Shown here: positions 1 through 64,000 of the stretch, piece after piece
Layout of the letters: every line of letters begins with the position of its first letter
Position numbering within the stretch: position 1 is the first letter of the stretch
Source of the DNA: Thermoanaerobacter sp.
Lineage (GTDB): Bacteria > Bacillota > Thermoanaerobacteria > Thermoanaerobacterales > Thermoanaerobacteraceae
NCBI GenBank assembly: GCA_014896455.1
Contig: JADBKJ010000028.1
Span: 1 to 64,000 of the forward strand
Length of the DNA: 64,000 bases
Direction: 5' to 3'
The notes under the pieces: model-generated
The model's database searches: none
What the model saw: the letters and a program-made list of their open reading frames with translations, nothing else
What the model was told of the DNA's origin: nothing
Translations under genes and position numbers: made by a program

Positions 1-2
1 AC

Positions 3-137
3 CTATCTATTATCTATGAAGACTTATACGCAATTACAGGTGATGTTAATTATAGGGAAAAAGTATTGGCAGTAAAAAATAAATCAGGTAGGAAAAATGT
101 AATTATAGCTTTCGAGACTGTAAAAAATTTTGTGTAA
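3..137 (+). CDS. 3' end of a CDS truncated by the window edge (product unknown)
   Basis: Open frame from window start to TAA at 135-137: ...LSIIYEDLYAITGDVNYREKVLAVKNKSGRKNVIIAFETVKNFV*. Confidence 0.45.
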   Translation, partial: LSIIYEDLYAITGDVNYREKVLAVKNKSGRKNVIIAFETVKNFV

Positions 138-145
138 ACTGATTA

Positions 146-200
146 AAAACCTCTTTCTTGGTAAGAATTAGAATATATACAAAACCAAGAAGGAGGTTTT
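146..200 (+). repeat. Inverted repeat/hairpin upstream of the IS256-like transposase remnant
   Basis: aaaacctctttcttggt (146-162) pairs with accaagaaggaggtttt (184-200), one mismatch; lies just before the remnant start codon at 205. Confidence 0.6.
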
Positions 201-204
201 AAAA

Positions 205-882
205 ATGTCACTATTGACAAAAGAACAATTAAGAAATTTCATTAGTGAAAACAATATTCAATCTACTTAAGACCTTTATACATCATTAAAAAACCTTTTT
301 AAAGATACTATTCAAGAAATGCTTGAAGCAGAACTTTCAACAGAACTTGGCTACGAAAGATATGACAAGAAAGACAAAGATACTCAAAATTCAAGAAATG
401 GCTATACTCAAAAGACGGTAAAAACTCAATTTGGCGATATGGAAATTGATATTCCAAGAGACAGACAAGGAGAATTTGAACCCAAAATAGTTCCAAAATA
501 CAAAAGAGACATATCAGGAATTGAAGAAAAAGTAATAGCTCTTATGCAAGAGGGATGTCAACTTAAGATTTCATGACCAGATAAAAGACCTGTATGGAAT
601 AGAACTATCCGCAGAAATGGTAAGTAAAATAACCGAAAGAATAGTACCAGAAATAAAAGAATGGCAATCAAGGCCATTAGAAAAGATATACACTTTCATA
701 TTTATGGATGCCATCCATTACAAAGTAAGAACGGACGGTCATATTATCAATAGAGCAGCTTATGTAGTATTAGGTGTAACGATAGAAGGCATAAAAGAGG
801 TATTAGGGATTTGGACTTTAAAAAATGAGAGTTCAAGATTCTGGCTTGGAGTATTAAATGAGCTAAAGAACAGAGGAGTAGA
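205..882 (+). pseudogene. IS256-family (Mutator-type) transposase, degenerate and 3'-truncated
   Basis: MSLLTKEQLRNFISENNIQST*...MLEAELSTELGYERYDKKDKDTQNSRNGYTQKTVKTQFGDMEIDIPRDRQGEFEPKIVPKYKRDISGIEEKVIALMQEG / EIKEWQSRPLEKIYTFIFMDAIHYKVRTDG: IS256 transposase motifs interrupted by an in-frame stop and a frameshift, lost after LKNRGV. Confidence 0.85.
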
Positions 883-1320
883 TGTCACTAACGGTGTATA
901 ATTGACCCAGGGGTAACGAGAAGGAATTGACCCACCCCCTGTCGAAATATCCCTCTGATCTAAAATCAACCAAGAAAAACTTAAAGCCTTTGCCTCCATT
1001 GGATAAATATCAAAAGTTTCTGGAGGAACCAAGGAAGGTACATAAAGATGGTCTTTTGAGTTATGATGGTGTAAGGTATGGAGTACCATGGCAGTACAGC
1101 GGGAAAGAGGAGAATGTGATATTTCTTGGACCTCCTGGAGTGGGTAAGACACATCTAGCTGTAGCACTTGCTGTAGAAGCACTATTGCAGGGGATACCAG
1201 TTTACTTTATCACCCTATCAAAACTAATTGAAGACTTTAAAAAATGTTATGAAGAGAACGGATTAGATAGAAGGATGAGGAACTACATAAGGCCAAGGCT
1301 TCTTGTTGTTAAAGTTAAAT
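883..1320 (+). mobile_element. IS21-family remnant: left end plus fused istA C-terminal and istB N-terminal fragments
   Basis: aattgaccca repeats at 900-909 and 925-934 typical of IS21 ends; then NLKPLPPLDKYQKFLEEPRKVHKDGLLSYDGVRYGVPWQYSGKEE (IstA tail) fused to NVIFLGPPGVGKTHLAVALAVEALLQGIPVYFITLSKLIEDFKK (IstB Walker A), truncated after RNYIRPRLLVV. Confidence 0.75.
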
Positions 1321-1713
1321 TTTCTGCTGAGTAATTGCGGAGCAGAAAGCAAAATAACCTGGGAAAAAGACCCTCAAGAGAAAAATTTAAAAGATTTGGA
1401 TTGTGAAATTCTAATCAGCCTTTACACTGAAGTGTCCTCTAAAAAAGAAAGTGGATTTAAGGTATACTGCGAGGAACAAAAAACTTCTCTAAAGCTTGCT
1501 AAACATATAAACAAAGCAATGGAAGAAAAATTGCAACTTCCAAACTTGGGAATTTTTCAAAAAAGATTTGAGTACAAAGAAAGTATCATTCCTGTGGGTA
1601 TTGTACCAGCTATGGAAGACGTGAGGATAGACGATGCTCATTTGAGGAATATAGATTACAGAGAAAAAGTAGCTCAGGCCGTGTTTAATGGCTTAATAAG
1701 ATTTTATTCATAA
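1303..1713 (+). pseudogene. C-terminal remnant resembling N-acetylmuramoyl-L-alanine amidase (Amidase_3)
   Basis: DCEILISLYTEVSSKKESGFKVYC...LAKHINKAMEEKLQLPNLGIF...NIDYREKVAQAVFNGLIRFY resembles the Amidase_3 C-terminal half; N-terminal catalytic part missing, abuts IS debris. Confidence 0.45.
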
Positions 1714-1722
1714 AAAGAAGGT

Positions 1723-1761
1723 AAAAAACAGGGTTACAGCACTACCTGTACCCTGTTTTTT
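1723..1761. terminator. Bidirectional Rho-independent terminator
   Basis: aaaaaacagggt (1723-1734) / accctgtttttt (1750-1761) overlapping the sfsA stop. Confidence 0.7.
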
Positions 1762-2426
1762 AGATTGATAAAATTTTCTCCCACATCGCAGGTATAGGCA
1801 TAAACTTCTACGCCTTTCATAAAAGCTTCTCTTAAAAATTGTCCAAATTGAGGGTCCTGTTCGTCATTTGGAGTAAAGTATCTTATGTCATCCATTTGAA
1901 TTAAAAATACAACTGCCGCTCTCATTCCTTCTTCTTTGACTTTTATGAGTTCTTTTAAATGCTTTCTACCTCTTTCTGTCGGCGCATCAGGAAATTTGGC
2001 TACTCCACCTATCTCCAAAGTAACGCCTTTCACTTCTATGTAGCAAATTTCCTTTCCATTTGTAAGTTTAATGTCAAATTTACTGTTCCCAAAGCTTTTT
2101 TCCTTTTCCACCAGTTCATATCCTTTAAACTCTTCAACTATACCTTTTTTTATGCTCTCCAGAAACACTTTATTAGGTACTTGAGAATCAATTGATATAA
2201 GCCTTTTACCTTTATAGGCAAAGGCAAGCTCATAAGGGGTCTTTCTTCCCTTCTTTTCCCTCACTTCTAAAAGAACATCTGCTCCTTTTACTAGTATTTC
2301 TTTAAGTCTACCTGTATTTGGAACATGAACCAGTGTTTTAATGCCATCTATTTCGACATAGGCTTCAAATCTATTTAACCTTTCTATGAATTTCCCTTTT
2401 ATTATAGGATTTTTAATAATCATCAC
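1734..2426 (-). CDS. sfsA: SfsA family protein (sugar fermentation stimulation protein A)
   Basis: RFEAYVEIDGIKTLVHVPNTGRLKEIL, PNKVFLES, YIEVKGVTLE..ARFPDAPTERGRKHLKEL-type motifs. Confidence 0.9.
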   Translation of the reverse strand: MMIIKNPIIKGKFIERLNRFEAYVEIDGIKTLVHVPNTGRLKEILVKGADVLLEVREKKGRKTPYELAFAYKGKRLISIDSQVPNKVFLESIKKGIVEEFKGYELVEKEKSFGNSKFDIKLTNGKEICYIEVKGVTLEIGGVAKFPDAPTERGRKHLKELIKVKEEGMRAAVVFLIQMDDIRYFTPNDEQDPQFGQFLREAFMKGVEVYAYTCDVGENFINLKNRVQVVL

Positions 2427-2432
2427 AAACCC

Positions 2433-2801
2433 TCATTTCAGATCCTCTGCTGTAACTTCTGCAAAACTGGTTGGTGTCTCCCAGAGAGTAAGCTTGTAGA
2501 GTTTGTAATTGGGCCCTTTGAGTTCTCCTTCTAATTCTTTCCACATCCACAGGAGTATATTTTCAGAAGTCGTGTTAAAGCCCAGCACTTCATTTAAATA
2601 TTTGTGGTCAAGCTTTTTTATAATTTTTTCATTGACAATTTCTTTTAGCTTTACAAAGTCCAAAACCATTCCTTCCTCATCAGGATAGCCCTCAACTGTG
2701 ACCTCTAACCTATAAGTATGGCCGTGCAACTCCTCACATTTCCCATGGTAATTGACAAGGTTATGGGCACTGTCAAAAGTAAATATTTTTGTGACTCTCA
2801 T
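2433..2801 (-). CDS. queD: 6-pyruvoyltetrahydropterin synthase / 6-carboxytetrahydropterin synthase (QueD) family; likely PTPS-III type
   Basis: FDSAHNLVNYHGKCEELHGHTYRLEVTVEG: zinc His motifs and active-site CEELHGH carrying both Cys and Glu. Confidence 0.85.
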   Translation of the reverse strand: MRVTKIFTFDSAHNLVNYHGKCEELHGHTYRLEVTVEGYPDEEGMVLDFVKLKEIVNEKIIKKLDHKYLNEVLGFNTTSENILLWMWKELEGELKGPNYKLYKLTLWETPTSFAEVTAEDLK

Positions 2802-2804
2802 TTT

Positions 2805-3305
2805 TTACACCCCATTGTACCAATTCTTTTTATACAGCTTAACTCCTTCTTTATCAGGCAAATCCGCTATTAAATCTTTAATATACACATCTCCTTTTTT
2901 TATAAAAGGGTTTATATCTGAAAGAGGAATCAACACAAAAGCTCTCTCCCACATTCTCGGATGAGGAATAGTCAACACTTCATTCTTTAATTCAATATCA
3001 TCGTACAACAGTATGTCAATATCAATAGTCCTTGGACCCCATCTTATGAGTCTTTCTCGTTTTAATTTTTTTTCAATTTCATTTGCAACTTTTAATAAGT
3101 CATAAGGACCAATGTTTGTCTCCATTTCAACTGCAATATTTAAAAACATATCCTGGTTTAAATATCCTACAGGTTTTGTTTCATAAATAGGAGAAAGCTT
3201 CTTTAAAATTATACCTTCCCAATGTTCTAACTCAAAAACGGCTCTTTTTAAATTTTCTTCCCTATCTCCTAAATTAGAACCTAAAGATAAATACACTTTA
3301 CTCAT
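2805..3305 (-). CDS. folK: 2-amino-4-hydroxy-6-hydroxymethyldihydropteridine diphosphokinase
   Basis: VYLSLGSNLGDREENLKRAV; RWGPRTIDIDILLYDD; PHPRMWERAFVLIPL. Confidence 0.95.
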   Translation of the reverse strand: MSKVYLSLGSNLGDREENLKRAVFELEHWEGIILKKLSPIYETKPVGYLNQDMFLNIAVEMETNIGPYDLLKVANEIEKKLKRERLIRWGPRTIDIDILLYDDIELKNEVLTIPHPRMWERAFVLIPLSDINPFIKKGDVYIKDLIADLPDKEGVKLYKKNWYNGV

Positions 3306-4114
3306 CTTCTCACCATCGCATCAGTCATTTTAGCTACTCTTGACATCTCTTTTACATCGTGGACTCTTATTATATCCACTCCTTTTACTATTCCCACAGC
3401 TACAGTCGCCGCTGTCCCCTCCAATCTATCCTCTACATCTACGTTTAAGACTTTGCCTATCATAGATTTTCTGGAAGTACCCAAAAGGACAGGAAGTCCC
3501 AGAACTTTTAATTCCTCTAAGCGATTCATGACCTCTAAGTTATGTTCCAAAGTTTTCCCAAAGCCTATGCCAGGGTCAACTATCATCTGGTCTCTTTGAA
3601 TTCCAGCTTTCTCAGCAATTTCTATGCTCTTTTTTAAAAATTCTATGATAGATTTTACTACATCGTCGTACTCAGCCAAAATGCTATTGTGCATCATGAC
3701 AACCCCTGCATTGTATTTGGCAACTACTTCTGCCATCTTCGGGTCTTTTTGAAGCCCCCATACGTCATTTACTATATGGGCTCCTGCCTCCAGCGCCTTT
3801 AAAGCTACATTGGCCTTCATAGTATCCACAGAAATTATCACATCTGAAATTTTAGAAAGCTTTTCAATTACAGGTATAACCCTTCTAATTTCTTCCTCTT
3901 CATCGACAGGAGTATGTCCTGGCCTTGTAGACTCTCCACCTACATCTATTATGTCAGCTCCTTCTTCTATCATTTGAAGAGCTCTTTCTATGCCTTTTTC
4001 TAAAGTATTATATTTTCCCCCATCTGAAAAAGAATCAGGAGTCATATTTAAAATTCCCATTATGTAAGTTTTCTTCCCAATTTCCAGACTTTTATCTCTG
4101 CACCTAAACAACAT
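3302..4114 (-). CDS. folP: Dihydropteroate synthase (catalytic domain only)
   Basis: GILNMTPDSFSDGGKY; IDVGGESTRPG; DPGIGFGKT; GTSRKSMIG. Confidence 0.95.
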   Translation of the reverse strand: MLFRCRDKSLEIGKKTYIMGILNMTPDSFSDGGKYNTLEKGIERALQMIEEGADIIDVGGESTRPGHTPVDEEEEIRRVIPVIEKLSKISDVIISVDTMKANVALKALEAGAHIVNDVWGLQKDPKMAEVVAKYNAGVVMMHNSILAEYDDVVKSIIEFLKKSIEIAEKAGIQRDQMIVDPGIGFGKTLEHNLEVMNRLEELKVLGLPVLLGTSRKSMIGKVLNVDVEDRLEGTAATVAVGIVKGVDIIRVHDVKEMSRVAKMTDAMVRR

Positions 4115-4125
4115 GGTCTCCCTCC

Positions 4126-4692
4126 CTACTTTTTAGAGTTGATTAAAGACATTACCTCTGCCCTTGATTTTTCATCTGTTCTAAATATTCCTCTCAAAGC
4201 AGAAGTAACAGTCTTAGCCCCCGGTTTTTTGATACCTCTCATTGTCATACACAAATGTTCTGCCTCAATAACAACAGCAACTCCCAAAGGATTGACGGCT
4301 TCCATTATGGTATCTGCAATTTCACTAGTGAGCCTTTCTTGTAGCTGTGGTCTTTTTGCTAAAATGTCTACTATACGGGCTAATTTTGAAAGGCCTAAAA
4401 TTTTACCCTTTCTAGGCAAATAGGCCACATGGGCAACTCCTATAAAAGGAAGAAGATGATGCTCACACATAGAGTAAAGGGGAATATCTTTTACTAAGAT
4501 TATCTCTTGATGCTCATCTTCTTGGAAAATTTTTATAACATCTTTTACATCTGTGTGAAGTCCAGAAAAAATTTCTTCGTACATCCTGGCTACTCTGTCA
4601 GGAGTCTCAAGGAGCCCCTCCCTATTGGGATCTTCTCCTATGGCTTCAAGTATGTCTCTTACCGCTTTTTTAATCTTTTCTTTATCCATCAT
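4126..4692 (-). CDS. folE: GTP cyclohydrolase I
   Basis: [42 protein letters not shown]-like motif [14 protein letters not shown]. Confidence 0.95.
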
Positions 4693-4797
4693 ATGTGATA
4701 CCCCTTTATTTAAAAAGTCGACAACTCTATTATATTATTTTTATCTCTAAAAAGCCAGGCCTTGCAAAAAAGTTAAAAAGCAGTCCTTCGACCTTTT

Positions 4798-6309
<1,512 letters not shown>

Positions 6310-6316
6310 TCACCCT

Positions 6317-6790
6317 TTATTTGCGTATTTCTAATATTTTTAACTTTATAATTCCAGCAGGAACTTCAACAGAGACAACATCTCCTACTTTTTTCCCTAA
6401 AAGCGCTTTCCCTATTGGAGATTCGTCAGATATTTTGTTGTTCATAGGATCTGCTTCTGCTGAACCTACAATTGTATACTCTAGTTCTTCATTATAGGAT
6501 TCGTCATACACTTTTACAGTACAGCCAATGCTAACCTGGTCAAGTTTTATGTCTTCTTCGTCAATCACTTTTGCATTTTTAAGCATGGCTTCTAAGGTAG
6601 CTATTCTTCCTTCTATAAATGCTTGCTCGTTTTTTGCTTCGTCGTATTCTGAGTTTTCACTTAAATCTCCAAATGCTCTCGCTTGTTTTATCTTTTCTGC
6701 TACTTCAGCTCTTTTGACCGTCTTTAAATATTCTAATTCTTCTTCTAATTTTTTGAGTCCTTCATAAGTTAAAATTACAGGTTTGCTCAT
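6317..6790 (-). CDS. greA: Transcription elongation factor GreA
   Basis: [57 protein letters not shown]. Confidence 0.97.
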
Positions 6791-6870
6791 AAACGATTCT
6801 CCTTTTTATAAAAATTAAAAATTGTATTTTATTCATATGTAGCAATAATGAAATTTATGTTAATATTAAT

Positions 6871-6900
6871 ACACAAGCACTGCAAAAGCAGTGCTTGTGT
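6871..6900 (-). terminator. Strong hairpin terminator downstream of the 6954-9493 cluster
   Basis: acacaagcactgc-aaaa-gcagtgcttgtgt, perfect 13-bp arms. Confidence 0.75.
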
Positions 6901-6953
6901 AATTTTCCATGTGGATTATTATAAATCAGTTAACAAATAAAGTCAAGTCTAAA

Positions 6954-8042
6954 TTATGCAAATTTCCACTCTTGTAATCTCTTTTTAGCGTTTTTTCTCA
7001 CAGATTCTATCTTTTCCATTGTAACTTCTCGCTCGAAACTTCTAAATCCCGCCAATTTAAACCCATGCTTTTTAGCAAGTTTTGATATCTCATCCACTTG
7101 TTCTACAGTCAAATCTCGCCCTAAAGAATAATTCTCAATTCGTCCTTCCATAGCAAGAATCATTGTCTCTGCCATACAGGCATAACTTGTTTTAGGTGGA
7201 AAACCAAAGTTAAAGTGGAAGTCTACATCGCCAGGCACTTCTACTACTCCACCTTCTATGACTAAAACATCATCTCTTTTATCCGCAACTTCCTTTGACA
7301 CATCTCTCGGTCTTGCTACATCGCATACAACAGCCCCTGGTTTTAGATATTCGGGTTTTATAACCGTATCTACTGCACTTGTAACAGTGATTATTATATC
7401 CGCGTCTTCTAAGGCTTCTTTTACATCTGAAGTGATATGGGCAGACATCCCCGTTTTTGTTAAAAGATAGTCTCTAAAGTTTTGCAATTTTTCTTTATTT
7501 CGTGCTACAAGTGTCATGTATTTAGCATCTCGGGACAAAATTTCTGCACAGACCTTGCCTATTGAGCCTGTCGCTCCTATCACAACGACATGAGAATCTC
7601 TTACATCTTTACCCATCATCTCTGCGGCTTTTACTGCTCCTTCTATTGCTGTAGCGACTGTATAACTGTTGCCAGTAGTTACAGCAATGTTTGAATTTTT
7701 AGCAATTGTTATTCCTGCATCTCCTACAACAGAAGTCATAGCCCCCAAGCCGACAACCTTTGCACCTAAATTTTCTACAATTTTTACTGCTTTTATTATT
7801 TTATTTAATACATAATCTTCTGGTAACTTCAGCATTTGCTCGGAGGTTAAAGGAACCGCCACAAACCAACCTTCTGTTTCAGCATATTCGCTTCTAACCC
7901 CTGTTATTTCGGAAACTTTTATAGGAGGGATAAGTCTTGTAAAACCTTCCACAACTCTTTTGGGGAACTTCTCCATTATTTTAAACTTGCGGCTTACATC
8001 TTCGTACTCTATAGGATGTATTATAAAACCAAATTTATGCAT
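6954..8042 (-). CDS. Rossmann-fold dehydrogenase related to long-chain acyl-[ACP] reductase (AAR)
   Basis: MHKFGFIIHP N-terminus; TTGNSYTVATAIEGAVKA; VIGATGSIGKVCAEILSRDAKYMTLVARNKEKL; YACMAETMILAMEGRIENYSLGRDLTVEQV..AKKHGF parallel to cyanobacterial AAR. Confidence 0.65.
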   Translation of the reverse strand: MHKFGFIIHPIEYEDVSRKFKIMEKFPKRVVEGFTRLIPPIKVSEITGVRSEYAETEGWFVAVPLTSEQMLKLPEDYVLNKIIKAVKIVENLGAKVVGLGAMTSVVGDAGITIAKNSNIAVTTGNSYTVATAIEGAVKAAEMMGKDVRDSHVVVIGATGSIGKVCAEILSRDAKYMTLVARNKEKLQNFRDYLLTKTGMSAHITSDVKEALEDADIIITVTSAVDTVIKPEYLKPGAVVCDVARPRDVSKEVADKRDDVLVIEGGVVEVPGDVDFHFNFGFPPKTSYACMAETMILAMEGRIENYSLGRDLTVEQVDEISKLAKKHGFKLAGFRSFEREVTMEKIESVRKNAKKRLQEWKFA

Positions 8043-8055
8043 ATTTATTACCTCC

Positions 8056-8964
8056 CTATTTTTGTAAATATTCTATTCTGGGTTCAAAACCTATTTTATC
8101 CAAAAGTTCATCGTAATCTTGTGTCGTCATTTCTTCTTGTTTTTTACCTGCTATTGCCACAAGAACTCCTTCCATCACATTTGTCCCAAAAGACCTGCCA
8201 TTTATGTTGGGGGTAGTAGTAATTAATATTTTCACCCCTTTCTCTTTCATCATTTCCACATCTTCCTGTGTAACTGTGTTAGTCACAATTATCTTCCCAT
8301 CGAGCCTTTCAGGCATGTATTTTTTGATAAAAAGAAAATCACCTGCAATTATGTCTGCTTCTTTATAAAATCTTTCATATTTTTTACTATCTATTTTCAA
8401 TTGCTTGTCTCCTGTGGGATAAATCATTTCAAAGGGAAGACGTACCACAATCGGCACAATGATAAAAGAAAGAAAATACACAACCTTTAGGGAATGCAAT
8501 GGTATAGGAAGATTCAAAGCAAACATCAAATCCCCTATAATAAGTCGTGCACCCTCTTCATAAAAAGCTTGTGCCATGCCAAACCTGTCCATAACACTTG
8601 TCATAAGCACTTTCTTCTCTTTTATATTAACTATTCCTTTTTTCTGTATGTATTTTATTACTTTTCTTTCAAGTGTATTTTTAAGCCCCGAGCCGTCCAC
8701 AATTGGCGTAATCTTTGCTGCATTTTTTAACGGCAATGCATCTTTTATGATATATCTTTTATTGCCTGCTGAAAGGTATAAATCTATTCCTCCCATTCCA
8801 AAAGCGTCTACTTTTCCATCCAACTCTTTAATAAGTTCTATGGCTTTTTTCAAGTCCCCATCAGTTCCTATTCTTTCTATTATAAATTTTTCTCCTAAAA
8901 TCTCTACCTCTGCTGTTTTATTTCTTGTGGAAGCACCTATGCTTATACTTACAACCCTCTTCAT
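8056..8964 (-). CDS. Conserved protein of unknown function, partner of the AAR-like gene
   Basis: Full-length 302-aa ORF 13 bp upstream of the AAR-like gene; no motif I can name confidently. Confidence 0.6.
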   Translation of the reverse strand: MKRVVSISIGASTRNKTAEVEILGEKFIIERIGTDGDLKKAIELIKELDGKVDAFGMGGIDLYLSAGNKRYIIKDALPLKNAAKITPIVDGSGLKNTLERKVIKYIQKKGIVNIKEKKVLMTSVMDRFGMAQAFYEEGARLIIGDLMFALNLPIPLHSLKVVYFLSFIIVPIVVRLPFEMIYPTGDKQLKIDSKKYERFYKEADIIAGDFLFIKKYMPERLDGKIIVTNTVTQEDVEMMKEKGVKILITTTPNINGRSFGTNVMEGVLVAIAGKKQEEMTTQDYDELLDKIGFEPRIEYLQK

Positions 8965-8968
8965 ATTT

Positions 8969-9493
8969 TCACCCTTTCAATGAATTCAATATCTCTTTTA
9001 CTACTTCAGGGTCAACATATACATCTTCTGTCAAAGGAGAATGTCCAATATTTATAGTTATGATATCTCTGTCAAATATAGCTTCTACCAATTGGCTCCT
9101 TTTGTCTGAACCTAAAAATATTATCACGTCGTGAGATTGAATTTTAGCAATCAAGTCCATTACCATGTTAAAAAGCTCCACACCACTCATGTTTTCAGCC
9201 AAGCTCAATCTCTCTTTCTCAGACAAAAGAAGTGTAAAATTAACTCCCCACTCTCTTAAAATCTCCTCCAGTTCCTCTTTATTTTTTATAGGAAAACCTA
9301 CTACAGCAATGTTTCCTCCTTTTCTAACCTCACCTAAACTTTCTAGTCTCGAGACAAAACTTCTGTCAACTTTAAAGCGAGAGGCAACCTCTTGCTGTGA
9401 AAGACCATTTTGTCTCATTTCAATTATTTTATCTATTATGCCGTGCAATTTCTCTAAATTTATAGTCTTATCACCAATTTTAATAAATTTCAT
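8969..9493 (-). CDS. HTH (XRE-like) transcriptional regulator; start re-assigned to internal ATG
   Basis: MRQNGLSQQEVASRFKVDRSFVSRLESLGEVRKGG helix-turn-helix; ATG at 9491-9493 preceded by GGAGG. Confidence 0.7.
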   Translation of the reverse strand: MKFIKIGDKTINLEKLHGIIDKIIEMRQNGLSQQEVASRFKVDRSFVSRLESLGEVRKGGNIAVVGFPIKNKEELEEILREWGVNFTLLLSEKERLSLAENMSGVELFNMVMDLIAKIQSHDVIIFLGSDKRSQLVEAIFDRDIITINIGHSPLTEDVYVDPEVVKEILNSLKG

Positions 9494-9495
9494 TT

Positions 9496-9524
9496 GCACA
9501 ACCTCCAGTGTGCACATTTTGTGC
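9496..9524. promoter_or_regulatory. Candidate autoregulatory operator of the HTH regulator
   Basis: gcaca(9496-9500)...tgtgc(9509-9513) and gcaca-ttt-tgtgc (9512-9524) overlapping inverted half-sites in the leader. Confidence 0.4.
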
Positions 9525-9603
9525 CCATACTAATTACAATTTTAATACTTTTTTAAAAAAATTTCAACACTAAAAAGAAAAATAATCCAGAAACTTTTCT
9601 GGA

Positions 9604-9831
9604 CTATTGTCCCAAAAACTTCTCAATAGGTTTTAATAAATGATTAATTATTCTATTAGTGGAAGTAATTTGAACATTTAAAAGGTAAAGAAGATTAAAT
9701 ACATATCCTGCAATTAAAAAGACAAAAAACACAACAACCTCCTTGACATTTTTTTCTCTTACAAGTCTTGGCACCTCAACAAAAGAAAAAATGACAAATA
9801 AAAGAGTAAGCATAATCACTTTAAAAATCAT
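9604..9831 (-). CDS. Small two-TM protein, candidate D subunit of a germinant receptor
   Basis: 75 aa, two hydrophobic segments (VIMLTLLFVIFSFV; VVVFFVFLIAGYVFNLLYLL), immediately downstream of gerC homolog. Confidence 0.55.
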   Translation of the reverse strand: MIFKVIMLTLLFVIFSFVEVPRLVREKNVKEVVVFFVFLIAGYVFNLLYLLNVQITSTNRIINHLLKPIEKFLGQ

Positions 9832-9836
9832 TTATC

Positions 9837-11021
9837 TCACCTCGGATGTATAGGCTTAGAAGACAGTCCTGACCTTTTTATAACTGATTTTACTGCTACA
9901 TTAAATTTCACATCAGGGTAAATTTTATCCCAATCTTTTTCAACTTCTTTCCATAATGCAGGATTTCTTTTGTGTAAAATGTCTACAAACCCTACTACAT
10001 CAGCATTGTACTTATTTTGAAGTATAAAAAGAGCATGTTCTATGGTAGTTTTTATTTTTTTGCTTACAATGGTTTGCAATTTCTCCAGGTTTTCTGGCTC
10101 AGTTAACTCATATTTTGTTTCTTGCTCATTTAAATAAGCTTCTACATTTACTTTTATGTCGAAAGAAATATCACCATCTTTTATTTTAGGAGAAATTTGT
10201 GTGCGCGCTTTAGTAACTACAAGAGAGATATGGGCCTTTTCTCCTTTTAGACCTTTATCTAAAGTCAAGGTACTTCTTTTTAATTTATTCATAAGTGTAG
10301 CAACTGCTTTTGTATCTTGTTCTTCTAAAAAGCCAATTAATTTGTCATTGTCAAACACTGCAGAGCCAGACAATCTAATCCCTGTGGCTTTCCCATCTTT
10401 TTTTACAATCACGAGTCTTCCTGTAATAGGCGCTTTTTTAGGAATTTCCAATGTTTCAATAAATTCATTTAAATCAGAAACATAAGAAGAAGCCGTATTT
10501 GCCTGATTTGATATAAGTCCCATAACTTCTTTATAAGGATATCTTTCCAGTTCATTAGAGCTGGGAAGATTAAAAAGTTCTTGTATACTTCCTCCAGTTA
10601 CAACTAATATATAGGCAGTCCTCCTAAACTCAGGATTTCTCGTCATAAAGTCTAAAGTTTGATATATCCCTGAACGCGCAAATTTTTCATCTAAAAATAT
10701 TATTTCGTTATATTGCATAAAAAGGCTCCTTGGCAACTCATCATTTAAATTAGCAAAAGCTTTCGCAAAATCCACACCACTGGCTTGGAAGACAGCATAA
10801 GGTTTGCCAACTGCACTTCCTCCTCCAGTCCCACCGGTACCGCCTCCACTTGCTGTAAGAAGCCCCGGTTTTAAAATTTCTACAATGAGATGTATCATGT
10901 CGTCTTTTCCTCTTTCAATACCTAATCCCTGTACAAATGCCAATTGATTTATTTCTCTCTTGTCCCAGCAACCCGTCAGTAAAATGGCAATTGTCAAAAT
11001 TAATATTATAAATCTTTTCAT
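9837..11021 (-). CDS. gerKC: Ger(x)C family spore germination lipoprotein
   Basis: MKRFIILILTIAILLTGCWDKREINQLAFVQGLGIE lipobox; start re-assigned from 11099 to avoid overlap with gerA. Confidence 0.9.
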   Translation of the reverse strand: MKRFIILILTIAILLTGCWDKREINQLAFVQGLGIERGKDDMIHLIVEILKPGLLTASGGGTGGTGGGSAVGKPYAVFQASGVDFAKAFANLNDELPRSLFMQYNEIIFLDEKFARSGIYQTLDFMTRNPEFRRTAYILVVTGGSIQELFNLPSSNELERYPYKEVMGLISNQANTASSYVSDLNEFIETLEIPKKAPITGRLVIVKKDGKATGIRLSGSAVFDNDKLIGFLEEQDTKAVATLMNKLKRSTLTLDKGLKGEKAHISLVVTKARTQISPKIKDGDISFDIKVNVEAYLNEQETKYELTEPENLEKLQTIVSKKIKTTIEHALFILQNKYNADVVGFVDILHKRNPALWKEVEKDWDKIYPDVKFNVAVKSVIKRSGLSSKPIHPR

Positions 11022-11023
11022 AA

Positions 11024-12574
11024 TTATCCTCTTGTATCCTCCTGCCTTATAATATTTTTTCTCTGTATAGTTCGAGGTCTCAATATCTTTGCCCACCATG
11101 GTATCCTTATAAGCACATCAGACAACTCTTGAGTCTTACTTGGTACCATAGGTGCAAGATATGGCACTCCAAAAGATTCTAGTGATGCCATATGAGCTAG
11201 TATCATCATAACCACCATTATTATCCCAAAAAACCCTAAAGTCCCAGCCGCAATCATTATGATAAATCTTAAAAGCCTAAAAGTTATAGCTATATTAAAA
11301 GCCGGAATTGCAAAGGAAGCTATTCCCGTCAATGCCACCACAATAACCATTGCAGGCGATACAAGTCCTGCTTGCACAGCTGCTTGTCCTATTACAAGAC
11401 CTCCAACAATACTCACAGCCTGACCTACTTGCATAGGAAGCCTAATTCCTGCTTCTCTAAGTATTTCAAAAGTGACTTCCATGAATAAAGCCTCTAAAAG
11501 AGCAGGAAAAGGTACTCCCTCCCGCTGTGCAGCTACAGAAATAGCCAGTTGAGTAGGTATCATTTCTTGATGAAAAGTAGTCTGCGCAATGTATATTGAT
11601 GGAAATAACAAAGCCGTCACCATGGCTATAATCCTTAAAACTCTAAGAGTTGAAGATAAAAAATATCTCTCATAATAATCTTCCCCTGCCTGAAAGAATT
11701 GTGCAAAAATTGCAGGAACTGTAAGCACAAAAGGTGAACCATCTACTAAGATTGCTACTTTCCCTTCTAAAATTTCTGCGCTTACTCTATCTGGTTTTTC
11801 AGAATGAGCTATTTGGGGAAAAAGAGAAAAAGGATTATCTTCTATAAATTCTTCTAAATAGCCACTGTCAATTACTCCATCAATTTGAACTTTTTTTAAT
11901 CTTTTTTTCACTTCTTGAACTACTTTATCATCTGCAATACTCTTTATATAAGCAATAGAAACATCAGTTTTAGAATATTTACCTATCTTCATATTTTCAA
12001 TTACAAAATCAGGGTGTTTTATTCTCCTTCTAAGCATAGAAGTATTTATTCTTAAAGTTTCTACAAAAGCCTCTTTAGGACCTCTTACATAAGATTCTGT
12101 AGTAGACTCAGCTATATTTCTTCCTTCCCATCCCTTTGTAGAAATGATTAATGCTTTTTCCACTCCATCAATTAAAAATATCGTCTCTCCAGAAAGTAAG
12201 TCGTCTATTATATCTCCAATTTTATCTTTCACATTTACTTCTGAAATTGTTATAAAATATTCATTTATATAATTAAAGAGTTGGTCATCAGTGTATATGA
12301 TTTTATTCAACTTTCTTGTCTCTATCATTATTGGCTCTAAAATATTTCGAGTAATTAACAACTTATCTACCATTCCATCTACATATACTAAAAAAGCTTT
12401 AACTTTTTTATCTCCTATGCTAATTTGCCTAAAAACCATGTCATTATTCCCTTTTAAAAGCACTTGAAATATATATATATTTTCTTCTAAATCTTTGCTA
12501 AGAGTCATGTATTGATAATTTTCTTTTACATACTGTGGATCAGGCAATTTATGGGGCATTTTATACACCTCCAA
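11024..12574 (-). CDS. gerKA: GerA-family spore germination protein
   Basis: LLSGETIFLIDG; ESYVRGPKEAFVETLRINTSMLRRRIK; GKVAILVDGSPFVLTVPAIF; PFPALLEALFMEVTFEILREAGIRLP. Confidence 0.95.
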   Translation of the reverse strand: MEVYKMPHKLPDPQYVKENYQYMTLSKDLEENIYIFQVLLKGNNDMVFRQISIGDKKVKAFLVYVDGMVDKLLITRNILEPIMIETRKLNKIIYTDDQLFNYINEYFITISEVNVKDKIGDIIDDLLSGETIFLIDGVEKALIISTKGWEGRNIAESTTESYVRGPKEAFVETLRINTSMLRRRIKHPDFVIENMKIGKYSKTDVSIAYIKSIADDKVVQEVKKRLKKVQIDGVIDSGYLEEFIEDNPFSLFPQIAHSEKPDRVSAEILEGKVAILVDGSPFVLTVPAIFAQFFQAGEDYYERYFLSSTLRVLRIIAMVTALLFPSIYIAQTTFHQEMIPTQLAISVAAQREGVPFPALLEALFMEVTFEILREAGIRLPMQVGQAVSIVGGLVIGQAAVQAGLVSPAMVIVVALTGIASFAIPAFNIAITFRLLRFIIMIAAGTLGFFGIIMVVMMILAHMASLESFGVPYLAPMVPSKTQELSDVLIRIPWWAKILRPRTIQRKNIIRQEDTRG

Positions 12575-12655
12575 ATATTATTATTTCAAGTTTTTTTTAG
12601 AATATTATCTTAGCCTCGGACAAATAATAAAAAAAAATGGGTTTGGGAGTCGGTT

Positions 12656-13765
12656 ATGTTTAAAAGAATGGAACAATATGAAAAGACTTCAGAAAAGAAA
12701 ATTTCTAGAAAACAAATGATATTTTTATTGGTCACAACTGTGATCTCAACAGCAGACGTTTTTTTGCCTTCTTTTGTGGCATTAGCTGCAAAACAAGATT
12801 CTTGGATTTCAGTCTTAATATCTTTTGTAACCTCCAGTATCGTCTTTGTCGTTTATTACAAACTAGCATTGCTCTTTAAAGAGGAAATACTTTTTTCTTA
12901 TGTGGACAAGATAGTTGGAAAATTTATAGGCAAAATAATAGCTTTCCTTTATTTATTGTTTATTTTACACGGTATTTCTTTAGTAATGAGAGAATTAATA
13001 GAGATCATGGTCAATGCTTTTATGCCTCACACCCCCCCAATAGTTTTCTATGTAGTCTTGATGATATCAGTAATGTACACCGTCTCAAAAGGTTTTTTAG
13101 CAATTGTCAAACTAAATGAGTTTTTATTTCCTATTGGAATGCTCCTATTGGCATTTGTAATCACTTTGAACCTTCCAAAAGTTGATATGACAAATTTTCT
13201 CCCAATACTCGAAGACGGCATAAAGCCCCCAATAATAGGTTCAATCCTCATTACTTCCTTCATGCTTGAAACAGTAATAATACTTCTTATATTTCCTCAT
13301 ATCTCAGAAAAAGAAGAGGCTTTAAAAGGAGGAATATTAAGCCTTGGAATATTAGCTCTTAGCATGATGTTGGGAGTTTTAGCAATAGGAATATTTGGAG
13401 CAAAAACTGCAGCAAATTTCCAATTTACAGCCTTGGAAATGGTGAGAAATATGAGAATTAGCGATTACATACAGCGATTTGATTCATTGGTAATGGCAAT
13501 GTGGTTAATGGGAATTTATCTTAAAATTGTAATATTTACTTATCTCTTCGCAAAAGGATTGGCTGAAACGATAAAATCCCCAGATTACCGCTTTATTTTG
13601 CTGCCACTTGCTACTTTGTTAATCCCGCTTTCCGAAAATGTGTCTGAAAGTTTAGATGGATTATACACTTATTTTCAAAGATGTTTTCCCTTTGAGGTCT
13701 TCTGGTTTGAAGTGTTTTTCCCTATACTTCTTTATATAATTGCAAAAATTAGAAAAATAAAATGA
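12656..13765 (+). CDS. gerKB: GerB-family endospore germination permease (GerAB/APC-type)
   Basis: Multi-TM protein KKISRKQMIFLLVTTVISTADVFLPSF..., adjacent and divergent to gerA/gerC. Confidence 0.9.
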   Translation: MFKRMEQYEKTSEKKISRKQMIFLLVTTVISTADVFLPSFVALAAKQDSWISVLISFVTSSIVFVVYYKLALLFKEEILFSYVDKIVGKFIGKIIAFLYLLFILHGISLVMRELIEIMVNAFMPHTPPIVFYVVLMISVMYTVSKGFLAIVKLNEFLFPIGMLLLAFVITLNLPKVDMTNFLPILEDGIKPPIIGSILITSFMLETVIILLIFPHISEKEEALKGGILSLGILALSMMLGVLAIGIFGAKTAANFQFTALEMVRNMRISDYIQRFDSLVMAMWLMGIYLKIVIFTYLFAKGLAETIKSPDYRFILLPLATLLIPLSENVSESLDGLYTYFQRCFPFEVFWFEVFFPILLYIIAKIRKIK

Positions 13766-14078
13766 GAGGAATTAGTATACATTCCTCTCAGTTTGTTGAC
13801 AAAGTTAAAAAATATTCAAAGGAGATATTTTGCATCGTCGCTCCGATGTTCCAAAGCGACAAAACTAAACTCGACTTTCGGGCTCCGGCAGGGTACCCCG
13901 TCAGGCGGCCTCCTTGCCTTAAGGTGCCCGCCTTCGCCCTCCTTGGCTTCGGCCCTGCCTCCACCCTCGGTCTTGCTAAGTTTTGTTACCGCTTTGTCAC
14001 AAGTCGCACCGATTGCAAAATATCTCCTTTGCGAAAGTTTGTCTACAGTCTGAGAGGAATTAGTATACATTCCTCTCA
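13763..14078. repeat. GC-rich imperfect palindromic element bounded by 28-bp palindromic direct repeats
   Basis: tgagaggaattagtatacattcctctca at 13763-13790 and 14051-14078; perfect inner inverted repeat caaaggagatattttgca (13817-13834) / tgcaaaatatctcctttg (14014-14031). Confidence 0.85.
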
Positions 14079-14836
14079 TATATTATTCTTAATCCTTCTA
14101 AAGTCAGCATATCATTCACTGTATTAATAGTTTTTGACTCCTCTGCAATCATTTTTGCAAAACCGCCTGTTGCTACTACATATGCATTTGGTGCAAATTC
14201 TTCTTTCATTCTACTTACTATATAATCCACCATTCCAACATGTCCATATATGATGCCTGATTGCATGCTGGCTACTGTATTTTTGCAAATAACAGTAGGC
14301 GGTTTTGTAAGTTCAATTTTAGGAAGTTTAGCAGTTCTTTGAAAAAGTGCATCAGCAGATATTGCCAATCCAGGAGCAATTATTCCACCTAAATACTCAC
14401 AATTTTTAGAAATTGCACAAAAAGTAGTAGCTGTACCAAAATCTATTACTATCACAGGGCCTCCATATATTTCATAAGCAGCTACAGCATTTACAATCCT
14501 ATCTGCCCCTACTTCTTTTGGATTATCATATTTTATGTTTATTCCTGTCCTTATCCCAGGACCCACGATTAAAGGCTTGGTATTGCAGTATTTTATAGTC
14601 ATTGATTCAAGTGTGTGCATAATAGGAGGTACAACAGAAGAAATTATAACTGCATCTACATCTCTAAGCTTTAAACCATTGTATTCAAAAAGCTGATTTA
14701 TCAACATCCCATATTCGTCAGAAGTTTTATTCCTATCTGTAGATATTCTAAAAGAATGCAAGAGTTTCTTCCCTTTAAAAATCCCCATTACAATATTTGT
14801 ATTTCCTACATCAAAAGCTAAAAGCAAATCCATCAC
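14060..14836 (-). CDS. coaX: Type III pantothenate kinase
   Basis: [63 protein letters not shown]-like [11 protein letters not shown]. Confidence 0.95.
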
Positions 14837-14872
14837 CTTCTTATTAAAATTAAGCAGGCATAAGCCTGCTTG

Positions 14873-15418
14873 TTATTTATTATACACTTTTTTCAAAGAC
14901 TTTACTATCATTGTTGTCAATATCACAGCTACAATAATTTCAAATATGCCATTTTTTAAAGCTACAAATAATGCAATATTAAGTGGCATATATTTCAGAA
15001 GCACTGCTAAACCCAAAACCCCGATGGTATTTGTTAAAGTACCTAATGCTGCTGCAATACCAACATTTTTAGTTAATTTGTAAGTATAATAGGCTACCAC
15101 TCCTATAAAAATTCTAGGCAATATGGCAATTATAGGGTCAGCAAAAAGAGGAGTATTTTGCCTTATAAAGCTGGTAAGGCCAAAAATCAAGCCTATAAAA
15201 GCTCCTACAATAGGGCCTTCTAATACTCCACCTATAATTGCCGGGATATGCATTGTAGTAGCATTAGCAATCCCTAATGGAATGTAGCCCAAAATAGTGG
15301 TAGATAAAACAATAGATATTGCAGCCAACATCCCTGCTACAGTGATCTGCCTTAAAGAAATTTTCGTTAACTTGCCTTTTTCCTTTTTTCTAACTGCTTT
15401 AATTTGCAACCTACTCAC
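14873..15418 (-). CDS. ECF transporter S component, probable pantothenate specificity (PanT-like)
   Basis: ISLRQITVAGMLAAISIVLSTTILGYIPLGIANATTMHIPAIIGGVLEGPIVGAFIGLIFGLTSF; adjacent to coaX; GTG start. Confidence 0.75.
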   Translation of the reverse strand: MSRLQIKAVRKKEKGKLTKISLRQITVAGMLAAISIVLSTTILGYIPLGIANATTMHIPAIIGGVLEGPIVGAFIGLIFGLTSFIRQNTPLFADPIIAILPRIFIGVVAYYTYKLTKNVGIAAALGTLTNTIGVLGLAVLLKYMPLNIALFVALKNGIFEIIVAVILTTMIVKSLKKVYNK

Positions 15419-15427
15419 CCCCGTTCC

Positions 15428-15510
15428 GGTTCCTTTTCAGGATACCGTTCCGAACGCCCAACAATATTAAATTTTTATCGGTTGTCAGGTTCGAAGACGA
15501 TACCCGCAAC
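15428..15510 (-). ncRNA. Tandem pan-like RNA motif in the 5' leader of the ECF S-component
   Basis: Minus strand GGGU[A]UCG-UCUU-CGA-ACCU (15487-15505) and GGU[A]UCC-UGAAAA-GGA-ACC (15428-15446), each with a bulged A; outer GUUG/CAAC and CGUUC/GAACG helices. Confidence 0.65.
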
Positions 15511-15513
15511 TCT

Positions 15514-15542
15514 ATTTTACCAAAAAAAGTCTTACTCATCAA
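15514..15542 (-). promoter_or_regulatory. Sigma-A type promoter for the S-component/coaX transcript
   Basis: Minus strand TTGATG-17 bp-TAAAAT (15537-15542 and 15514-15519), just upstream of the pan-like RNA. Confidence 0.6.
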
Positions 15543-15550
15543 TAATTTTT

Positions 15551-15949
15551 TTAATTCATAGTCACTAAAATATCTCCTGTGTTTACGGAAGAGCCTTTAG
15601 AAACATGTATGCTTGCTATAACTCCTTCTTCAGGCGCCATTATTTCATTTTCCATCTTCATAGCCTCTAAAATTACTACGACATCTCCCCGCTTTACCCT
15701 GTCACCTTCTTTAACTTTTACATCAAGAATTGTGCCTGGCATAGGCGCAGAAATTACTTTAGAGCCTTTAGCTGCCGGAGAAGGAGCTTCAGCTTTTGAA
15801 ACTGGCTCTAGAGTCGTCTGAGTTTGAATTACGTTAGGCTGTGAAACAGTTGCCATTTGTGTTATGTTAGAAACTTCATCCCTCTCTTTTATCTCCTCTA
15901 CTTCAACTTCATATACTTTGCCATTTACTGTAACTTTAAATTTCTTCAC
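15551..15949 (-). CDS. Biotin carboxyl carrier protein of methylmalonyl-CoA decarboxylase/acyl-CoA carboxylase
   Basis: VVILEAMKMENEIMAPEEGVIASIHVSKGSSVNTGDILV biotinyl motif EAMKM. Confidence 0.92.
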   Translation of the reverse strand: MKKFKVTVNGKVYEVEVEEIKERDEVSNITQMATVSQPNVIQTQTTLEPVSKAEAPSPAAKGSKVISAPMPGTILDVKVKEGDRVKRGDVVVILEAMKMENEIMAPEEGVIASIHVSKGSSVNTGDILVTMN

Positions 15950-15966
15950 AAAAATTCCTCCTTCAG

Positions 15967-16221
15967 TTACAATCTTGTTTTCATTTGCTCCTGCCGCCCC
16001 ACTCTAGCCCAGACTGGAACAGTCTCTGGAAATCTTACTATAGACTTTACATAAAAAGTACTTGTATCAGCTTGTAGATACAAAGCTATTGCCGCTGTAA
16101 TTGCAGCGATAAGCTCTGTATCTTCTTCTTTCCCCTCATTTACTTCCTTATCAATACTTTTTACTTCTTCTTTTTCCTCATCACTAAAGACTTTTTTTAA
16201 AAACTCCAAAAAACCTTTCAT
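15967..16221 (-). CDS. OadG/MmdD-like small subunit of methylmalonyl-CoA decarboxylase
   Basis: ELIAAITAAIALYLQADTSTFYVKSIVRFPETVPVWARVGRQEQMKTRL, between decarboxylase alpha and BCCP. Confidence 0.65.
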   Translation of the reverse strand: MKGFLEFLKKVFSDEEKEEVKSIDKEVNEGKEEDTELIAAITAAIALYLQADTSTFYVKSIVRFPETVPVWARVGRQEQMKTRL

Positions 16222-16233
16222 AAAAGCACCACC

Positions 16234-17784
16234 TTATAGAGGTATATTGCCATGTTTCTTAGGAAGACGACTCTCTCTTTTGCTAGAGAGCATATCAAAA
16301 GCTGATATAAGCCTTGGCCTTGTCTCAGAAGGAATAATTACATCATCTACATAGCCACGAGCTGCAGCTCTATATGGATTTGCAAAATTCTCTCTGTATT
16401 CATTTATCTTTTGCTGCCTCACTTCTGCAGGATTTTCTGCCTCATTGATTTCATTTTTAAATACAATGTTTGCTGCTCCTTCTGGACCCATAACCGCAAT
16501 CTCTGCCGTAGGCCACGCAAATACTATGTCAGCCCCTAAGTCTTTGCTGCACATTGCAAGATAAGCACCACCATAAGCTTTTCTCACAATTAAAGTCACT
16601 TTTGGTACAGTAGCCTCAGAATAAGCGTAAAGCATTTTTGCCCCATGTCTTATTATCCCGCCATATTCCTGATTTGTCCCAGGCAAAAATCCAGGTACGT
16701 CAACTATGCTTAGTATGGGAATGTTAAAAGCATCACAAAACCGAATAAATCTTGCTGCTTTATCAGAGGCGTTTATGTCAAGTACTCCTGCTAATACTCT
16801 TGGTTGATTTGCCACAATTCCTATTGTCTTGCCATTAAGCCTTGCAAAAGCTGTAATTATATTTTCTGCGTACATCTCCTGTGACTCTAAAAATTCTCCA
16901 TTGTCCACTATTTCTTTTATTAATTCTTTCATATCATAAGGCTTATTAGGAATGTCTGGAATTATCTCCATAAGTCTTTGAGAAACTCTATTGGGATTAT
17001 CCCCTGTCTCGTATTGTGGTGGGTCTTCTAAGTTGTTAGAAGGTAAATAACTCAATAAATTCCTCACCATTTTTAAAACTTCTTCATCATTAGGCCCTCT
17101 AAAATGTGCAACACCACTTACTCTATTGTGGGTTATTGAACCGCCTAATTCTTCAGGAGTAACCTCTTCTCCAGTTACTGCCTTTATAACTTGGGGACCT
17201 GTTATAAACATCTGGCTGGTTTTATCTACCATAAAAATAAAATCTGTCAATGCCGGTGAATAGACGGCCCCTCCCGCACTTGGACCCATTATCACGGAAA
17301 TTTGAGGTATAACGCCGGAGGCTAAGGTATTTCTGTAAAATATGTTTCCATAGCCTGAAAGAGCATCTACTCCCTCTTGTATGCGAGCACCTCCTGAATC
17401 GTTAAGACCTATTATAGGTGCTCCCATCTTCATTGCCATGTCCATCACTTTAGTTATTTTTTTTGCATGATATTCTCCTAATGAACCACCTAATACAGTA
17501 AAGTCCTGCGCATATACATATACCAATCTTCCGTCTATCGTACCGTAACCTGTCACAACCCCTTCTCCGGGATATTTTTGCTTTTCCATGCCAAAGTCAT
17601 AACAACGATGCTCCACAAAAGGGTCTATTTCTACAAAACTGTCCTTGTCAAGAAGCTTATATATTCTCTCTCTTGCAGTCAATTTTCCCTTTTCGTGCTG
17701 AACAGCTATTCTCTTAGCTCCTCCACCTTCTAAAACTTTCTCTTTCCTTCTTTTAAGTTCTTCTATCATATCATGGACGCCCAT
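16234..17784 (-). CDS. mmdA: Methylmalonyl-CoA decarboxylase alpha / propionyl-CoA carboxylase carboxyltransferase subunit
   Basis: [105 protein letters not shown]. Confidence 0.95.
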
Positions 17785-17884
17785 ACAATTTCCTCCTTAT
17801 AGCCTTACTGCAATTTAATAGTATCAGTTATTATTAGTACCTCTCAAAATAATATACCACATACTTTCCAAATACACAATAAAT

Positions 17885-18286
17885 TTAATCCCTCTGGCAA
17901 AGCTCTAAAAGAACTCCATTTGTACTTTTAGGATGTACAAAAGCTATTTTAGCACCTCCAGCTCCATATCTCGGTACCTCATCTATAAGTTTGATTCCCT
18001 TTTGCTTTAATTCTTCCAAAGTCTTTTCAATATCATCTACTTGAAGGGCTATGTGCTGTATACCCTCTCCCCTTTTTTCTATAAACTTTGCTATAGGGCC
18101 ATCATCGGAAGTAGACTCCAAAAGCTCTATCTCACTATCTCTTACTGGAATAAAAGCTGTCTTTACCTTTTGCTCTTCTACTACTTCTACCCCTGTTATT
18201 TCAAGGCCTAACACATCTTTATAAAATTTTGATGCTTCTTCAATACTTTTAACCGCAATACCTATGTGGTCAATTTTTTTTATCAT
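17885..18286 (-). CDS. mce: Methylmalonyl-CoA epimerase
   Basis: [60 protein letters not shown]-like. Confidence 0.93.
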
Positions 18287-18307
18287 TTTAATACCTCCTC
18301 ATAAAAT

Positions 18308-19243
<936 letters not shown>

Positions 19244-19245
19244 TT

Positions 19246-19647
19246 TTATACCGCCCTATTGACATGTTGTTTTATATATTCAATCACTGCAGAGGTAGGC
19301 GTACCGGGTGTAAAAATTTCCGCTATTCCATTCTCTTTCAAAAAAGGCATGTCTTCTTCGGGAATTATTCCTCCTCCTATTACTAGTATGTCATCTGCTC
19401 CTCTTTCTTTTAAAAGCTTGGTTATCTTGGGAAATAAAGTGTTGTGAGCTCCTGACAAAATGCTTAAAGCTACAACATCTACGTCTTCTTGTATGGCAGC
19501 TTCTGCAATTTGCTCAGGAGTTTGCCTAAGCCCTGTGTATATCACTTCCATTCCCGCGTCTCTTAAAGCTCTCGCAATTACTTTTGCCCCCCTGTCGTGA
19601 CCGTCTAATCCCGGCTTCGCTACTAATACTCTTATAGGTCTGTCCAT
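19246..19647 (-). CDS. mcmB: Methylmalonyl-CoA mutase small (B12-binding) subunit
   Basis: [62 protein letters not shown] (DxHxxG). Confidence 0.95.
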
Positions 19648-19659
19648 ATTTATCCTCCT

Positions 19660-21339
19660 TTACAGTATAATCTGCTGCTGATATTCTCCAAAAACGGAAC
19701 GCAACACATCTGTAATTTCACCTAATGTCGCATATTCCCTTACTGCATCTAATATCCAAGGCATCAAATTGTCGTCTCCTTCTGCAGCTTTTTTCAAAGC
19801 CTCTAAAGTCTTTTTCACACTGGCATTGTTTCTCATTTCTTTTACTTTAGCAATTTTTTGTTTTTGCAATTCTTCTACAGCAGGGTCTACTTTTAAAAGC
19901 CCTTTTGGCGGCTCCTCTTCAATTTGGAATTTGTTAAGCCCTACTATTACTCTTTCACCAGATTCTATCTCTTTTTGATATCTATATGCACTTTCTTGTA
20001 TTTCTTTTTGTATATATCCCAAATCAATAGCTCTTGCTGCTCCTCCTAATTCGTCAATTTTCTTTATATATTCAAAAGCCCTCTTTTCAATTTCATCCGT
20101 CAATTTTTCAACATAGTAACTTCCGGCCAATGGATCTGGAGTCTCACAAGCACCGCTTTCATAAGCAATAATCTGCTGCGTCCTTAAGGCAATTCTTGCT
20201 GAATCTTCTGTTGGAAGAGCAAGAGCTTCATCCCTACTGTTTGTATGTAGTGACTGAGTACCTCCTAAAACCGCAGCTAAAGCTTGAATAGTAACTCTGA
20301 CAATATTGTTGTCTGGTTGTTGCGCAGTAAGAGTGGAGCCTGCCGTTTGTGTGTGGAATCTCATCATCATTGACCTTGGGTCTTTAGCGTTAAATCTTTC
20401 TTTCATTATCTTTGCCCACATTCTTCTTGCTGCCCTAAATTTAGCGACTTCTTCGAAAAGGTCGTTGTGGGCATTGAAGAAAAAGGACAACCTTGGAGCA
20501 AATTCATCCACATCAAGACCTGCTTTTATGGCTGCCTCTACATAAGCTATCCCATTTGCCAAAGTGAAGGCCACTTCCTGTACTGCTGTTGCTCCTGCTT
20601 CTCTTATGTGATAACCGCTTATACTTATAGTATTCCACTTAGGAACATACTTAGAACAATACTCAAAAATGTTAGTGATAAGCCTCATAGAAGGACCTGT
20701 TGGGAAAATATAAGTTCCACGAGCTACATATTCTTTTAAAATATCGTTTTGAATAGTCCCATTCAACTTATCTGGAGTTACCCCTTGCTTTTCTGCAACT
20801 GCAATGTACATTGCAAGAAGTATTGCAGCAGGTGCATTAATCGTCATAGAAGTACTGACTTTGTCGAGAGGAATGCCGTCAAAGAGAATTTCCATGTCGT
20901 AAAGTGAATCTATGGCTACACCGACTTTACCAACTTCTCCTTCAGCCATTGGATGGTCAGAATCATAGCCTATCTGTGTAGGTAAATCAAAAGCCACACT
21001 CAAACCCGTCTGCCCTTGAGATAAAAGATATTTAAACCTTTTATTCGACTCTTCTGCAGTTCCAAATCCTGCATACTGCCTCATAGTCCAAAATTTGCCT
21101 CTATACATAGTAGGCTGTACGCCTCTTGTATAAGGATATTCTCCTGGGAAACCAATCTTTTCCAGATAATCTATATCACTTATGTCGTAAGGTGTGTAAA
21201 TCTCTTTAATCTCTATCCCAGACGAGGTCTTGAAGTCCTTTTTCCTCTCTGGAAACTTAGTTAACAACTTTTGCCTTTGATTGACTTCCCATTCTTCTTT
21301 CTTGCGCTTAATTTTTTCTAATTCTTCCTTGTCAACCAT
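19660..21339 (-). CDS. mcmA: Methylmalonyl-CoA mutase large subunit
   Basis: [82 protein letters not shown]. Confidence 0.97.
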
Positions 21340-21435
21340 AAAAAACCCTCCTTTAATTTTCCCCTTTTACATTATAACACAAATTTTTAACAAATGTTTA
21401 CCTTTTCATTAAAAGCTTCTTTTTTAGCAAAAAAG

Positions 21436-21463
21436 CGGCCAAAGAGAAGACCTCTTAGCCGCC
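21436..21463 (-). terminator. Hairpin terminator after the 21463-21828 gene
   Basis: Minus strand GCGGCTAAGAGG-TCTT-CTCTTTGGCCGC followed by TTTTTT. Confidence 0.65.
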
Positions 21464-21828
21464 TATCTAGACATTTCCTCAATAACACTTTTTAATTCTT
21501 CTACAACTTCATTAAGCCCAAAATAGCCCTTTTGCATCTTAAGTTTTGCCAAAAGCCTTTGATATTGTCTTAATGTTCCCATTATAATAACGTCAGATTT
21601 TTCAACACTCATATTTACGCAACCTCTTGCTACAGCTGCTTCTCCTCCTACCGCTAATATCTCCTGTTTTATTATGTTAGCAGCTGCTGGATGTACATCA
21701 AAGAGCTTGACAATCCTGAAAACGGCTTTTGGTGCCATAATATCTACAGAAATTTCTTCAGCTTTTATTTGGCTAAGTTCCTTTTTCGCCTGTGACAAAT
21801 TTTGTATATCTAATATTTCTTTTTTCAT
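21463..21828 (-). CDS. Stand-alone protein resembling the N-terminal domain of long clostridial FolP proteins
   Basis: VDIMAPKAVFRIVKLFDVHPAAANIIKQEILAVGGEAAVARGCVNMSVEKSDVIIMGTLRQYQRLLAKL. Confidence 0.6.
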   Translation of the reverse strand: MKKEILDIQNLSQAKKELSQIKAEEISVDIMAPKAVFRIVKLFDVHPAAANIIKQEILAVGGEAAVARGCVNMSVEKSDVIIMGTLRQYQRLLAKLKMQKGYFGLNEVVEELKSVIEEMSR

Positions 21829-21848
21829 CTACTTTCATCTACACTCCC

Positions 21849-23516
21849 TTAAAAGAGTCCTGTTATTCTTCCGTTTTCATCAATGTCTATGTTTTCTGCT
21901 GCCGGATGCTTTGGAAGGCCTGGCATTGTCATTATATCACCTGTCAAAGCCACAATAAAACCTGCACCTCTTGAAATTCTTAGTTCTCTTACTGTTATTT
22001 TAAATCCTCTCGGACGGCCTAAAAGTTTAGGGTCATCTGAAAGAGAATATTGAGTTTTTGCCACAACTATTGGCATCTTGTCAAAGCCTAGTCTTTCAAG
22101 GTTTGCTATATCTTTAAGAGCAGAAGCAGTATACTCTACTCCATCAGCTCCATATATTTCTGTTGCAATTATGTGCAATTTATCTTTAATTGGAAGTGTT
22201 TCATCATACAAAACGTGGAAGTTGGAAGGTGTCTCACAAACTTTCACAACTTTTTCAGCTAACTCTATTCCGCCTTCTCCTCCTTTTTCCCAAACTTCTG
22301 CTACCGCCATATCTACTCCTATTTTTTCGCAGGCCCTTCTTACCTCTTCAATTTCCCTTTCAGTATCAAAAACAAACCTGTTGAGAGCTACAACCACTGG
22401 TACCCCAAATTTCTTCACATTTTCAACTTGCTTTTCAAGATTTTCTATTCCTCTTCTTACTGCTTCCACATCTTCTTTTTGTAAGTCTTCCTTCTTAACT
22501 CCTCCATGCATCTTTAAAGCTCTTACAGTCGCTACTATGACGGCTGCATTAGGTGTTAGTCCTCCAAACCTTGACTTTATGTCAAAGAATTTTTCAGCCC
22601 CTAAATCAGCACCAAAGCCTGCCTCTGTTACAAGATAATCTGCCAATTTCAAACCATATTTAGTGGCAATTAAGCTATTACATCCATGAGCAATATTTGC
22701 AAAAGGCCCTCCATGAACAAATGCTGGAACGTTTTCAATCGTCTGCACTAAATTAGGCTTTATAGCATCTTTTAATAAGACTGTCATAGCTCCATTGGCC
22801 TTTAAATCTCTTGCAGTTACAGGATTACCATCTTTATCATATGCTACAATTATGTCACCAATCCTTTTTTTTAAATCCATCAGGTCTCGAGCTAAACACA
22901 AAATTGCCATTATTTCTGACGCCACAGTTATTATAAAACCATCTTGCCTTGGATAGCCATTTGCTTTTCCTCCAAGTCCTACTATTACTTCTCTTAAAGA
23001 CCTATCATTCATGTCCATGGCTCTTTTCCATGTAATGGTCCTTATGTCAATATTAAGTTCATTTCCATGATGGACATGATTGTCAATCATAGCAGCTAGT
23101 AGATTATGAGCAGCAGTAATCGCATGTAAATCTCCTGTAAAGTGTAAATTTATGTCCTCCATAGGTACAACTTGAGAATATCCTCCTCCAGCCGCTCCAC
23201 CTTTTATACCCATAGAAGGACCTAATGATGGCTCTCTTAAAGCTATCATGGCTTTTTTACCTATTTTAGCAAGAGCCTGTCCTAATCCTACAGTAAGTGT
23301 AGTCTTACCCTCGCCTGCGGGGGTGGGAGTTATCGCTGTGACAAGAATAAGCTTGCCATCTTTTCTGTCCTTTATTTTCTCCCATAACGCAGGAGAAATT
23401 TTGGCTTTATACTTGCCGTAGTATTCTAGGTAGTCTTCCTCAATGTCTAACTTTTTTGCAACCTCCCTTATATGAAGCATTTTCGCTTCTTGAGCTATTT
23501 CAATATCAGTTTTCAT
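21849..23516 (-). CDS. fhs: Formate--tetrahydrofolate ligase
   Basis: [70 protein letters not shown]. Confidence 0.98.
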
Positions 23517-23534
23517 ATTTTCCCCTCCAGCTTT

Positions 23535-24920
23535 TCATTTATCACTTAAAATTATTTTTACAAGTGTACCTTTACCCTTTTTGCTAAAAATTTTAATATC
23601 TCCATTGTACATCTCTACTATGCTCCTGCAAATCGCAAGTCCTAATCCTGTTCCTTCTTTCTTAGTTGTAAAAAGTGGCTCAACAACTCGTTTAAGATAT
23701 TTTTTCTCTATACCACCTCCATTATCCGCAACTCTTATTATTATCTTTTTTGTGTGATGATTATATTTTGTATTCAATATTATTTTACCATTCTTTTCAA
23801 TAGCGTGAAGGGAATTTTGTACAATATTTAAAATAAGCTGTTTAAGATGATTTTTGTTAATTTTCACAAGTGGAACATCGCCAAAACGCTTTTCTATTTT
23901 AACTCCTTTTTTGGCAGCTTCCGCTTCAAAAAGAAGTAAATATTGATTTATAACAGTATTTAAGTCTATTTCAGCTTCCACTTCTTCTTCACTGTTTCTC
24001 ACTATGCCAAGGTAATTTTTTATTAAGCCCAATACTCTATTTACCTCGTCTAAAATAGTCTCATAATAAGTAGAACTATCTGGATGCTTAGCCTGTAAAA
24101 GCTGTATAAAACCTTTTATAGAAGTTAGAGAATTTTTTATCTCATGAATAGTTGTTGCCGCAAACTTGCCAGCAATTGTGTATTTCTCAGTTTGCTCAAT
24201 CAATTTTTTATATTTTAAATCCTCAGTTATATTTTTTACAGTAATAACTTTCCAATGGTCATTATTTATCTTACCATACTTTAGTAAAAGCACTCTTTCT
24301 TCAATATTATTTTTGGAAGGAATTACAATTTTCTCACCTTTGACTAATCCTTCTTCTGATACATTGAGATCGTATTTTTTTATAATTTCGAAAAATTTTT
24401 CATTTATAAATCTCGTATATTTTATACCAAATAATTCACAAGCCTTGTTATTTATATAAACTACGTTGAATTTGCCGTCAAGTACTATAACTCCTTCTTC
24501 TGTAATATCCATAACATCTGTAGGACTTTTAAACAAATTAAAATAATGTCCTGGTTCTATTTTAAAATAATTTCTCAATTTTACAAAACCTAAATAGGCT
24601 ATTTTATCCCCTGCAGTGTTAGTGATAGAACTCAGCCTTATGCTAAATGACATTTTTATGTTATATTTTGCTGTAAGCTCTATAATAAGCCCATCCTCAT
24701 AAGGGCCTATTTCCTTATAGTTTAAAATATGATAAAAAAAATAATCATAATTTTCTACATCATCAGCACTATACCCCAATATCTCAAGAAGCCTCTTATT
24801 TATGTAGACCACTTTTCCACTTAAATCTTTTAATATAAAAAAATCATGGGCATTATCCAAAAGATTACATATCCATTGCAACGGATTTTTGCTAGAATCA
24901 GAAGCTTTGTATAACTTCAC
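23535..24920 (-). CDS. PAS-domain sensor histidine kinase (sporulation-kinase-like)
   Basis: Two PAS-like regions; FAATTIHEIKNSLTSIKGFIQLLQ H-box; VRVADNGGGIEKKYL..PLFTTKKEGTGLGLAICRSIVE ATPase. Confidence 0.88.
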   Translation of the reverse strand: MKLYKASDSSKNPLQWICNLLDNAHDFFILKDLSGKVVYINKRLLEILGYSADDVENYDYFFYHILNYKEIGPYEDGLIIELTAKYNIKMSFSIRLSSITNTAGDKIAYLGFVKLRNYFKIEPGHYFNLFKSPTDVMDITEEGVIVLDGKFNVVYINNKACELFGIKYTRFINEKFFEIIKKYDLNVSEEGLVKGEKIVIPSKNNIEERVLLLKYGKINNDHWKVITVKNITEDLKYKKLIEQTEKYTIAGKFAATTIHEIKNSLTSIKGFIQLLQAKHPDSSTYYETILDEVNRVLGLIKNYLGIVRNSEEEVEAEIDLNTVINQYLLLFEAEAAKKGVKIEKRFGDVPLVKINKNHLKQLILNIVQNSLHAIEKNGKIILNTKYNHHTKKIIIRVADNGGGIEKKYLKRVVEPLFTTKKEGTGLGLAICRSIVEMYNGDIKIFSKKGKGTLVKIILSDK

Positions 24921-25050
24921 GGTATCCCCCCCTTTTTCTCCCTTATCTTTTGTTTAAAAATTTCCTTTTACTAATATATTAGACACAAAGTTATAAAAAT
25001 CCTTCTTCTTTTCAATAATTTTTTTATTGTTAACTAAAACTTTTGTAAAA

Positions 25051-25084
25051 AATAATGTATAAGTCTTACGACTTATACATTATT
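25051..25084 (-). terminator. Terminator of ftsH
   Basis: aataatgtataagtc-ttac-gacttatacattatt, 15-bp arms; T-run on minus strand. Confidence 0.75.
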
Positions 25085-26936
25085 ATGCAAATTGCACCCC
25101 ATTTATCTCTTCTCCATGAAAGACTTTTTCAAACTCTTCTGCATTAAGTTTCTCCTTCTCAATCAAAGCCTTTGCAACTCTATGGAGCTTATCCATATTG
25201 TCTTTTAAAAGGGTTTCTGCTCTTTTATATGCCTCCTCAATTATCCTTTTTATTTCTCTATCTATCTCGGCAGCAACTACTTCACTGTAATTTCTCGTCC
25301 TTCCTAAATCACGCCCTAAAAATACTTCTTCACTTCTCGTACCAAACGTCATAGGCCCTAACCTTTCACTCATGCCATACTCTGTAACCATCTTTCTCGC
25401 AATATTTGTAGCTCTCTCAATGTCATTTTGTGCTCCTGTGCTTATATCATTTAGCACTAAACTCTCTGCCACACGCCCACCTAAAAGGTGAACTATCTCA
25501 TCCATCATCTCGGACTTTGACATATAGTATTTATCTTCTTCCGGAAGAAGCATAGTATATCCTCCAGCTCTTCCTCTTGGAATTATTGTAACCTCGTGAA
25601 CAGGTGGAGTATTAGGTAAAAGCTTAGCGACAACTGCATGGCCTGCCTCATGGTATGCCACCAATTTTTTGTCTTTCTCAGACATAATCCTACTTCTTTT
25701 TTCAGGCCCTGCTATAACTCTTGTTATGGCCTCCTCCAGCTCTGCCATAGTTATCTGCTTAAGTCCTCTTCTCGCTGCCAATAAAGCTGCTTCATTCATG
25801 AGATTCTCAAGGTCTGCTCCAGTAAATCCTGGAGTTCTTCTCGCCAGCACCTGCAAAGATACATCAGGAGCCAAAGGCTTATTCCTCGCGTGTATTTTTA
25901 AAATTTCTTCTCTTCCTTTTATATCAGGAATACCAACAGTAATATGCCTGTCAAATCTTCCTGGTCGCAGTAGTGCAGGGTCTAATATATCTGGCCTGTT
26001 TGTTGCAGCAATCACAATTATACCTTCGTTGACACTGAAACCATCCATTTCAACTAACAACTGGTTCAGTGTCTGTTCTCTTTCATCATGCCCGCCACCT
26101 AAACCTGCACCTCTTTGTCTTCCCACTGCATCTATTTCATCAATAAAAACAATACAAGGCGCATTCTTTTTGGCTTGATCAAATAAATCTCTTACTCTTG
26201 CAGCACCTACACCAACAAACATTTCTACAAAATCAGAACCGCTTATGCTAAAAAATGGAACCCCCGCTTCTCCTGCTACAGCTTTTGCTAGAAGGGTTTT
26301 TCCTGTACCTGGAGGCCCTACTAAAAGAACCCCTTTAGGTATTCTGGCTCCTAACTCAATAAATTTTTTAGGGTATTTTAAAAATTCAACTATTTCTTGT
26401 AATTCTTCTTTTTCCTCATCCGCTCCTGCCACATCATTAAAAGTAACTCTTTTGTCTTTATCAGTAACCATCCTTGCTCTACTTTTACCAAAAGACATCA
26501 CTTTGCTTCCTCCCCCACCTTGTGCCTGTTGCATAAAAATATACCAAAATATAACCAAAACAATAACCAAAAACAAGGAAGGAAGCATCTGAACCCACCA
26601 AGGTGGACCTACTTGCGGTTCATTTTTAAAGTCTAATTTTCCCTCTAAAATATATGGATTTACAAAATTCATAAAATTTGTTACATCCGGAATACTGCTT
26701 TTAAACTCTGTCCCATTTTTGAAAGTTCCTTTAACTTCATTTCCCGCAAGAGTGATGCTTTTTACTTGGTTAGAGTTAATATACCTAATTAACTCTCCAT
26801 AATCTATATTTGCTAGCGGTGGTGTACTTTGAGAGTACAACTGTACCATAGCATAAATAGCTATAAAGATTAGCATATAGAGCACCATGCTTCTAATTAT
26901 CTTGTTATTATCGTTCAAATAAGGCCCCTCCTTCAA
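25083..26936 (-). CDS. ftsH: ATP-dependent zinc metalloprotease FtsH
   Basis: [59 protein letters not shown]. Confidence 0.98.
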
Positions 26937-26989
26937 ACAAGTCCAACTACCTTTAATCTATAATATCATATCTCCTTTAAAAAACCAAA

Positions 26990-27535
26990 TCATTTGTACA
27001 GCTCTGGCTTTAAAACCCCTATAAATGGGAGATTTCTGTATTTTTCATCAAAATCTAATCCATAACCAACTACAAATTTGTCAGGAATTTTAAATCCACA
27101 ATAATCTACTTTAACGTCTGTTTCTCTTCTTTCAGGTTTATCTAAAATGGTGCAAATTTTTAAACTTCTAGGTTTCCTCTCTAATAAAGTCTTTCTTAAA
27201 TAAGAAAGTGTTAAACCGCTATCTATAATATCCTCAACTATGAGCACATCTTTCCCCTCAATGTTTATGTCATGGTCTTTAATTATTTTTACTATTCCAG
27301 AAGACTGAGTAGAAGAACCATAACTGGAGACTGCCATAAAATCTATTGATAAAGGTAAATCTATCGCACGAGATAAGTCTGCCATAAACATTATTGCTCC
27401 TTTTAAAACCCCAAGGAGGACAAGGTCTTTCCCTTGGTAGTCTTTTGTAATTATTTGTCCTAACTCTTTCACTTTTTCTTTTAATTGCTCTTCCGTAATC
27501 AGAATCTCCTGTATATCTTGTGTTGGACTCGACAT
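26990..27535 (-). CDS. hpt: Hypoxanthine phosphoribosyltransferase
   Basis: LVLLGVLKGAIMFMADL; VLIVEDIIDSGLTLSYL; YGLDFDEKYRNLPFIGVL. Confidence 0.96.
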   Translation of the reverse strand: MSSPTQDIQEILITEEQLKEKVKELGQIITKDYQGKDLVLLGVLKGAIMFMADLSRAIDLPLSIDFMAVSSYGSSTQSSGIVKIIKDHDINIEGKDVLIVEDIIDSGLTLSYLRKTLLERKPRSLKICTILDKPERRETDVKVDYCGFKIPDKFVVGYGLDFDEKYRNLPFIGVLKPELYK

Positions 27536-27560
27536 AAATTTAACCTCCTCTTTTTTTATT

Positions 27561-28937
27561 TTATCCTTTGGTATACTCTATCACAAGGACATTTTTTGTA
27601 TTTTCATCTACCTTAAATTTATCACTCATTCTATAACCTACAACCCACACAATTTCATTGTCTATGGCTAATAAAGGAATGCTATCTCTTATTTCGCGGG
27701 GTATTTTCTCGTCAATAAAAAATTCTTTCAATTTTTTACTCCCCCCCAGGTTAAGAGGAGAAAAAATATCCCCTGCTTGCCTATTTCTAACTACCACATC
27801 TTCCTGTATTTTATCATAGTCAAAAAATTTCGTGTATTTTCCTATGTTAAGTTTTTTTATTTCTTCAATCCCTAAAACACTAGCTTTAAATTGACCAACA
27901 CCACATATCTTAGTAATCCCAGGAATATTTAATTTTGCCCAAAAAGTCTTGGTCTCTTTTTCTTTTACTTTTCTCATTATAAGATTATTATAGCTTTTTA
28001 AAGCCTCAATTTCAAAGGGTAAATCAATTTTTGAGGAAGTTGGTTTGTCTAAAAGGCTTAAAACATCCTCTACATGGATGTATTCTAATCCGTAAATATC
28101 TCCTTTTAATTTTTGGTACATAAGCCTAACTAAGCGCCGCTGAATAGCTAGATGCTGTTTCCTCAGTTTTTTTATATCAGCAAAAATTTCCTCTTGATTA
28201 AAATAGCAAACCTCATTAAAAATCTTTTCACACTCTTTTTCTAAATAGTCATTTTCCTCTAAAATAATTTTTGCCATCCTGTAGATATTTTCTATTATAT
28301 CTACTTCAAAAGTTTCATTTATATAGGGAATTAATTTAAGTCTTACTTTATTTCTCTTATATAAATCTTCATAATTTGTAAAATCTATTACGGGCTTTAA
28401 ATCTTTTTCATTGATGTAATTATCTATTTCTTCCCTTCCTATTTCAATGAGAGGCCTTATTATATTTCCATTTACTGGTTTTATTCCAATGAGGCCAGCC
28501 ATTCCAGAACCTCTTATCAAATTTAAAAAAACTGTTTCCACTACGTCGTTCTTATTATGGGCTACTGCTATTTTATCGCCTTTAACTTCTCTTAATACTT
28601 CCTCAAAAGCCTGATACCTCACATATCGTCCAGCCTCTTCTTCCGAATATCCCATTTCGTTGGCTATTTTTTTTACATCTTTTTCAAATAAAAAAAATGG
28701 GAGTTTCAGTTTGCGGCAAATATCATCAACAAATTGCGCATCTCTTTTAGCTTCTTCTCCTCTTATCATATGATTAACATGTACTACATACAATTTAAGA
28801 TTAAATAAATCTTTTAAATTGTATAAAATATCCAACATACACAAAGAATCAGGTCCGCCGGAAACCCCCATTACAATTTTATCATTTGCCTCAATCATTT
28901 TATACCTTTTAATTGTTGAAATAACCTTATCAATCAT
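27561..28937 (-). CDS. tilS: tRNA(Ile)-lysidine synthase
   Basis: IVMGVSGGPDSLCMLDIL; VVHVNHMIRGEEAKRDAQFV; AVAHNKNDVVETVFLNLIRGSGMAGLIGI. Confidence 0.95.
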   Translation of the reverse strand: MIDKVISTIKRYKMIEANDKIVMGVSGGPDSLCMLDILYNLKDLFNLKLYVVHVNHMIRGEEAKRDAQFVDDICRKLKLPFFLFEKDVKKIANEMGYSEEEAGRYVRYQAFEEVLREVKGDKIAVAHNKNDVVETVFLNLIRGSGMAGLIGIKPVNGNIIRPLIEIGREEIDNYINEKDLKPVIDFTNYEDLYKRNKVRLKLIPYINETFEVDIIENIYRMAKIILEENDYLEKECEKIFNEVCYFNQEEIFADIKKLRKQHLAIQRRLVRLMYQKLKGDIYGLEYIHVEDVLSLLDKPTSSKIDLPFEIEALKSYNNLIMRKVKEKETKTFWAKLNIPGITKICGVGQFKASVLGIEEIKKLNIGKYTKFFDYDKIQEDVVVRNRQAGDIFSPLNLGGSKKLKEFFIDEKIPREIRDSIPLLAIDNEIVWVVGYRMSDKFKVDENTKNVLVIEYTKG

Positions 28938-29141
28938 TTCTTAACCCCTTATAGCGATATATACTCATGTTATATAATGATTATATAACATCCTCCTCTT
29001 TAAATCAAACCTCTTTTTATATTCCTACTATATTTTCGGCATTTATCTCTTTTTCTTCAAAGAAAAGAATAAGTTTTTCCATTTCAACGCCTCGATATAT
29101 TGTCTCCATATTGTGGAAGGGTTATTCCAATTTATTAACCT

Positions 29142-31487
29142 TTATATTTTCTTCCATACCTTTGAAACCAAAATTGTCATATCGTCCTTTGGAGTATTAT
29201 TACACAATTCCAAACATTTTTTCATTAACGTATCTGCCATATCCTGAGGATTCCTCGTGTTGATTTCACTAATTAACTTTGAAAATTCTACTTCTTTATC
29301 CTTCTCAAAACACTCCAACACTCCATCAGTGACTAAAATCACAAAATCTCCATCTTTTAACTTTCTTTCATGTATATCTGCCTCTATATCTTCCAAAATG
29401 CCAATGGGCAAAGAACTGGATTCTATAATCTCAACCTCATTCCCTCTTTTTATAAAGGTAGCACAAGAGCCAATCTTTATAAATTCTGCTCCTCCTGTGA
29501 ACTTGTCCAGAAACATTATATCCACAGTAGAAAACATTTCTTCTGCAGACCGCAAAGCCAAAATAGAGTTTAATGTTTGAATAACTAAATGTTTATCGAA
29601 GCCTGCCTCTATAAATTTCTCCAGCAAAGAAATGGTAATAGTGCTCTCTGCAGCCGCTTTATATCCAATCCCCATTCCATCGCTTAAAGCTGCCATATAT
29701 TTTCCATCTTCTAAGTCCATAAAAGAATAAGTATCTCCAGAAATCTTGGCTTTTGACTTACTAACTCTGCTTATACCCGTTAATACTTGCAAGCTCTCTG
29801 CTTTTGTAAGAGTAAGTACACATCTTCCATTGTGGTCTATAGAGCATAACCTACTTTTTCTCTCATATCTTTCCCCCATAATTTCAGATACAATAGGGAT
29901 AATTTTTTTGTCACATTCCTTAGCAAAACATGCCTTTTTATATATTTTTACATTAACATTTTCGTCTCCTGTGTCATAAATTAGCACATCCTCCACAGGT
30001 ATGCCCTTTTTGTCCAATTCCACCATCATTATTTGTTCTAATTCATCTTTAAAAGTGACATTCATGCTAATATCACTAGCCATATTAGATATTGCATCGG
30101 CAACTCCTTTTAACTGAGTAGCAATAAGTCTTTTAGCATCTTTTAGCCTTTCTCTCCACTGCATGCTTATTTTGTAAATGCCTAAGTAATATTTAGTTGT
30201 ATTCATAAGTTCAGAAAATCTTATACATTTTCTATACAGTTTATTGTCCTCAATACTACTATTTTTTTCAAGATGTTCTATCAACTCAAACATGCTTTTA
30301 TAAGTATTGTAAAACTCCTTGTCCCAACAAGTTTTATACATGACACATTGAGTACAGGTCTTATTGGCAATTTCTTCAAACAAATAAGAAATATCTTTAT
30401 GGTCTAATACTTTTTCATTTACTTGTTTAAAACTTTTAGAAAGCTCTTCAAATACTTGAGAATACTCTTTAAGTTTACCTGTCACTACTTCTTTTAATTT
30501 TTCATTGTAATTTCTGTTGTTTAAATTTTTATTACCCTTTACTATTTCCTCCGCCTTTACTATGTACTTCTTAGGAAGTGCTACAAACATTAAAGAAGCT
30601 AAAACAATATCATAAGGATTTACAAGCATATCCACATTTGAAGTTACATAAAATGTAATAATAAAAATGGCAGTTAAAAAGCCTATAATAACTCCAATTC
30701 TATGCAATTTTTTCAAACTACCGGCTAACAAGCCTGCAAATCCAAAAAGCCCTATGGAAACTGGCATTTGGAAAAAAGATAAGCTTCCAAAAAGCCCCAT
30801 AGTTGTGCCGATACTTGCTCCTACTCCAGCCCCCCCTATATAAGAGGCTAAAAGTATTATAAATATCCCTAATATCCCATTGAGAGTAAATTTCCACACA
30901 TTCAAATGATTCATTCCTAGAATAAATAGCCCTATAGATATACTCAAAGATATCAACTCTTCATTGGAAACAATTTTTCTGTTTATATTCAAAATAAATG
31001 AAACAGCATGATTAAAAATAAAAACCATTAACATTGCAATGACAGACTCATATACGCTCATTATAATGTCAAAAAGTAAAAAGCCATAAATATAGCTGAA
31101 TATAAGATCTGCACTAAAAAGAGAAATAAAAGTAATGAAAGAAGTTTTAATAATATTTTGAGGTTTAATTTTTAGAAATCCTTCTAATGAAAAGATAAAC
31201 ACAAGTGCTAAAAGGTATTTAAAACTATTGACATTGGATAAAGTTAATATTCCCAACCATACTCCTATTCCTGTTAAAAGATATCGCTTTTTATACATTA
31301 AAAGGGTTGCAAAAAAAGCAATGCCGAAAGGCAAAAGACTATTGAAAATAACAGCTCGCCCTATAAAAAAGCTTATAACTGACAATAATATAATCTGTTG
31401 AATGTTTTTAGAAAGATTTTTTTGAGTATTTTCTGACAAGGGAGTTTTTATAACTCTTTTATAAGGTAAAATATTTATATTTTGCAT
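29142..31487 (-). CDS. spoIIE: Stage II sporulation protein E (PP2C-type phosphatase)
   Basis: Multi-TM N-terminus; MAALSDGMGIGYKAAAESTITISLLEKFIEAGFDKHLVIQTLNSIL; DFVILVTDGVLE; CIQCVMYKTCW-like Cys motif. Confidence 0.93.
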   Translation of the reverse strand: MQNINILPYKRVIKTPLSENTQKNLSKNIQQIILLSVISFFIGRAVIFNSLLPFGIAFFATLLMYKKRYLLTGIGVWLGILTLSNVNSFKYLLALVFIFSLEGFLKIKPQNIIKTSFITFISLFSADLIFSYIYGFLLFDIIMSVYESVIAMLMVFIFNHAVSFILNINRKIVSNEELISLSISIGLFILGMNHLNVWKFTLNGILGIFIILLASYIGGAGVGASIGTTMGLFGSLSFFQMPVSIGLFGFAGLLAGSLKKLHRIGVIIGFLTAIFIITFYVTSNVDMLVNPYDIVLASLMFVALPKKYIVKAEEIVKGNKNLNNRNYNEKLKEVVTGKLKEYSQVFEELSKSFKQVNEKVLDHKDISYLFEEIANKTCTQCVMYKTCWDKEFYNTYKSMFELIEHLEKNSSIEDNKLYRKCIRFSELMNTTKYYLGIYKISMQWRERLKDAKRLIATQLKGVADAISNMASDISMNVTFKDELEQIMMVELDKKGIPVEDVLIYDTGDENVNVKIYKKACFAKECDKKIIPIVSEIMGERYERKSRLCSIDHNGRCVLTLTKAESLQVLTGISRVSKSKAKISGDTYSFMDLEDGKYMAALSDGMGIGYKAAAESTITISLLEKFIEAGFDKHLVIQTLNSILALRSAEEMFSTVDIMFLDKFTGGAEFIKIGSCATFIKRGNEVEIIESSSLPIGILEDIEADIHERKLKDGDFVILVTDGVLECFEKDKEVEFSKLISEINTRNPQDMADTLMKKCLELCNNTPKDDMTILVSKVWKKI

Positions 31488-31589
31488 AAAAAACCATCAC
31501 CTCCTGTTTTTCTAAATTATAGCATCATGGTGATGGTTTTATTTGTTAATTTTTGTTGTATATGTAATTTTTCTTTCGACATAAAAAAT

Positions 31590-31612
31590 AATGTCGCACC
31601 TTTGGCGACATT
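31590..31612 (-). terminator. Terminator downstream of tRNA-Glu
   Basis: aatgtcgc-acctttg-gcgacatt followed by T-run on the minus strand. Confidence 0.65.
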
Positions 31613-31630
31613 TTATTTCTTAAACTTAAA

Positions 31631-31705
31631 TGGTGACCCCGACGGGATTCGAACCCGTGTTGCCGCCGTGAAAGGGCGGTGTCTTAACCTCTTGACCACG
31701 GGGCC
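31631..31705 (-). tRNA. tRNA-Glu (UUC), CCA encoded
   Basis: Minus strand GGCCCCGTGGTCAAGAGGTTAAGACACCGCCCTTTCACGGCGGCAACACGGGTTCGAATCCCGTCGGGGTCACCA; cloverleaf arms and TTC anticodon. Confidence 0.95.
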
Positions 31706-31721
31706 ACAAAAGACATTACTT

Positions 31722-31749
31722 ATTTTATCATATTTTCATGTCTTGTCAA
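31722..31749 (-). promoter_or_regulatory. Promoter of tRNA-Glu
   Basis: Minus strand TTGACA-16 bp-TAAAAT. Confidence 0.6.
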
Positions 31750-31773
31750 CGAAAAATTTTTCCTTAATAATTG

Positions 31774-31957
31774 TCATTTTTTGGATATAAAAATGCCTGT
31801 CCTTTCTGACTTTTTTATTTCTTCTATTAAAGCATATTCGACTTCTAAATAATTTGCAATATCTTCAATTTCACATCAAAAACTTTTTATATTTATTATC
31901 TCTCAGTTTGTACTTTAATAAAACGCAAAAACATGCTATACTAATTAAAGTACTAAT
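31774..31957 (-). pseudogene. Degenerate small gene downstream of a G-tract operator
   Basis: GGAG RBS then ATT instead of ATG: (I)STLISIACFCVLLKYKLRDNKYKKF, frameshift, then CEIEDIANYLEVEYALIEEIKKSERTGIFISKK*. Confidence 0.4.
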
Positions 31958-32017
31958 AAAATCACTCCTCTATAATAAATGCGGTATTTCTATACCGCAT
32001 CCTTTTTGGACTAATAT

Positions 32018-32034
32018 ATGCCCCCGTAGGGTAT
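32018..32034 (-). promoter_or_regulatory. CsoR/RcnR-family-like G-tract operator
   Basis: Minus strand ATACCCTACGGGGGCAT imperfect palindrome just downstream of the promoter at 32049-32077. Confidence 0.5.
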
Positions 32035-32048
32035 AGGGCTACGTTAAA

Positions 32049-32077
32049 AGTATATCACATTTTCTATGTAATGTAAA
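32049..32077 (-). promoter_or_regulatory. Sigma-A type promoter
   Basis: Minus strand TTTACA-17 bp-TATACT. Confidence 0.55.
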
Positions 32078-32086
32078 TACAAAATT

Positions 32087-33088
32087 TTAGTGTATTTCTT
32101 CTGAAGAAATAATCGGTTGAGACACTTTTCCAAAATAATTTGTCCCCCATACTCCTATCAATATCATAATAGCTCCTATTATATGATACCAATAAAAAGC
32201 TTCACGTCGTATGGTGACCCCCGCTATTACCGAAATTACTGTGGTCAAATTTGCAAAAACTGAAGCTTGAGATGCAGGCAATTTTGAAAGAGCATAATTG
32301 TTTAAAAAATACGCTACAACAGAAGATAAAACACCTAGATATAGCACAGGAATAAGTACTCTGTAATCAGTTAAATCCTTGAAATAGTCAGAAATAGGAT
32401 AGCCTTTTGCTAATCTATCAATTAAATTTAAAAAATTGAAAGAAATTGCGGCAAACCACATCATGACAAAGGTTATCTCAATAGGTGAAAATTCTAAAGA
32501 AGACTTTCTTGCTAAAATACTGTAAAAAGCTGCAGATAAGACTGCTCCTAAAAGATATACAAAACCTACAATTGACGTATTACGGCTTTCAACACCTGTC
32601 ATAAAAATTATAAAAGCAACTCCTGTAACAGACAAAAGAATAAAGAAAAGCTGATACAAAGAAGGCCTTTCCTTTAAAAATACCGCCGCCAAAGCGGTAA
32701 CAGCAACAGGAATTAAAGCTATCATCAAGCCAGAAAGAGAAGAGGATGTATATTTTACACCATATGTTTCAAATATAAAATACACAACAGGCTCTGATAG
32801 AGACAATAAAAACAATGGCCACAGATTTTTCCCTCTATAATTGAGCTTAATAATTCCAAATACCCACAAAAGAGTAATCATAAATGCTGCAAGTAAAAAA
32901 CGATAGGCTATAAGCTCTAAAGGAGAAGCTACATCAAGCCCCATAGAGGTAAACATAAAAGAAAATCCAAAAATTGATGCCATCCCTATTCCTGCCAAAT
33001 AAGGATAGTAACTTTTTATCCTCCCCAAATTTAACACCTCCGCACCTTTTTTTAAAACACCGATATAATTATATAGCACTTCCCACAA
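32087..33088 (-). CDS. DMT/EamA family transporter
   Basis: Ten hydrophobic segments; two EamA repeats (GIGMASIFGFSFMFTSMGLDVASPLELIAYRFLLAAF; GVLSSVVAYFLNNYALSKLPASQASVFANLTTVISVIAG). Confidence 0.9.
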   Translation of the reverse strand: MWEVLYNYIGVLKKGAEVLNLGRIKSYYPYLAGIGMASIFGFSFMFTSMGLDVASPLELIAYRFLLAAFMITLLWVFGIIKLNYRGKNLWPLFLLSLSEPVVYFIFETYGVKYTSSSLSGLMIALIPVAVTALAAVFLKERPSLYQLFFILLSVTGVAFIIFMTGVESRNTSIVGFVYLLGAVLSAAFYSILARKSSLEFSPIEITFVMMWFAAISFNFLNLIDRLAKGYPISDYFKDLTDYRVLIPVLYLGVLSSVVAYFLNNYALSKLPASQASVFANLTTVISVIAGVTIRREAFYWYHIIGAIMILIGVWGTNYFGKVSQPIISSEEIH

Positions 33089-33099
33089 AAAATAAAATC

Positions 33100-33164
33100 C
33101 AGACGAAGGGGACGGTTCTTTTCATCTGAAAAATTCAGACAAGAGGAACCGTCCCCTTCGTCTG
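33100..33164. repeat. Long GC-rich inverted repeat in intergenic region
   Basis: cagacgaaggggacggttc (33100-33118) / gaaccgtccccttcgtctg (33146-33164), perfect 19-bp arms. Confidence 0.9.
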
Positions 33165-33226
33165 AAAAGTTTTTGTCACAAAATTGGCTTTAGATGTGTT
33201 ATTATTAGTGAAAAGACATAGGGGAG

Positions 33227-33727
33227 GTGTTCAAAATAGAGGAAAGTTTCAAAGATATCTTTGAAAAATATTATCCAAAAGTTTTAAATCAAATTTCTTG
33301 GATGATAAAAGACGAATTCAAAGCGGAAGACATTACTCAAGAGGTTTTTATAAAGTATTTTAAAAATCCTCCCCCTCACAATGAAAATATAGGAGGTTGG
33401 TTATCCAAAGTGGCAATAAATCATGCCTTAAATTATATCCGCAGTGAAAAAAACACAAAAACAAGAGAACTGGAAGTTTTTAAAAACACGCAAGAGAAAT
33501 TTTTTGAAGACCCTGAAGAAATAGCAATTAAAAGGTTTGAAAGAGCTAAAGTGAAAGAAGTCCTCCTAAAAATGAGTAAAAGAGATATGATGTGTCTAAT
33601 ACTTAAACATTCAGGATATAGTTACGAAGAAATAGCAATATCATTGGGAATTAAGAAAACCTCCGTCGGCACAACCATAGCAAGAGCACAAAAAAAGTTT
33701 AAAGAATTATATGAAAAGGAGGTGTAA
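33227..33727 (+). CDS. RNA polymerase sigma factor, ECF subfamily
   Basis: KAEDITQEVFIKYFKNPPPHNENIGGWLSKVAINHALNYIRSEK; HSGYSYEEIAISLGIKKTSVGTTIARAQKKFKELY; GTG start. Confidence 0.93.
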   Translation: MFKIEESFKDIFEKYYPKVLNQISWMIKDEFKAEDITQEVFIKYFKNPPPHNENIGGWLSKVAINHALNYIRSEKNTKTRELEVFKNTQEKFFEDPEEIAIKRFERAKVKEVLLKMSKRDMMCLILKHSGYSYEEIAISLGIKKTSVGTTIARAQKKFKELYEKEV

Positions 33728-33729
33728 GT

Positions 33730-34914
33730 ATGTGCTACGATGAAGGAACTCTTCAAGCATATCTAGACAATGAACTGGATGAAATCACTGCAAAAAATGT
33801 AGAAGAACATTTAAAAACTTGCGATGTATGTAGAGAAAAACTTGAACAACTAAAATCCATAAATGAATTCACTTTAAAAGCTTTAAAAGCAAGCAATATA
33901 AATTTAAATGAAGCTTGGGCTACTCTAAATGAAAAATTGAGCAAAAATAATAATAAAGGAGGAATGTTTGCCATGTTTATAAAGTACAAAAAGTCAATTG
34001 CCGCCTTAGTCGTAGTGGCATTTGTAGTTTCTTCAATGCTTTTCCCTCCCCTTAAAAATACAGAGGCTAAAATTCTAAATTTATTGAGACTTAACAAAAT
34101 GCAAATTATAACTATTACACCTGATGACATTACACAAATTCAAAATGAGTTCTATGATAGAAACATAAAGAGCATTGACTTAAAAGAATATGGTGAAATA
34201 TTAAGGTCTGGAAACTATGAAGGATATGAAGTTTCAATAAATGAAATTGACAAACTAAAGTCCGATGTAGATTATAAATTTAAGCTGCCAACTGACGAAA
34301 ATTTTGAAATTAACCATATATATGTATCAAAGGGTGAAGGATTCGAATTTAAACTTAATGTTGACAAAATAAATGAATTAATTAAAACATTTGGCGGCAC
34401 ACATCTTTTCCCTAAAGAGCTCAACAATAAACCTATTATAATGAATGTTGGCACATCTATATATATTGATATAAAAGAAAAAAAGAATGATAATGATACA
34501 GAAAATATCAAAAAAAGTATTTATCTTAATATAAATAAAACTCCTGAGATTGTAGTACCAGAAGGGGCAAATATAGATAAGGTAATTGATGCCTTGGCTA
34601 ACCTCCCATTTTTGCCCGACAATTTAAAAAAACAAATTGCAAGTGTAACTGACTGGAAGGAGACATTACCTATACCAAGTGATGAATCTACAAATGTTAA
34701 AGAAATAAATATAAGAGGAAATACAGCTATTATTCTAACAAATAAATATTCTCCAAATATGGCATCCATAGTATGGAATGAAAATGGAGTAATGTATAGT
34801 CTATCAATCAATGGACCTTATGAAACATCTACAGACAAGCAAACAATAAATGATGAATTAATAACACAGCAAAATATAAATACATTAATTCAAATTGCAA
34901 ATTCTATGAGGTGA
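33730..34914 (+). CDS. Zinc-finger anti-sigma factor with TM and extended extracytoplasmic domain
   Basis: LQAYLDNELDEITAKNVEEHLKTCDVCREKLEQL (HxxxCxxC); TM SIAALVVVAFVVSSMLF. Confidence 0.85.
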   Translation: MCYDEGTLQAYLDNELDEITAKNVEEHLKTCDVCREKLEQLKSINEFTLKALKASNINLNEAWATLNEKLSKNNNKGGMFAMFIKYKKSIAALVVVAFVVSSMLFPPLKNTEAKILNLLRLNKMQIITITPDDITQIQNEFYDRNIKSIDLKEYGEILRSGNYEGYEVSINEIDKLKSDVDYKFKLPTDENFEINHIYVSKGEGFEFKLNVDKINELIKTFGGTHLFPKELNNKPIIMNVGTSIYIDIKEKKNDNDTENIKKSIYLNINKTPEIVVPEGANIDKVIDALANLPFLPDNLKKQIASVTDWKETLPIPSDESTNVKEINIRGNTAIILTNKYSPNMASIVWNENGVMYSLSINGPYETSTDKQTINDELITQQNINTLIQIANSMR

Positions 34915-34918
34915 TCAA

Positions 34919-35821
34919 ATGGTTTTAGAGGCGCAAAATCTCACAAAGCAGTTTAACGGAAAAGGAGGATTTAAAGAAGTCACTCTTTCCGTAGAGAAAG
35001 GTCAGGTCTTTGGATTCTTAGGTCCAAATGGTGCAGGAAAAAGCACTTTTGTAAAGACCATGGTGGGGCTTTTACACCCCACCTCTGGTTTTGCTTGGAT
35101 TTTAGAGAAACCCATAGGCACTGTAGAATCAAGAGAAAAAGTGGGATTTTTACCCGAAAATTTTAGATATCACGACTGGATGACAGGAAAAGAGCTTTTG
35201 AGCTTCCATGCTGAGCTTTATAAAATAAAAAATCCAGGCAAAAAAATTGATGAACTTTTAGAATTGGTAAAATTAAAAGGTCACGAAAATAAACTTATCA
35301 AAAATTACAGCAAAGGAATGCAGCAAAGAATTGGCATTGCAATAGCCCTCTTAAATGACCCAGAAATAGTATTTTTAGACGAACCTACTTCAGCTTTAGA
35401 CCCTGTTGGAAGAATTGAAGTAAGAGAAATCATAAAACAATTAAAATCGCAAGGCAAAACTGTTTTTCTAAACAGCCATCTATTAAGTGAAGTAGAAATG
35501 GTATGCGATGAAGTGGCCATAATAAACCATGGCCGAATAATAGCCGAAGGAAAACTGGAAGAGCTATTAAAAGAACACACCCATGTAGAAATGATTGTAT
35601 CGGACTATACTACAGAGTTGATTGAAAAAATTTCTCACTTATCAAAAGAATTTCAATTTAAAGAAGGTAAGCTCTCTTTTAAAGTAGAAGATAAAGAAAA
35701 AATACCACTTATAGCTAAAATGGTAATAGAAGCTGGTGCCAAGCTATATCAATTAAATACCCAAACTTCTTCACTGGAAGACTTATTCATAAACTTGATT
35801 GGAAAGGATGAGATGTCGTGA
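34919..35821 (+). CDS. ABC transporter ATP-binding protein
   Basis: GFLGPNGAGKSTFVKTMVGLLHP; YSKGMQQRIGIAIALLNDPEIVFLDEPTSALDPVGR. Confidence 0.95.
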   Translation: MVLEAQNLTKQFNGKGGFKEVTLSVEKGQVFGFLGPNGAGKSTFVKTMVGLLHPTSGFAWILEKPIGTVESREKVGFLPENFRYHDWMTGKELLSFHAELYKIKNPGKKIDELLELVKLKGHENKLIKNYSKGMQQRIGIAIALLNDPEIVFLDEPTSALDPVGRIEVREIIKQLKSQGKTVFLNSHLLSEVEMVCDEVAIINHGRIIAEGKLEELLKEHTHVEMIVSDYTTELIEKISHLSKEFQFKEGKLSFKVEDKEKIPLIAKMVIEAGAKLYQLNTQTSSLEDLFINLIGKDEMS

Positions 35822-36678
35822 TAACTATAATAAAATACACATTTAAAGAGATGCTAAAAAAACGGGCTTTTCTATTAGTCTCTATTTTATCCCTCCTCTA
35901 CCTTTCCATATACGCTTTTGGCTTAAGTAGAATATTTGAGCATCCCAGCAATTCTATATATGACATCATTTTTCAATCTCAAATTTTGTCTGCAGGCCTT
36001 TTTTTCGCAAACTTTATAGTAGCTTTTCTCGTAGTTTTGACTTCTGTAAATGCCATATCAGGAGAAATAGAAAGTGGCACTATATATTCTATTTTGTCTA
36101 AACCTATAAAAAGATATGAACTGGTATTAGGAAAATTTATAGGGCTTAGTATTATGATTGTTTTATACAGCTCTATAATGTTTTTATCTGTTGTAGGTTT
36201 GAATATATGGTTTGGCTCTAAAATAAGCTTCGGGTGGGACAACATTTTAAAAGGTCTCTTTTTCTTCGACTTAGGTCCAATTGTATTTTTAGCTCTTATA
36301 ATCGCTTCAAGTTCAATTTTTTCTACTATAAACACAGGAATAATCGCCATTATGGCCTATGGAATTGCCCTTGTTGGAGGCGTACTTGAACAGATTGGCA
36401 CAGCAATGCAACAAAGTCAAGTCGGTGCCTTTGGCTTAAAAAGCGGAGAAAGCCTTATAAACGCAGGGATAATTACAAGCCTCATCCTTCCTACAGATGT
36501 CATATATAGAAAAATGACTGCAGAGCTTTTGACACAAAGTAGTGGAATAAGTTTTATGACACAAGGACTCTTTGGGGGTATGTCTCAACCCAGTATTTAC
36601 ATGTTCATATACATCTTTTTCTACGTGGTATTTCTCCTCTATTACGGTGCAAAGCGCTTTTCACAAAGAGACTTATAA
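35818..36678 (+). CDS. ABC-2 type transporter permease
   Basis: Hydrophobic; NAISGEIESGTIYSILSKPIKRYELVLGKFIGLS; overlaps ATPase gene. Confidence 0.92.
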   Translation: MITIIKYTFKEMLKKRAFLLVSILSLLYLSIYAFGLSRIFEHPSNSIYDIIFQSQILSAGLFFANFIVAFLVVLTSVNAISGEIESGTIYSILSKPIKRYELVLGKFIGLSIMIVLYSSIMFLSVVGLNIWFGSKISFGWDNILKGLFFFDLGPIVFLALIIASSSIFSTINTGIIAIMAYGIALVGGVLEQIGTAMQQSQVGAFGLKSGESLINAGIITSLILPTDVIYRKMTAELLTQSSGISFMTQGLFGGMSQPSIYMFIYIFFYVVFLLYYGAKRFSQRDL

Positions 36679-36698
36679 AGGCGGCTTCAGCCGCCTTT
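36677..36698. terminator. Bidirectional terminator between convergent genes
   Basis: aaaggcggc-ttca-gccgccttt. Confidence 0.75.
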
Positions 36699-37091
36699 TA
36701 ACTTTTTAATCCCTTCTAAACAATACCCAAGGCTAAACCATTCACAATCTTTACATATATTCATCATCTTTTCTTCTGTCATATTTTCTTTAATTTTATC
36801 CACAACATCCTTATACCATACTGCCTCTCCTACTTCTATACCCAAAATCTTTAAAACTGCCCTATCTTTTCCTTTTACACTTCCTGGATACTCTTCTTCT
36901 GTACATTCTCCATTTACATTGTTTGGACACATGCTGCAAATGTTATCCACATTATCCACAACTTTTATCAACATATCCTGTTCATTATTTAATTTTCTAA
37001 TAATTTCATCCATATTTTTAACAAATTTTTCATCATAACCAAGCCCTCTAAAGCCCAACACACACAAAAAGTGATGTCCTCTTATCTCCAT
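36687..37091 (-). CDS. DUF1284 family Cys-rich protein
   Basis: MEIRGHHFLCVLGFRGLGYDEKFV; CSMCPNNVNGEC; CKDCEWFSLGYC. Confidence 0.8.
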   Translation of the reverse strand: MEIRGHHFLCVLGFRGLGYDEKFVKNMDEIIRKLNNEQDMLIKVVDNVDNICSMCPNNVNGECTEEEYPGSVKGKDRAVLKILGIEVGEAVWYKDVVDKIKENMTEEKMMNICKDCEWFSLGYCLEGIKKLKGG

Positions 37092-37247
37092 TTCAATCTC
37101 TCCTCATCCCATGATTACAACAATAATTATACTGCTAATTTGAACTGTAACCTAAGAAAAAAAAGAAATTTACATCCCTCAGTTTATCACAATAATAGTC
37201 ATAATTTCTTCAATTATCGAAAATAATACATTTAAAGGAGTGATTGT

Positions 37248-37409
37248 ATGACTAAAAAACCAAAAAAACCTCACAAAGTGCCAATAGAAAATCATAAGAC
37301 TGCTTCCTGGGCAAATATACAAAATGTAAAAGAAGAATCAAATGTGCCTATCCCAAGTGAAAATGAGGTAATAAACGCAAAAGAATGGGTAGAAGAAAAC
37401 AAAAAATAA
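37248..37409 (+). CDS. DUF3787-like small protein (CDIF630_02480-family spore surface protein-like)
   Basis: MTKKPKKPHKVPIENHKTASWANIQNVKEESNVPIPSENEVINAKEWVEENKK*; preceded by aaaggagtgattgt RBS; absent from the supplied ORF track. Confidence 0.7.
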   Translation: MTKKPKKPHKVPIENHKTASWANIQNVKEESNVPIPSENEVINAKEWVEENKK

Positions 37410-37410
37410 C

Positions 37411-37435
37411 AATTCCGGGCATACGCCCGGAATTG

Positions 37436-37436
<1 letters not shown>
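37411..37436. terminator. Bidirectional terminator
   Basis: aattccgggc-atac-gcccggaatt between convergent genes. Confidence 0.75.
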
Positions 37437-41017
<3,581 letters not shown>

Positions 41018-41093
41018 TCATACATTTAGTCATTGAAGACAATTTCTGATAAATAATGATTTCAACGTTTGAATGATAACTTTTTATCTTAAA

Positions 41094-41141
41094 GCCACGG
41101 ATGGCGGAGGCGGGCACTAAGACAGGGATGTCGAATGTGGC
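41094..41141 (+). ncRNA. Candidate structured RNA with two GGA-loop hairpins in the tdh leader
   Basis: gccACGGATggc (41094-41105) and gacAGGGATgtc (41121-41132), enclosed by gccac/gtggc (41094-41098 / 41137-41141), then T-rich tract. Confidence 0.35.
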
Positions 41142-41240
41142 CCCATTAAAAATTTTTTTGTAATGCAAGAAGGAATTTGTACAAATATATAGAATATATT
41201 ATGTAGTAGGACGAGTGTACAAGTAAAGGAGATGTCCATT

Positions 41241-42284
41241 ATGGAAGGATATATGACCGCTGTTGTTAAACAGCATCCCAAAGAAGGTGCAGATATAATA
41301 AAAAAAGAAATACCAAAAATAGGACCTGATGAGGTACTAATAAAAGTCAAAGCCACATCTATTTGCGGCACAGACGTTCACATTTACATTTGGAATGAAT
41401 GGGCAAAAAGCCGGGTAAAACCGCCTAAGATAATGGGACATGAATTTGTAGGAGAAGTTGTAGAAACAGGAGAAAATGTAACATCTGTAAATGTTGGAGA
41501 TTTAGTAAGTGCGGAGACTCATATAGTATGCGGAAAATGCAAAGCTTGTAGAACTGGAAATGCTCATATATGTGAAAATACGCTAATACTCGGTGTTGAC
41601 ACAGACGGTGCTTTTGCAGAATACATTAAAGTCCCTGAAAGCAATGTATGGCTAAACGATAAAGACATACCTCTGGAGATACTATCCATACAGGAACCTC
41701 TTGGAAACGCGGTCCATACTGTTTTTTCAGGAGATGTAGTTGGAAAATCTGTAGCTGTCATAGGATGCGGCCCAATAGGAATGATGGCAATACCACTTCT
41801 TAAAAGAACAGGTGCTGCAGCTATATTTGCAATAGAACCTGTGGAATACAGAATGGAACTTGCTCATAAATTAGGTGCAACACGAGTTATAAACCCACTT
41901 GCAGAAGACGTTGTCAGCATAATAAAAAGTGAAACAGAAGGCTATGGAGCAGATGTAGTTTTGGACTTCTCTGGAAGCCCCACTGCAATAAGACAAGGCC
42001 TCAAATACATAGCAAAGGGCGGAAGAATGTCTGTTTTGGGTCTTCCTGACAATGAAGTTCCTATAGACATAACAAATGATGTAGTTTTTAAAGGCATAAC
42101 AATAAACGGCATCACAGGAAGGCGAATGTACGATACCTGGTACAAAGTAAAAGGTTTATTGCGCTCTGGCTTTAAAGAAGCATTAAAACCAATAATTACT
42201 CATACCTTCCCTCTTTCTGAATATGAAAAAGGCATGGAACTAATGATAAAAGGCCAATGTGGCAAAGTTGTATTATATCCATAA
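41241..42284 (+). CDS. tdh: L-threonine 3-dehydrogenase (zinc MDR)
   Basis: VKATSICGTDVHIYIWNEWAKSRVKPPKIMGHEFVGEV; start re-assigned by RBS AAAGGAG; adjacent kbl. Confidence 0.92.
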   Translation: MEGYMTAVVKQHPKEGADIIKKEIPKIGPDEVLIKVKATSICGTDVHIYIWNEWAKSRVKPPKIMGHEFVGEVVETGENVTSVNVGDLVSAETHIVCGKCKACRTGNAHICENTLILGVDTDGAFAEYIKVPESNVWLNDKDIPLEILSIQEPLGNAVHTVFSGDVVGKSVAVIGCGPIGMMAIPLLKRTGAAAIFAIEPVEYRMELAHKLGATRVINPLAEDVVSIIKSETEGYGADVVLDFSGSPTAIRQGLKYIAKGGRMSVLGLPDNEVPIDITNDVVFKGITINGITGRRMYDTWYKVKGLLRSGFKEALKPIITHTFPLSEYEKGMELMIKGQCGKVVLYP

Positions 42285-42303
42285 ACAAAAGGAGGTAAAA
42301 AAG

Positions 42304-43536
42304 ATGCCACTTACAAGATTAAATGAAATTTTACAAAAAGAACTCGATGAGTTAAAGACTGAAGGTCGTTCTAAAGGAAAAGAACTTATCATAGTCGATG
42401 TAAAAAAAACAGAGGGTGAAAAAGGTCCACGTTTCTTTTTAAAAGGATATGGTGACAAAGAATTTATAAGGATGAATTCCAACTCCTACCTCGGGATGCA
42501 ATTTAATGAGGAAGTAATAAAGGCTGAAGAAGAAGCCGCAAGAAAATTTGGTGTAGGCCCCGGCGCAGTGAGATTTATAAGCGGAACTTATATAACCCAC
42601 AGAGACCTGGAAAAAAGGCTGGCTCGGTTCCATCAAAAGGAAGATGCAATGATCTTTAGCTCTGCCTATATGACAGTAGTAGGAATAATATCTTCCCTGA
42701 CAACCCCTGAAACAGGCATAATAAGCGATGAACTCAATCACAACTGCATTATCAACGCCATAAGGCTCTCAAGACCTAAAGAAAGGTATGTATACAAGCA
42801 TCTTGACTACGATGACTTAGAAAACGGCATAAAAAGCCTCATAGGCAAAGTAAAACGAGTAATAGTGGTAACTGATGGAGTATTCAGCATGAGGGGAGAT
42901 TACGCAGATTTAAAGAAGATAGAAGAAATTGCCTCTAAATATGACGAAAAATTTGAAGAAAATATAATAACTATTGTGGACGATTCCCACGGTGTTGGCG
43001 CTTTTGGTGATACAGGAAGGGGGACAGAAGAAGTAACAGGTGGAAAGGCAGACCTACTCATTGGCACAATGGGAAAAGCTTATGGGGTAAATGGAGGATA
43101 TGTAGTATCCAGTGAAGTTATTACGACTTACCTGAGAGAAAAAGCAATAACCTACATTTACTCCAACCCCATCACCCCTTCAGAAGCCGCTTCTGTATTA
43201 AAAGTTTTGGAAATAATAGATAGCGATGGAGGAAAAAAGAAGTTCTCCCATCTTAAAGAGATGGTTAAAAGATTTAGAGAAGGGCTTTTAAATTTGGGAT
43301 ATGAGACTGTAGTAAGTAAACATCCTATAGTACCTCTTCTTGTGAGAGATACAAAAAAGACAATAGAGCTAGTAAATTATCTCGTAGAAAACGGAATACT
43401 CGCAACAGCCATCAATTACCCAGTGGTGCCCAAAGGCGATGAAAGCATCAGATTCCAGATAAATGCAGACCACACTCCTTCTGATATAGACTACGTTTTA
43501 GAAGTTCTAAGGCGTTACAAAGAAGAAAATAATTAA
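42304..43536 (+). CDS. kbl: Glycine C-acetyltransferase / 2-amino-3-ketobutyrate CoA ligase family
   Basis: NSNSYLGMQFNEEV; GPGAVRFISGTYITHRDLEKRLARFH; VDDSHGVGAFGDTGRGTEE; GTMGKAYGVNGGYV. Confidence 0.9.
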   Translation: MPLTRLNEILQKELDELKTEGRSKGKELIIVDVKKTEGEKGPRFFLKGYGDKEFIRMNSNSYLGMQFNEEVIKAEEEAARKFGVGPGAVRFISGTYITHRDLEKRLARFHQKEDAMIFSSAYMTVVGIISSLTTPETGIISDELNHNCIINAIRLSRPKERYVYKHLDYDDLENGIKSLIGKVKRVIVVTDGVFSMRGDYADLKKIEEIASKYDEKFEENIITIVDDSHGVGAFGDTGRGTEEVTGGKADLLIGTMGKAYGVNGGYVVSSEVITTYLREKAITYIYSNPITPSEAASVLKVLEIIDSDGGKKKFSHLKEMVKRFREGLLNLGYETVVSKHPIVPLLVRDTKKTIELVNYLVENGILATAINYPVVPKGDESIRFQINADHTPSDIDYVLEVLRRYKEENN

Positions 43537-43537
43537 A

Positions 43538-43564
43538 AGCCCCATCTTCTCGGGGCTTTTTTCC
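43538..43564 (+). terminator. Terminator of tdh-kbl
   Basis: agccccatcttctcggggctttttt. Confidence 0.8.
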
Positions 43565-43567
43565 CTA

Positions 43568-43596
43568 TAGACAAATCCTTTTTCATGTGATATAAT
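43568..43596 (+). promoter_or_regulatory. Promoter of uracil permease gene
   Basis: TAGACA-17 bp-TATAAT with TG extension. Confidence 0.7.
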
Positions 43597-43612
43597 TAGA
43601 AAGAAAAATTGA

Positions 43613-43681
43613 AAAAACCCTTTAATTTAGCCCAGCGAGGCTAAAAAGGAGGATATAAAAAGTTCCTCCTTGGGGGTTTTT
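43613..43681 (+). promoter_or_regulatory. PyrR-dependent attenuator (PyrR binding loop plus terminator)
   Basis: tuAGCCCAGCGAGGCUaaaaagg (43628-43649) resembles the PyrR anti-antiterminator loop AGUCCAGAGAGGCU; aaaaaaccc...gggggttttt terminator downstream. Confidence 0.8.
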
Positions 43682-43710
43682 CAGTAACCCATAATAAAGG
43701 AGGTTTTTTT

Positions 43711-44988
43711 ATGCCTAATAAAGTGTACGAAATTGAAGAAACACCGCCTGTAAAACAAATGGTCCCATTATCCTTACAGCACGTCTTCGCGATGTTCGGT
43801 GCAACCATTTTAGTACCTCTCTTGACAGGCCTTGACCCTTCAGTGACCTTATTCACCTCAGGACTTGGAACACTGATATTTCACCTCATGACAAAAGGGA
43901 AAATTCCCGCTTATCTTGGCTCATCTTTCGCCTTCATAGCTCCCATAATAGCAGCAACAAAACAATTCGGCTTAAAAGGCGCCTTCTTCGGCATGTTCGC
44001 AGCCGGACTTGTGTATGTGGTGGTTTTCATAATAATAAGCCTGACAGGGATTGACTGGCTAGAAAAACTGCTCCCCCCTGTAGTAGTAGGCCCTGTTGTG
44101 ATGATAATAGGTTTATCCCTTGCGCCTGTAGCAATAGCTCAGGCTCAGAAAGACCTTACAACAGCACTTTTCACCGCCGCCCTCATAATCATCTTCAGCA
44201 TGTTTGGAAAAGGCTTTATAAAAGTGATTCCAATCCTTTTAGGAACAATAGGCGGATATATATTCGCGATAACAAGAGGCCTTGTAGACTTCGGACCTGT
44301 TGCAAAAGCCTCATGGATTGCAATTCCCAAATTCTCTTTCTTAACAGGCCATACTCCTGAGGTCGCATGGGGTGCTGTAGCGCTGGTTGCGCCTCTGGCA
44401 CTGGTCGCTATAATTGAAGACTTAGGACATGTTCTGGTAATAGGAAATATAGTTGAAAGGGACCTTATAAAAAATCCTGGATTTCACAGGGTAATGTTGG
44501 GAAACGGCCTTGCAACTTCAATAGCAGCGCTCTTTGGCGGTCCTCCCAGCACAACTTATGGTGAAAACATTGGAGTCCTTGCAATAACAAGAGTCTATAG
44601 CTCAAGAGTAATTCAAGGTGCAGCAATCATTGCGATACTTTTAAGCTTTATACAAAAAATAGGCGCTTTGATAGAAGTAATACCCCAAGCAGTAATGGGC
44701 GGAGTTACTATAATCCTCTTTGGAATGATTGCAGCAGCAGGTATGAGGACACTTGTTGAAAATAAAGTAGATTTTTCTGACAGTAGAAATCTCATAATAG
44801 CTTCTGTAATATTAACATTAGGAGTAGGCGGCATAAAAATACCCTTGGGAAACTTCGTCTTTGAAGGCATAGGTCCTGCCACTTTAGCAGGAATACTTCT
44901 TAATCTGGTGCTTCCCAAGATAAATCTGGGAAAAGAAAAAATGACTGAAAAAGTTAAAAATTCAAAAGAAGCCGTCCAGAAAGCGTAA
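43711..44988 (+). CDS. uraA: Uracil permease (NCS2 family)
   Basis: PLSLQHVFAMFGATILVPLLTGLDPSVTLFTSGLGTLIFHL; PSTTYGENIGVLAITRVYS. Confidence 0.93.
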   Translation: MPNKVYEIEETPPVKQMVPLSLQHVFAMFGATILVPLLTGLDPSVTLFTSGLGTLIFHLMTKGKIPAYLGSSFAFIAPIIAATKQFGLKGAFFGMFAAGLVYVVVFIIISLTGIDWLEKLLPPVVVGPVVMIIGLSLAPVAIAQAQKDLTTALFTAALIIIFSMFGKGFIKVIPILLGTIGGYIFAITRGLVDFGPVAKASWIAIPKFSFLTGHTPEVAWGAVALVAPLALVAIIEDLGHVLVIGNIVERDLIKNPGFHRVMLGNGLATSIAALFGGPPSTTYGENIGVLAITRVYSSRVIQGAAIIAILLSFIQKIGALIEVIPQAVMGGVTIILFGMIAAAGMRTLVENKVDFSDSRNLIIASVILTLGVGGIKIPLGNFVFEGIGPATLAGILLNLVLPKINLGKEKMTEKVKNSKEAVQKA

Positions 44989-44994
44989 AAATAG

Positions 44995-45020
44995 GGCCCT
45001 CTAAATCTCAAAAGAGGGCC
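44995..45020. terminator. Bidirectional terminator
   Basis: ggccctct...agagggcc followed by T-rich sequence. Confidence 0.7.
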
Positions 45021-45023
45021 TTA

Positions 45024-46562
45024 TCACTTTTTTACCTCTATTCCTACTTCAAAAAGCCTATTCCAAGGCATATATACATCAAACTCATAATCAAATTCAT
45101 TGAGATTTTCTTTTTTAAATTTCTCAAGTTCACCTTTTATTACCTCTGAAATAATTTTCTCTTTCTCCCCAAGGTCAAAATAACTTACTCCATATTTATC
45201 TATTTCCTTTGCCACTTTCGTCCTAACCTCATACTGATATCCCCAGTCTTCCAGGTATCTTAAAAACAAAAACCTATAAGACCTTTCCTTTCTATCTTCA
45301 GTAAAATTATCACTATTTATATAAAAAGAGCTTGCCATGCTGTGAGCAATCACTGTACCCAAAGTGTTTGCAGATGTATTCCATCCCCCATAAGACAAAA
45401 GTTTTTTCAAAAGTCCATATTTTTTAATAAGCTTCATAAGGGAATTATCAGCCCCGTTTAAAAACGCTACATCTGCTACCAAGCAATTTTTTCCCTTCTC
45501 AATATAGTCTTTTATGGCCTCCACAAACTCATTTAAGTTTCTCTCTGGGTCCCCTATATCCTTTCTCGTAAGATAAGAATTCCAGCTATCACCTATTTGT
45601 TGCGTTATTTCTGATGGAGGATTTATCATCAGTATAAAATCCGCCTTTTCACTATCTTCTGTTACAATACCCCCTGCAGCTATAATTTGATATTTCACAG
45701 TCTCTCCAAGCCTTCTATCTTCCAAAAGAGGGATTACATTTTTCCCATTTTCAGAAGAATACCTTGTAAAAACAGCCGGCTTTACCCCCTTGATATCATT
45801 AAAAGCCCTCGCAGTAAGCGTACAACCAACTTCATCAGCCCCAGGGTAGGAATAAATTCTATCCGTCAAATCAAGTTCATCTATGTATTTCATAATTTTA
45901 CGCCTTTCCATTGGAGAAAACCCGTACTTTGAAGAGTCATCCATCGGTATAATTAAAAAATCAATTATACTTTCTTTTACAAGGTCTACAACAGATAAAT
46001 TTATTTTGTGATTGACCTCTCTTCTTCTTAAGTAATCTTCAAGAATCTCTTCAGGAATCTCTCTTTTTAAAGCATTAAACTCTTTAATCTCTTCTTCTGT
46101 TGCAATATTTAGATCTATCTTATCAGAGAAGGCGCCAAATCTAAATATTCTCTCTCCAAACTCTTTATAGTAGTCTGGCTCTTCTTCAGAGCTATTGTAT
46201 GATGGCGTTCTCATTATAAGATTAAAGGCAAAAATTTTAAGATTATTATTAGATTCCTTTAATTCTCTTAACCTTAAAAGGCTCCTTAAACATTCTTCAA
46301 CTTGTTTTTGGTGTATCCTTGATGGAACAATACCTCCGTACACCAGCATGTCAATTGAAACTACAAGATGAGTTATTCCCTCTATATTTTGTCTCATCCA
46401 CTCCCACAGTTTATCAACATCAGCCGGCTTCTTTTTACAACCCAGAATCTCTTTAGGCGGCCTTATCATATCAATATCGCTTATATCTATTATCATCTTT
46501 GGAAACTCATAATTACAAGGCCTTTCATCTAAAGGTATATACATTATCCTCCATTTTCCCAT
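45024..46562 (-). CDS. DUF4127 family protein
   Basis: WRIMYIPLDERPCNYEFPKMIIDISDIDMIRPPKEILGCKKKPADVDKLWEW; VVSIDMLVYGGIVPSRIH. Confidence 0.8.
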   Translation of the reverse strand: MGKWRIMYIPLDERPCNYEFPKMIIDISDIDMIRPPKEILGCKKKPADVDKLWEWMRQNIEGITHLVVSIDMLVYGGIVPSRIHQKQVEECLRSLLRLRELKESNNNLKIFAFNLIMRTPSYNSSEEEPDYYKEFGERIFRFGAFSDKIDLNIATEEEIKEFNALKREIPEEILEDYLRRREVNHKINLSVVDLVKESIIDFLIIPMDDSSKYGFSPMERRKIMKYIDELDLTDRIYSYPGADEVGCTLTARAFNDIKGVKPAVFTRYSSENGKNVIPLLEDRRLGETVKYQIIAAGGIVTEDSEKADFILMINPPSEITQQIGDSWNSYLTRKDIGDPERNLNEFVEAIKDYIEKGKNCLVADVAFLNGADNSLMKLIKKYGLLKKLLSYGGWNTSANTLGTVIAHSMASSFYINSDNFTEDRKERSYRFLFLRYLEDWGYQYEVRTKVAKEIDKYGVSYFDLGEKEKIISEVIKGELEKFKKENLNEFDYEFDVYMPWNRLFEVGIEVKK

Positions 46563-46579
46563 TTTTGCTCACCTCAATT

Positions 46580-47938
46580 TTACAAATCTGCTCCATAATT
46601 TCTCATAATTTCTCGTATTATCTTCCCATCGACATCTCTAAGACCTATATTATTTTTTACAGCGTACGCTGCTGCAATCCCTGCCGCCTCCCCTGTTGCC
46701 CTACAAGTGGGCTGTATACGGATTGACGATTGCATTGTAAAAGTTGAAGAAATAGCTCTCCCAACAACCAAAAGATTATGGATATTTTGAGGAATTAAAG
46801 CTCTAAATGGTATTTCAAAATATTCTCCAGGTCTTAGCGGAATAACTTCCTCCCCTTCTTCCTCTCCGTGAATGTCCACGGGATAAGCAGTTTTAGCAAT
46901 CCCATCATCAAATTTTGACCTATTGTTATAATCCTCTATTGTCAAGATGTATTCTCCTTTTATCCTCCTAGATTCCCTTATTCCAATCATTGGCGCAACT
47001 GAAAGTATAAAACTATCTTCAAACCCAGCCACATATTTTCTTAAAAAATTGTGAAGCCTTTTAATCATTTTTCTCCCTTTAATGTAAGAATATGAAATTT
47101 TAGCTCCATCAAGGGAATTATACACATCTGGGATTTCAGGACAATTAAAAGACATCACCCCAGGCATCCCAGGAACAGAAAATGCTTGAAAATACCTTCC
47201 ATCATCATATTCTAAAACCCCATCCTCTAATGCTTTTTTAAACACTTTTTCAAGAGGAAAACCTTTGTTCCATATCATCGCCATTTCAATTAACGGATAA
47301 TTTAAACCCCATTCCTGTCCTAAATCTTTTAAAAATGTTTCTAATCTTTTTAAATCAACATTCCCTACCATAAATCTCAATGAAACAGCCTGATTTTTCC
47401 CCGATTTTTCACTTCCTACAAAACAGGGAACACCTGCTCTATAGCTAACTTCTGCATCTCCTGTAGCATCTATAAAAATTTTCCCTTCGATAACTTTTGT
47501 ACCCTCCCTGTTGTGTACAATTATCCCACTTATCTCATTCTCTAAAACTATTGCATCCACAAATTGAGTATCGTATAGAATTTCTCCTCCCTGTTCTAAA
47601 ACCATCTCTTCAAGAATAAACTTAAGCATTTCAGGATTAAACCATCCATCATTTCCCCCGGGACTTTCTGCTCCAGCTCCTAAATCTATCATGCGCTTTC
47701 TTATCTTTCTATCTATAGAAGAAGCAGGATTTCCTTCAATTTTAACATGCATCATAGGGGTGACCTGTGAAGCAGTAGCCGTTCCACCAAGAAAACCATA
47801 TTTCTCTATAAGCAGTATCTTTGCCCCTTCTCTTGCAGCTGCTATAGCCGCAATGCTTCCTGCTGTGCCCCCTCCTACAACAATAACATCGTATTCTTCT
47901 CGTCGGGGATACTCTCTTGTGACAATATACGAAGACAT
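46580..47938 (-). CDS. FAD-dependent oxidoreductase (FAD_oxidored family)
   Basis: EEYDVIVVGGGTAGSIAAIAAAREGAKILLIEKYGFLGGTATASQVTPMMHV; FIDATGDAEVSYRAGVP. Confidence 0.9.
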   Translation of the reverse strand: MSSYIVTREYPRREEYDVIVVGGGTAGSIAAIAAAREGAKILLIEKYGFLGGTATASQVTPMMHVKIEGNPASSIDRKIRKRMIDLGAGAESPGGNDGWFNPEMLKFILEEMVLEQGGEILYDTQFVDAIVLENEISGIIVHNREGTKVIEGKIFIDATGDAEVSYRAGVPCFVGSEKSGKNQAVSLRFMVGNVDLKRLETFLKDLGQEWGLNYPLIEMAMIWNKGFPLEKVFKKALEDGVLEYDDGRYFQAFSVPGMPGVMSFNCPEIPDVYNSLDGAKISYSYIKGRKMIKRLHNFLRKYVAGFEDSFILSVAPMIGIRESRRIKGEYILTIEDYNNRSKFDDGIAKTAYPVDIHGEEEGEEVIPLRPGEYFEIPFRALIPQNIHNLLVVGRAISSTFTMQSSIRIQPTCRATGEAAGIAAAYAVKNNIGLRDVDGKIIREIMRNYGADL

Positions 47939-48017
47939 GGTATCTCTCCTTTTTAATTTTTACTTAAGTTCTAATGTCAACCTTGCAAGGTTACCTCCCT
48001 CCATTGCCTTCACAAGT

Positions 48018-49052
48018 TTAAAGCTCTATTATTGCTCCCTTATTGTCAGCAGATTTCATTTCAGCCAGCGCTATTCTTATCGTTTCCATAGTACTATGTG
48101 GAGGGGCAACTTCAATGGGGGTGTCCTTCAGCAATGCATTTACAAAATATTTTATTTCCCTATAATAGCCATTATCCTTGGGTAATTCAGGCGTAAAAGA
48201 TTTACCGTCATTAGGATTTACTTTTAAAACACCTTTTTCATAAACTATATTCCCTTTTTCAAAATTTACTCTAAACCTCATTTCAAAACCATAGTCTCCA
48301 TTTAATACCCAGTCATCTTCAGCAGTTATTACTTTCCCATCTTCGTAAAAATAGTGAGTAGATACAATATCATAACCACTGCCCTCAATAACGTTTCTCC
48401 CAACTGTAGAAACATTTTTAGGTGTACCAAACAACCAATTTATAGTATCAACATCGTGAATATGCTGATCAAGCAACACACCACCGCTTTTATCTTTTTG
48501 AAGCAGCCAGTTATTATATGACCATAAAGGCGTATTGCCACCTCTAAAGAAGTAACCACTCAAAACTTCTCCAAATCTTTTGTCCTCCACGCATTCTTTA
48601 AGATATTCATACTCCGGCCAAAATCGCAAACACTGCGCTATCATAAGTTTTTTATTGTTTTTTTCAGCAGCATCTATCATAGCTTGACATTTTTCTACTG
48701 TTAGAGCCATTGGCTTTTCACAAAGTACATGCATACCTTTGTTCAGCGCTTTTACAGTTACTTCTGCATGTAAATATGTAGGCAATGTTATATCCACATA
48801 ATCCAGCTCTTCTTTTTCCAACATTTCGTCAATATCAGTATAAAGCCTGTATTTTGAAAAGTCATATTTTACATTTCCCACATCAATATTGCCGGGCAAA
48901 AATTTGTTTTGGAATTTATCCGAATCTATGTCACAAATGGCTACCAGTTTAACCGGAAAACCCTCGGACTCCAGTCTTATATAATTATCCAAGTGGCCTC
49001 TTCCCATAAATCCCAAACCAATTAATCCTACTTTTAACATAATAACACTCAC
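48018..49052 (-). CDS. Gfo/Idh/MocA family oxidoreductase
   Basis: VGLIGLGFMGRGHLDNYIRLE; HVLCEKPMALTVEKCQAMIDAAEKNNKKLMIAQCLRFWPEY; GGVLLDQHIHDVDTINWLFG. Confidence 0.93.
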   Translation of the reverse strand: MSVIMLKVGLIGLGFMGRGHLDNYIRLESEGFPVKLVAICDIDSDKFQNKFLPGNIDVGNVKYDFSKYRLYTDIDEMLEKEELDYVDITLPTYLHAEVTVKALNKGMHVLCEKPMALTVEKCQAMIDAAEKNNKKLMIAQCLRFWPEYEYLKECVEDKRFGEVLSGYFFRGGNTPLWSYNNWLLQKDKSGGVLLDQHIHDVDTINWLFGTPKNVSTVGRNVIEGSGYDIVSTHYFYEDGKVITAEDDWVLNGDYGFEMRFRVNFEKGNIVYEKGVLKVNPNDGKSFTPELPKDNGYYREIKYFVNALLKDTPIEVAPPHSTMETIRIALAEMKSADNKGAIIEL

Positions 49053-49064
49053 TCCTTTATTTTT

Positions 49065-49901
49065 TTACCGTCCTAAAATTTGATCCATTGCTTTTGAAGT
49101 ATTGTATATTACCTGATTTTCATAATAGGTATATGGTGCCATTTCAGCAATAACATAATCCTCATAACCTGTTGATTTAAACGCTTCCATTACTGCTGGA
49201 AAATTTACATCTCCTGCCAAGAGGTCAACAAATCCATTTACTGTGCCCACAGCTCTTTTAAAGTCCTTAAAGTGGACTTTTTTTATTCGATTGCCAAGAA
49301 TCTTTATCCATTGTTCGGGATAGCCAATATATACTACATTGCCGACATCCAAATATACTCCCACATAAGGGCTATTGATTTTATCAACAAAATCTCTAAA
49401 CTCTAAAGGCGATAACAGAAATTTATTCCAAACATTTTCAAGACCTATATGAATTTTCAATTCCTCAGCATATTCTTTAAGTTCAAAAAACGCCTCTAAT
49501 GCCCGTTCATAAGCTACATCGTAGTCCACAATTTCACACCCCGGTATAAAATCTGCATGGACTATACCCGGCACTACTAAAACTGTATCTGCCCCTAAAA
49601 GTTTTGCTATTTCCAACTGCTTTTTTACAATATCTTTAGCCTTTTGCCTAATGCTGGGATCTGAACTGGTAAAAGGATAAATCCAATAAAGACCACTGGC
49701 TATACTTGGTATTTCAATTCCTTCATCTTCTGCTATTTTTTTTATTCTTAAAATATCATTTTCATCACTATTTAAATTGATTTCTCCCTCTTTATCCAGC
49801 CTTAGTTCAATTCCATCGTATCCCGCATCTTTAGCAATTTTTATACAATCTTCAATTCGCATGCCCCTTTTAAATGACCAAATATTAATTCCTTTTTTCA
49901 T
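49065..49901 (-). CDS. Sugar phosphate isomerase/epimerase (xylose isomerase-like TIM barrel)
   Basis: GYDGIELRLDKEGEINL; IGLENVWNKFLLSPLEFRDFVDKINSPYVGVYLDVGNVVY; KKVHFKDFKR. Confidence 0.9.
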   Translation of the reverse strand: MKKGINIWSFKRGMRIEDCIKIAKDAGYDGIELRLDKEGEINLNSDENDILRIKKIAEDEGIEIPSIASGLYWIYPFTSSDPSIRQKAKDIVKKQLEIAKLLGADTVLVVPGIVHADFIPGCEIVDYDVAYERALEAFFELKEYAEELKIHIGLENVWNKFLLSPLEFRDFVDKINSPYVGVYLDVGNVVYIGYPEQWIKILGNRIKKVHFKDFKRAVGTVNGFVDLLAGDVNFPAVMEAFKSTGYEDYVIAEMAPYTYYENQVIYNTSKAMDQILGR

Positions 49902-49924
49902 TTTCCACTTCTCCTCTTTAAAAG

Positions 49925-50815
49925 TTAATAAATAGCATCAAGGATTAATTTAGCAGCACCAAACACAGTAGCCTTTCCACCAAGATTGGCAGGTACAACA
50001 TTTACATCCCTGCCTAAAATTGTCTTTAACTTGTCCCACCATAAATCCTTTGAATCTATAACTCCCCCTCCTATTATAAATACTTCAGGGTCAATTATAT
50101 TTTTTAAACTCACAATTGACAGGGTTAGCGATTTTATAAAACTATTAATTACTTTCATTGCAATATCATCATTTTCTTTATACAGTTCAAAAACTTCTTT
50201 AGCGCTTGAAACTTTCTCTTCCCCCAATAATTCATTGTACTCCTTGTATATCGCTGTGCCTGAAGCATACTGCTCCAAGCATCCTCTTTGACCGCAATTG
50301 CATTGTCTGCCCTCCGGATACAAAATCATATGTCCTATTTCCCCAGCACTCCAGCTTGACCCCCTTATCAATTCGCCGTTATATATAATTGCCCCTCCCA
50401 CGCCTGTACCTATAGTCATCACAAGCATGCTTTTATATCCTTTGCCTGAGCCAAGCCACATCTCACCAATTGCTGCAGCATTAACGTCATTATCAACTAC
50501 TACAGGAATTTTATATCTTTGCTCCAATATCTCCTTTAAATTGCAACCTGTCCAACCTGGCAAATTATCAGTCGCATATTCTACAACACCTGTATCAAAA
50601 TTAATTCTACCTGCAGAGCCTATACCTATCCCTTTTGTATCTTCATCAATTAAATTATCAATAGTATTAAATAAATTTTTTAAAATCACTTCCCTGCCTA
50701 ATTTCGCCTGTGTAGGAGTTTCTTTGAGTTTTATCAGATTACCATTTGTATTAATAATTCCTCCAAGTATTTTCGTACCTCCTATATCAATACCTATCAC
50801 TTTCATATATATCAC
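49925..50815 (-). CDS. ROK family sugar kinase
   Basis: VIGIDIGGTKILGGIINTNG; TIGTGVGGAIIYNGELIRGSSWSAGEIGHMILYPEGRQCNCGQRGCLEQYASG. Confidence 0.93.
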   Translation of the reverse strand: MIYMKVIGIDIGGTKILGGIINTNGNLIKLKETPTQAKLGREVILKNLFNTIDNLIDEDTKGIGIGSAGRINFDTGVVEYATDNLPGWTGCNLKEILEQRYKIPVVVDNDVNAAAIGEMWLGSGKGYKSMLVMTIGTGVGGAIIYNGELIRGSSWSAGEIGHMILYPEGRQCNCGQRGCLEQYASGTAIYKEYNELLGEEKVSSAKEVFELYKENDDIAMKVINSFIKSLTLSIVSLKNIIDPEVFIIGGGVIDSKDLWWDKLKTILGRDVNVVPANLGGKATVFGAAKLILDAIY

Positions 50816-51667
50816 CTAATACAATTTTTCAAGAACAGCTTTCGCAGTCTTGTTAAGTTCTTGCACAGCTTTGTCTTTAAGCTTTACAGCAACAGCTGTA
50901 TATAAAATATCCAAAATGTGGAGTTGTGCTATTTTTGATGTTAATGCACCGCTTCTTAAAGGAGTCTCTTTTGCAGAAGTAAGCAACACAATATCTGCAA
51001 CAGATGTAATAGGAGACCTTGCATAATTTGTTATAGCAATTACCTTAGCACCAGCTTCTTTTGCCAGTCTACACGTCTCCACCGTATCTTTTGTGCTCCC
51101 AGAAAAGGATATTCCCACTGCTACATCCTCATTTGTAAGGCTTACAGCAGATATAGCCTGGATATGTGAATCTAAATTTGCATCAACATTAAGACCCAAA
51201 CGCATAAACTTATATTTTGCATCTAGTGCTGTGTATCCAGATGCCCCTACTCCGTAAAACTGGATTTTTCGAGCATTTATTATTGCATCCACCGCTTTTT
51301 CTAATTCATTTAATGAAAGTAACTTGACAGTATTAGATATTGCCATAGTGTTTTCCGTTGTAATTTTTTGTACAAGAACATCCAATGTATCATTAAAAGA
51401 TATGTTTTCGTGTATACTTGTTTCAGGTTCTGCAATTTCTTTTGCAAGGTTGAGCTTAAACTCCTGAAATCCGGATAATCCTATACGCCTGCAAAATCTT
51501 ACAATTGTAGTCTCACCAGTACCACATTTTTCAGCAAGTTCTGTAATTGAAAGGTATATTACATTTTCAGCATTTTCTAAAACATAATCTGCTACCTTTT
51601 TCTCTGCATTGGTAAGGGAATTATATATGCTTCTTATTTTCAAAATTACATTACTTTGTTCTTGCAT
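50816..51667 (-). CDS. RpiR/MurR family transcriptional regulator (HTH plus SIS)
   Basis: LTNAEKKVADYVLENAENVIYLSITELAEKCGTGETTIVRFCRRIGLSGFQEFKLNLAKE; IQFYGVGASGYTALDAKYKFMRLG. Confidence 0.94.
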   Translation of the reverse strand: MQEQSNVILKIRSIYNSLTNAEKKVADYVLENAENVIYLSITELAEKCGTGETTIVRFCRRIGLSGFQEFKLNLAKEIAEPETSIHENISFNDTLDVLVQKITTENTMAISNTVKLLSLNELEKAVDAIINARKIQFYGVGASGYTALDAKYKFMRLGLNVDANLDSHIQAISAVSLTNEDVAVGISFSGSTKDTVETCRLAKEAGAKVIAITNYARSPITSVADIVLLTSAKETPLRSGALTSKIAQLHILDILYTAVAVKLKDKAVQELNKTAKAVLEKLY

Positions 51668-51696
51668 GCTTTTACTCTCCTTTCTTTTGTTATTTT

Positions 51697-52572
51697 TTAT
51701 TGTCTATACTGATTTGCTATTTCAATAAACCGAATTATCTGCTTTGTTTCATCTGGCTCTATTGGAGCTATTCCTTTCACAAACATCTCCATTATTTTTT
51801 CCAATATGCTAGCATAATAGGGCTTAGGAAAGGCATTAATGTCAACAAACTTTGTATATTTTTGTAAGTGAATTAATGCACCAAAATTGTTATTCCCTTT
51901 GCGGTTTCCTCGTACTGTCCCTATTCTACCGTCCTCCCAAACACCTACTACTAAATCATGACCTTCATTATTTATTGCTTTAACGCATTTGAAGTTTCTT
52001 CCAAGTATTGTAAACAAAATCTCCACCATATGAATACCATACCAGAATAGACCAGGCTGAGTGGGCTGAAGAGGCATTGGTCCATATACGTCTACCCCGA
52101 TTATATCTTCTTTATTAATAGAAGACAAAGTTTTACAAAGGCCTTCTGCATACCTAAGAGCTGACGAACTCATCAAAGGTATACCATATTTTTCGGCTAT
52201 TTCAAACATTTTTGAAGCTTCTTCAAAGGATAAAGACATTGGTTTATCTATAAATACCGGTTTTTTATAAGATACAATTTTAGAAAACTGTTCAAAATGC
52301 ACCCGTCCGTCTGCAGATTCAATTAAAATGCCATCGCTGTTTTCAGCCACTTCTTCTGGTGAATCTACTATTTGTATGCCATATTTTTCTCTTAATATTT
52401 TCGTATACTCCCATACACGACTGATACTTAACTCAAAATCTTTAGAACCTCCTGGATACGCAATAACTACCTTGCCGCCTTTTACATGATACGGATTATG
52501 GTCATTATTTAATAACTCAGTGAATTCTACTGCATGAGAACTATCAAGACCTATTATACCAATCCTCAGCAT
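51697..52572 (-). CDS. Gfo/Idh/MocA-like oxidoreductase
   Basis: LRIGIIGLDSSHAVEFTELLNN; KPVFIDKPMSLSFEEASKMFEIAEKYGIPLMSSSALRYAEG. Confidence 0.88.
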   Translation of the reverse strand: MLRIGIIGLDSSHAVEFTELLNNDHNPYHVKGGKVVIAYPGGSKDFELSISRVWEYTKILREKYGIQIVDSPEEVAENSDGILIESADGRVHFEQFSKIVSYKKPVFIDKPMSLSFEEASKMFEIAEKYGIPLMSSSALRYAEGLCKTLSSINKEDIIGVDVYGPMPLQPTQPGLFWYGIHMVEILFTILGRNFKCVKAINNEGHDLVVGVWEDGRIGTVRGNRKGNNNFGALIHLQKYTKFVDINAFPKPYYASILEKIMEMFVKGIAPIEPDETKQIIRFIEIANQYRQ

Positions 52573-52601
52573 TATACCACTTCCTCAGTTTAATAGATAC
52601 T

Positions 52602-53816
52602 TTATAATATTTCGCCAATCCTCATATACACTAACATTGCTAAAATCGCTGATCCTAAAGGTATACAGGATTCATCTATCCTGTATTTAGGATGATGTAG
52701 TCCAAAAACTTCCTCCTCTTTTTTTGGCTTACATCCTAACCAGAAGAAAGCCCCAGGCTTTCTTTGTAAATACAGTGAAAAGTCCTCTCCTGCCAGGACA
52801 GGTTGGGCCTTTATACAATTATTCTCACCGACTATTTGTGAAGCAGCTTTTTTTACCCAATATACATTATCTTCCCAATTTACAAGGGGTGGCACCATAT
52901 TTATGTGTTTTATCTTCACAGAACAGCGATAACTTTTTGCTACGTTTTCTATAAGTTCTCTTAACCGCCCTTCTATTTTCCGTTGGGTTTGCAGGTTTAA
53001 AGTGCGGACAGTTCCCTCTATTTTTACTTCATTAGGAATGACATTGTAAGAAGATCCTCCATGTATGCTTCCAATTGTTATTACAACAGGTTCAAAGGGA
53101 GATATTTCTCTGCTCACAATACTTTGTATCCCCTGAATGATTGCAGAAGAGGCAACTATTGGATCGATACTCATGTCTGGAATAGCGCCATGACCACCCT
53201 TTCCTATTACAGAAATCTCAATCTTGTCAACAGAGCCCATCATAGCACCAGACTTTACTGCAACTTTTCCTGTCTCTAAAGTGGGTAAATTATGCAGTCC
53301 ATAGATTTCATCAACTTCATCAACAACTCCTTCTGATATCATGGCTTTTGCTCCTTCATTTACTTCTTCAGCCGGTTGAAATATAAACCTTATAGAACCT
53401 GAAAGTTGGTCTTTTATTTCTGATAAAATTTGTGCTGTACCTAATAAAATAGCTGTATGGGCGTCATGACCGCAGGCATGCATAATCCCCCTATGTTGTG
53501 AAGAAAAAGGAAGATTTGTTTCTTCATGAATTGGCAGAGCGTCCATATCAGCTCTCAAAGCAATGAGAGGCTTTTCTTTAGCCCCTTTTAAGTTGCCAAT
53601 TACTCCATACCCTCCTATTTTTTCTTTTACCTCTATTCCCATTTTCTTTAATTCTTCTGCAACCTTTGAAGAGGTCCTCTTTTCCTGAAAGGAAAGTTCA
53701 GGAAATTGATGTAAATCTCTGTAGATGGAGGTTAAGTAATTATACAAATTTTTGCTTCTTCCTAAAAAATAATCTGCATCGTACAATAACGCCACCTCTT
53801 TCATTAAGACAGCCAT
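52602..53816 (-). CDS. M20 family amidohydrolase/deacylase
   Basis: YRDLHQFPELSFQEKRTSSKVAEELKKMG; ALRADMDALPIHEETNLPFSSQHRGIMHACGHDAHTAILLGTAQIL. Confidence 0.93.
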   Translation of the reverse strand: MAVLMKEVALLYDADYFLGRSKNLYNYLTSIYRDLHQFPELSFQEKRTSSKVAEELKKMGIEVKEKIGGYGVIGNLKGAKEKPLIALRADMDALPIHEETNLPFSSQHRGIMHACGHDAHTAILLGTAQILSEIKDQLSGSIRFIFQPAEEVNEGAKAMISEGVVDEVDEIYGLHNLPTLETGKVAVKSGAMMGSVDKIEISVIGKGGHGAIPDMSIDPIVASSAIIQGIQSIVSREISPFEPVVITIGSIHGGSSYNVIPNEVKIEGTVRTLNLQTQRKIEGRLRELIENVAKSYRCSVKIKHINMVPPLVNWEDNVYWVKKAASQIVGENNCIKAQPVLAGEDFSLYLQRKPGAFFWLGCKPKKEEEVFGLHHPKYRIDESCIPLGSAILAMLVYMRIGEIL

Positions 53817-54865
53817 TCCTCTATATGTTTTCTCACAAAGTCATCGTCATTTAAATGAGGATAGGCTTTGTAAACTCTATCAATCTCCTCTTTTTGACCC
53901 GGAGATAAATCTTCTTCTGGATTTAAACACCAAGTACCCTGCATGAGGCCCTGTTTTCTCAAGACTTCATGGATTCCTGCTATAACCCCATGAAAATTGT
54001 TTGAAGCGTCGAAAAAGGCTGCATTGCAATCAGTTATTTCTATAGCTTTAGTAAGTAATTCTGAAGGAATTGTATCTTTTTCTCTAACTTTTTTAATTTC
54101 TTCAAATAATTCTACTGCCTTTTTTGTCCATACAGCCCAATGACCCAATAGTCCACCTGCAATTCTTTTTTCAACAATCTTTCCGTTGATATTAAAGCGA
54201 TATTTTGTAAGTAGATCAATTACAATATTGTCATCATTTCCAGTATATAGTGCTATTTCGTCTCTTCTATCCGATTCACACACTGCCCTTACAACATCTA
54301 AGGTATAATATCGATTAAAAGGAGCAATCTTTATAGCCATTACATAAGGGATGTCTACAAACCGCCTCCAAAAGTTATAGCTAAATTTTCTGCCACCTAC
54401 AGCCGGTTGCAAATAAAAACCAAATACAGGTATTACTTTCCCCACCTCTTCTGTTCTTTTGATTAGGTCTTCTTCACTCCAATCGTCCAAACCTCCCATG
54501 CTTAAAAGCCCCAGGTGATATCCATATTTTACCGCAATCTCTGCTTCTTTTAAAGCTTGTTCAGTTGGCCCTATAATGCCAGCTACTTTAATGAAGGGTC
54601 TTTTAAGATTTGCTTTTTCTACTTCTTCTGCTGCAATTTCTAATACTTTCTCATATAGATTATGCTGTCTAATTTCAAACTGGGTAGTGTGAACGCCTAC
54701 TGCAATACCCCCAGCTCCAGCTGCTATATAATATCTGGTTAAGGCTCTCTGCCTTTTTTCATCTAATTTTCTCTCTTCTGTAAGAGCCAAAGGATGAGCA
54801 GGAATTACTGTGCCTTCTTGTAGCAATTTATAAATTTCAGGTGGAAGAAGCATTCTGTTATCCAT
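53804..54865 (-). CDS. Dihydrodipicolinate synthase-family aldolase/lyase
   Basis: GTVIPAHPLALTEERKLDEKRQRALTRYYIAAGAGGIAVGVHTTQFEIR; DIPYVMAIKIAPFNRYYTLDVVRA (candidate Schiff-base Lys). Confidence 0.8.
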   Translation of the reverse strand: MDNRMLLPPEIYKLLQEGTVIPAHPLALTEERKLDEKRQRALTRYYIAAGAGGIAVGVHTTQFEIRQHNLYEKVLEIAAEEVEKANLKRPFIKVAGIIGPTEQALKEAEIAVKYGYHLGLLSMGGLDDWSEEDLIKRTEEVGKVIPVFGFYLQPAVGGRKFSYNFWRRFVDIPYVMAIKIAPFNRYYTLDVVRAVCESDRRDEIALYTGNDDNIVIDLLTKYRFNINGKIVEKRIAGGLLGHWAVWTKKAVELFEEIKKVREKDTIPSELLTKAIEITDCNAAFFDASNNFHGVIAGIHEVLRKQGLMQGTWCLNPEEDLSPGQKEEIDRVYKAYPHLNDDDFVRKHIEEWLS

Positions 54866-54868
54866 TTT

Positions 54869-55885
54869 TTAAAACTTCCCCTCCCTCTCCTGGAAATGAG
54901 TTGGCTTCCCCAATGACACTCCGCCACTTTTAATCCATTCAGCTGTCCACTCTATCATCTGCCTTAAAGAAACGCGAGGATAACCAAATAAATAATGGGC
55001 CTTTGAAGCGTTACTCAAAAGAGCTGTGTCTTCTTCTTCATTTACAAAGACAGGTCGTATGCCAAATTTCTCTCCAAACCTTTCGGCAAGCCACCTTATA
55101 GAAATGGTTTCAGGTCCTGTGACATTTAGTATTTTAGGAGGCACCTCACAAAATCTCAGACTTCTCAGGGCAATTTCATTGGCATCCCCCTGCCAGATGA
55201 CATTTACATGCCCCATTCTTAAATCAATTGGCTTTTGTTCTTTTACAAGTGTTGCAATTTCGTGTAAAACTCCATATCTTAAGTCAATTGCATAATTTAA
55301 TCTCATAATGAGCATTGGAATATTGTATTTACGTGAAAAATGTTCAAATACTCTTTCTCTGCCTAGAACTGATTGAGCATATTCTCCTACTGGGTCTGTT
55401 GGATGTTCTTCTGAAGCTCCTCCCATAAAAACTGGTGTCAATGGATATACATTGCCACTTGAAAATACTACAATGCGGGAATTCTTAAATTTTTTTGCAA
55501 CCTGTCCTGGCAAATAGGCATTCATTGCCCACGTAAAATGTTCATTCCCTGTTGTCCCAAATTTATGTCCTGCCATAAATATGACATTTTTAACTTCCGG
55601 TAAACTTTGAAGCTGGTCATCCTCCAGTAAATCTGCGTTAATGGTTTGTATTCCATAATCCTCCAGCTCTCGTTGGAGTTCTTTATTTGAAAATCTGGAA
55701 ACACCAATTACTTTCTTGTCAACTTTTGCTTTGTCAATTGCATTTTTAGCCAGTTTAGCCAAACTTGGCCCCATTTTCCCTCCAACGCCCAAAATCATTA
55801 TATCTCCTTCTAATTGAGCTATTTCAGAAATTAAAGCCTGTGAAGGTTCTGATAGTTTGGCTTCTAATTCTTCAACTGTATGCAT
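54869..55885 (-). CDS. NAD(P)-dependent epimerase/dehydratase (SDR-like)
   Basis: GDIMILGVGGKMGPSLAKLAKNAI; VVFSSGNVYP; start re-assigned to MHTVEELEAKL. Confidence 0.82.
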   Translation of the reverse strand: MHTVEELEAKLSEPSQALISEIAQLEGDIMILGVGGKMGPSLAKLAKNAIDKAKVDKKVIGVSRFSNKELQRELEDYGIQTINADLLEDDQLQSLPEVKNVIFMAGHKFGTTGNEHFTWAMNAYLPGQVAKKFKNSRIVVFSSGNVYPLTPVFMGGASEEHPTDPVGEYAQSVLGRERVFEHFSRKYNIPMLIMRLNYAIDLRYGVLHEIATLVKEQKPIDLRMGHVNVIWQGDANEIALRSLRFCEVPPKILNVTGPETISIRWLAERFGEKFGIRPVFVNEEEDTALLSNASKAHYLFGYPRVSLRQMIEWTAEWIKSGGVSLGKPTHFQEREGKF

Positions 55886-55934
55886 TTTTAATCTCCTTTC
55901 TAACTTTTTGTGATGATAAACATAGTAGAGAAAT

Positions 55935-55960
55935 CCTCCCGGCCTTAAACCGCCGAGAGG
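55935..55960 (-). terminator. Intercistronic hairpin between DUF4855 and epimerase genes
   Basis: cctcccggc (55935-55943) / gccgagagg (55952-55960), one mismatch. Confidence 0.4.
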
Positions 55961-56023
55961 CATAATTTTTAGCAGTAAATCAAAAAACAATCATTAACTA
56001 GCAAGTACAATTACAGTTGTTTT

Positions 56024-57745
56024 TTATTGCCTACCTTTAAGGAAATTATAAGTTCTGTCATAAACTTCTCGAGCTCCAGGGTCAGAAGACTTAGCAGCTT
56101 TAAGCAATGTTTTTACTTGTTGATAAAAAGCTGTATAAGCCTTTCCTGCGTATTTATATTCAAAGGCTTTATCTATATAAGTATAGTATTTCTCCCTCAT
56201 CTTTGAATCTGTCAATACTGCATCGCTCATTTCCATCTCAATTCCTAATCCATAATCATAGGTAGCTTTTAGAATGGTATCTAAGCGATCTTTCCCCGTT
56301 TCTGCCCACATGTAATTAGGTTGCATTAAAGCACCATCAAATCCTAATTGATTCCATTTATACCACCCACGGGCAAAATAATAGGGTATCCACTGAAATG
56401 TTCCGCCTTTAGAATGAATATACTCAGCTGTACTTTTAATTAATTTTCCCTCTAATGAACTCAAATGATATGGTACATATTCAACATCCCAATAAAAACC
56501 TGCAAGTTCCAATTCATCGTATCCTGCAGCTTCCCATCTTTTGTATACCTCATCAATAAACCATTTAACTACTTTTTCTCTATTAATAAGAGCTTGTTCT
56601 TCCCCGACTTCTGATACATTCAAATTTAAACTTATTCCACTGCCATCTATGTCACCAAAATCACTTTGGTCAGTTCGAGGAAACGGAATAGTTATAACAA
56701 CTTTTGCTCTATATTCTTTATATTTCTGACTATTCAACTCCTTCTTAAATTCTTTTACTGCTTCATTTAAAGCACCTAATTCGTACTCTGCTCTAAAAAG
56801 CCTATTCAAAAAATATTCAAAATGAGTTTTATTAGTCGGCTTGCCACCAGTCGGATTAAATGTAGCACCATCTGGTAATTTTGAATATGGCACAAAGAGG
56901 AATGTATCAAACATTACATCCTTTGGTTTCAAGTCTTTGTCTAAATAAGCTACATATGGTTTAAAATCTTCTTTTGTAAAAGAAATCCAATTTTCTCCCG
57001 GTTTGTCATATTCCCAATCTCCTGTATAAATTAAAACCTCATTTTCAATGCCACCTATATCTTTAGGTTTGGGATAGCCTTTTAACTTTTTATCACTAAA
57101 AGGTAAAATTTCTTTTATATTTGCTTTTAATTTATTACCACTTAGAGAATTTGTCCCCCATACTTCTACTTCATCCACAAATAACCAGCCTTCAACTGGT
57201 ACTATAATTTTTACATAACGTGCAATTTTATTAATATCCATTTTAGAAATTTTCTGTTTAACCGGTCCTTTTTCAGATGTCGGCACTTCACTGTAAGCTA
57301 TTCCTAAAAATTCCCATTTTTGACCATCCATAGAAAGATAAAATTCCACTTCTTGCGGAAAATAAATCCCAACTGGTACATCTTGAAGAACACTTAAAGC
57401 AATTTCCTCTACAGTCGCAGGAGCTTCTAGGTCGATAGTAATATCTCTAAAACCTTGAAACAAATAACCTACATAAGCTTTGTCAGTAAAACTTAAACTT
57501 CCATATTGTCCGTCAGTAAGTTTATTACCATTGTCAGGATAATTTACTTCATGGACTTTTGTATAATATTCATCTGGAGGATATAAAGTATTCACTTGAT
57601 AATTCTTACCTAAAGCCAAATTGATAATTTCCTCTCCTTCATTTTGTTTGTCTTTTTTTGCAGAACCTTCTATAGGCACCATTGTAATTAAAAATACTAT
57701 CAATACTGCCAAAGACAAAAGACGCTTTATATTCATTTTTTCCAT
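56024..57745 (-). CDS. Secreted DUF4855 family protein with F5/8 C-like N-terminal domain
   Basis: Signal peptide MNIKRLLSLAVLIVFLITMVPIEGSA; NLALGKNYQVNTLYPP..ARYVKIIVPVEGWLFVDEVEVWGT discoidin-like; ELAGFYWDVEYVPYHLSSLEGKLIKSTAEYIHSKGGTFQWIPYY. Confidence 0.75.
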   Translation of the reverse strand: MEKMNIKRLLSLAVLIVFLITMVPIEGSAKKDKQNEGEEIINLALGKNYQVNTLYPPDEYYTKVHEVNYPDNGNKLTDGQYGSLSFTDKAYVGYLFQGFRDITIDLEAPATVEEIALSVLQDVPVGIYFPQEVEFYLSMDGQKWEFLGIAYSEVPTSEKGPVKQKISKMDINKIARYVKIIVPVEGWLFVDEVEVWGTNSLSGNKLKANIKEILPFSDKKLKGYPKPKDIGGIENEVLIYTGDWEYDKPGENWISFTKEDFKPYVAYLDKDLKPKDVMFDTFLFVPYSKLPDGATFNPTGGKPTNKTHFEYFLNRLFRAEYELGALNEAVKEFKKELNSQKYKEYRAKVVITIPFPRTDQSDFGDIDGSGISLNLNVSEVGEEQALINREKVVKWFIDEVYKRWEAAGYDELELAGFYWDVEYVPYHLSSLEGKLIKSTAEYIHSKGGTFQWIPYYFARGWYKWNQLGFDGALMQPNYMWAETGKDRLDTILKATYDYGLGIEMEMSDAVLTDSKMREKYYTYIDKAFEYKYAGKAYTAFYQQVKTLLKAAKSSDPGAREVYDRTYNFLKGRQ

Positions 57746-57773
57746 CTCCTTGGCCTCCCTTTATTAAAGTTTT

Positions 57774-59075
57774 TTATTTAAACTTGGGCAACCAATCTCC
57801 ATGGGCTTCTATCAAGTCGTCAACCATTGCTCTTATCTCATCTATTGTAAGTTCTGATCCAGTATGAGGATCCAGCATCGCTGCCATGTATATATAATCT
57901 TTCTTTAAAGTAAATGCTGCTTCTAAAGTAAGCAAATGAACATTTATACTCATCCTGTTTATTGCTGCCAATTGCTGAGGTAGATCTCCTACATAACACG
58001 GATTTATTCCATTTCTATCCACCATACAGGGTACTTCTACTACTGCTTCATTAGGCAAATTAGTTATGAGTCCTGTGTTTAATACATTTCCATGTATTCT
58101 ATAAGGCTTATCTGTCTCCACTGCTTCAATAATATACGATGCAAATTCATTAGTTTTCTTATGTTCTATATCTTTATTCTCTACCAGTTGTTTTCTCATT
58201 TCATTCCAACCTTTTATTTGATTCTCACATCTTCTTGGATATTCATCTAATGGAATATTGTATTTTTCTATAAGTTCAGGATGGCTCTTTTTTATAAACC
58301 ATGGCACATATTCAGCATTGTGTTCACTGGATTCTGTCACGTAATATCCGAATTGTCTCATTATTTCATACCTTACCATATCATTGTGGGGAGTTGGCCT
58401 ATTAAAAGCTTTTTCTTTTATCTCCGGATATAAATCTTTCCCATCTCTTGTTATTTCTAAAAGCCATGCTTGATGGTTTATTCCTGCTATTTTCCACTGA
58501 ACATTTTCTGTGCTAATTCCCAATGGTTCTAACAATCCCGGAACACATGCTTGCACACTGTGACATAATCCTACTGTTTTTACGCCAAATTTTATTAAAG
58601 CACCTGTTAAAATTGACATCGGATTCGTATAGTTTAAAAATAATGCATCAGGACATACATCTTTTATATCATCAGCAAATTCTTTTAATACTGGAATAGT
58701 GCGTAATGCCCTAAATATACCACCAATGCCTAATGTATCTCCAATTGTCTGCCTTAATCCATATTTTTTTGGTATTTCAAAGTCAATTACTGTAGAAGGT
58801 TTATATCCCCCTACTTGTATAGCATTTATAACATATTTTGCTCCTCTTAAGGCTTCTTTTCTGTTTTCTACCCCTAAATATGATTTTATTTTCATTTCAC
58901 CTTTATATTTTTCATTTAAGTTTTTAATCATCATTTCTGAATCTTTAAGCCTTTGGGGGTCTATATCATACAATGCAATTTCACTACCTTTAAGTACAGG
59001 ATTTAAAATAATATCCCCTAAGACATTTTTGGCAAATACTGTACTTCCTGCCCCCATAAAAGTTATTTTTGTCAT
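57774..59075 (-). CDS. Glycoside hydrolase family 4 (NAD-dependent alpha-glycosidase)
   Basis: KITFMGAGSTVFAKNVLGDIILNPVLKGSEIALYDIDPQRL; LNYTNPMSILTGAL; VGLCHSVQACVPGLLEPLG; GINHQAWLLEI. Confidence 0.94.
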   Translation of the reverse strand: MTKITFMGAGSTVFAKNVLGDIILNPVLKGSEIALYDIDPQRLKDSEMMIKNLNEKYKGEMKIKSYLGVENRKEALRGAKYVINAIQVGGYKPSTVIDFEIPKKYGLRQTIGDTLGIGGIFRALRTIPVLKEFADDIKDVCPDALFLNYTNPMSILTGALIKFGVKTVGLCHSVQACVPGLLEPLGISTENVQWKIAGINHQAWLLEITRDGKDLYPEIKEKAFNRPTPHNDMVRYEIMRQFGYYVTESSEHNAEYVPWFIKKSHPELIEKYNIPLDEYPRRCENQIKGWNEMRKQLVENKDIEHKKTNEFASYIIEAVETDKPYRIHGNVLNTGLITNLPNEAVVEVPCMVDRNGINPCYVGDLPQQLAAINRMSINVHLLTLEAAFTLKKDYIYMAAMLDPHTGSELTIDEIRAMVDDLIEAHGDWLPKFK

Positions 59076-59099
59076 TTTGAATTTCTCTCCCCTTCATTT

Positions 59100-60212
59100 T
59101 TAGATTATTCCTTCATCTAAAAACATATAGCTTAGTATACCAGCAAAAGTAGCAGCTTTGCGAAAAGTAGTAGAAACAGGCGTACGGTCTGAGTCTGAAA
59201 TAGCAATACGAGGTGAAAAAACTTCTATCTTTCTTTTATCAACCTCCTCCTTCAACTTGTTAAACCTTCCAAGCACCACCTCCTTTGCCTCCTTAATCTC
59301 ATTGCGACAGCGCCAAAAAGCTAGGTATATTTCCCAAGTATTTTCCCAATCTCTGCTCCACCAAGTAACTTCTGTCCTTTCATTAGGTCCTTCTTTCATA
59401 GCCTTTAACATAGTTTCTACTGCTTTGTACCGTATCTTTAGCCAATTATCCCGCAAAGTTTCGGATAGCAAAGGAAGACAAATATCGGCAAAGCCCACAA
59501 TAGTTCCTTGATAACTTACGCTATTTCCAACCTCTATATCACCTCCCCATGTCTCTGAATAAGGCCACCAACCTTCTTCATGCTTAGAAAATCTGCTGGC
59601 AACATGTTGTATTACATCGTGAACTTTTTGCAAATATGCCTCTTTTTTGCTCAGCTGATAAGCTCTACACCACGCATGGGCCGCATATATATCTCCATTT
59701 AAGATATCACCACTGACTTGAGGCCTTTTGTACACAGCACCTGGGTTTTCTTCTGCTACTTGAGTTAAAAGATAATCAGCAGCTTTAATCAAAGTATCAT
59801 ATGCATAAACACTTTTTGTAGCACAAAAAATATGATACAAACTATTAGCAACAGCACCAATCTCTGCAATGTCAACAACCGGTGGCTCGCCTTTTTTGGC
59901 AAAGTAAGGCTGTGAAAAACCTCCATCCTTTAACTGAATTTCATTTACTGTTTTGACAAGACCCTTTGCTATATTTAATAGCCCATTATTTTTTTCAATT
60001 TTATTTAAAAACACATAAAAACCAGCTACTTGACCCATTGTACATCCACTTGCAATGTCTTTCAATTCCTCGTCATAAATATAAACCTTTTCACCATCTT
60101 CTTCGTGCAACAGGCTATTAAAATAATTTTTTAATTCTGTTATAACAGGCAATACAATGTCAAGTAGTTCTCTCTCAATACTTTTCATCCTCCAAAAAGT
60201 TTCCTCCTCCAA
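59100..60212 (-). CDS. Putative alpha/alpha-toroid protein, function unknown
   Basis: 370-aa ORF, repeats such as LLNIAKGLVKTVNEIQLKDGGFSQPYF and AYDTLIKAADYLLTQV; in-operon. Confidence 0.55.
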   Translation of the reverse strand: MEEETFWRMKSIERELLDIVLPVITELKNYFNSLLHEEDGEKVYIYDEELKDIASGCTMGQVAGFYVFLNKIEKNNGLLNIAKGLVKTVNEIQLKDGGFSQPYFAKKGEPPVVDIAEIGAVANSLYHIFCATKSVYAYDTLIKAADYLLTQVAEENPGAVYKRPQVSGDILNGDIYAAHAWCRAYQLSKKEAYLQKVHDVIQHVASRFSKHEEGWWPYSETWGGDIEVGNSVSYQGTIVGFADICLPLLSETLRDNWLKIRYKAVETMLKAMKEGPNERTEVTWWSRDWENTWEIYLAFWRCRNEIKEAKEVVLGRFNKLKEEVDKRKIEVFSPRIAISDSDRTPVSTTFRKAATFAGILSYMFLDEGII

Positions 60213-60227
60213 CTATTTAATATTTGT

Positions 60228-61025
60228 TTACAGTACATGACTTAACAACTGCATCAAATCCTCTTCTTTATACTTTACTGTTACCCCATCAATTCGGATA
60301 ACCCTTTTATTATCACAAAATAGTCTATCAACTTGCTCTGTGGACATATATCGTACAACCATCTCATAAGGGGGATTCAAGTAAAAAGGAGAACATTTTT
60401 TGCTGTTATCGATTGCCCTTTTTACAACTTCAGCCAGTTCTTTATACACTCTTTTAGGTGGGAGCATAATACCGGCATGGCGCCCCAATGAATACTTTGT
60501 AATATATGTAACCACATCTTCTCCCAAAAACTCTTTTACCTCTTTACAGGCTTTGTCATCCCCCGTAACAAGCATAATCGGTACATTATGTAAACCAAAA
60601 AGCAAACTATCTAATCCAATTTCACCAATTTCTATGCCATTTATCGTGATCGATTGCCAACTGTGAGAACTAATGGTATGATCTCTTATTGCCTGCTTTG
60701 TACCACTTTTTGCGTGATATCCAATTAAAAAGGCTCCTGTAAAAGAGGAATCCAACAATGGAAAACGTTGATCTACTCTTAACCCTCCCATGACATACAG
60801 AGCATCTGGATGAAGATCTTCTATGAGAAAATTAAAGCCTGAACCATGGGCATCTTTAACCACTATGTCCTTCACACCAATTTTTATTAGCTCTTCTATT
60901 ATTACATTGACTTCTCTTGTCATTAATTTTCTAGCTTCGTAATATAAAGTCTCTCCCTTTACTAATTGTTCAGGAAGTAAAATACCGGCAATACCTTCCA
61001 TATCAACACTTATATAAATTTTCAT
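60228..61025 (-). CDS. M55 family D-aminopeptidase (DppA-like)
   Basis: KIYISVDMEGIAGILLPEQ; VKDAHGSGFNFLIEDLHPDALYVMGG; FLIGYHAKSGT; DHTISSHSWQSITINGIEIGEIGLDSLL. Confidence 0.92.
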   Translation of the reverse strand: MKIYISVDMEGIAGILLPEQLVKGETLYYEARKLMTREVNVIIEELIKIGVKDIVVKDAHGSGFNFLIEDLHPDALYVMGGLRVDQRFPLLDSSFTGAFLIGYHAKSGTKQAIRDHTISSHSWQSITINGIEIGEIGLDSLLFGLHNVPIMLVTGDDKACKEVKEFLGEDVVTYITKYSLGRHAGIMLPPKRVYKELAEVVKRAIDNSKKCSPFYLNPPYEMVVRYMSTEQVDRLFCDNKRVIRIDGVTVKYKEEDLMQLLSHVL

Positions 61026-61035
61026 TTAAATCCCC

Positions 61036-62070
61036 TTACTCTTTAGAGTATTTAAAAATTGTCCCCAAAATATTAGGCTCTTTTTTGAGAGAGCTGTATA
61101 CTTCCGGCGCTTTTTCAAAAGGATATTCTTTTATAAAGGGAGAAATTACAATTTTTTTCTCTTTTAATAATCTGATATATTCTTTCATGTTTCTACCTTC
61201 AGTCCACCTGACTAAACTTACAGGGTAGTCCACTGCATTTTTCTCATAATTTAAATCATAACGTCCGGGTCCAGCAGCCCGTGAAATTAAAACTTCTGCT
61301 TCTTTTTGGAAAAAAGCCTCTCTATCAAATTCCATTCTTACATTTCCTACTATTACTATTTTCCCTCCAACTCTTACCCATTTTAGGGCATTATCAATTA
61401 ATTTTGTGTCAGGAGAATGAGCTGTAATAACGACCGCATCAACCCCGTTGCCTTCTGTGATTTCGTCTATATACTTAAGTAGCGAATCCTCATTTTCCTC
61501 TTGTAAATTTATAACATGACCATTTTGATAATTAAATTTTTTGGCAATTTCGGCATGCTCATTGCTATAACTTACGCCAATTACTCTGTAATTGGCATGT
61601 GCACTTATTTGGTAGGAAAGTTGCCCCAATAGGCCAAGCCCCAGTATCACTACCGATTCTCCAAATTGCAAATTTGCCTTTCTTATGCCGTGTATAGCTA
61701 TTGCACCTAAGCCTACAAAAGCTGCTTCTTTTAACGATACTCCTTGCGGTACTTTAGCACATAAAGTAATAGGTACTGATAATTTTTCTCCGTGAAATAC
61801 GTAAGGAGCACCATAACAAGCCACTAAATTCCCTATTTCAAATCCTTTTACTCCATTGCCTATCTCTTCCACAACACCTACTGCGCTATAACCGAGTCGA
61901 AAAGGATTTTTTGTTTTAGAGGAAATCAAATTTAACTCTGTACCTGTGCTTATTGCAGAGTAAAGAGTCCTTACAAGTAAAGTTCTTTCACCAAGTTGTG
62001 GCTCTTCTACTTCATCTAAATAAACTTTTCCTTCGCAAGTTAAGATTGCTCTCATCTTTTTGCCCTCCAT
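61036..62070 (-). CDS. MDR-family zinc-type alcohol/polyol dehydrogenase
   Basis: TLYSAISTGTELNLISSKTKNPFRLGYSAVGVVEEIGNGVKGFEIGNLVACYG; VVILGLGLLGQL. Confidence 0.88.
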   Translation of the reverse strand: MEGKKMRAILTCEGKVYLDEVEEPQLGERTLLVRTLYSAISTGTELNLISSKTKNPFRLGYSAVGVVEEIGNGVKGFEIGNLVACYGAPYVFHGEKLSVPITLCAKVPQGVSLKEAAFVGLGAIAIHGIRKANLQFGESVVILGLGLLGQLSYQISAHANYRVIGVSYSNEHAEIAKKFNYQNGHVINLQEENEDSLLKYIDEITEGNGVDAVVITAHSPDTKLIDNALKWVRVGGKIVIVGNVRMEFDREAFFQKEAEVLISRAAGPGRYDLNYEKNAVDYPVSLVRWTEGRNMKEYIRLLKEKKIVISPFIKEYPFEKAPEVYSSLKKEPNILGTIFKYSKE

Positions 62071-62083
62071 TTGTATGATCCTC

Positions 62084-62932
62084 TTACTTCAACATCCCCT
62101 TCAAAAACTCTACTGCTTCTTTTATATCCTTTTCAGGATTTTCCCCTACTTCTCTTTCTATTGTGAGAAATCCATCATATCCTATATCTCTAAGTGCCGC
62201 AAGATATGCTTTGAAATCTACCTGCCCTTTCCCTAACGGCACTTCTTCAAAATAGTCCTCCAGTCTTAAATCTCCAATGCCTCCCTCAGCAAAAAAATTG
62301 TATATTATCTCAGGGTCTGTCTGTTTTTTCATTATTCCATCTTTTGCATGGGTATGCACTATGTAGCCTTTTAATGTGTATACTCCTTTCACCGGGTCAT
62401 CTCCTGTCACCATCACTAAATTTGCCGGGTCATAGTTTACTGCTACGCTTCTACTTTTGAGACTGTCTAGAAATTTTTTCAATGTCTCTGTCTTTTCTGG
62501 ACCTGTCTCTATTGCAAAATAGGCTCCTACGTTGTCTCCATATTCTCCTAACTGTTCGCAAGCTTCTTGCAATATTTTGTATCTATCATGATTAGGGTCA
62601 CTGGGTATTACACCTATGTGGGTTGTTACAACATTTGCCTCTAAATCTTTTGCTAAGTCCATTATCCTTTTGGAAGCTTCTATCCTCTTTGGGTTATCTT
62701 CTTTTATTGCAAAGCCATGCCCTCCAAAGTCTCCAACTAAAGCCGAAACTACAAGGCCATTGTCTTTTATGTAATTTAATAACTCTTTTCTTTTAGAAGG
62801 CGTCAAGTTTTCAGGTGCCATTTCCCCCGATACTGCATATATTTGTATGCCTTCTGCCCCTACTTCTTTTGCTTTTTTTATGGCTTCTCTAAGTGGCAAC
62901 CTAAAGGAGTCTACTATTACACCTATTTTCAT
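62084..62932 (-). CDS. Sugar phosphate isomerase/epimerase (xylose isomerase-like TIM barrel)
   Basis: EVGAEGIQIYAVSGEMAPENLTPSKRKEL; AIETGPEKTETLKKFLDSLKSRSVAVNYDPANLVM; DGFLTIEREVG. Confidence 0.9.
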   Translation of the reverse strand: MKIGVIVDSFRLPLREAIKKAKEVGAEGIQIYAVSGEMAPENLTPSKRKELLNYIKDNGLVVSALVGDFGGHGFAIKEDNPKRIEASKRIMDLAKDLEANVVTTHIGVIPSDPNHDRYKILQEACEQLGEYGDNVGAYFAIETGPEKTETLKKFLDSLKSRSVAVNYDPANLVMVTGDDPVKGVYTLKGYIVHTHAKDGIMKKQTDPEIIYNFFAEGGIGDLRLEDYFEEVPLGKGQVDFKAYLAALRDIGYDGFLTIEREVGENPEKDIKEAVEFLKGMLK

Positions 62933-63765
62933 GATTTTCTCCCTCCCAATAGTTTTTTCACATATTCTATGCTTTTTATTGTACCTTCTATCTGTGGGTC
63001 GGGACCCTCATATTCTATTGCAAGGTATCCTTTGTAGTCTGCGCCAGATAGTATTTCAATTATTTTTTTCATTTCTACATCTCCTTCTCCCAATACACAT
63101 CCTGCATAATATACGTCTCCTATTCCTTTGTATCCTTTCCCCGGTTGTGATTTTTTGAAGTCTTTAAAGTGAACATGCTGGATGTATTCTTTTACGTTTT
63201 GTACTGCTTCTTCTGGCTTTTCTCCTACAAGGAAGAAGTTACCTGTATCTGCTGTTGCCCTTAAGTTTGGTGATCCTACTCTTTCTATTATTTCTTTTAC
63301 CTGACTACTTCTTCCTGCAAAAAGGCCATGGTTTTCCAGTACAAGTGTTATATCTTTTTGTTCTGCGTATTTTACTACTTCTTTAAAACATTCTATTATC
63401 CACTGCATTCCCTCTTCATAGGTTACTCCTTCTTTTGTATTGCCACTGAATACTCTGAGTTTGTCTGCCCCTATTCTTACAGCATCGTCAATCCCCTGTT
63501 TTACATATTCTATTTGCTTTTCTCTTTCTTTTTCATCTGGCATTACAAAGTCATTGCCTATTGAATAGCATGCAACTTCCATGTTGTATTTTTTTATCTT
63601 TTCTACCGCCATAGGTAGTTCTCTTTCTTTGTCTTTCCAGAAGTAGTCTAAAAGTTCTACTCCTTCCACATTGTTTTGGTGCATTAAGTCAATGAATTTT
63701 TCTACATCCATATTTCCTTTTTGATATTCGTGGACAATGCTCCACATGCTAACTCCTAGTTTCAT
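62929..63765 (-). CDS. Sugar phosphate isomerase/epimerase (xylose isomerase-like TIM barrel)
   Basis: NNVEGVELLDYFW; LVLENHGLFAGRSSQVKEIIERVGSPNLRATADTGNF; HVHFKDFKKSQPG; GYLAIEYEG. Confidence 0.9.
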   Translation of the reverse strand: MKLGVSMWSIVHEYQKGNMDVEKFIDLMHQNNVEGVELLDYFWKDKERELPMAVEKIKKYNMEVACYSIGNDFVMPDEKEREKQIEYVKQGIDDAVRIGADKLRVFSGNTKEGVTYEEGMQWIIECFKEVVKYAEQKDITLVLENHGLFAGRSSQVKEIIERVGSPNLRATADTGNFFLVGEKPEEAVQNVKEYIQHVHFKDFKKSQPGKGYKGIGDVYYAGCVLGEGDVEMKKIIEILSGADYKGYLAIEYEGPDPQIEGTIKSIEYVKKLLGGRKS

Positions 63766-63777
63766 TTTTCCACCTCT

Positions 63778-64000
63778 TCATTTTATTATGACTTCATGAC
63801 CTGTCTTTGCCGATTCGTATATGGCATCTAATATTTTCATGAGCTCTAGACCATCTTCCCCCGGGCTTATGCAGGGTGTACCATTTTGTATGCAATCTAT
63901 AAAGTGTTCTATTTCTTTGTCAAACATTGTTTGGAAGTCTATGAAATGAGAATCTATTATAGGTTTTTCATCTACAAGATAGTTATTCTTTTCTGTGTAT
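63778..64000 (-). CDS. C-terminal end of a Gfo/Idh/MocA-type oxidoreductase (truncated by window)
   Basis: Minus strand ...EIEHFIDCIQNGTPCISPGEDGLELMKILDAIYESAKTGHEVIIK*. Confidence 0.75.
   Translation of the reverse strand, partial: YTEKNNYLVDEKPIIDSHFIDFQTMFDKEIEHFIDCIQNGTPCISPGEDGLELMKILDAIYESAKTGHEVIIK

Follow-up and report, generated by a model that had tools for sequence, protein, structure and literature searches.

A predicted standalone thioester reductase of the AAR/PigE/TamH family and its likely, separately encoded aminotransferase partner in Thermoanaerobacter and other Bacillota

The stretch of DNA analysed here (64,000 nucleotides; the window) encodes a protein, P1, which by its sequence and modeled fold is a member of the AAR/PigE/TamH family of thioester reductases. 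Comparative genomics indicates that a separate class III aminotransferase (AT) turns the aldehyde made by P1 into an amine, in a widespread amine-making pathway. We consider it probable that P1 and this AT constitute a two-gene counterpart of PigE and TamH, which is the best explanation of the observations taken as a whole. The initial annotation, which proposed an enzyme resembling acyl-ACP reductase (AAR) in a self-contained three-gene unit, was right as to the kind of enzyme; the partner and the unit differ. The organism is a Thermoanaerobacter, and its P2, encoded next to P1, is 97–98% identical to those of Thermoanaerobacter sp. A7A and T. wiegelii. The relevant features of the window are:

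8969–9517, minus strand: P3, 182 aa; the cassette starts with this gene, which probably encodes an HTH regulator
8056–8964, minus strand: P2, 302 aa, conserved protein without family assignment
6954–8042, minus strand: P1, 362 aa, predicted thioester reductase of the AAR/PigE-N/TamH-TR family
7557–7577, minus strand: GATGSIG dinucleotide loop of P1 (residues 156–162), equivalent to AAR 162-GATGDIG-168
7176–7178, minus strand: codon of Cys289, predicted nucleophile in YACMAET, HMMER-aligned with AAR Cys294 and the PigE Cys
6918–6946, minus strand: sigma-A-type promoter TTGACT-17-TATAAT for greA-lysS, 11/12 consensus positions
6870–6901, minus strand: perfect 14-bp hairpin AGCACTGC..GCAGTGCT, probably belonging to the greA leader
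6317–6790, downstream of P1: greA, named from sequence and conserved context
4798–6297, downstream of P1: lysS, named from sequence and conserved context

The best NCBIfam match of P1 is PigE (prodigiosin; 245 bits, 1.7e-72, residues 3–355), followed by AAR (TIGR04058; 123.9 bits, 8.5e-36). A profile built from 45 P1 proteins retrieves PigE (4ppm, 5e-56) and AAR (6jzq, 8e-44) from the PDB, after which there is a large drop; the near full-length likeness to these two proteins is far beyond chance. Foldseek searches with the AlphaFold (AF2) model of P1 (pLDDT 90) match AAR at E ~1e-22, with TM 0.75–0.80 and 26–29% identity, the carmabin TAD domain coming next (2e-18) and all other structures scoring 4e-8 or weaker with TM <0.45; the model therefore matches the AAR fold, far ahead of quinate/shikimate dehydrogenases. 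The motifs first quoted for P1 are all present in its sequence, and the proposal that the cysteine of ACMAE corresponds to the AAR nucleophile is borne out: Cys289 aligns with the cysteine of AAR FACFAEA (Cys294), which is a serine in the C294S entry 6jzz. Cys289 is kept in 44 of the 45 aligned P1 sequences, and Gly156, Gly159, and Gly162 of the loop in all 45. AAR itself forms an acyl-Cys294 intermediate and binds NADPH at GATGDIG (PMC7089970). A tree containing P1, AAR, and PigE has long branches and does not settle how AAR and PigE stand to P1. To our knowledge no activity has been described for any standalone P1, and a literature search found nothing on standalone P1 or on P2.

A thioester-to-aldehyde reductase role is thus supported by sequence, fold, cysteine alignment, and family scores; the narrower identification with the cyanobacterial enzyme was not upheld. 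P1 is not an AAR equivalog: it falls far below the curated cut-off of TIGR04058 (123.9 versus 449.7 bits) and resembles the reductase domain of PigE more closely, no aldehyde-deformylating oxygenase was found in its relatives (PF11266; 0/31 related genomes, Synechococcus elongatus control positive), and its partner is apparently an aminotransferase. Alkane synthesis was rejected as a function, given the lack of this oxygenase in the 31 genomes. P1 also lies under the curated cut-off for PigE (245 versus 850 bits), corresponding to the reductase part alone with no transaminase domain on the chain, and its likeness to glutamyl-tRNA reductase is weak and local (53.7 bits versus a cut-off of 209.55).

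The likely partner of P1 is the separate class III AT, counterpart of the other half of PigE; the two are coupled by fusions, by adjacent gene pairs, by the best match of the AT being PigE, and by co-occurrence. In some Bacillota a P1-like reductase domain is fused behind a class III AT in proteins of 840–976 aa. The reductase domains of these fusions form one clade (support 99/98), all six fused domains examined keep the Cys, and at two loci (L084 and L121) the fusion lies directly behind P2, the normal place of P1. Adjacent AT and P1 genes, ~20–40 bases apart, with P1 intact and in the order seen in the fusions, occur in Alkaliphilus peptidifermentans (G432), Anaerovirgula multivorans (G433), and one MAG (G431). 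The AT of a second Thermoanaerobacter genome (G001) has PigE as its best NCBIfam match (521 bits, with putrescine aminotransferase at 455 bits), and the AT of the window's own genome (on another contig, C20; G000:C20:73342-74751) is 93% identical to it; through this identity, a cognate PigE-like transaminase is present in the genome. A separate AT of 460–490 aa is usual in genomes with standalone P1, in most of them several kb from P1 or unlinked (~8 kb in T. wiegelii). No ACP or acyl-ACP synthetase gene was noticed adjoining P1.

Several arrangements around the AT gene were recorded in addition. At one locus (L154), which likewise speaks for the coupling of P1 with AT, the order is P3-P2-AT-SRPBCC protein-P1-greA-lysS, and a protein of 144–149 aa adjoins the AT in three genomes (L154:3150-3599, L159:5343-5786, L160:5703-6137). 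The copy at L154 has a match to SRPBCC-type Polyketide_cyc (lipid transport), and a role of this protein as carrier for a hydrophobic intermediate is possible. In Thermoanaerobacteraceae (L156:10206-13182, L157, L158, L168) the AT gene is followed by genes for a Thioredoxin_9 protein and a B12-dependent ribonucleotide reductase.

Across a sample of 399 genomes of the phylum, P2 was found in 291, P1 (standalone or fused) in 241, and AT (E<=1e-85) in 215. At thresholds of E<1e-80 for standalone P1 and E<1e-140 for long AT, 117 genomes have both, 72 P1 only, 9 AT only, and 201 neither (Fisher p ~1e-38, the 399 genomes not being independent); standalone P1 is thus carried by 117 of the 126 genomes with long AT. 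With one genome per family and the fusion families removed by hand, the corresponding counts are 30, 7, 4, and 17 (p=5e-6). These tables were made from genome lists transcribed from search outputs. P1 and P2 occur together in 236 of the 399 genomes, P1 only in 5, P2 only in 55, and neither in 103, and not one of the 55 P2-only genomes contains the AT. In three Caloramator-type genomes the AT occurs with no P1 match at E<=1e-10, and one further genome (G042) combines the AT with a P1 in which the Cys is changed to Ser. Sporulation was considered as the underlying function and rejected: the SpoIVA marker is present in 335/399 genomes, including genomes with P2 but without P1 and AT, and therefore does not explain the P1/AT pattern.

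In the pathway that we propose, P1 would reduce thioesters with NAD(P)H. As in the homologous AAR, the acyl group of acyl-ACP or acyl-CoA would first be taken over by Cys289, which is predicted to sit where the acyl pocket meets the dinucleotide cleft; hydride transfer from NAD(P)H at GATGSIG would then free the aldehyde, and the separate PLP-dependent class III AT on contig C20 would convert it to a primary amine, as in fused PigE/TamH. By analogy with TamH, P1 most likely acts on a fatty acyl-ACP of medium or long chain length. PtTamH converts C12-ACP via the C12 aldehyde to the C12 amine with NADH and L-Glu and refuses C12-CoA (PMC9594044). PigE in lysate takes a thioester to the transaminated product, and purified PigE had no reductase activity (PMC8341465).

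The reductive direction is an inference that has to be weighed against its reverse, in which the AT would deaminate an amine to the aldehyde and P1 would make acyl-CoA, as a CoA-acylating aldehyde dehydrogenase of amine catabolism. Many of these bacteria ferment amino acids, and the AT is also near putrescine aminotransferase, at 455 bits in Thermoanaerobacter and as the best NCBIfam match of the L154 AT. However, the experimentally studied relatives AAR, PigE, and TamH act reductively, and no typical amine-degradation genes were noticed around the AT-P1 pairs; we therefore regard an oxidative P1 as unlikely. The aldehydes might alternatively feed another sink, such as fatty alcohol, ether lipids, or plasmalogens, the association with AT then reflecting shared ancestry and not function. 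Ether lipids and plasmalogens do occur in anaerobes, and 27 genomes carry standalone P1 without an AT match at E<=1e-85. Fusion, adjacent pairs, and co-occurrence nonetheless all point to the AT, which makes a different sink rather improbable.

At ten loci (L057, L083, L088, L098, L118, L123, L131, L137, L145, and L147) a diverged, Cys-less P1-like protein occupies the position of P1 beside P2, and most of these copies also lack the glycine loop. Their retention in several lineages could be taken to mean that P1 serves P2 chiefly as a structural or regulatory partner, with catalysis dispensable. Against this, the Cys and the glycine loop are near-invariant in the main P1 clade, and several genomes with decayed copies either carry an intact P1 or a fusion at another place or lack the AT as well: those of L123 and L057 carry an AT-reductase fusion, that of L145 has an intact P1 adjoining AT elsewhere, and those of L098, L118, L131, L137, and L147 have no AT above the general class III level. 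A dispensable catalytic role is accordingly very unlikely, and the pattern fits loss of the catalytic Cys once the pathway had moved or vanished. The P1 of a further cassette (L047:1303-2835, G037) is 511 aa long; it carries a long insertion and has lost the Cys motif (now PYVVEPM).

That P1 is a shikimate/quinate or amino-acid dehydrogenase is extremely improbable: the PF01488 Shikimate_DH match (53.5 bits, residues 140–256) and the weak ornithine-cyclodeaminase matches span mainly the common Rossmann part, whereas P1 fits near full length to AAR and PigE only, Cys289 is conserved and aligned with the AAR cysteine, the aroE equivalog-domain score is 24.8 bits against a cut-off of 200.2, and quinate dehydrogenase ranks 40th in the fold search (8e-6 versus 1e-22 for AAR). 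A shikimate/quinate dehydrogenase identity was rejected on these family scores and the fold search, and the shikimate-type placement with a misaligned Cys, named at the outset as what would speak against a reductase, was not found.

The three minus-strand ORFs were confirmed and follow one another in the order P3-P2-P1 with intergenic gaps of 4 and 13 bases. They do not amount to a self-contained three-gene unit, since 55 of the 291 genomes with P2 have no P1 and the metabolic partner best supported for P1 is encoded elsewhere. P3-P2-P1 is really part of a conserved neighborhood, dusB-P3-P2-P1-greA-lysS, in which P2 persists also without P1. This gene order recurs in many families, and the location is therefore old and mostly vertically kept. 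In Thermoanaerobacter a putative spore-germination gene pair, named from sequence, lies upstream of the cassette instead. P3, which is conserved upstream of P2 in many loci, probably regulates the cassette; its assignment as an HTH regulator is plausible, at a score below the Pfam cut-off (HTH_3, 19.7 versus 23 bits). At two loci (L171, from Carboxydothermus islandicus, G437; and L122) P3 and P1 lie together between dusB and greA with P2 elsewhere in the genome, and P2 is therefore separable from P3-P1.

P2 has no Pfam match, no NCBIfam match above cut-off, and no PDB sequence match. It is highly conserved, with ~55–60% identity between bacterial classes and 41 invariant columns among 64 sequences; Arg14, Arg31, Asp90, Lys95, Glu99, Arg127, Asp145, Asp209, Asn229, Arg257, and Asn262 are identical in 64/64. 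The best PDB match of its AF2 model (pLDDT 92.4) in Foldseek is AAR 6jzq (2.9e-6, TM 0.49–0.53), with others close behind in E-value, namely glutamate dehydrogenases, FolD, and other Rossmann and sugar-binding proteins, mostly at TM <0.45. Compared by eye, the order of strands and helices in the P2 model parallels that of P1 along most of the chain. There is no catalytic Cys and no glycine loop in the P2 model; on this reading DRFGMA and approximately the invariant Asn262, also placed by eye, would take the places of GATGSIG and Cys289, and P2 would be unable to carry out the chemistry of P1. Profile comparison of P2 with P1 by hhalign, with and without model-derived secondary structure, did not rise above reversed, rotated, and block-shuffled controls, and the case for homology is therefore a structural one; on the models, we lean towards P2 being homologous to the P1/AAR fold. 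P2 would then be an AAR-fold protein that lost its Cys and dinucleotide loop, and may serve ligand binding or delivery, or act as a non-redox enzyme on related acyl substrates. We offer only tentatively the wider proposal that anaerobic Bacillota have an ancestral, near-core split reductase-AT pathway from carrier-bound acyl groups to primary amines, with P2 as a new, Pfam-less AAR-fold family whose acyl substrates would be identical or related to those of the pathway.

Where P1 is missing, the genes around P2 (ribF, TruB, FecCD transporter, cation efflux, YkuD, and others) include no consistent partner that would point to its function. A second, diverged P2 paralogue (31% identity) is present in one genome (G040:C3:71354-72043; L050:5334-6215), and further genomes also have two P2 matches. 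In one Thermoanaerobacter genome (L075, 4934-5840; G007) P2 is broken by stops or frameshifts beside an intact, 97% identical P1; either pseudogene formation or faulty assembly could account for this, the genome having a contamination of 6%.

The "strong terminator" assigned to the end of the cassette did not hold up. The hairpin at 6870–6901 lacks a U-tract on the operon strand and is placed ~20 bases downstream of the 11/12 sigma-A-type promoter (6946–6918), before greA, and both elements recur in relatives; it is more likely a greA leader element than an operon terminator. Promoter-like sites as such are about as frequent in the region as expected (14 versus 12.4). A hairpin of the AGCACTG...CAGTGCT type is found upstream of greA in 17/61 loci (L041, L043, L048, L072–L077, L094, L098, L134, L138, and others), mostly 22–24 nt behind such a promoter. 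In these greA-lysS leaders of many Bacillota the AGCACTG...CAGTGCT stem is conserved in sequence and the inner part is variable. The hairpin, which has no Rfam match in the window, is possibly a regulatory element.

Fatty-amine chemistry of the PigE/TamH type is known from specialized pigment and alkaloid pathways. That P1 and AT are separate, co-inherited genes, present in roughly half of the sample or more, suggests a more general role in anaerobic thermophiles and clostridia, hidden by family-level annotation as shikimate dehydrogenase, putrescine aminotransferase, or no family. P1 and AT are also candidate heat-stable parts for producing amines from fatty acids, and P2, present in 73% of the sample and without a Pfam family, is a good target for structural and functional work. 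A literature search did not find a split reductase-AT amine pathway described for Bacillota.

Among known systems, the closest are PtTamH and PigE (tambjamine and prodigiosin), in which the reductase is fused to a class III transaminase. P1 is homologous to their reductases over nearly its full length with the Cys aligned, the other half of PigE is homologous to the Bacillota AT, and the aminotransferase-reductase order of TamH (PMC9594044) is that of the Bacillota fusions. In contrast to these systems, the organism studied here has the two activities as separate genes, no pigment gene cluster was noticed around P1 or AT, P1 is associated with P2 and P3, and it occurs in ~60% of the phylum sample, as if belonging to core metabolism. 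AAR (TIGR04058) shares with P1 the fold, the catalytic Cys, and the GATGxIG loop, but differs in the equivalog score and in the oxygenase that accompanies it, as described above. Transaminase-AAR fusions of Thermaerobacter, Thermincola, and Pseudomonas (PMC10829540) and KecF, proposed to act like PigE/TamH-type fusions (PMC6498172), have the same fusion architecture as the Bacillota fusions, three of them being from the same phylum. Transaminase activity was measured for the Thermaerobacter and Thermincola fusions, whose reductase domain was not assayed on thioesters (PMC10829540). P1 and AT are split, unlike these fusions, and the cited sections of both sources do not mention P2 or the two-gene form. 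Glutamyl-tRNA reductase with GSA aminomutase follows an analogous logic of acyl-Cys formation, NADPH reduction to the aldehyde, and hand-over to a class III PLP enzyme, although the substrate there is an aminoacyl-tRNA. The chemistry is already known from PigE/TamH; what is new is its split, widely conserved form in Bacillota, together with P2.

Follow-up and report, generated by a model that had tools for sequence, protein, structure and literature searches.

The window, a 64,000-nucleotide stretch of a Thermoanaerobacter sp. contig, carries a short leader ahead of a putative pantothenate (vitamin B5) uptake gene, panT, and a pantothenate kinase gene, coaX, which raises the question of whether this leader is a pan RNA and what such an RNA would do there. 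The pan motif is known before panB, panC and panD (Weinberg et al. 2010, PMC2864571); since 2010 no sensor has been known for it, and earlier descriptions come from biosynthesis genes only. In the open-access literature we found no paper placing pan before panT or coaX and nothing on a pan ligand, and neither subject is mentioned in a 2013 RNA regulon study (PMC3766115) or in a 2024 review of C. difficile riboswitches. From promoter to Shine-Dalgarno sequence, the leader in the window consists of two tandem hairpins with the pan core, which covary strongly in orthologs. It very probably represents a divergent tandem pan RNA that exerts feedback control over pantothenate uptake (panT) and phosphorylation (coaX).

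The leader lies on the minus strand, and its two hairpins (15509-15417) stand immediately 3' of the promoter (Table 1). The promoter is as originally predicted, with TTGATG at 15542-15537 and TAAAAT at 15519-15514, separated by 17 nt. Equivalent promoters occupy the same place in the Thermoanaerobacteraceae orthologs, where the -10 box ends 3-4 nt ahead of the extracted hairpin segment, so that the 5' untranslated region is hardly more than the two hairpins. Both hairpins with bulged adenosines described in the original prediction are present, although it gave no strand and omitted one of these bases, A15485. In hairpin 1, which reads UUGCGGGU[A]UC-loop-GAACCUG[A]CAA, this adenosine bulges on the 3' side and A15501 on the 5' side. 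The core of hairpin 2 (15447-15427) is CGGU[A]UCCU-GAAA-AGGAACCG, with A15443 bulged on the 5' side. A GAA/GAA internal loop (15450-15448/15426-15424) stands where its 3' bulged A would be expected, followed by a predicted outer stem of UUCG (15454-15451) and CGGG (15423-15420). The leader thus has three of the four bulged adenosines of a tandem pan RNA, and is therefore classed as a pan variant.

Table 1 Features of the leader and the genes behind it, in window coordinates
Feature	Position	Strand	Basis
sigma-70-type promoter, TTGATG - 17 nt - TAAAAT	15514..15542	-	promoter check on sequence; equivalent promoters in orthologs
pan hairpin 1, canonical, 5 + 3 pairs	15482..15509	-	sequence, folding, Rfam pan, model R1
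linker, A/U-rich, 24 nt	15458..15481	-	sequence; unconserved and of variable length in orthologs
pan hairpin 2, variant	15417..15457	-	folding, model R1, comparison with other leaders
Shine-Dalgarno GGGGG, partly within hairpin 2 outer stem	15418..15422	-	sequence; GGAGG in orthologs
panT-type ECF S component	14873..15409	-	PF12822; best PDB matches 4rfs_S, 6zg3_C
coaX, type III pantothenate kinase	14060..14836	-	PF03309, NF009847

The variant form is shared by close relatives. The 5' arm of hairpin 2 reads GUUCGGAACGGUAUCC in the Thermoanaerobacter and Caldanaerobacter leaders examined and CGUCCGGUAUCC or similar in other genera, and the 3' bulged A, present in other genera, is replaced by the GAA/GAA loop (or paired) in this group. 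Judging from this comparison, one of the two bulged adenosines of hairpin 2 was lost in the Thermoanaerobacter/Caldanaerobacter group. The outer helix originally drawn for it, CGUUC/GAACG, can form, with a predicted energy of -14.4 kcal/mol, but the alternative with the GAA/GAA loop, in which UUCG pairs with CGG and Shine-Dalgarno bases, is predicted to be better (-17.3 kcal/mol). Because the segment is invariant within the group, covariation cannot pick between the two folds.

The pan motif named in the original prediction was compared with the leader by covariance models. At the gathering threshold, an Rfam search of the window returned tRNA only. Among Rfam families, pan (RF01749) nonetheless fits the site best and aligns over its full length, scoring 25.7 bits against a gathering score of 36.2; the altered hairpin 2 probably accounts for this low value. 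The window's own genus group contributes three further leaders, at 28.3 to 33.3 bits, and orthologous leaders from the sister genus exceed the cut-off with 40.9-45.6 bits. Since the window copy lies below the cut-off, homology rests on the orthologs and on R1, a covariance model that we built from 18 tandem panT leaders of other genera, with Thermoanaerobacter and Caldanaerobacter left out. R1 scores the window leader at 42.2 bits (E=4.8e-8; runner-up 13.5 bits), which is also its sole match at E<=1 in the whole genome (E 1.6e-6 genome-wide). It additionally recognises pan leaders of biosynthetic operons, and the panT and biosynthetic leader sets are therefore homologous.

Could the hairpins nevertheless be chance structures whose likeness to pan is coincidental? 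The sub-threshold Rfam score would allow it, as would the folding of the 116-nt leader, whose z-score is only -2.22 (4/200 shuffles fold equally well); the plus strand of the region shows nothing special (z -0.69). Against this stand the E-values of the independent model, the orthologous leaders above the Rfam cut-off and covariation. Across the 18 orthologous leaders from other genera, 94.2% of cells are paired, falling to 43.6% or less when partners are slid by one to three columns; both-sided changes are found in 41 cells, compared to 17.5 in shuffles, and the covariation score is 0.380 versus 0.226. Among 46 distinct hairpins proximal to the Shine-Dalgarno sequence, every one of the first five outer pairs is present in 42-45, with the alternatives U-A/C-G, G-C/G-U/A-U and C-G/G-C/U-A, and the 3' bulge position is A in 46/46. 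Homology and covariation are much stronger evidence for the leader RNA than the folding z-score, and coincidence, which we regard as vanishingly improbable, is refuted by covariation together with R1. The outcome that would have counted against the original prediction, an insignificant pan score with no covariation among orthologous leaders, was thus not the one obtained. On sequence and structural comparison, then, the window leader is a divergent pan RNA.

The genes behind the leader agree with the pantothenate ECF transporter and coaX that had been proposed: the kinase is of type III, and the S component is nearest to solved PanT chains. The two top PDB matches of its profile are 4rfs_S (E=4.5e-17), from 4RFS, the L. 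brevis PanT complex, and 6zg3_C (E=2.2e-7). The latter comes from ECF-PanT (6ZG3, PMC7755397); unlike the window genes, these transporters are from lactobacilli, and leader-RNA control does not appear to be part of their description. The panT start needs revision. Both the annotated open reading frame and the original prediction begin at GTG 15418, which overlaps the Shine-Dalgarno GGGGG (15422-15418) and is an unlikely start; we propose the in-frame TTG at 15409, because it is properly spaced and orthologs have GTG there before the same CAAATTAAAGC-like sequence. Between panT and coaX, a hairpin (AAGCAGGCTTATGCCTGCTT, 14852-14871) occurs that is also found in relatives; it could be a partial terminator tuning coaX relative to panT, and could uncouple coaX from the control of panT. 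On the other side, methylmalonyl-CoA decarboxylase and mutase type genes (15551-21339) end just upstream of the pan leader.

How widespread is this arrangement? A PanT-alignment scan of 84,980 species, with one genome per species, yielded 202 confirmed loci, of which the best 80 were used. By a strict rule that demands the pan core, four outer pairs and an adjacent Shine-Dalgarno sequence, a pan hairpin lies directly ahead of panT, on its ribosome-binding site, at 66 of these 80 loci, and coaX is downstream of panT at 71, the loci being related by descent, so that the counts are not independent events. R1, whose matches at panT loci likewise fall directly upstream of the gene, recovers loci missed by the strict rule, including L049, L075, L085, L094, L100 and L104. 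The pan-panT loci include Thermoanaerobacterium, Alkaliphilus, Geosporobacter, Peptoniphilus, Anaerococcus and Atribacteria MAGs; the tandem form predominates in Thermoanaerobacteraceae and the Alkaliphilus group, and Peptoniphilus and Anaerococcus have a single hairpin by the strict rule. The predicted link of pan RNA to uptake and kinase genes thus appears to hold in the window and in many other bacteria. Homology, the frequent linkage to coaX and the leader RNA together suggest that the S component transports pantothenate.

Several neighbouring observations were made during this survey. In Peptoniphilus phoceensis, a family S58 peptidase gene (PF03576; L068 3006-3968) is the immediate upstream neighbour of pan-panT, and at several related loci pan comes after similar coding ends. 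Genome G023, which already has a panT, contains a further panT-like gene that is split and more distant and is preceded by a pan RNA of 39.3 bits, above the cut-off (L030/L031, C2:53584-54072). Instead of pan, a THF riboswitch (RF01831; 80.5 bits; L028 1353-1448) precedes a distant homologue of the S component that is presumably a folate transporter. Like pan at panT, this leader RNA would control an ECF S component, but the RNA is unrelated; leader type therefore appears to track substrate.

Compared to the described pan motif, the window RNA has the same tandem hairpins, the same core surrounding bulged adenosines at the same places, and the same purine-rich tail. Besides its variant hairpin 2 and lower Rfam score, it differs in preceding panT-coaX, genes of the same pathway other than panB, panC or panD, and in ending on the Shine-Dalgarno sequence without a terminator. 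The contrast in terminators is seen across the leaders examined: 43 of 53 pan leaders ahead of biosynthetic genes run into an intrinsic terminator (counted by hand), and 0/88 extracted panT leaders have one. One RNA therefore seems to serve two expression platforms, which offer simple reporters. Translational control, as originally suggested for the window, is consistent with the absence of terminators and with a hairpin that ends on the Shine-Dalgarno sequence. In 25 of the 27 biosynthetic leaders tested, the terminator 5' arm finds its best pairing partner at the pan 3' tail, although, leader by leader, the antiterminator pairing was usually no better than in shuffles and the leaders are related. 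This tail is the GAAGG-like end of the Rfam consensus, which in panT leaders is the Shine-Dalgarno sequence; it is suggestive as the best candidate for the antiterminator strand. On a simple reading, the outer stem of hairpin 2 would free the terminator before biosynthetic genes or hide the Shine-Dalgarno sequence before panT, both meaning off.

We envisage, as a working scheme, that plentiful pantothenate or a downstream product (phosphopantothenate or CoA) would be the signal, and that the partner binding the bulged-A hairpins would be either this metabolite or a protein, which might be dimeric. Binding would stabilise hairpin 2, which would mask the Shine-Dalgarno sequence and lower translation of panT, as well as that of coaX if the two genes are coupled; the sign of control would be off when bound. 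At biosynthetic operons, pan seems to work through the intrinsic terminator.

The location of pan on genes for vitamin B5 import and activation, both in this thermophile and in many other bacteria, narrows the candidates for the sensor, and suggests that what the RNA reports is the overall pantothenate or CoA status. A panB match was absent in 12 of 30 genomes sampled from the panT loci; 10 of these 12 satisfy the strict pan rule, and the other two (L085, L094) are matched by R1. Some are draft MAGs, and Caldanaerobacter subterraneus, Peptoniphilus phoceensis, P. mikwangii and P. raoultii are isolates. Given these genomes, PanB does not qualify as a general partner, and neither pantoate nor ketopantoate is a likely signal in such organisms; the occurrence of pan where panB is missing speaks against a signal from precursors or biosynthetic enzymes. 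The signal is thus probably pantothenate or something downstream of it, and pantothenate, phosphopantothenate, CoA, or a protein handling them remain as candidates.

Pantothenate, phosphopantothenate or CoA might bind the bulged-A hairpins directly, without a protein, making pan a metabolite riboswitch. We consider this possible, if somewhat doubtful. The panT leader is almost entirely two hairpins, two expression platforms in different genes combined with deep conservation are typical of riboswitches, and CoA was still among the ligands without a validated riboswitch class in a 2022 review (PMC10043782). Yet a metabolite aptamer would usually be larger than one hairpin of ~25 nt with two bulged adenosines and an unconserved loop, many panT leaders possess just one hairpin, and Weinberg et al. 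judged the simple, dimeric form to be more like a protein site (PMC2864571).

Among proteins, the type III pantothenate kinase of the same operon is a testable, weakly supported candidate, which would read the pan RNA as a dimeric repressor. Type III pantothenate kinases are dimers. Among 250 genomes of the phylum, CoaX was present in 103/105 pan-positive and 122/145 pan-negative ones (Fisher p=1.7e-4, ignoring relatedness, with five unlisted CoaX-negative genomes counted as pan-negative), and its gene is, as described above, usually downstream of panT. Pathway logic alone, however, explains that linkage, and no significant CoaX match was obtained in two pan-positive genomes of 97% and 99% completeness, so we rejected CoaX as an obligatory partner. 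That CoaX reads pan at all seems to us unlikely, and we give no better prospects to the fuller proposal, in which it would sense its own substrate or product via pan and shut down both uptake (Shine-Dalgarno) and synthesis (terminator) of vitamin B5.

The source genome contains a second clear pan RNA, of the biosynthetic type, at C32:57657-57744 (G000; L001 1501-1588). The genome search with Rfam pan lists this leader (47.1 bits) and not the window copy, which R1 finds. In sister genomes, its counterpart is followed by a DUF2520 reductase-type gene and then by panB, panC and panD; in the source genome, the terminator stem is kept and no pan genes follow. Colinearity of the locus with sister genome G008 extends to the terminator stem and resumes at the 3' end of an aconitase gene, with a repeat of ~270 bp between them. 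As panB was not found in the source genome (90% completeness) and the operon is missing, the strain looks like a pantothenate auxotroph dependent on panT. The missing operon is also a possible assembly gap, given the 90% completeness and the multi-copy repeat at the junction.

The repeat itself, ~270-316 bp long, is present in at least 40 copies in the genome. One copy (L001 1197-1467) stands in place of the pan biosynthesis operon behind the orphan leader. Another, in the window (13763-14078), has exact terminal inverted repeats of 28 bp and overlaps the last codons of coaX, whose product ends in ERNVY compared to ERNVD in relatives.
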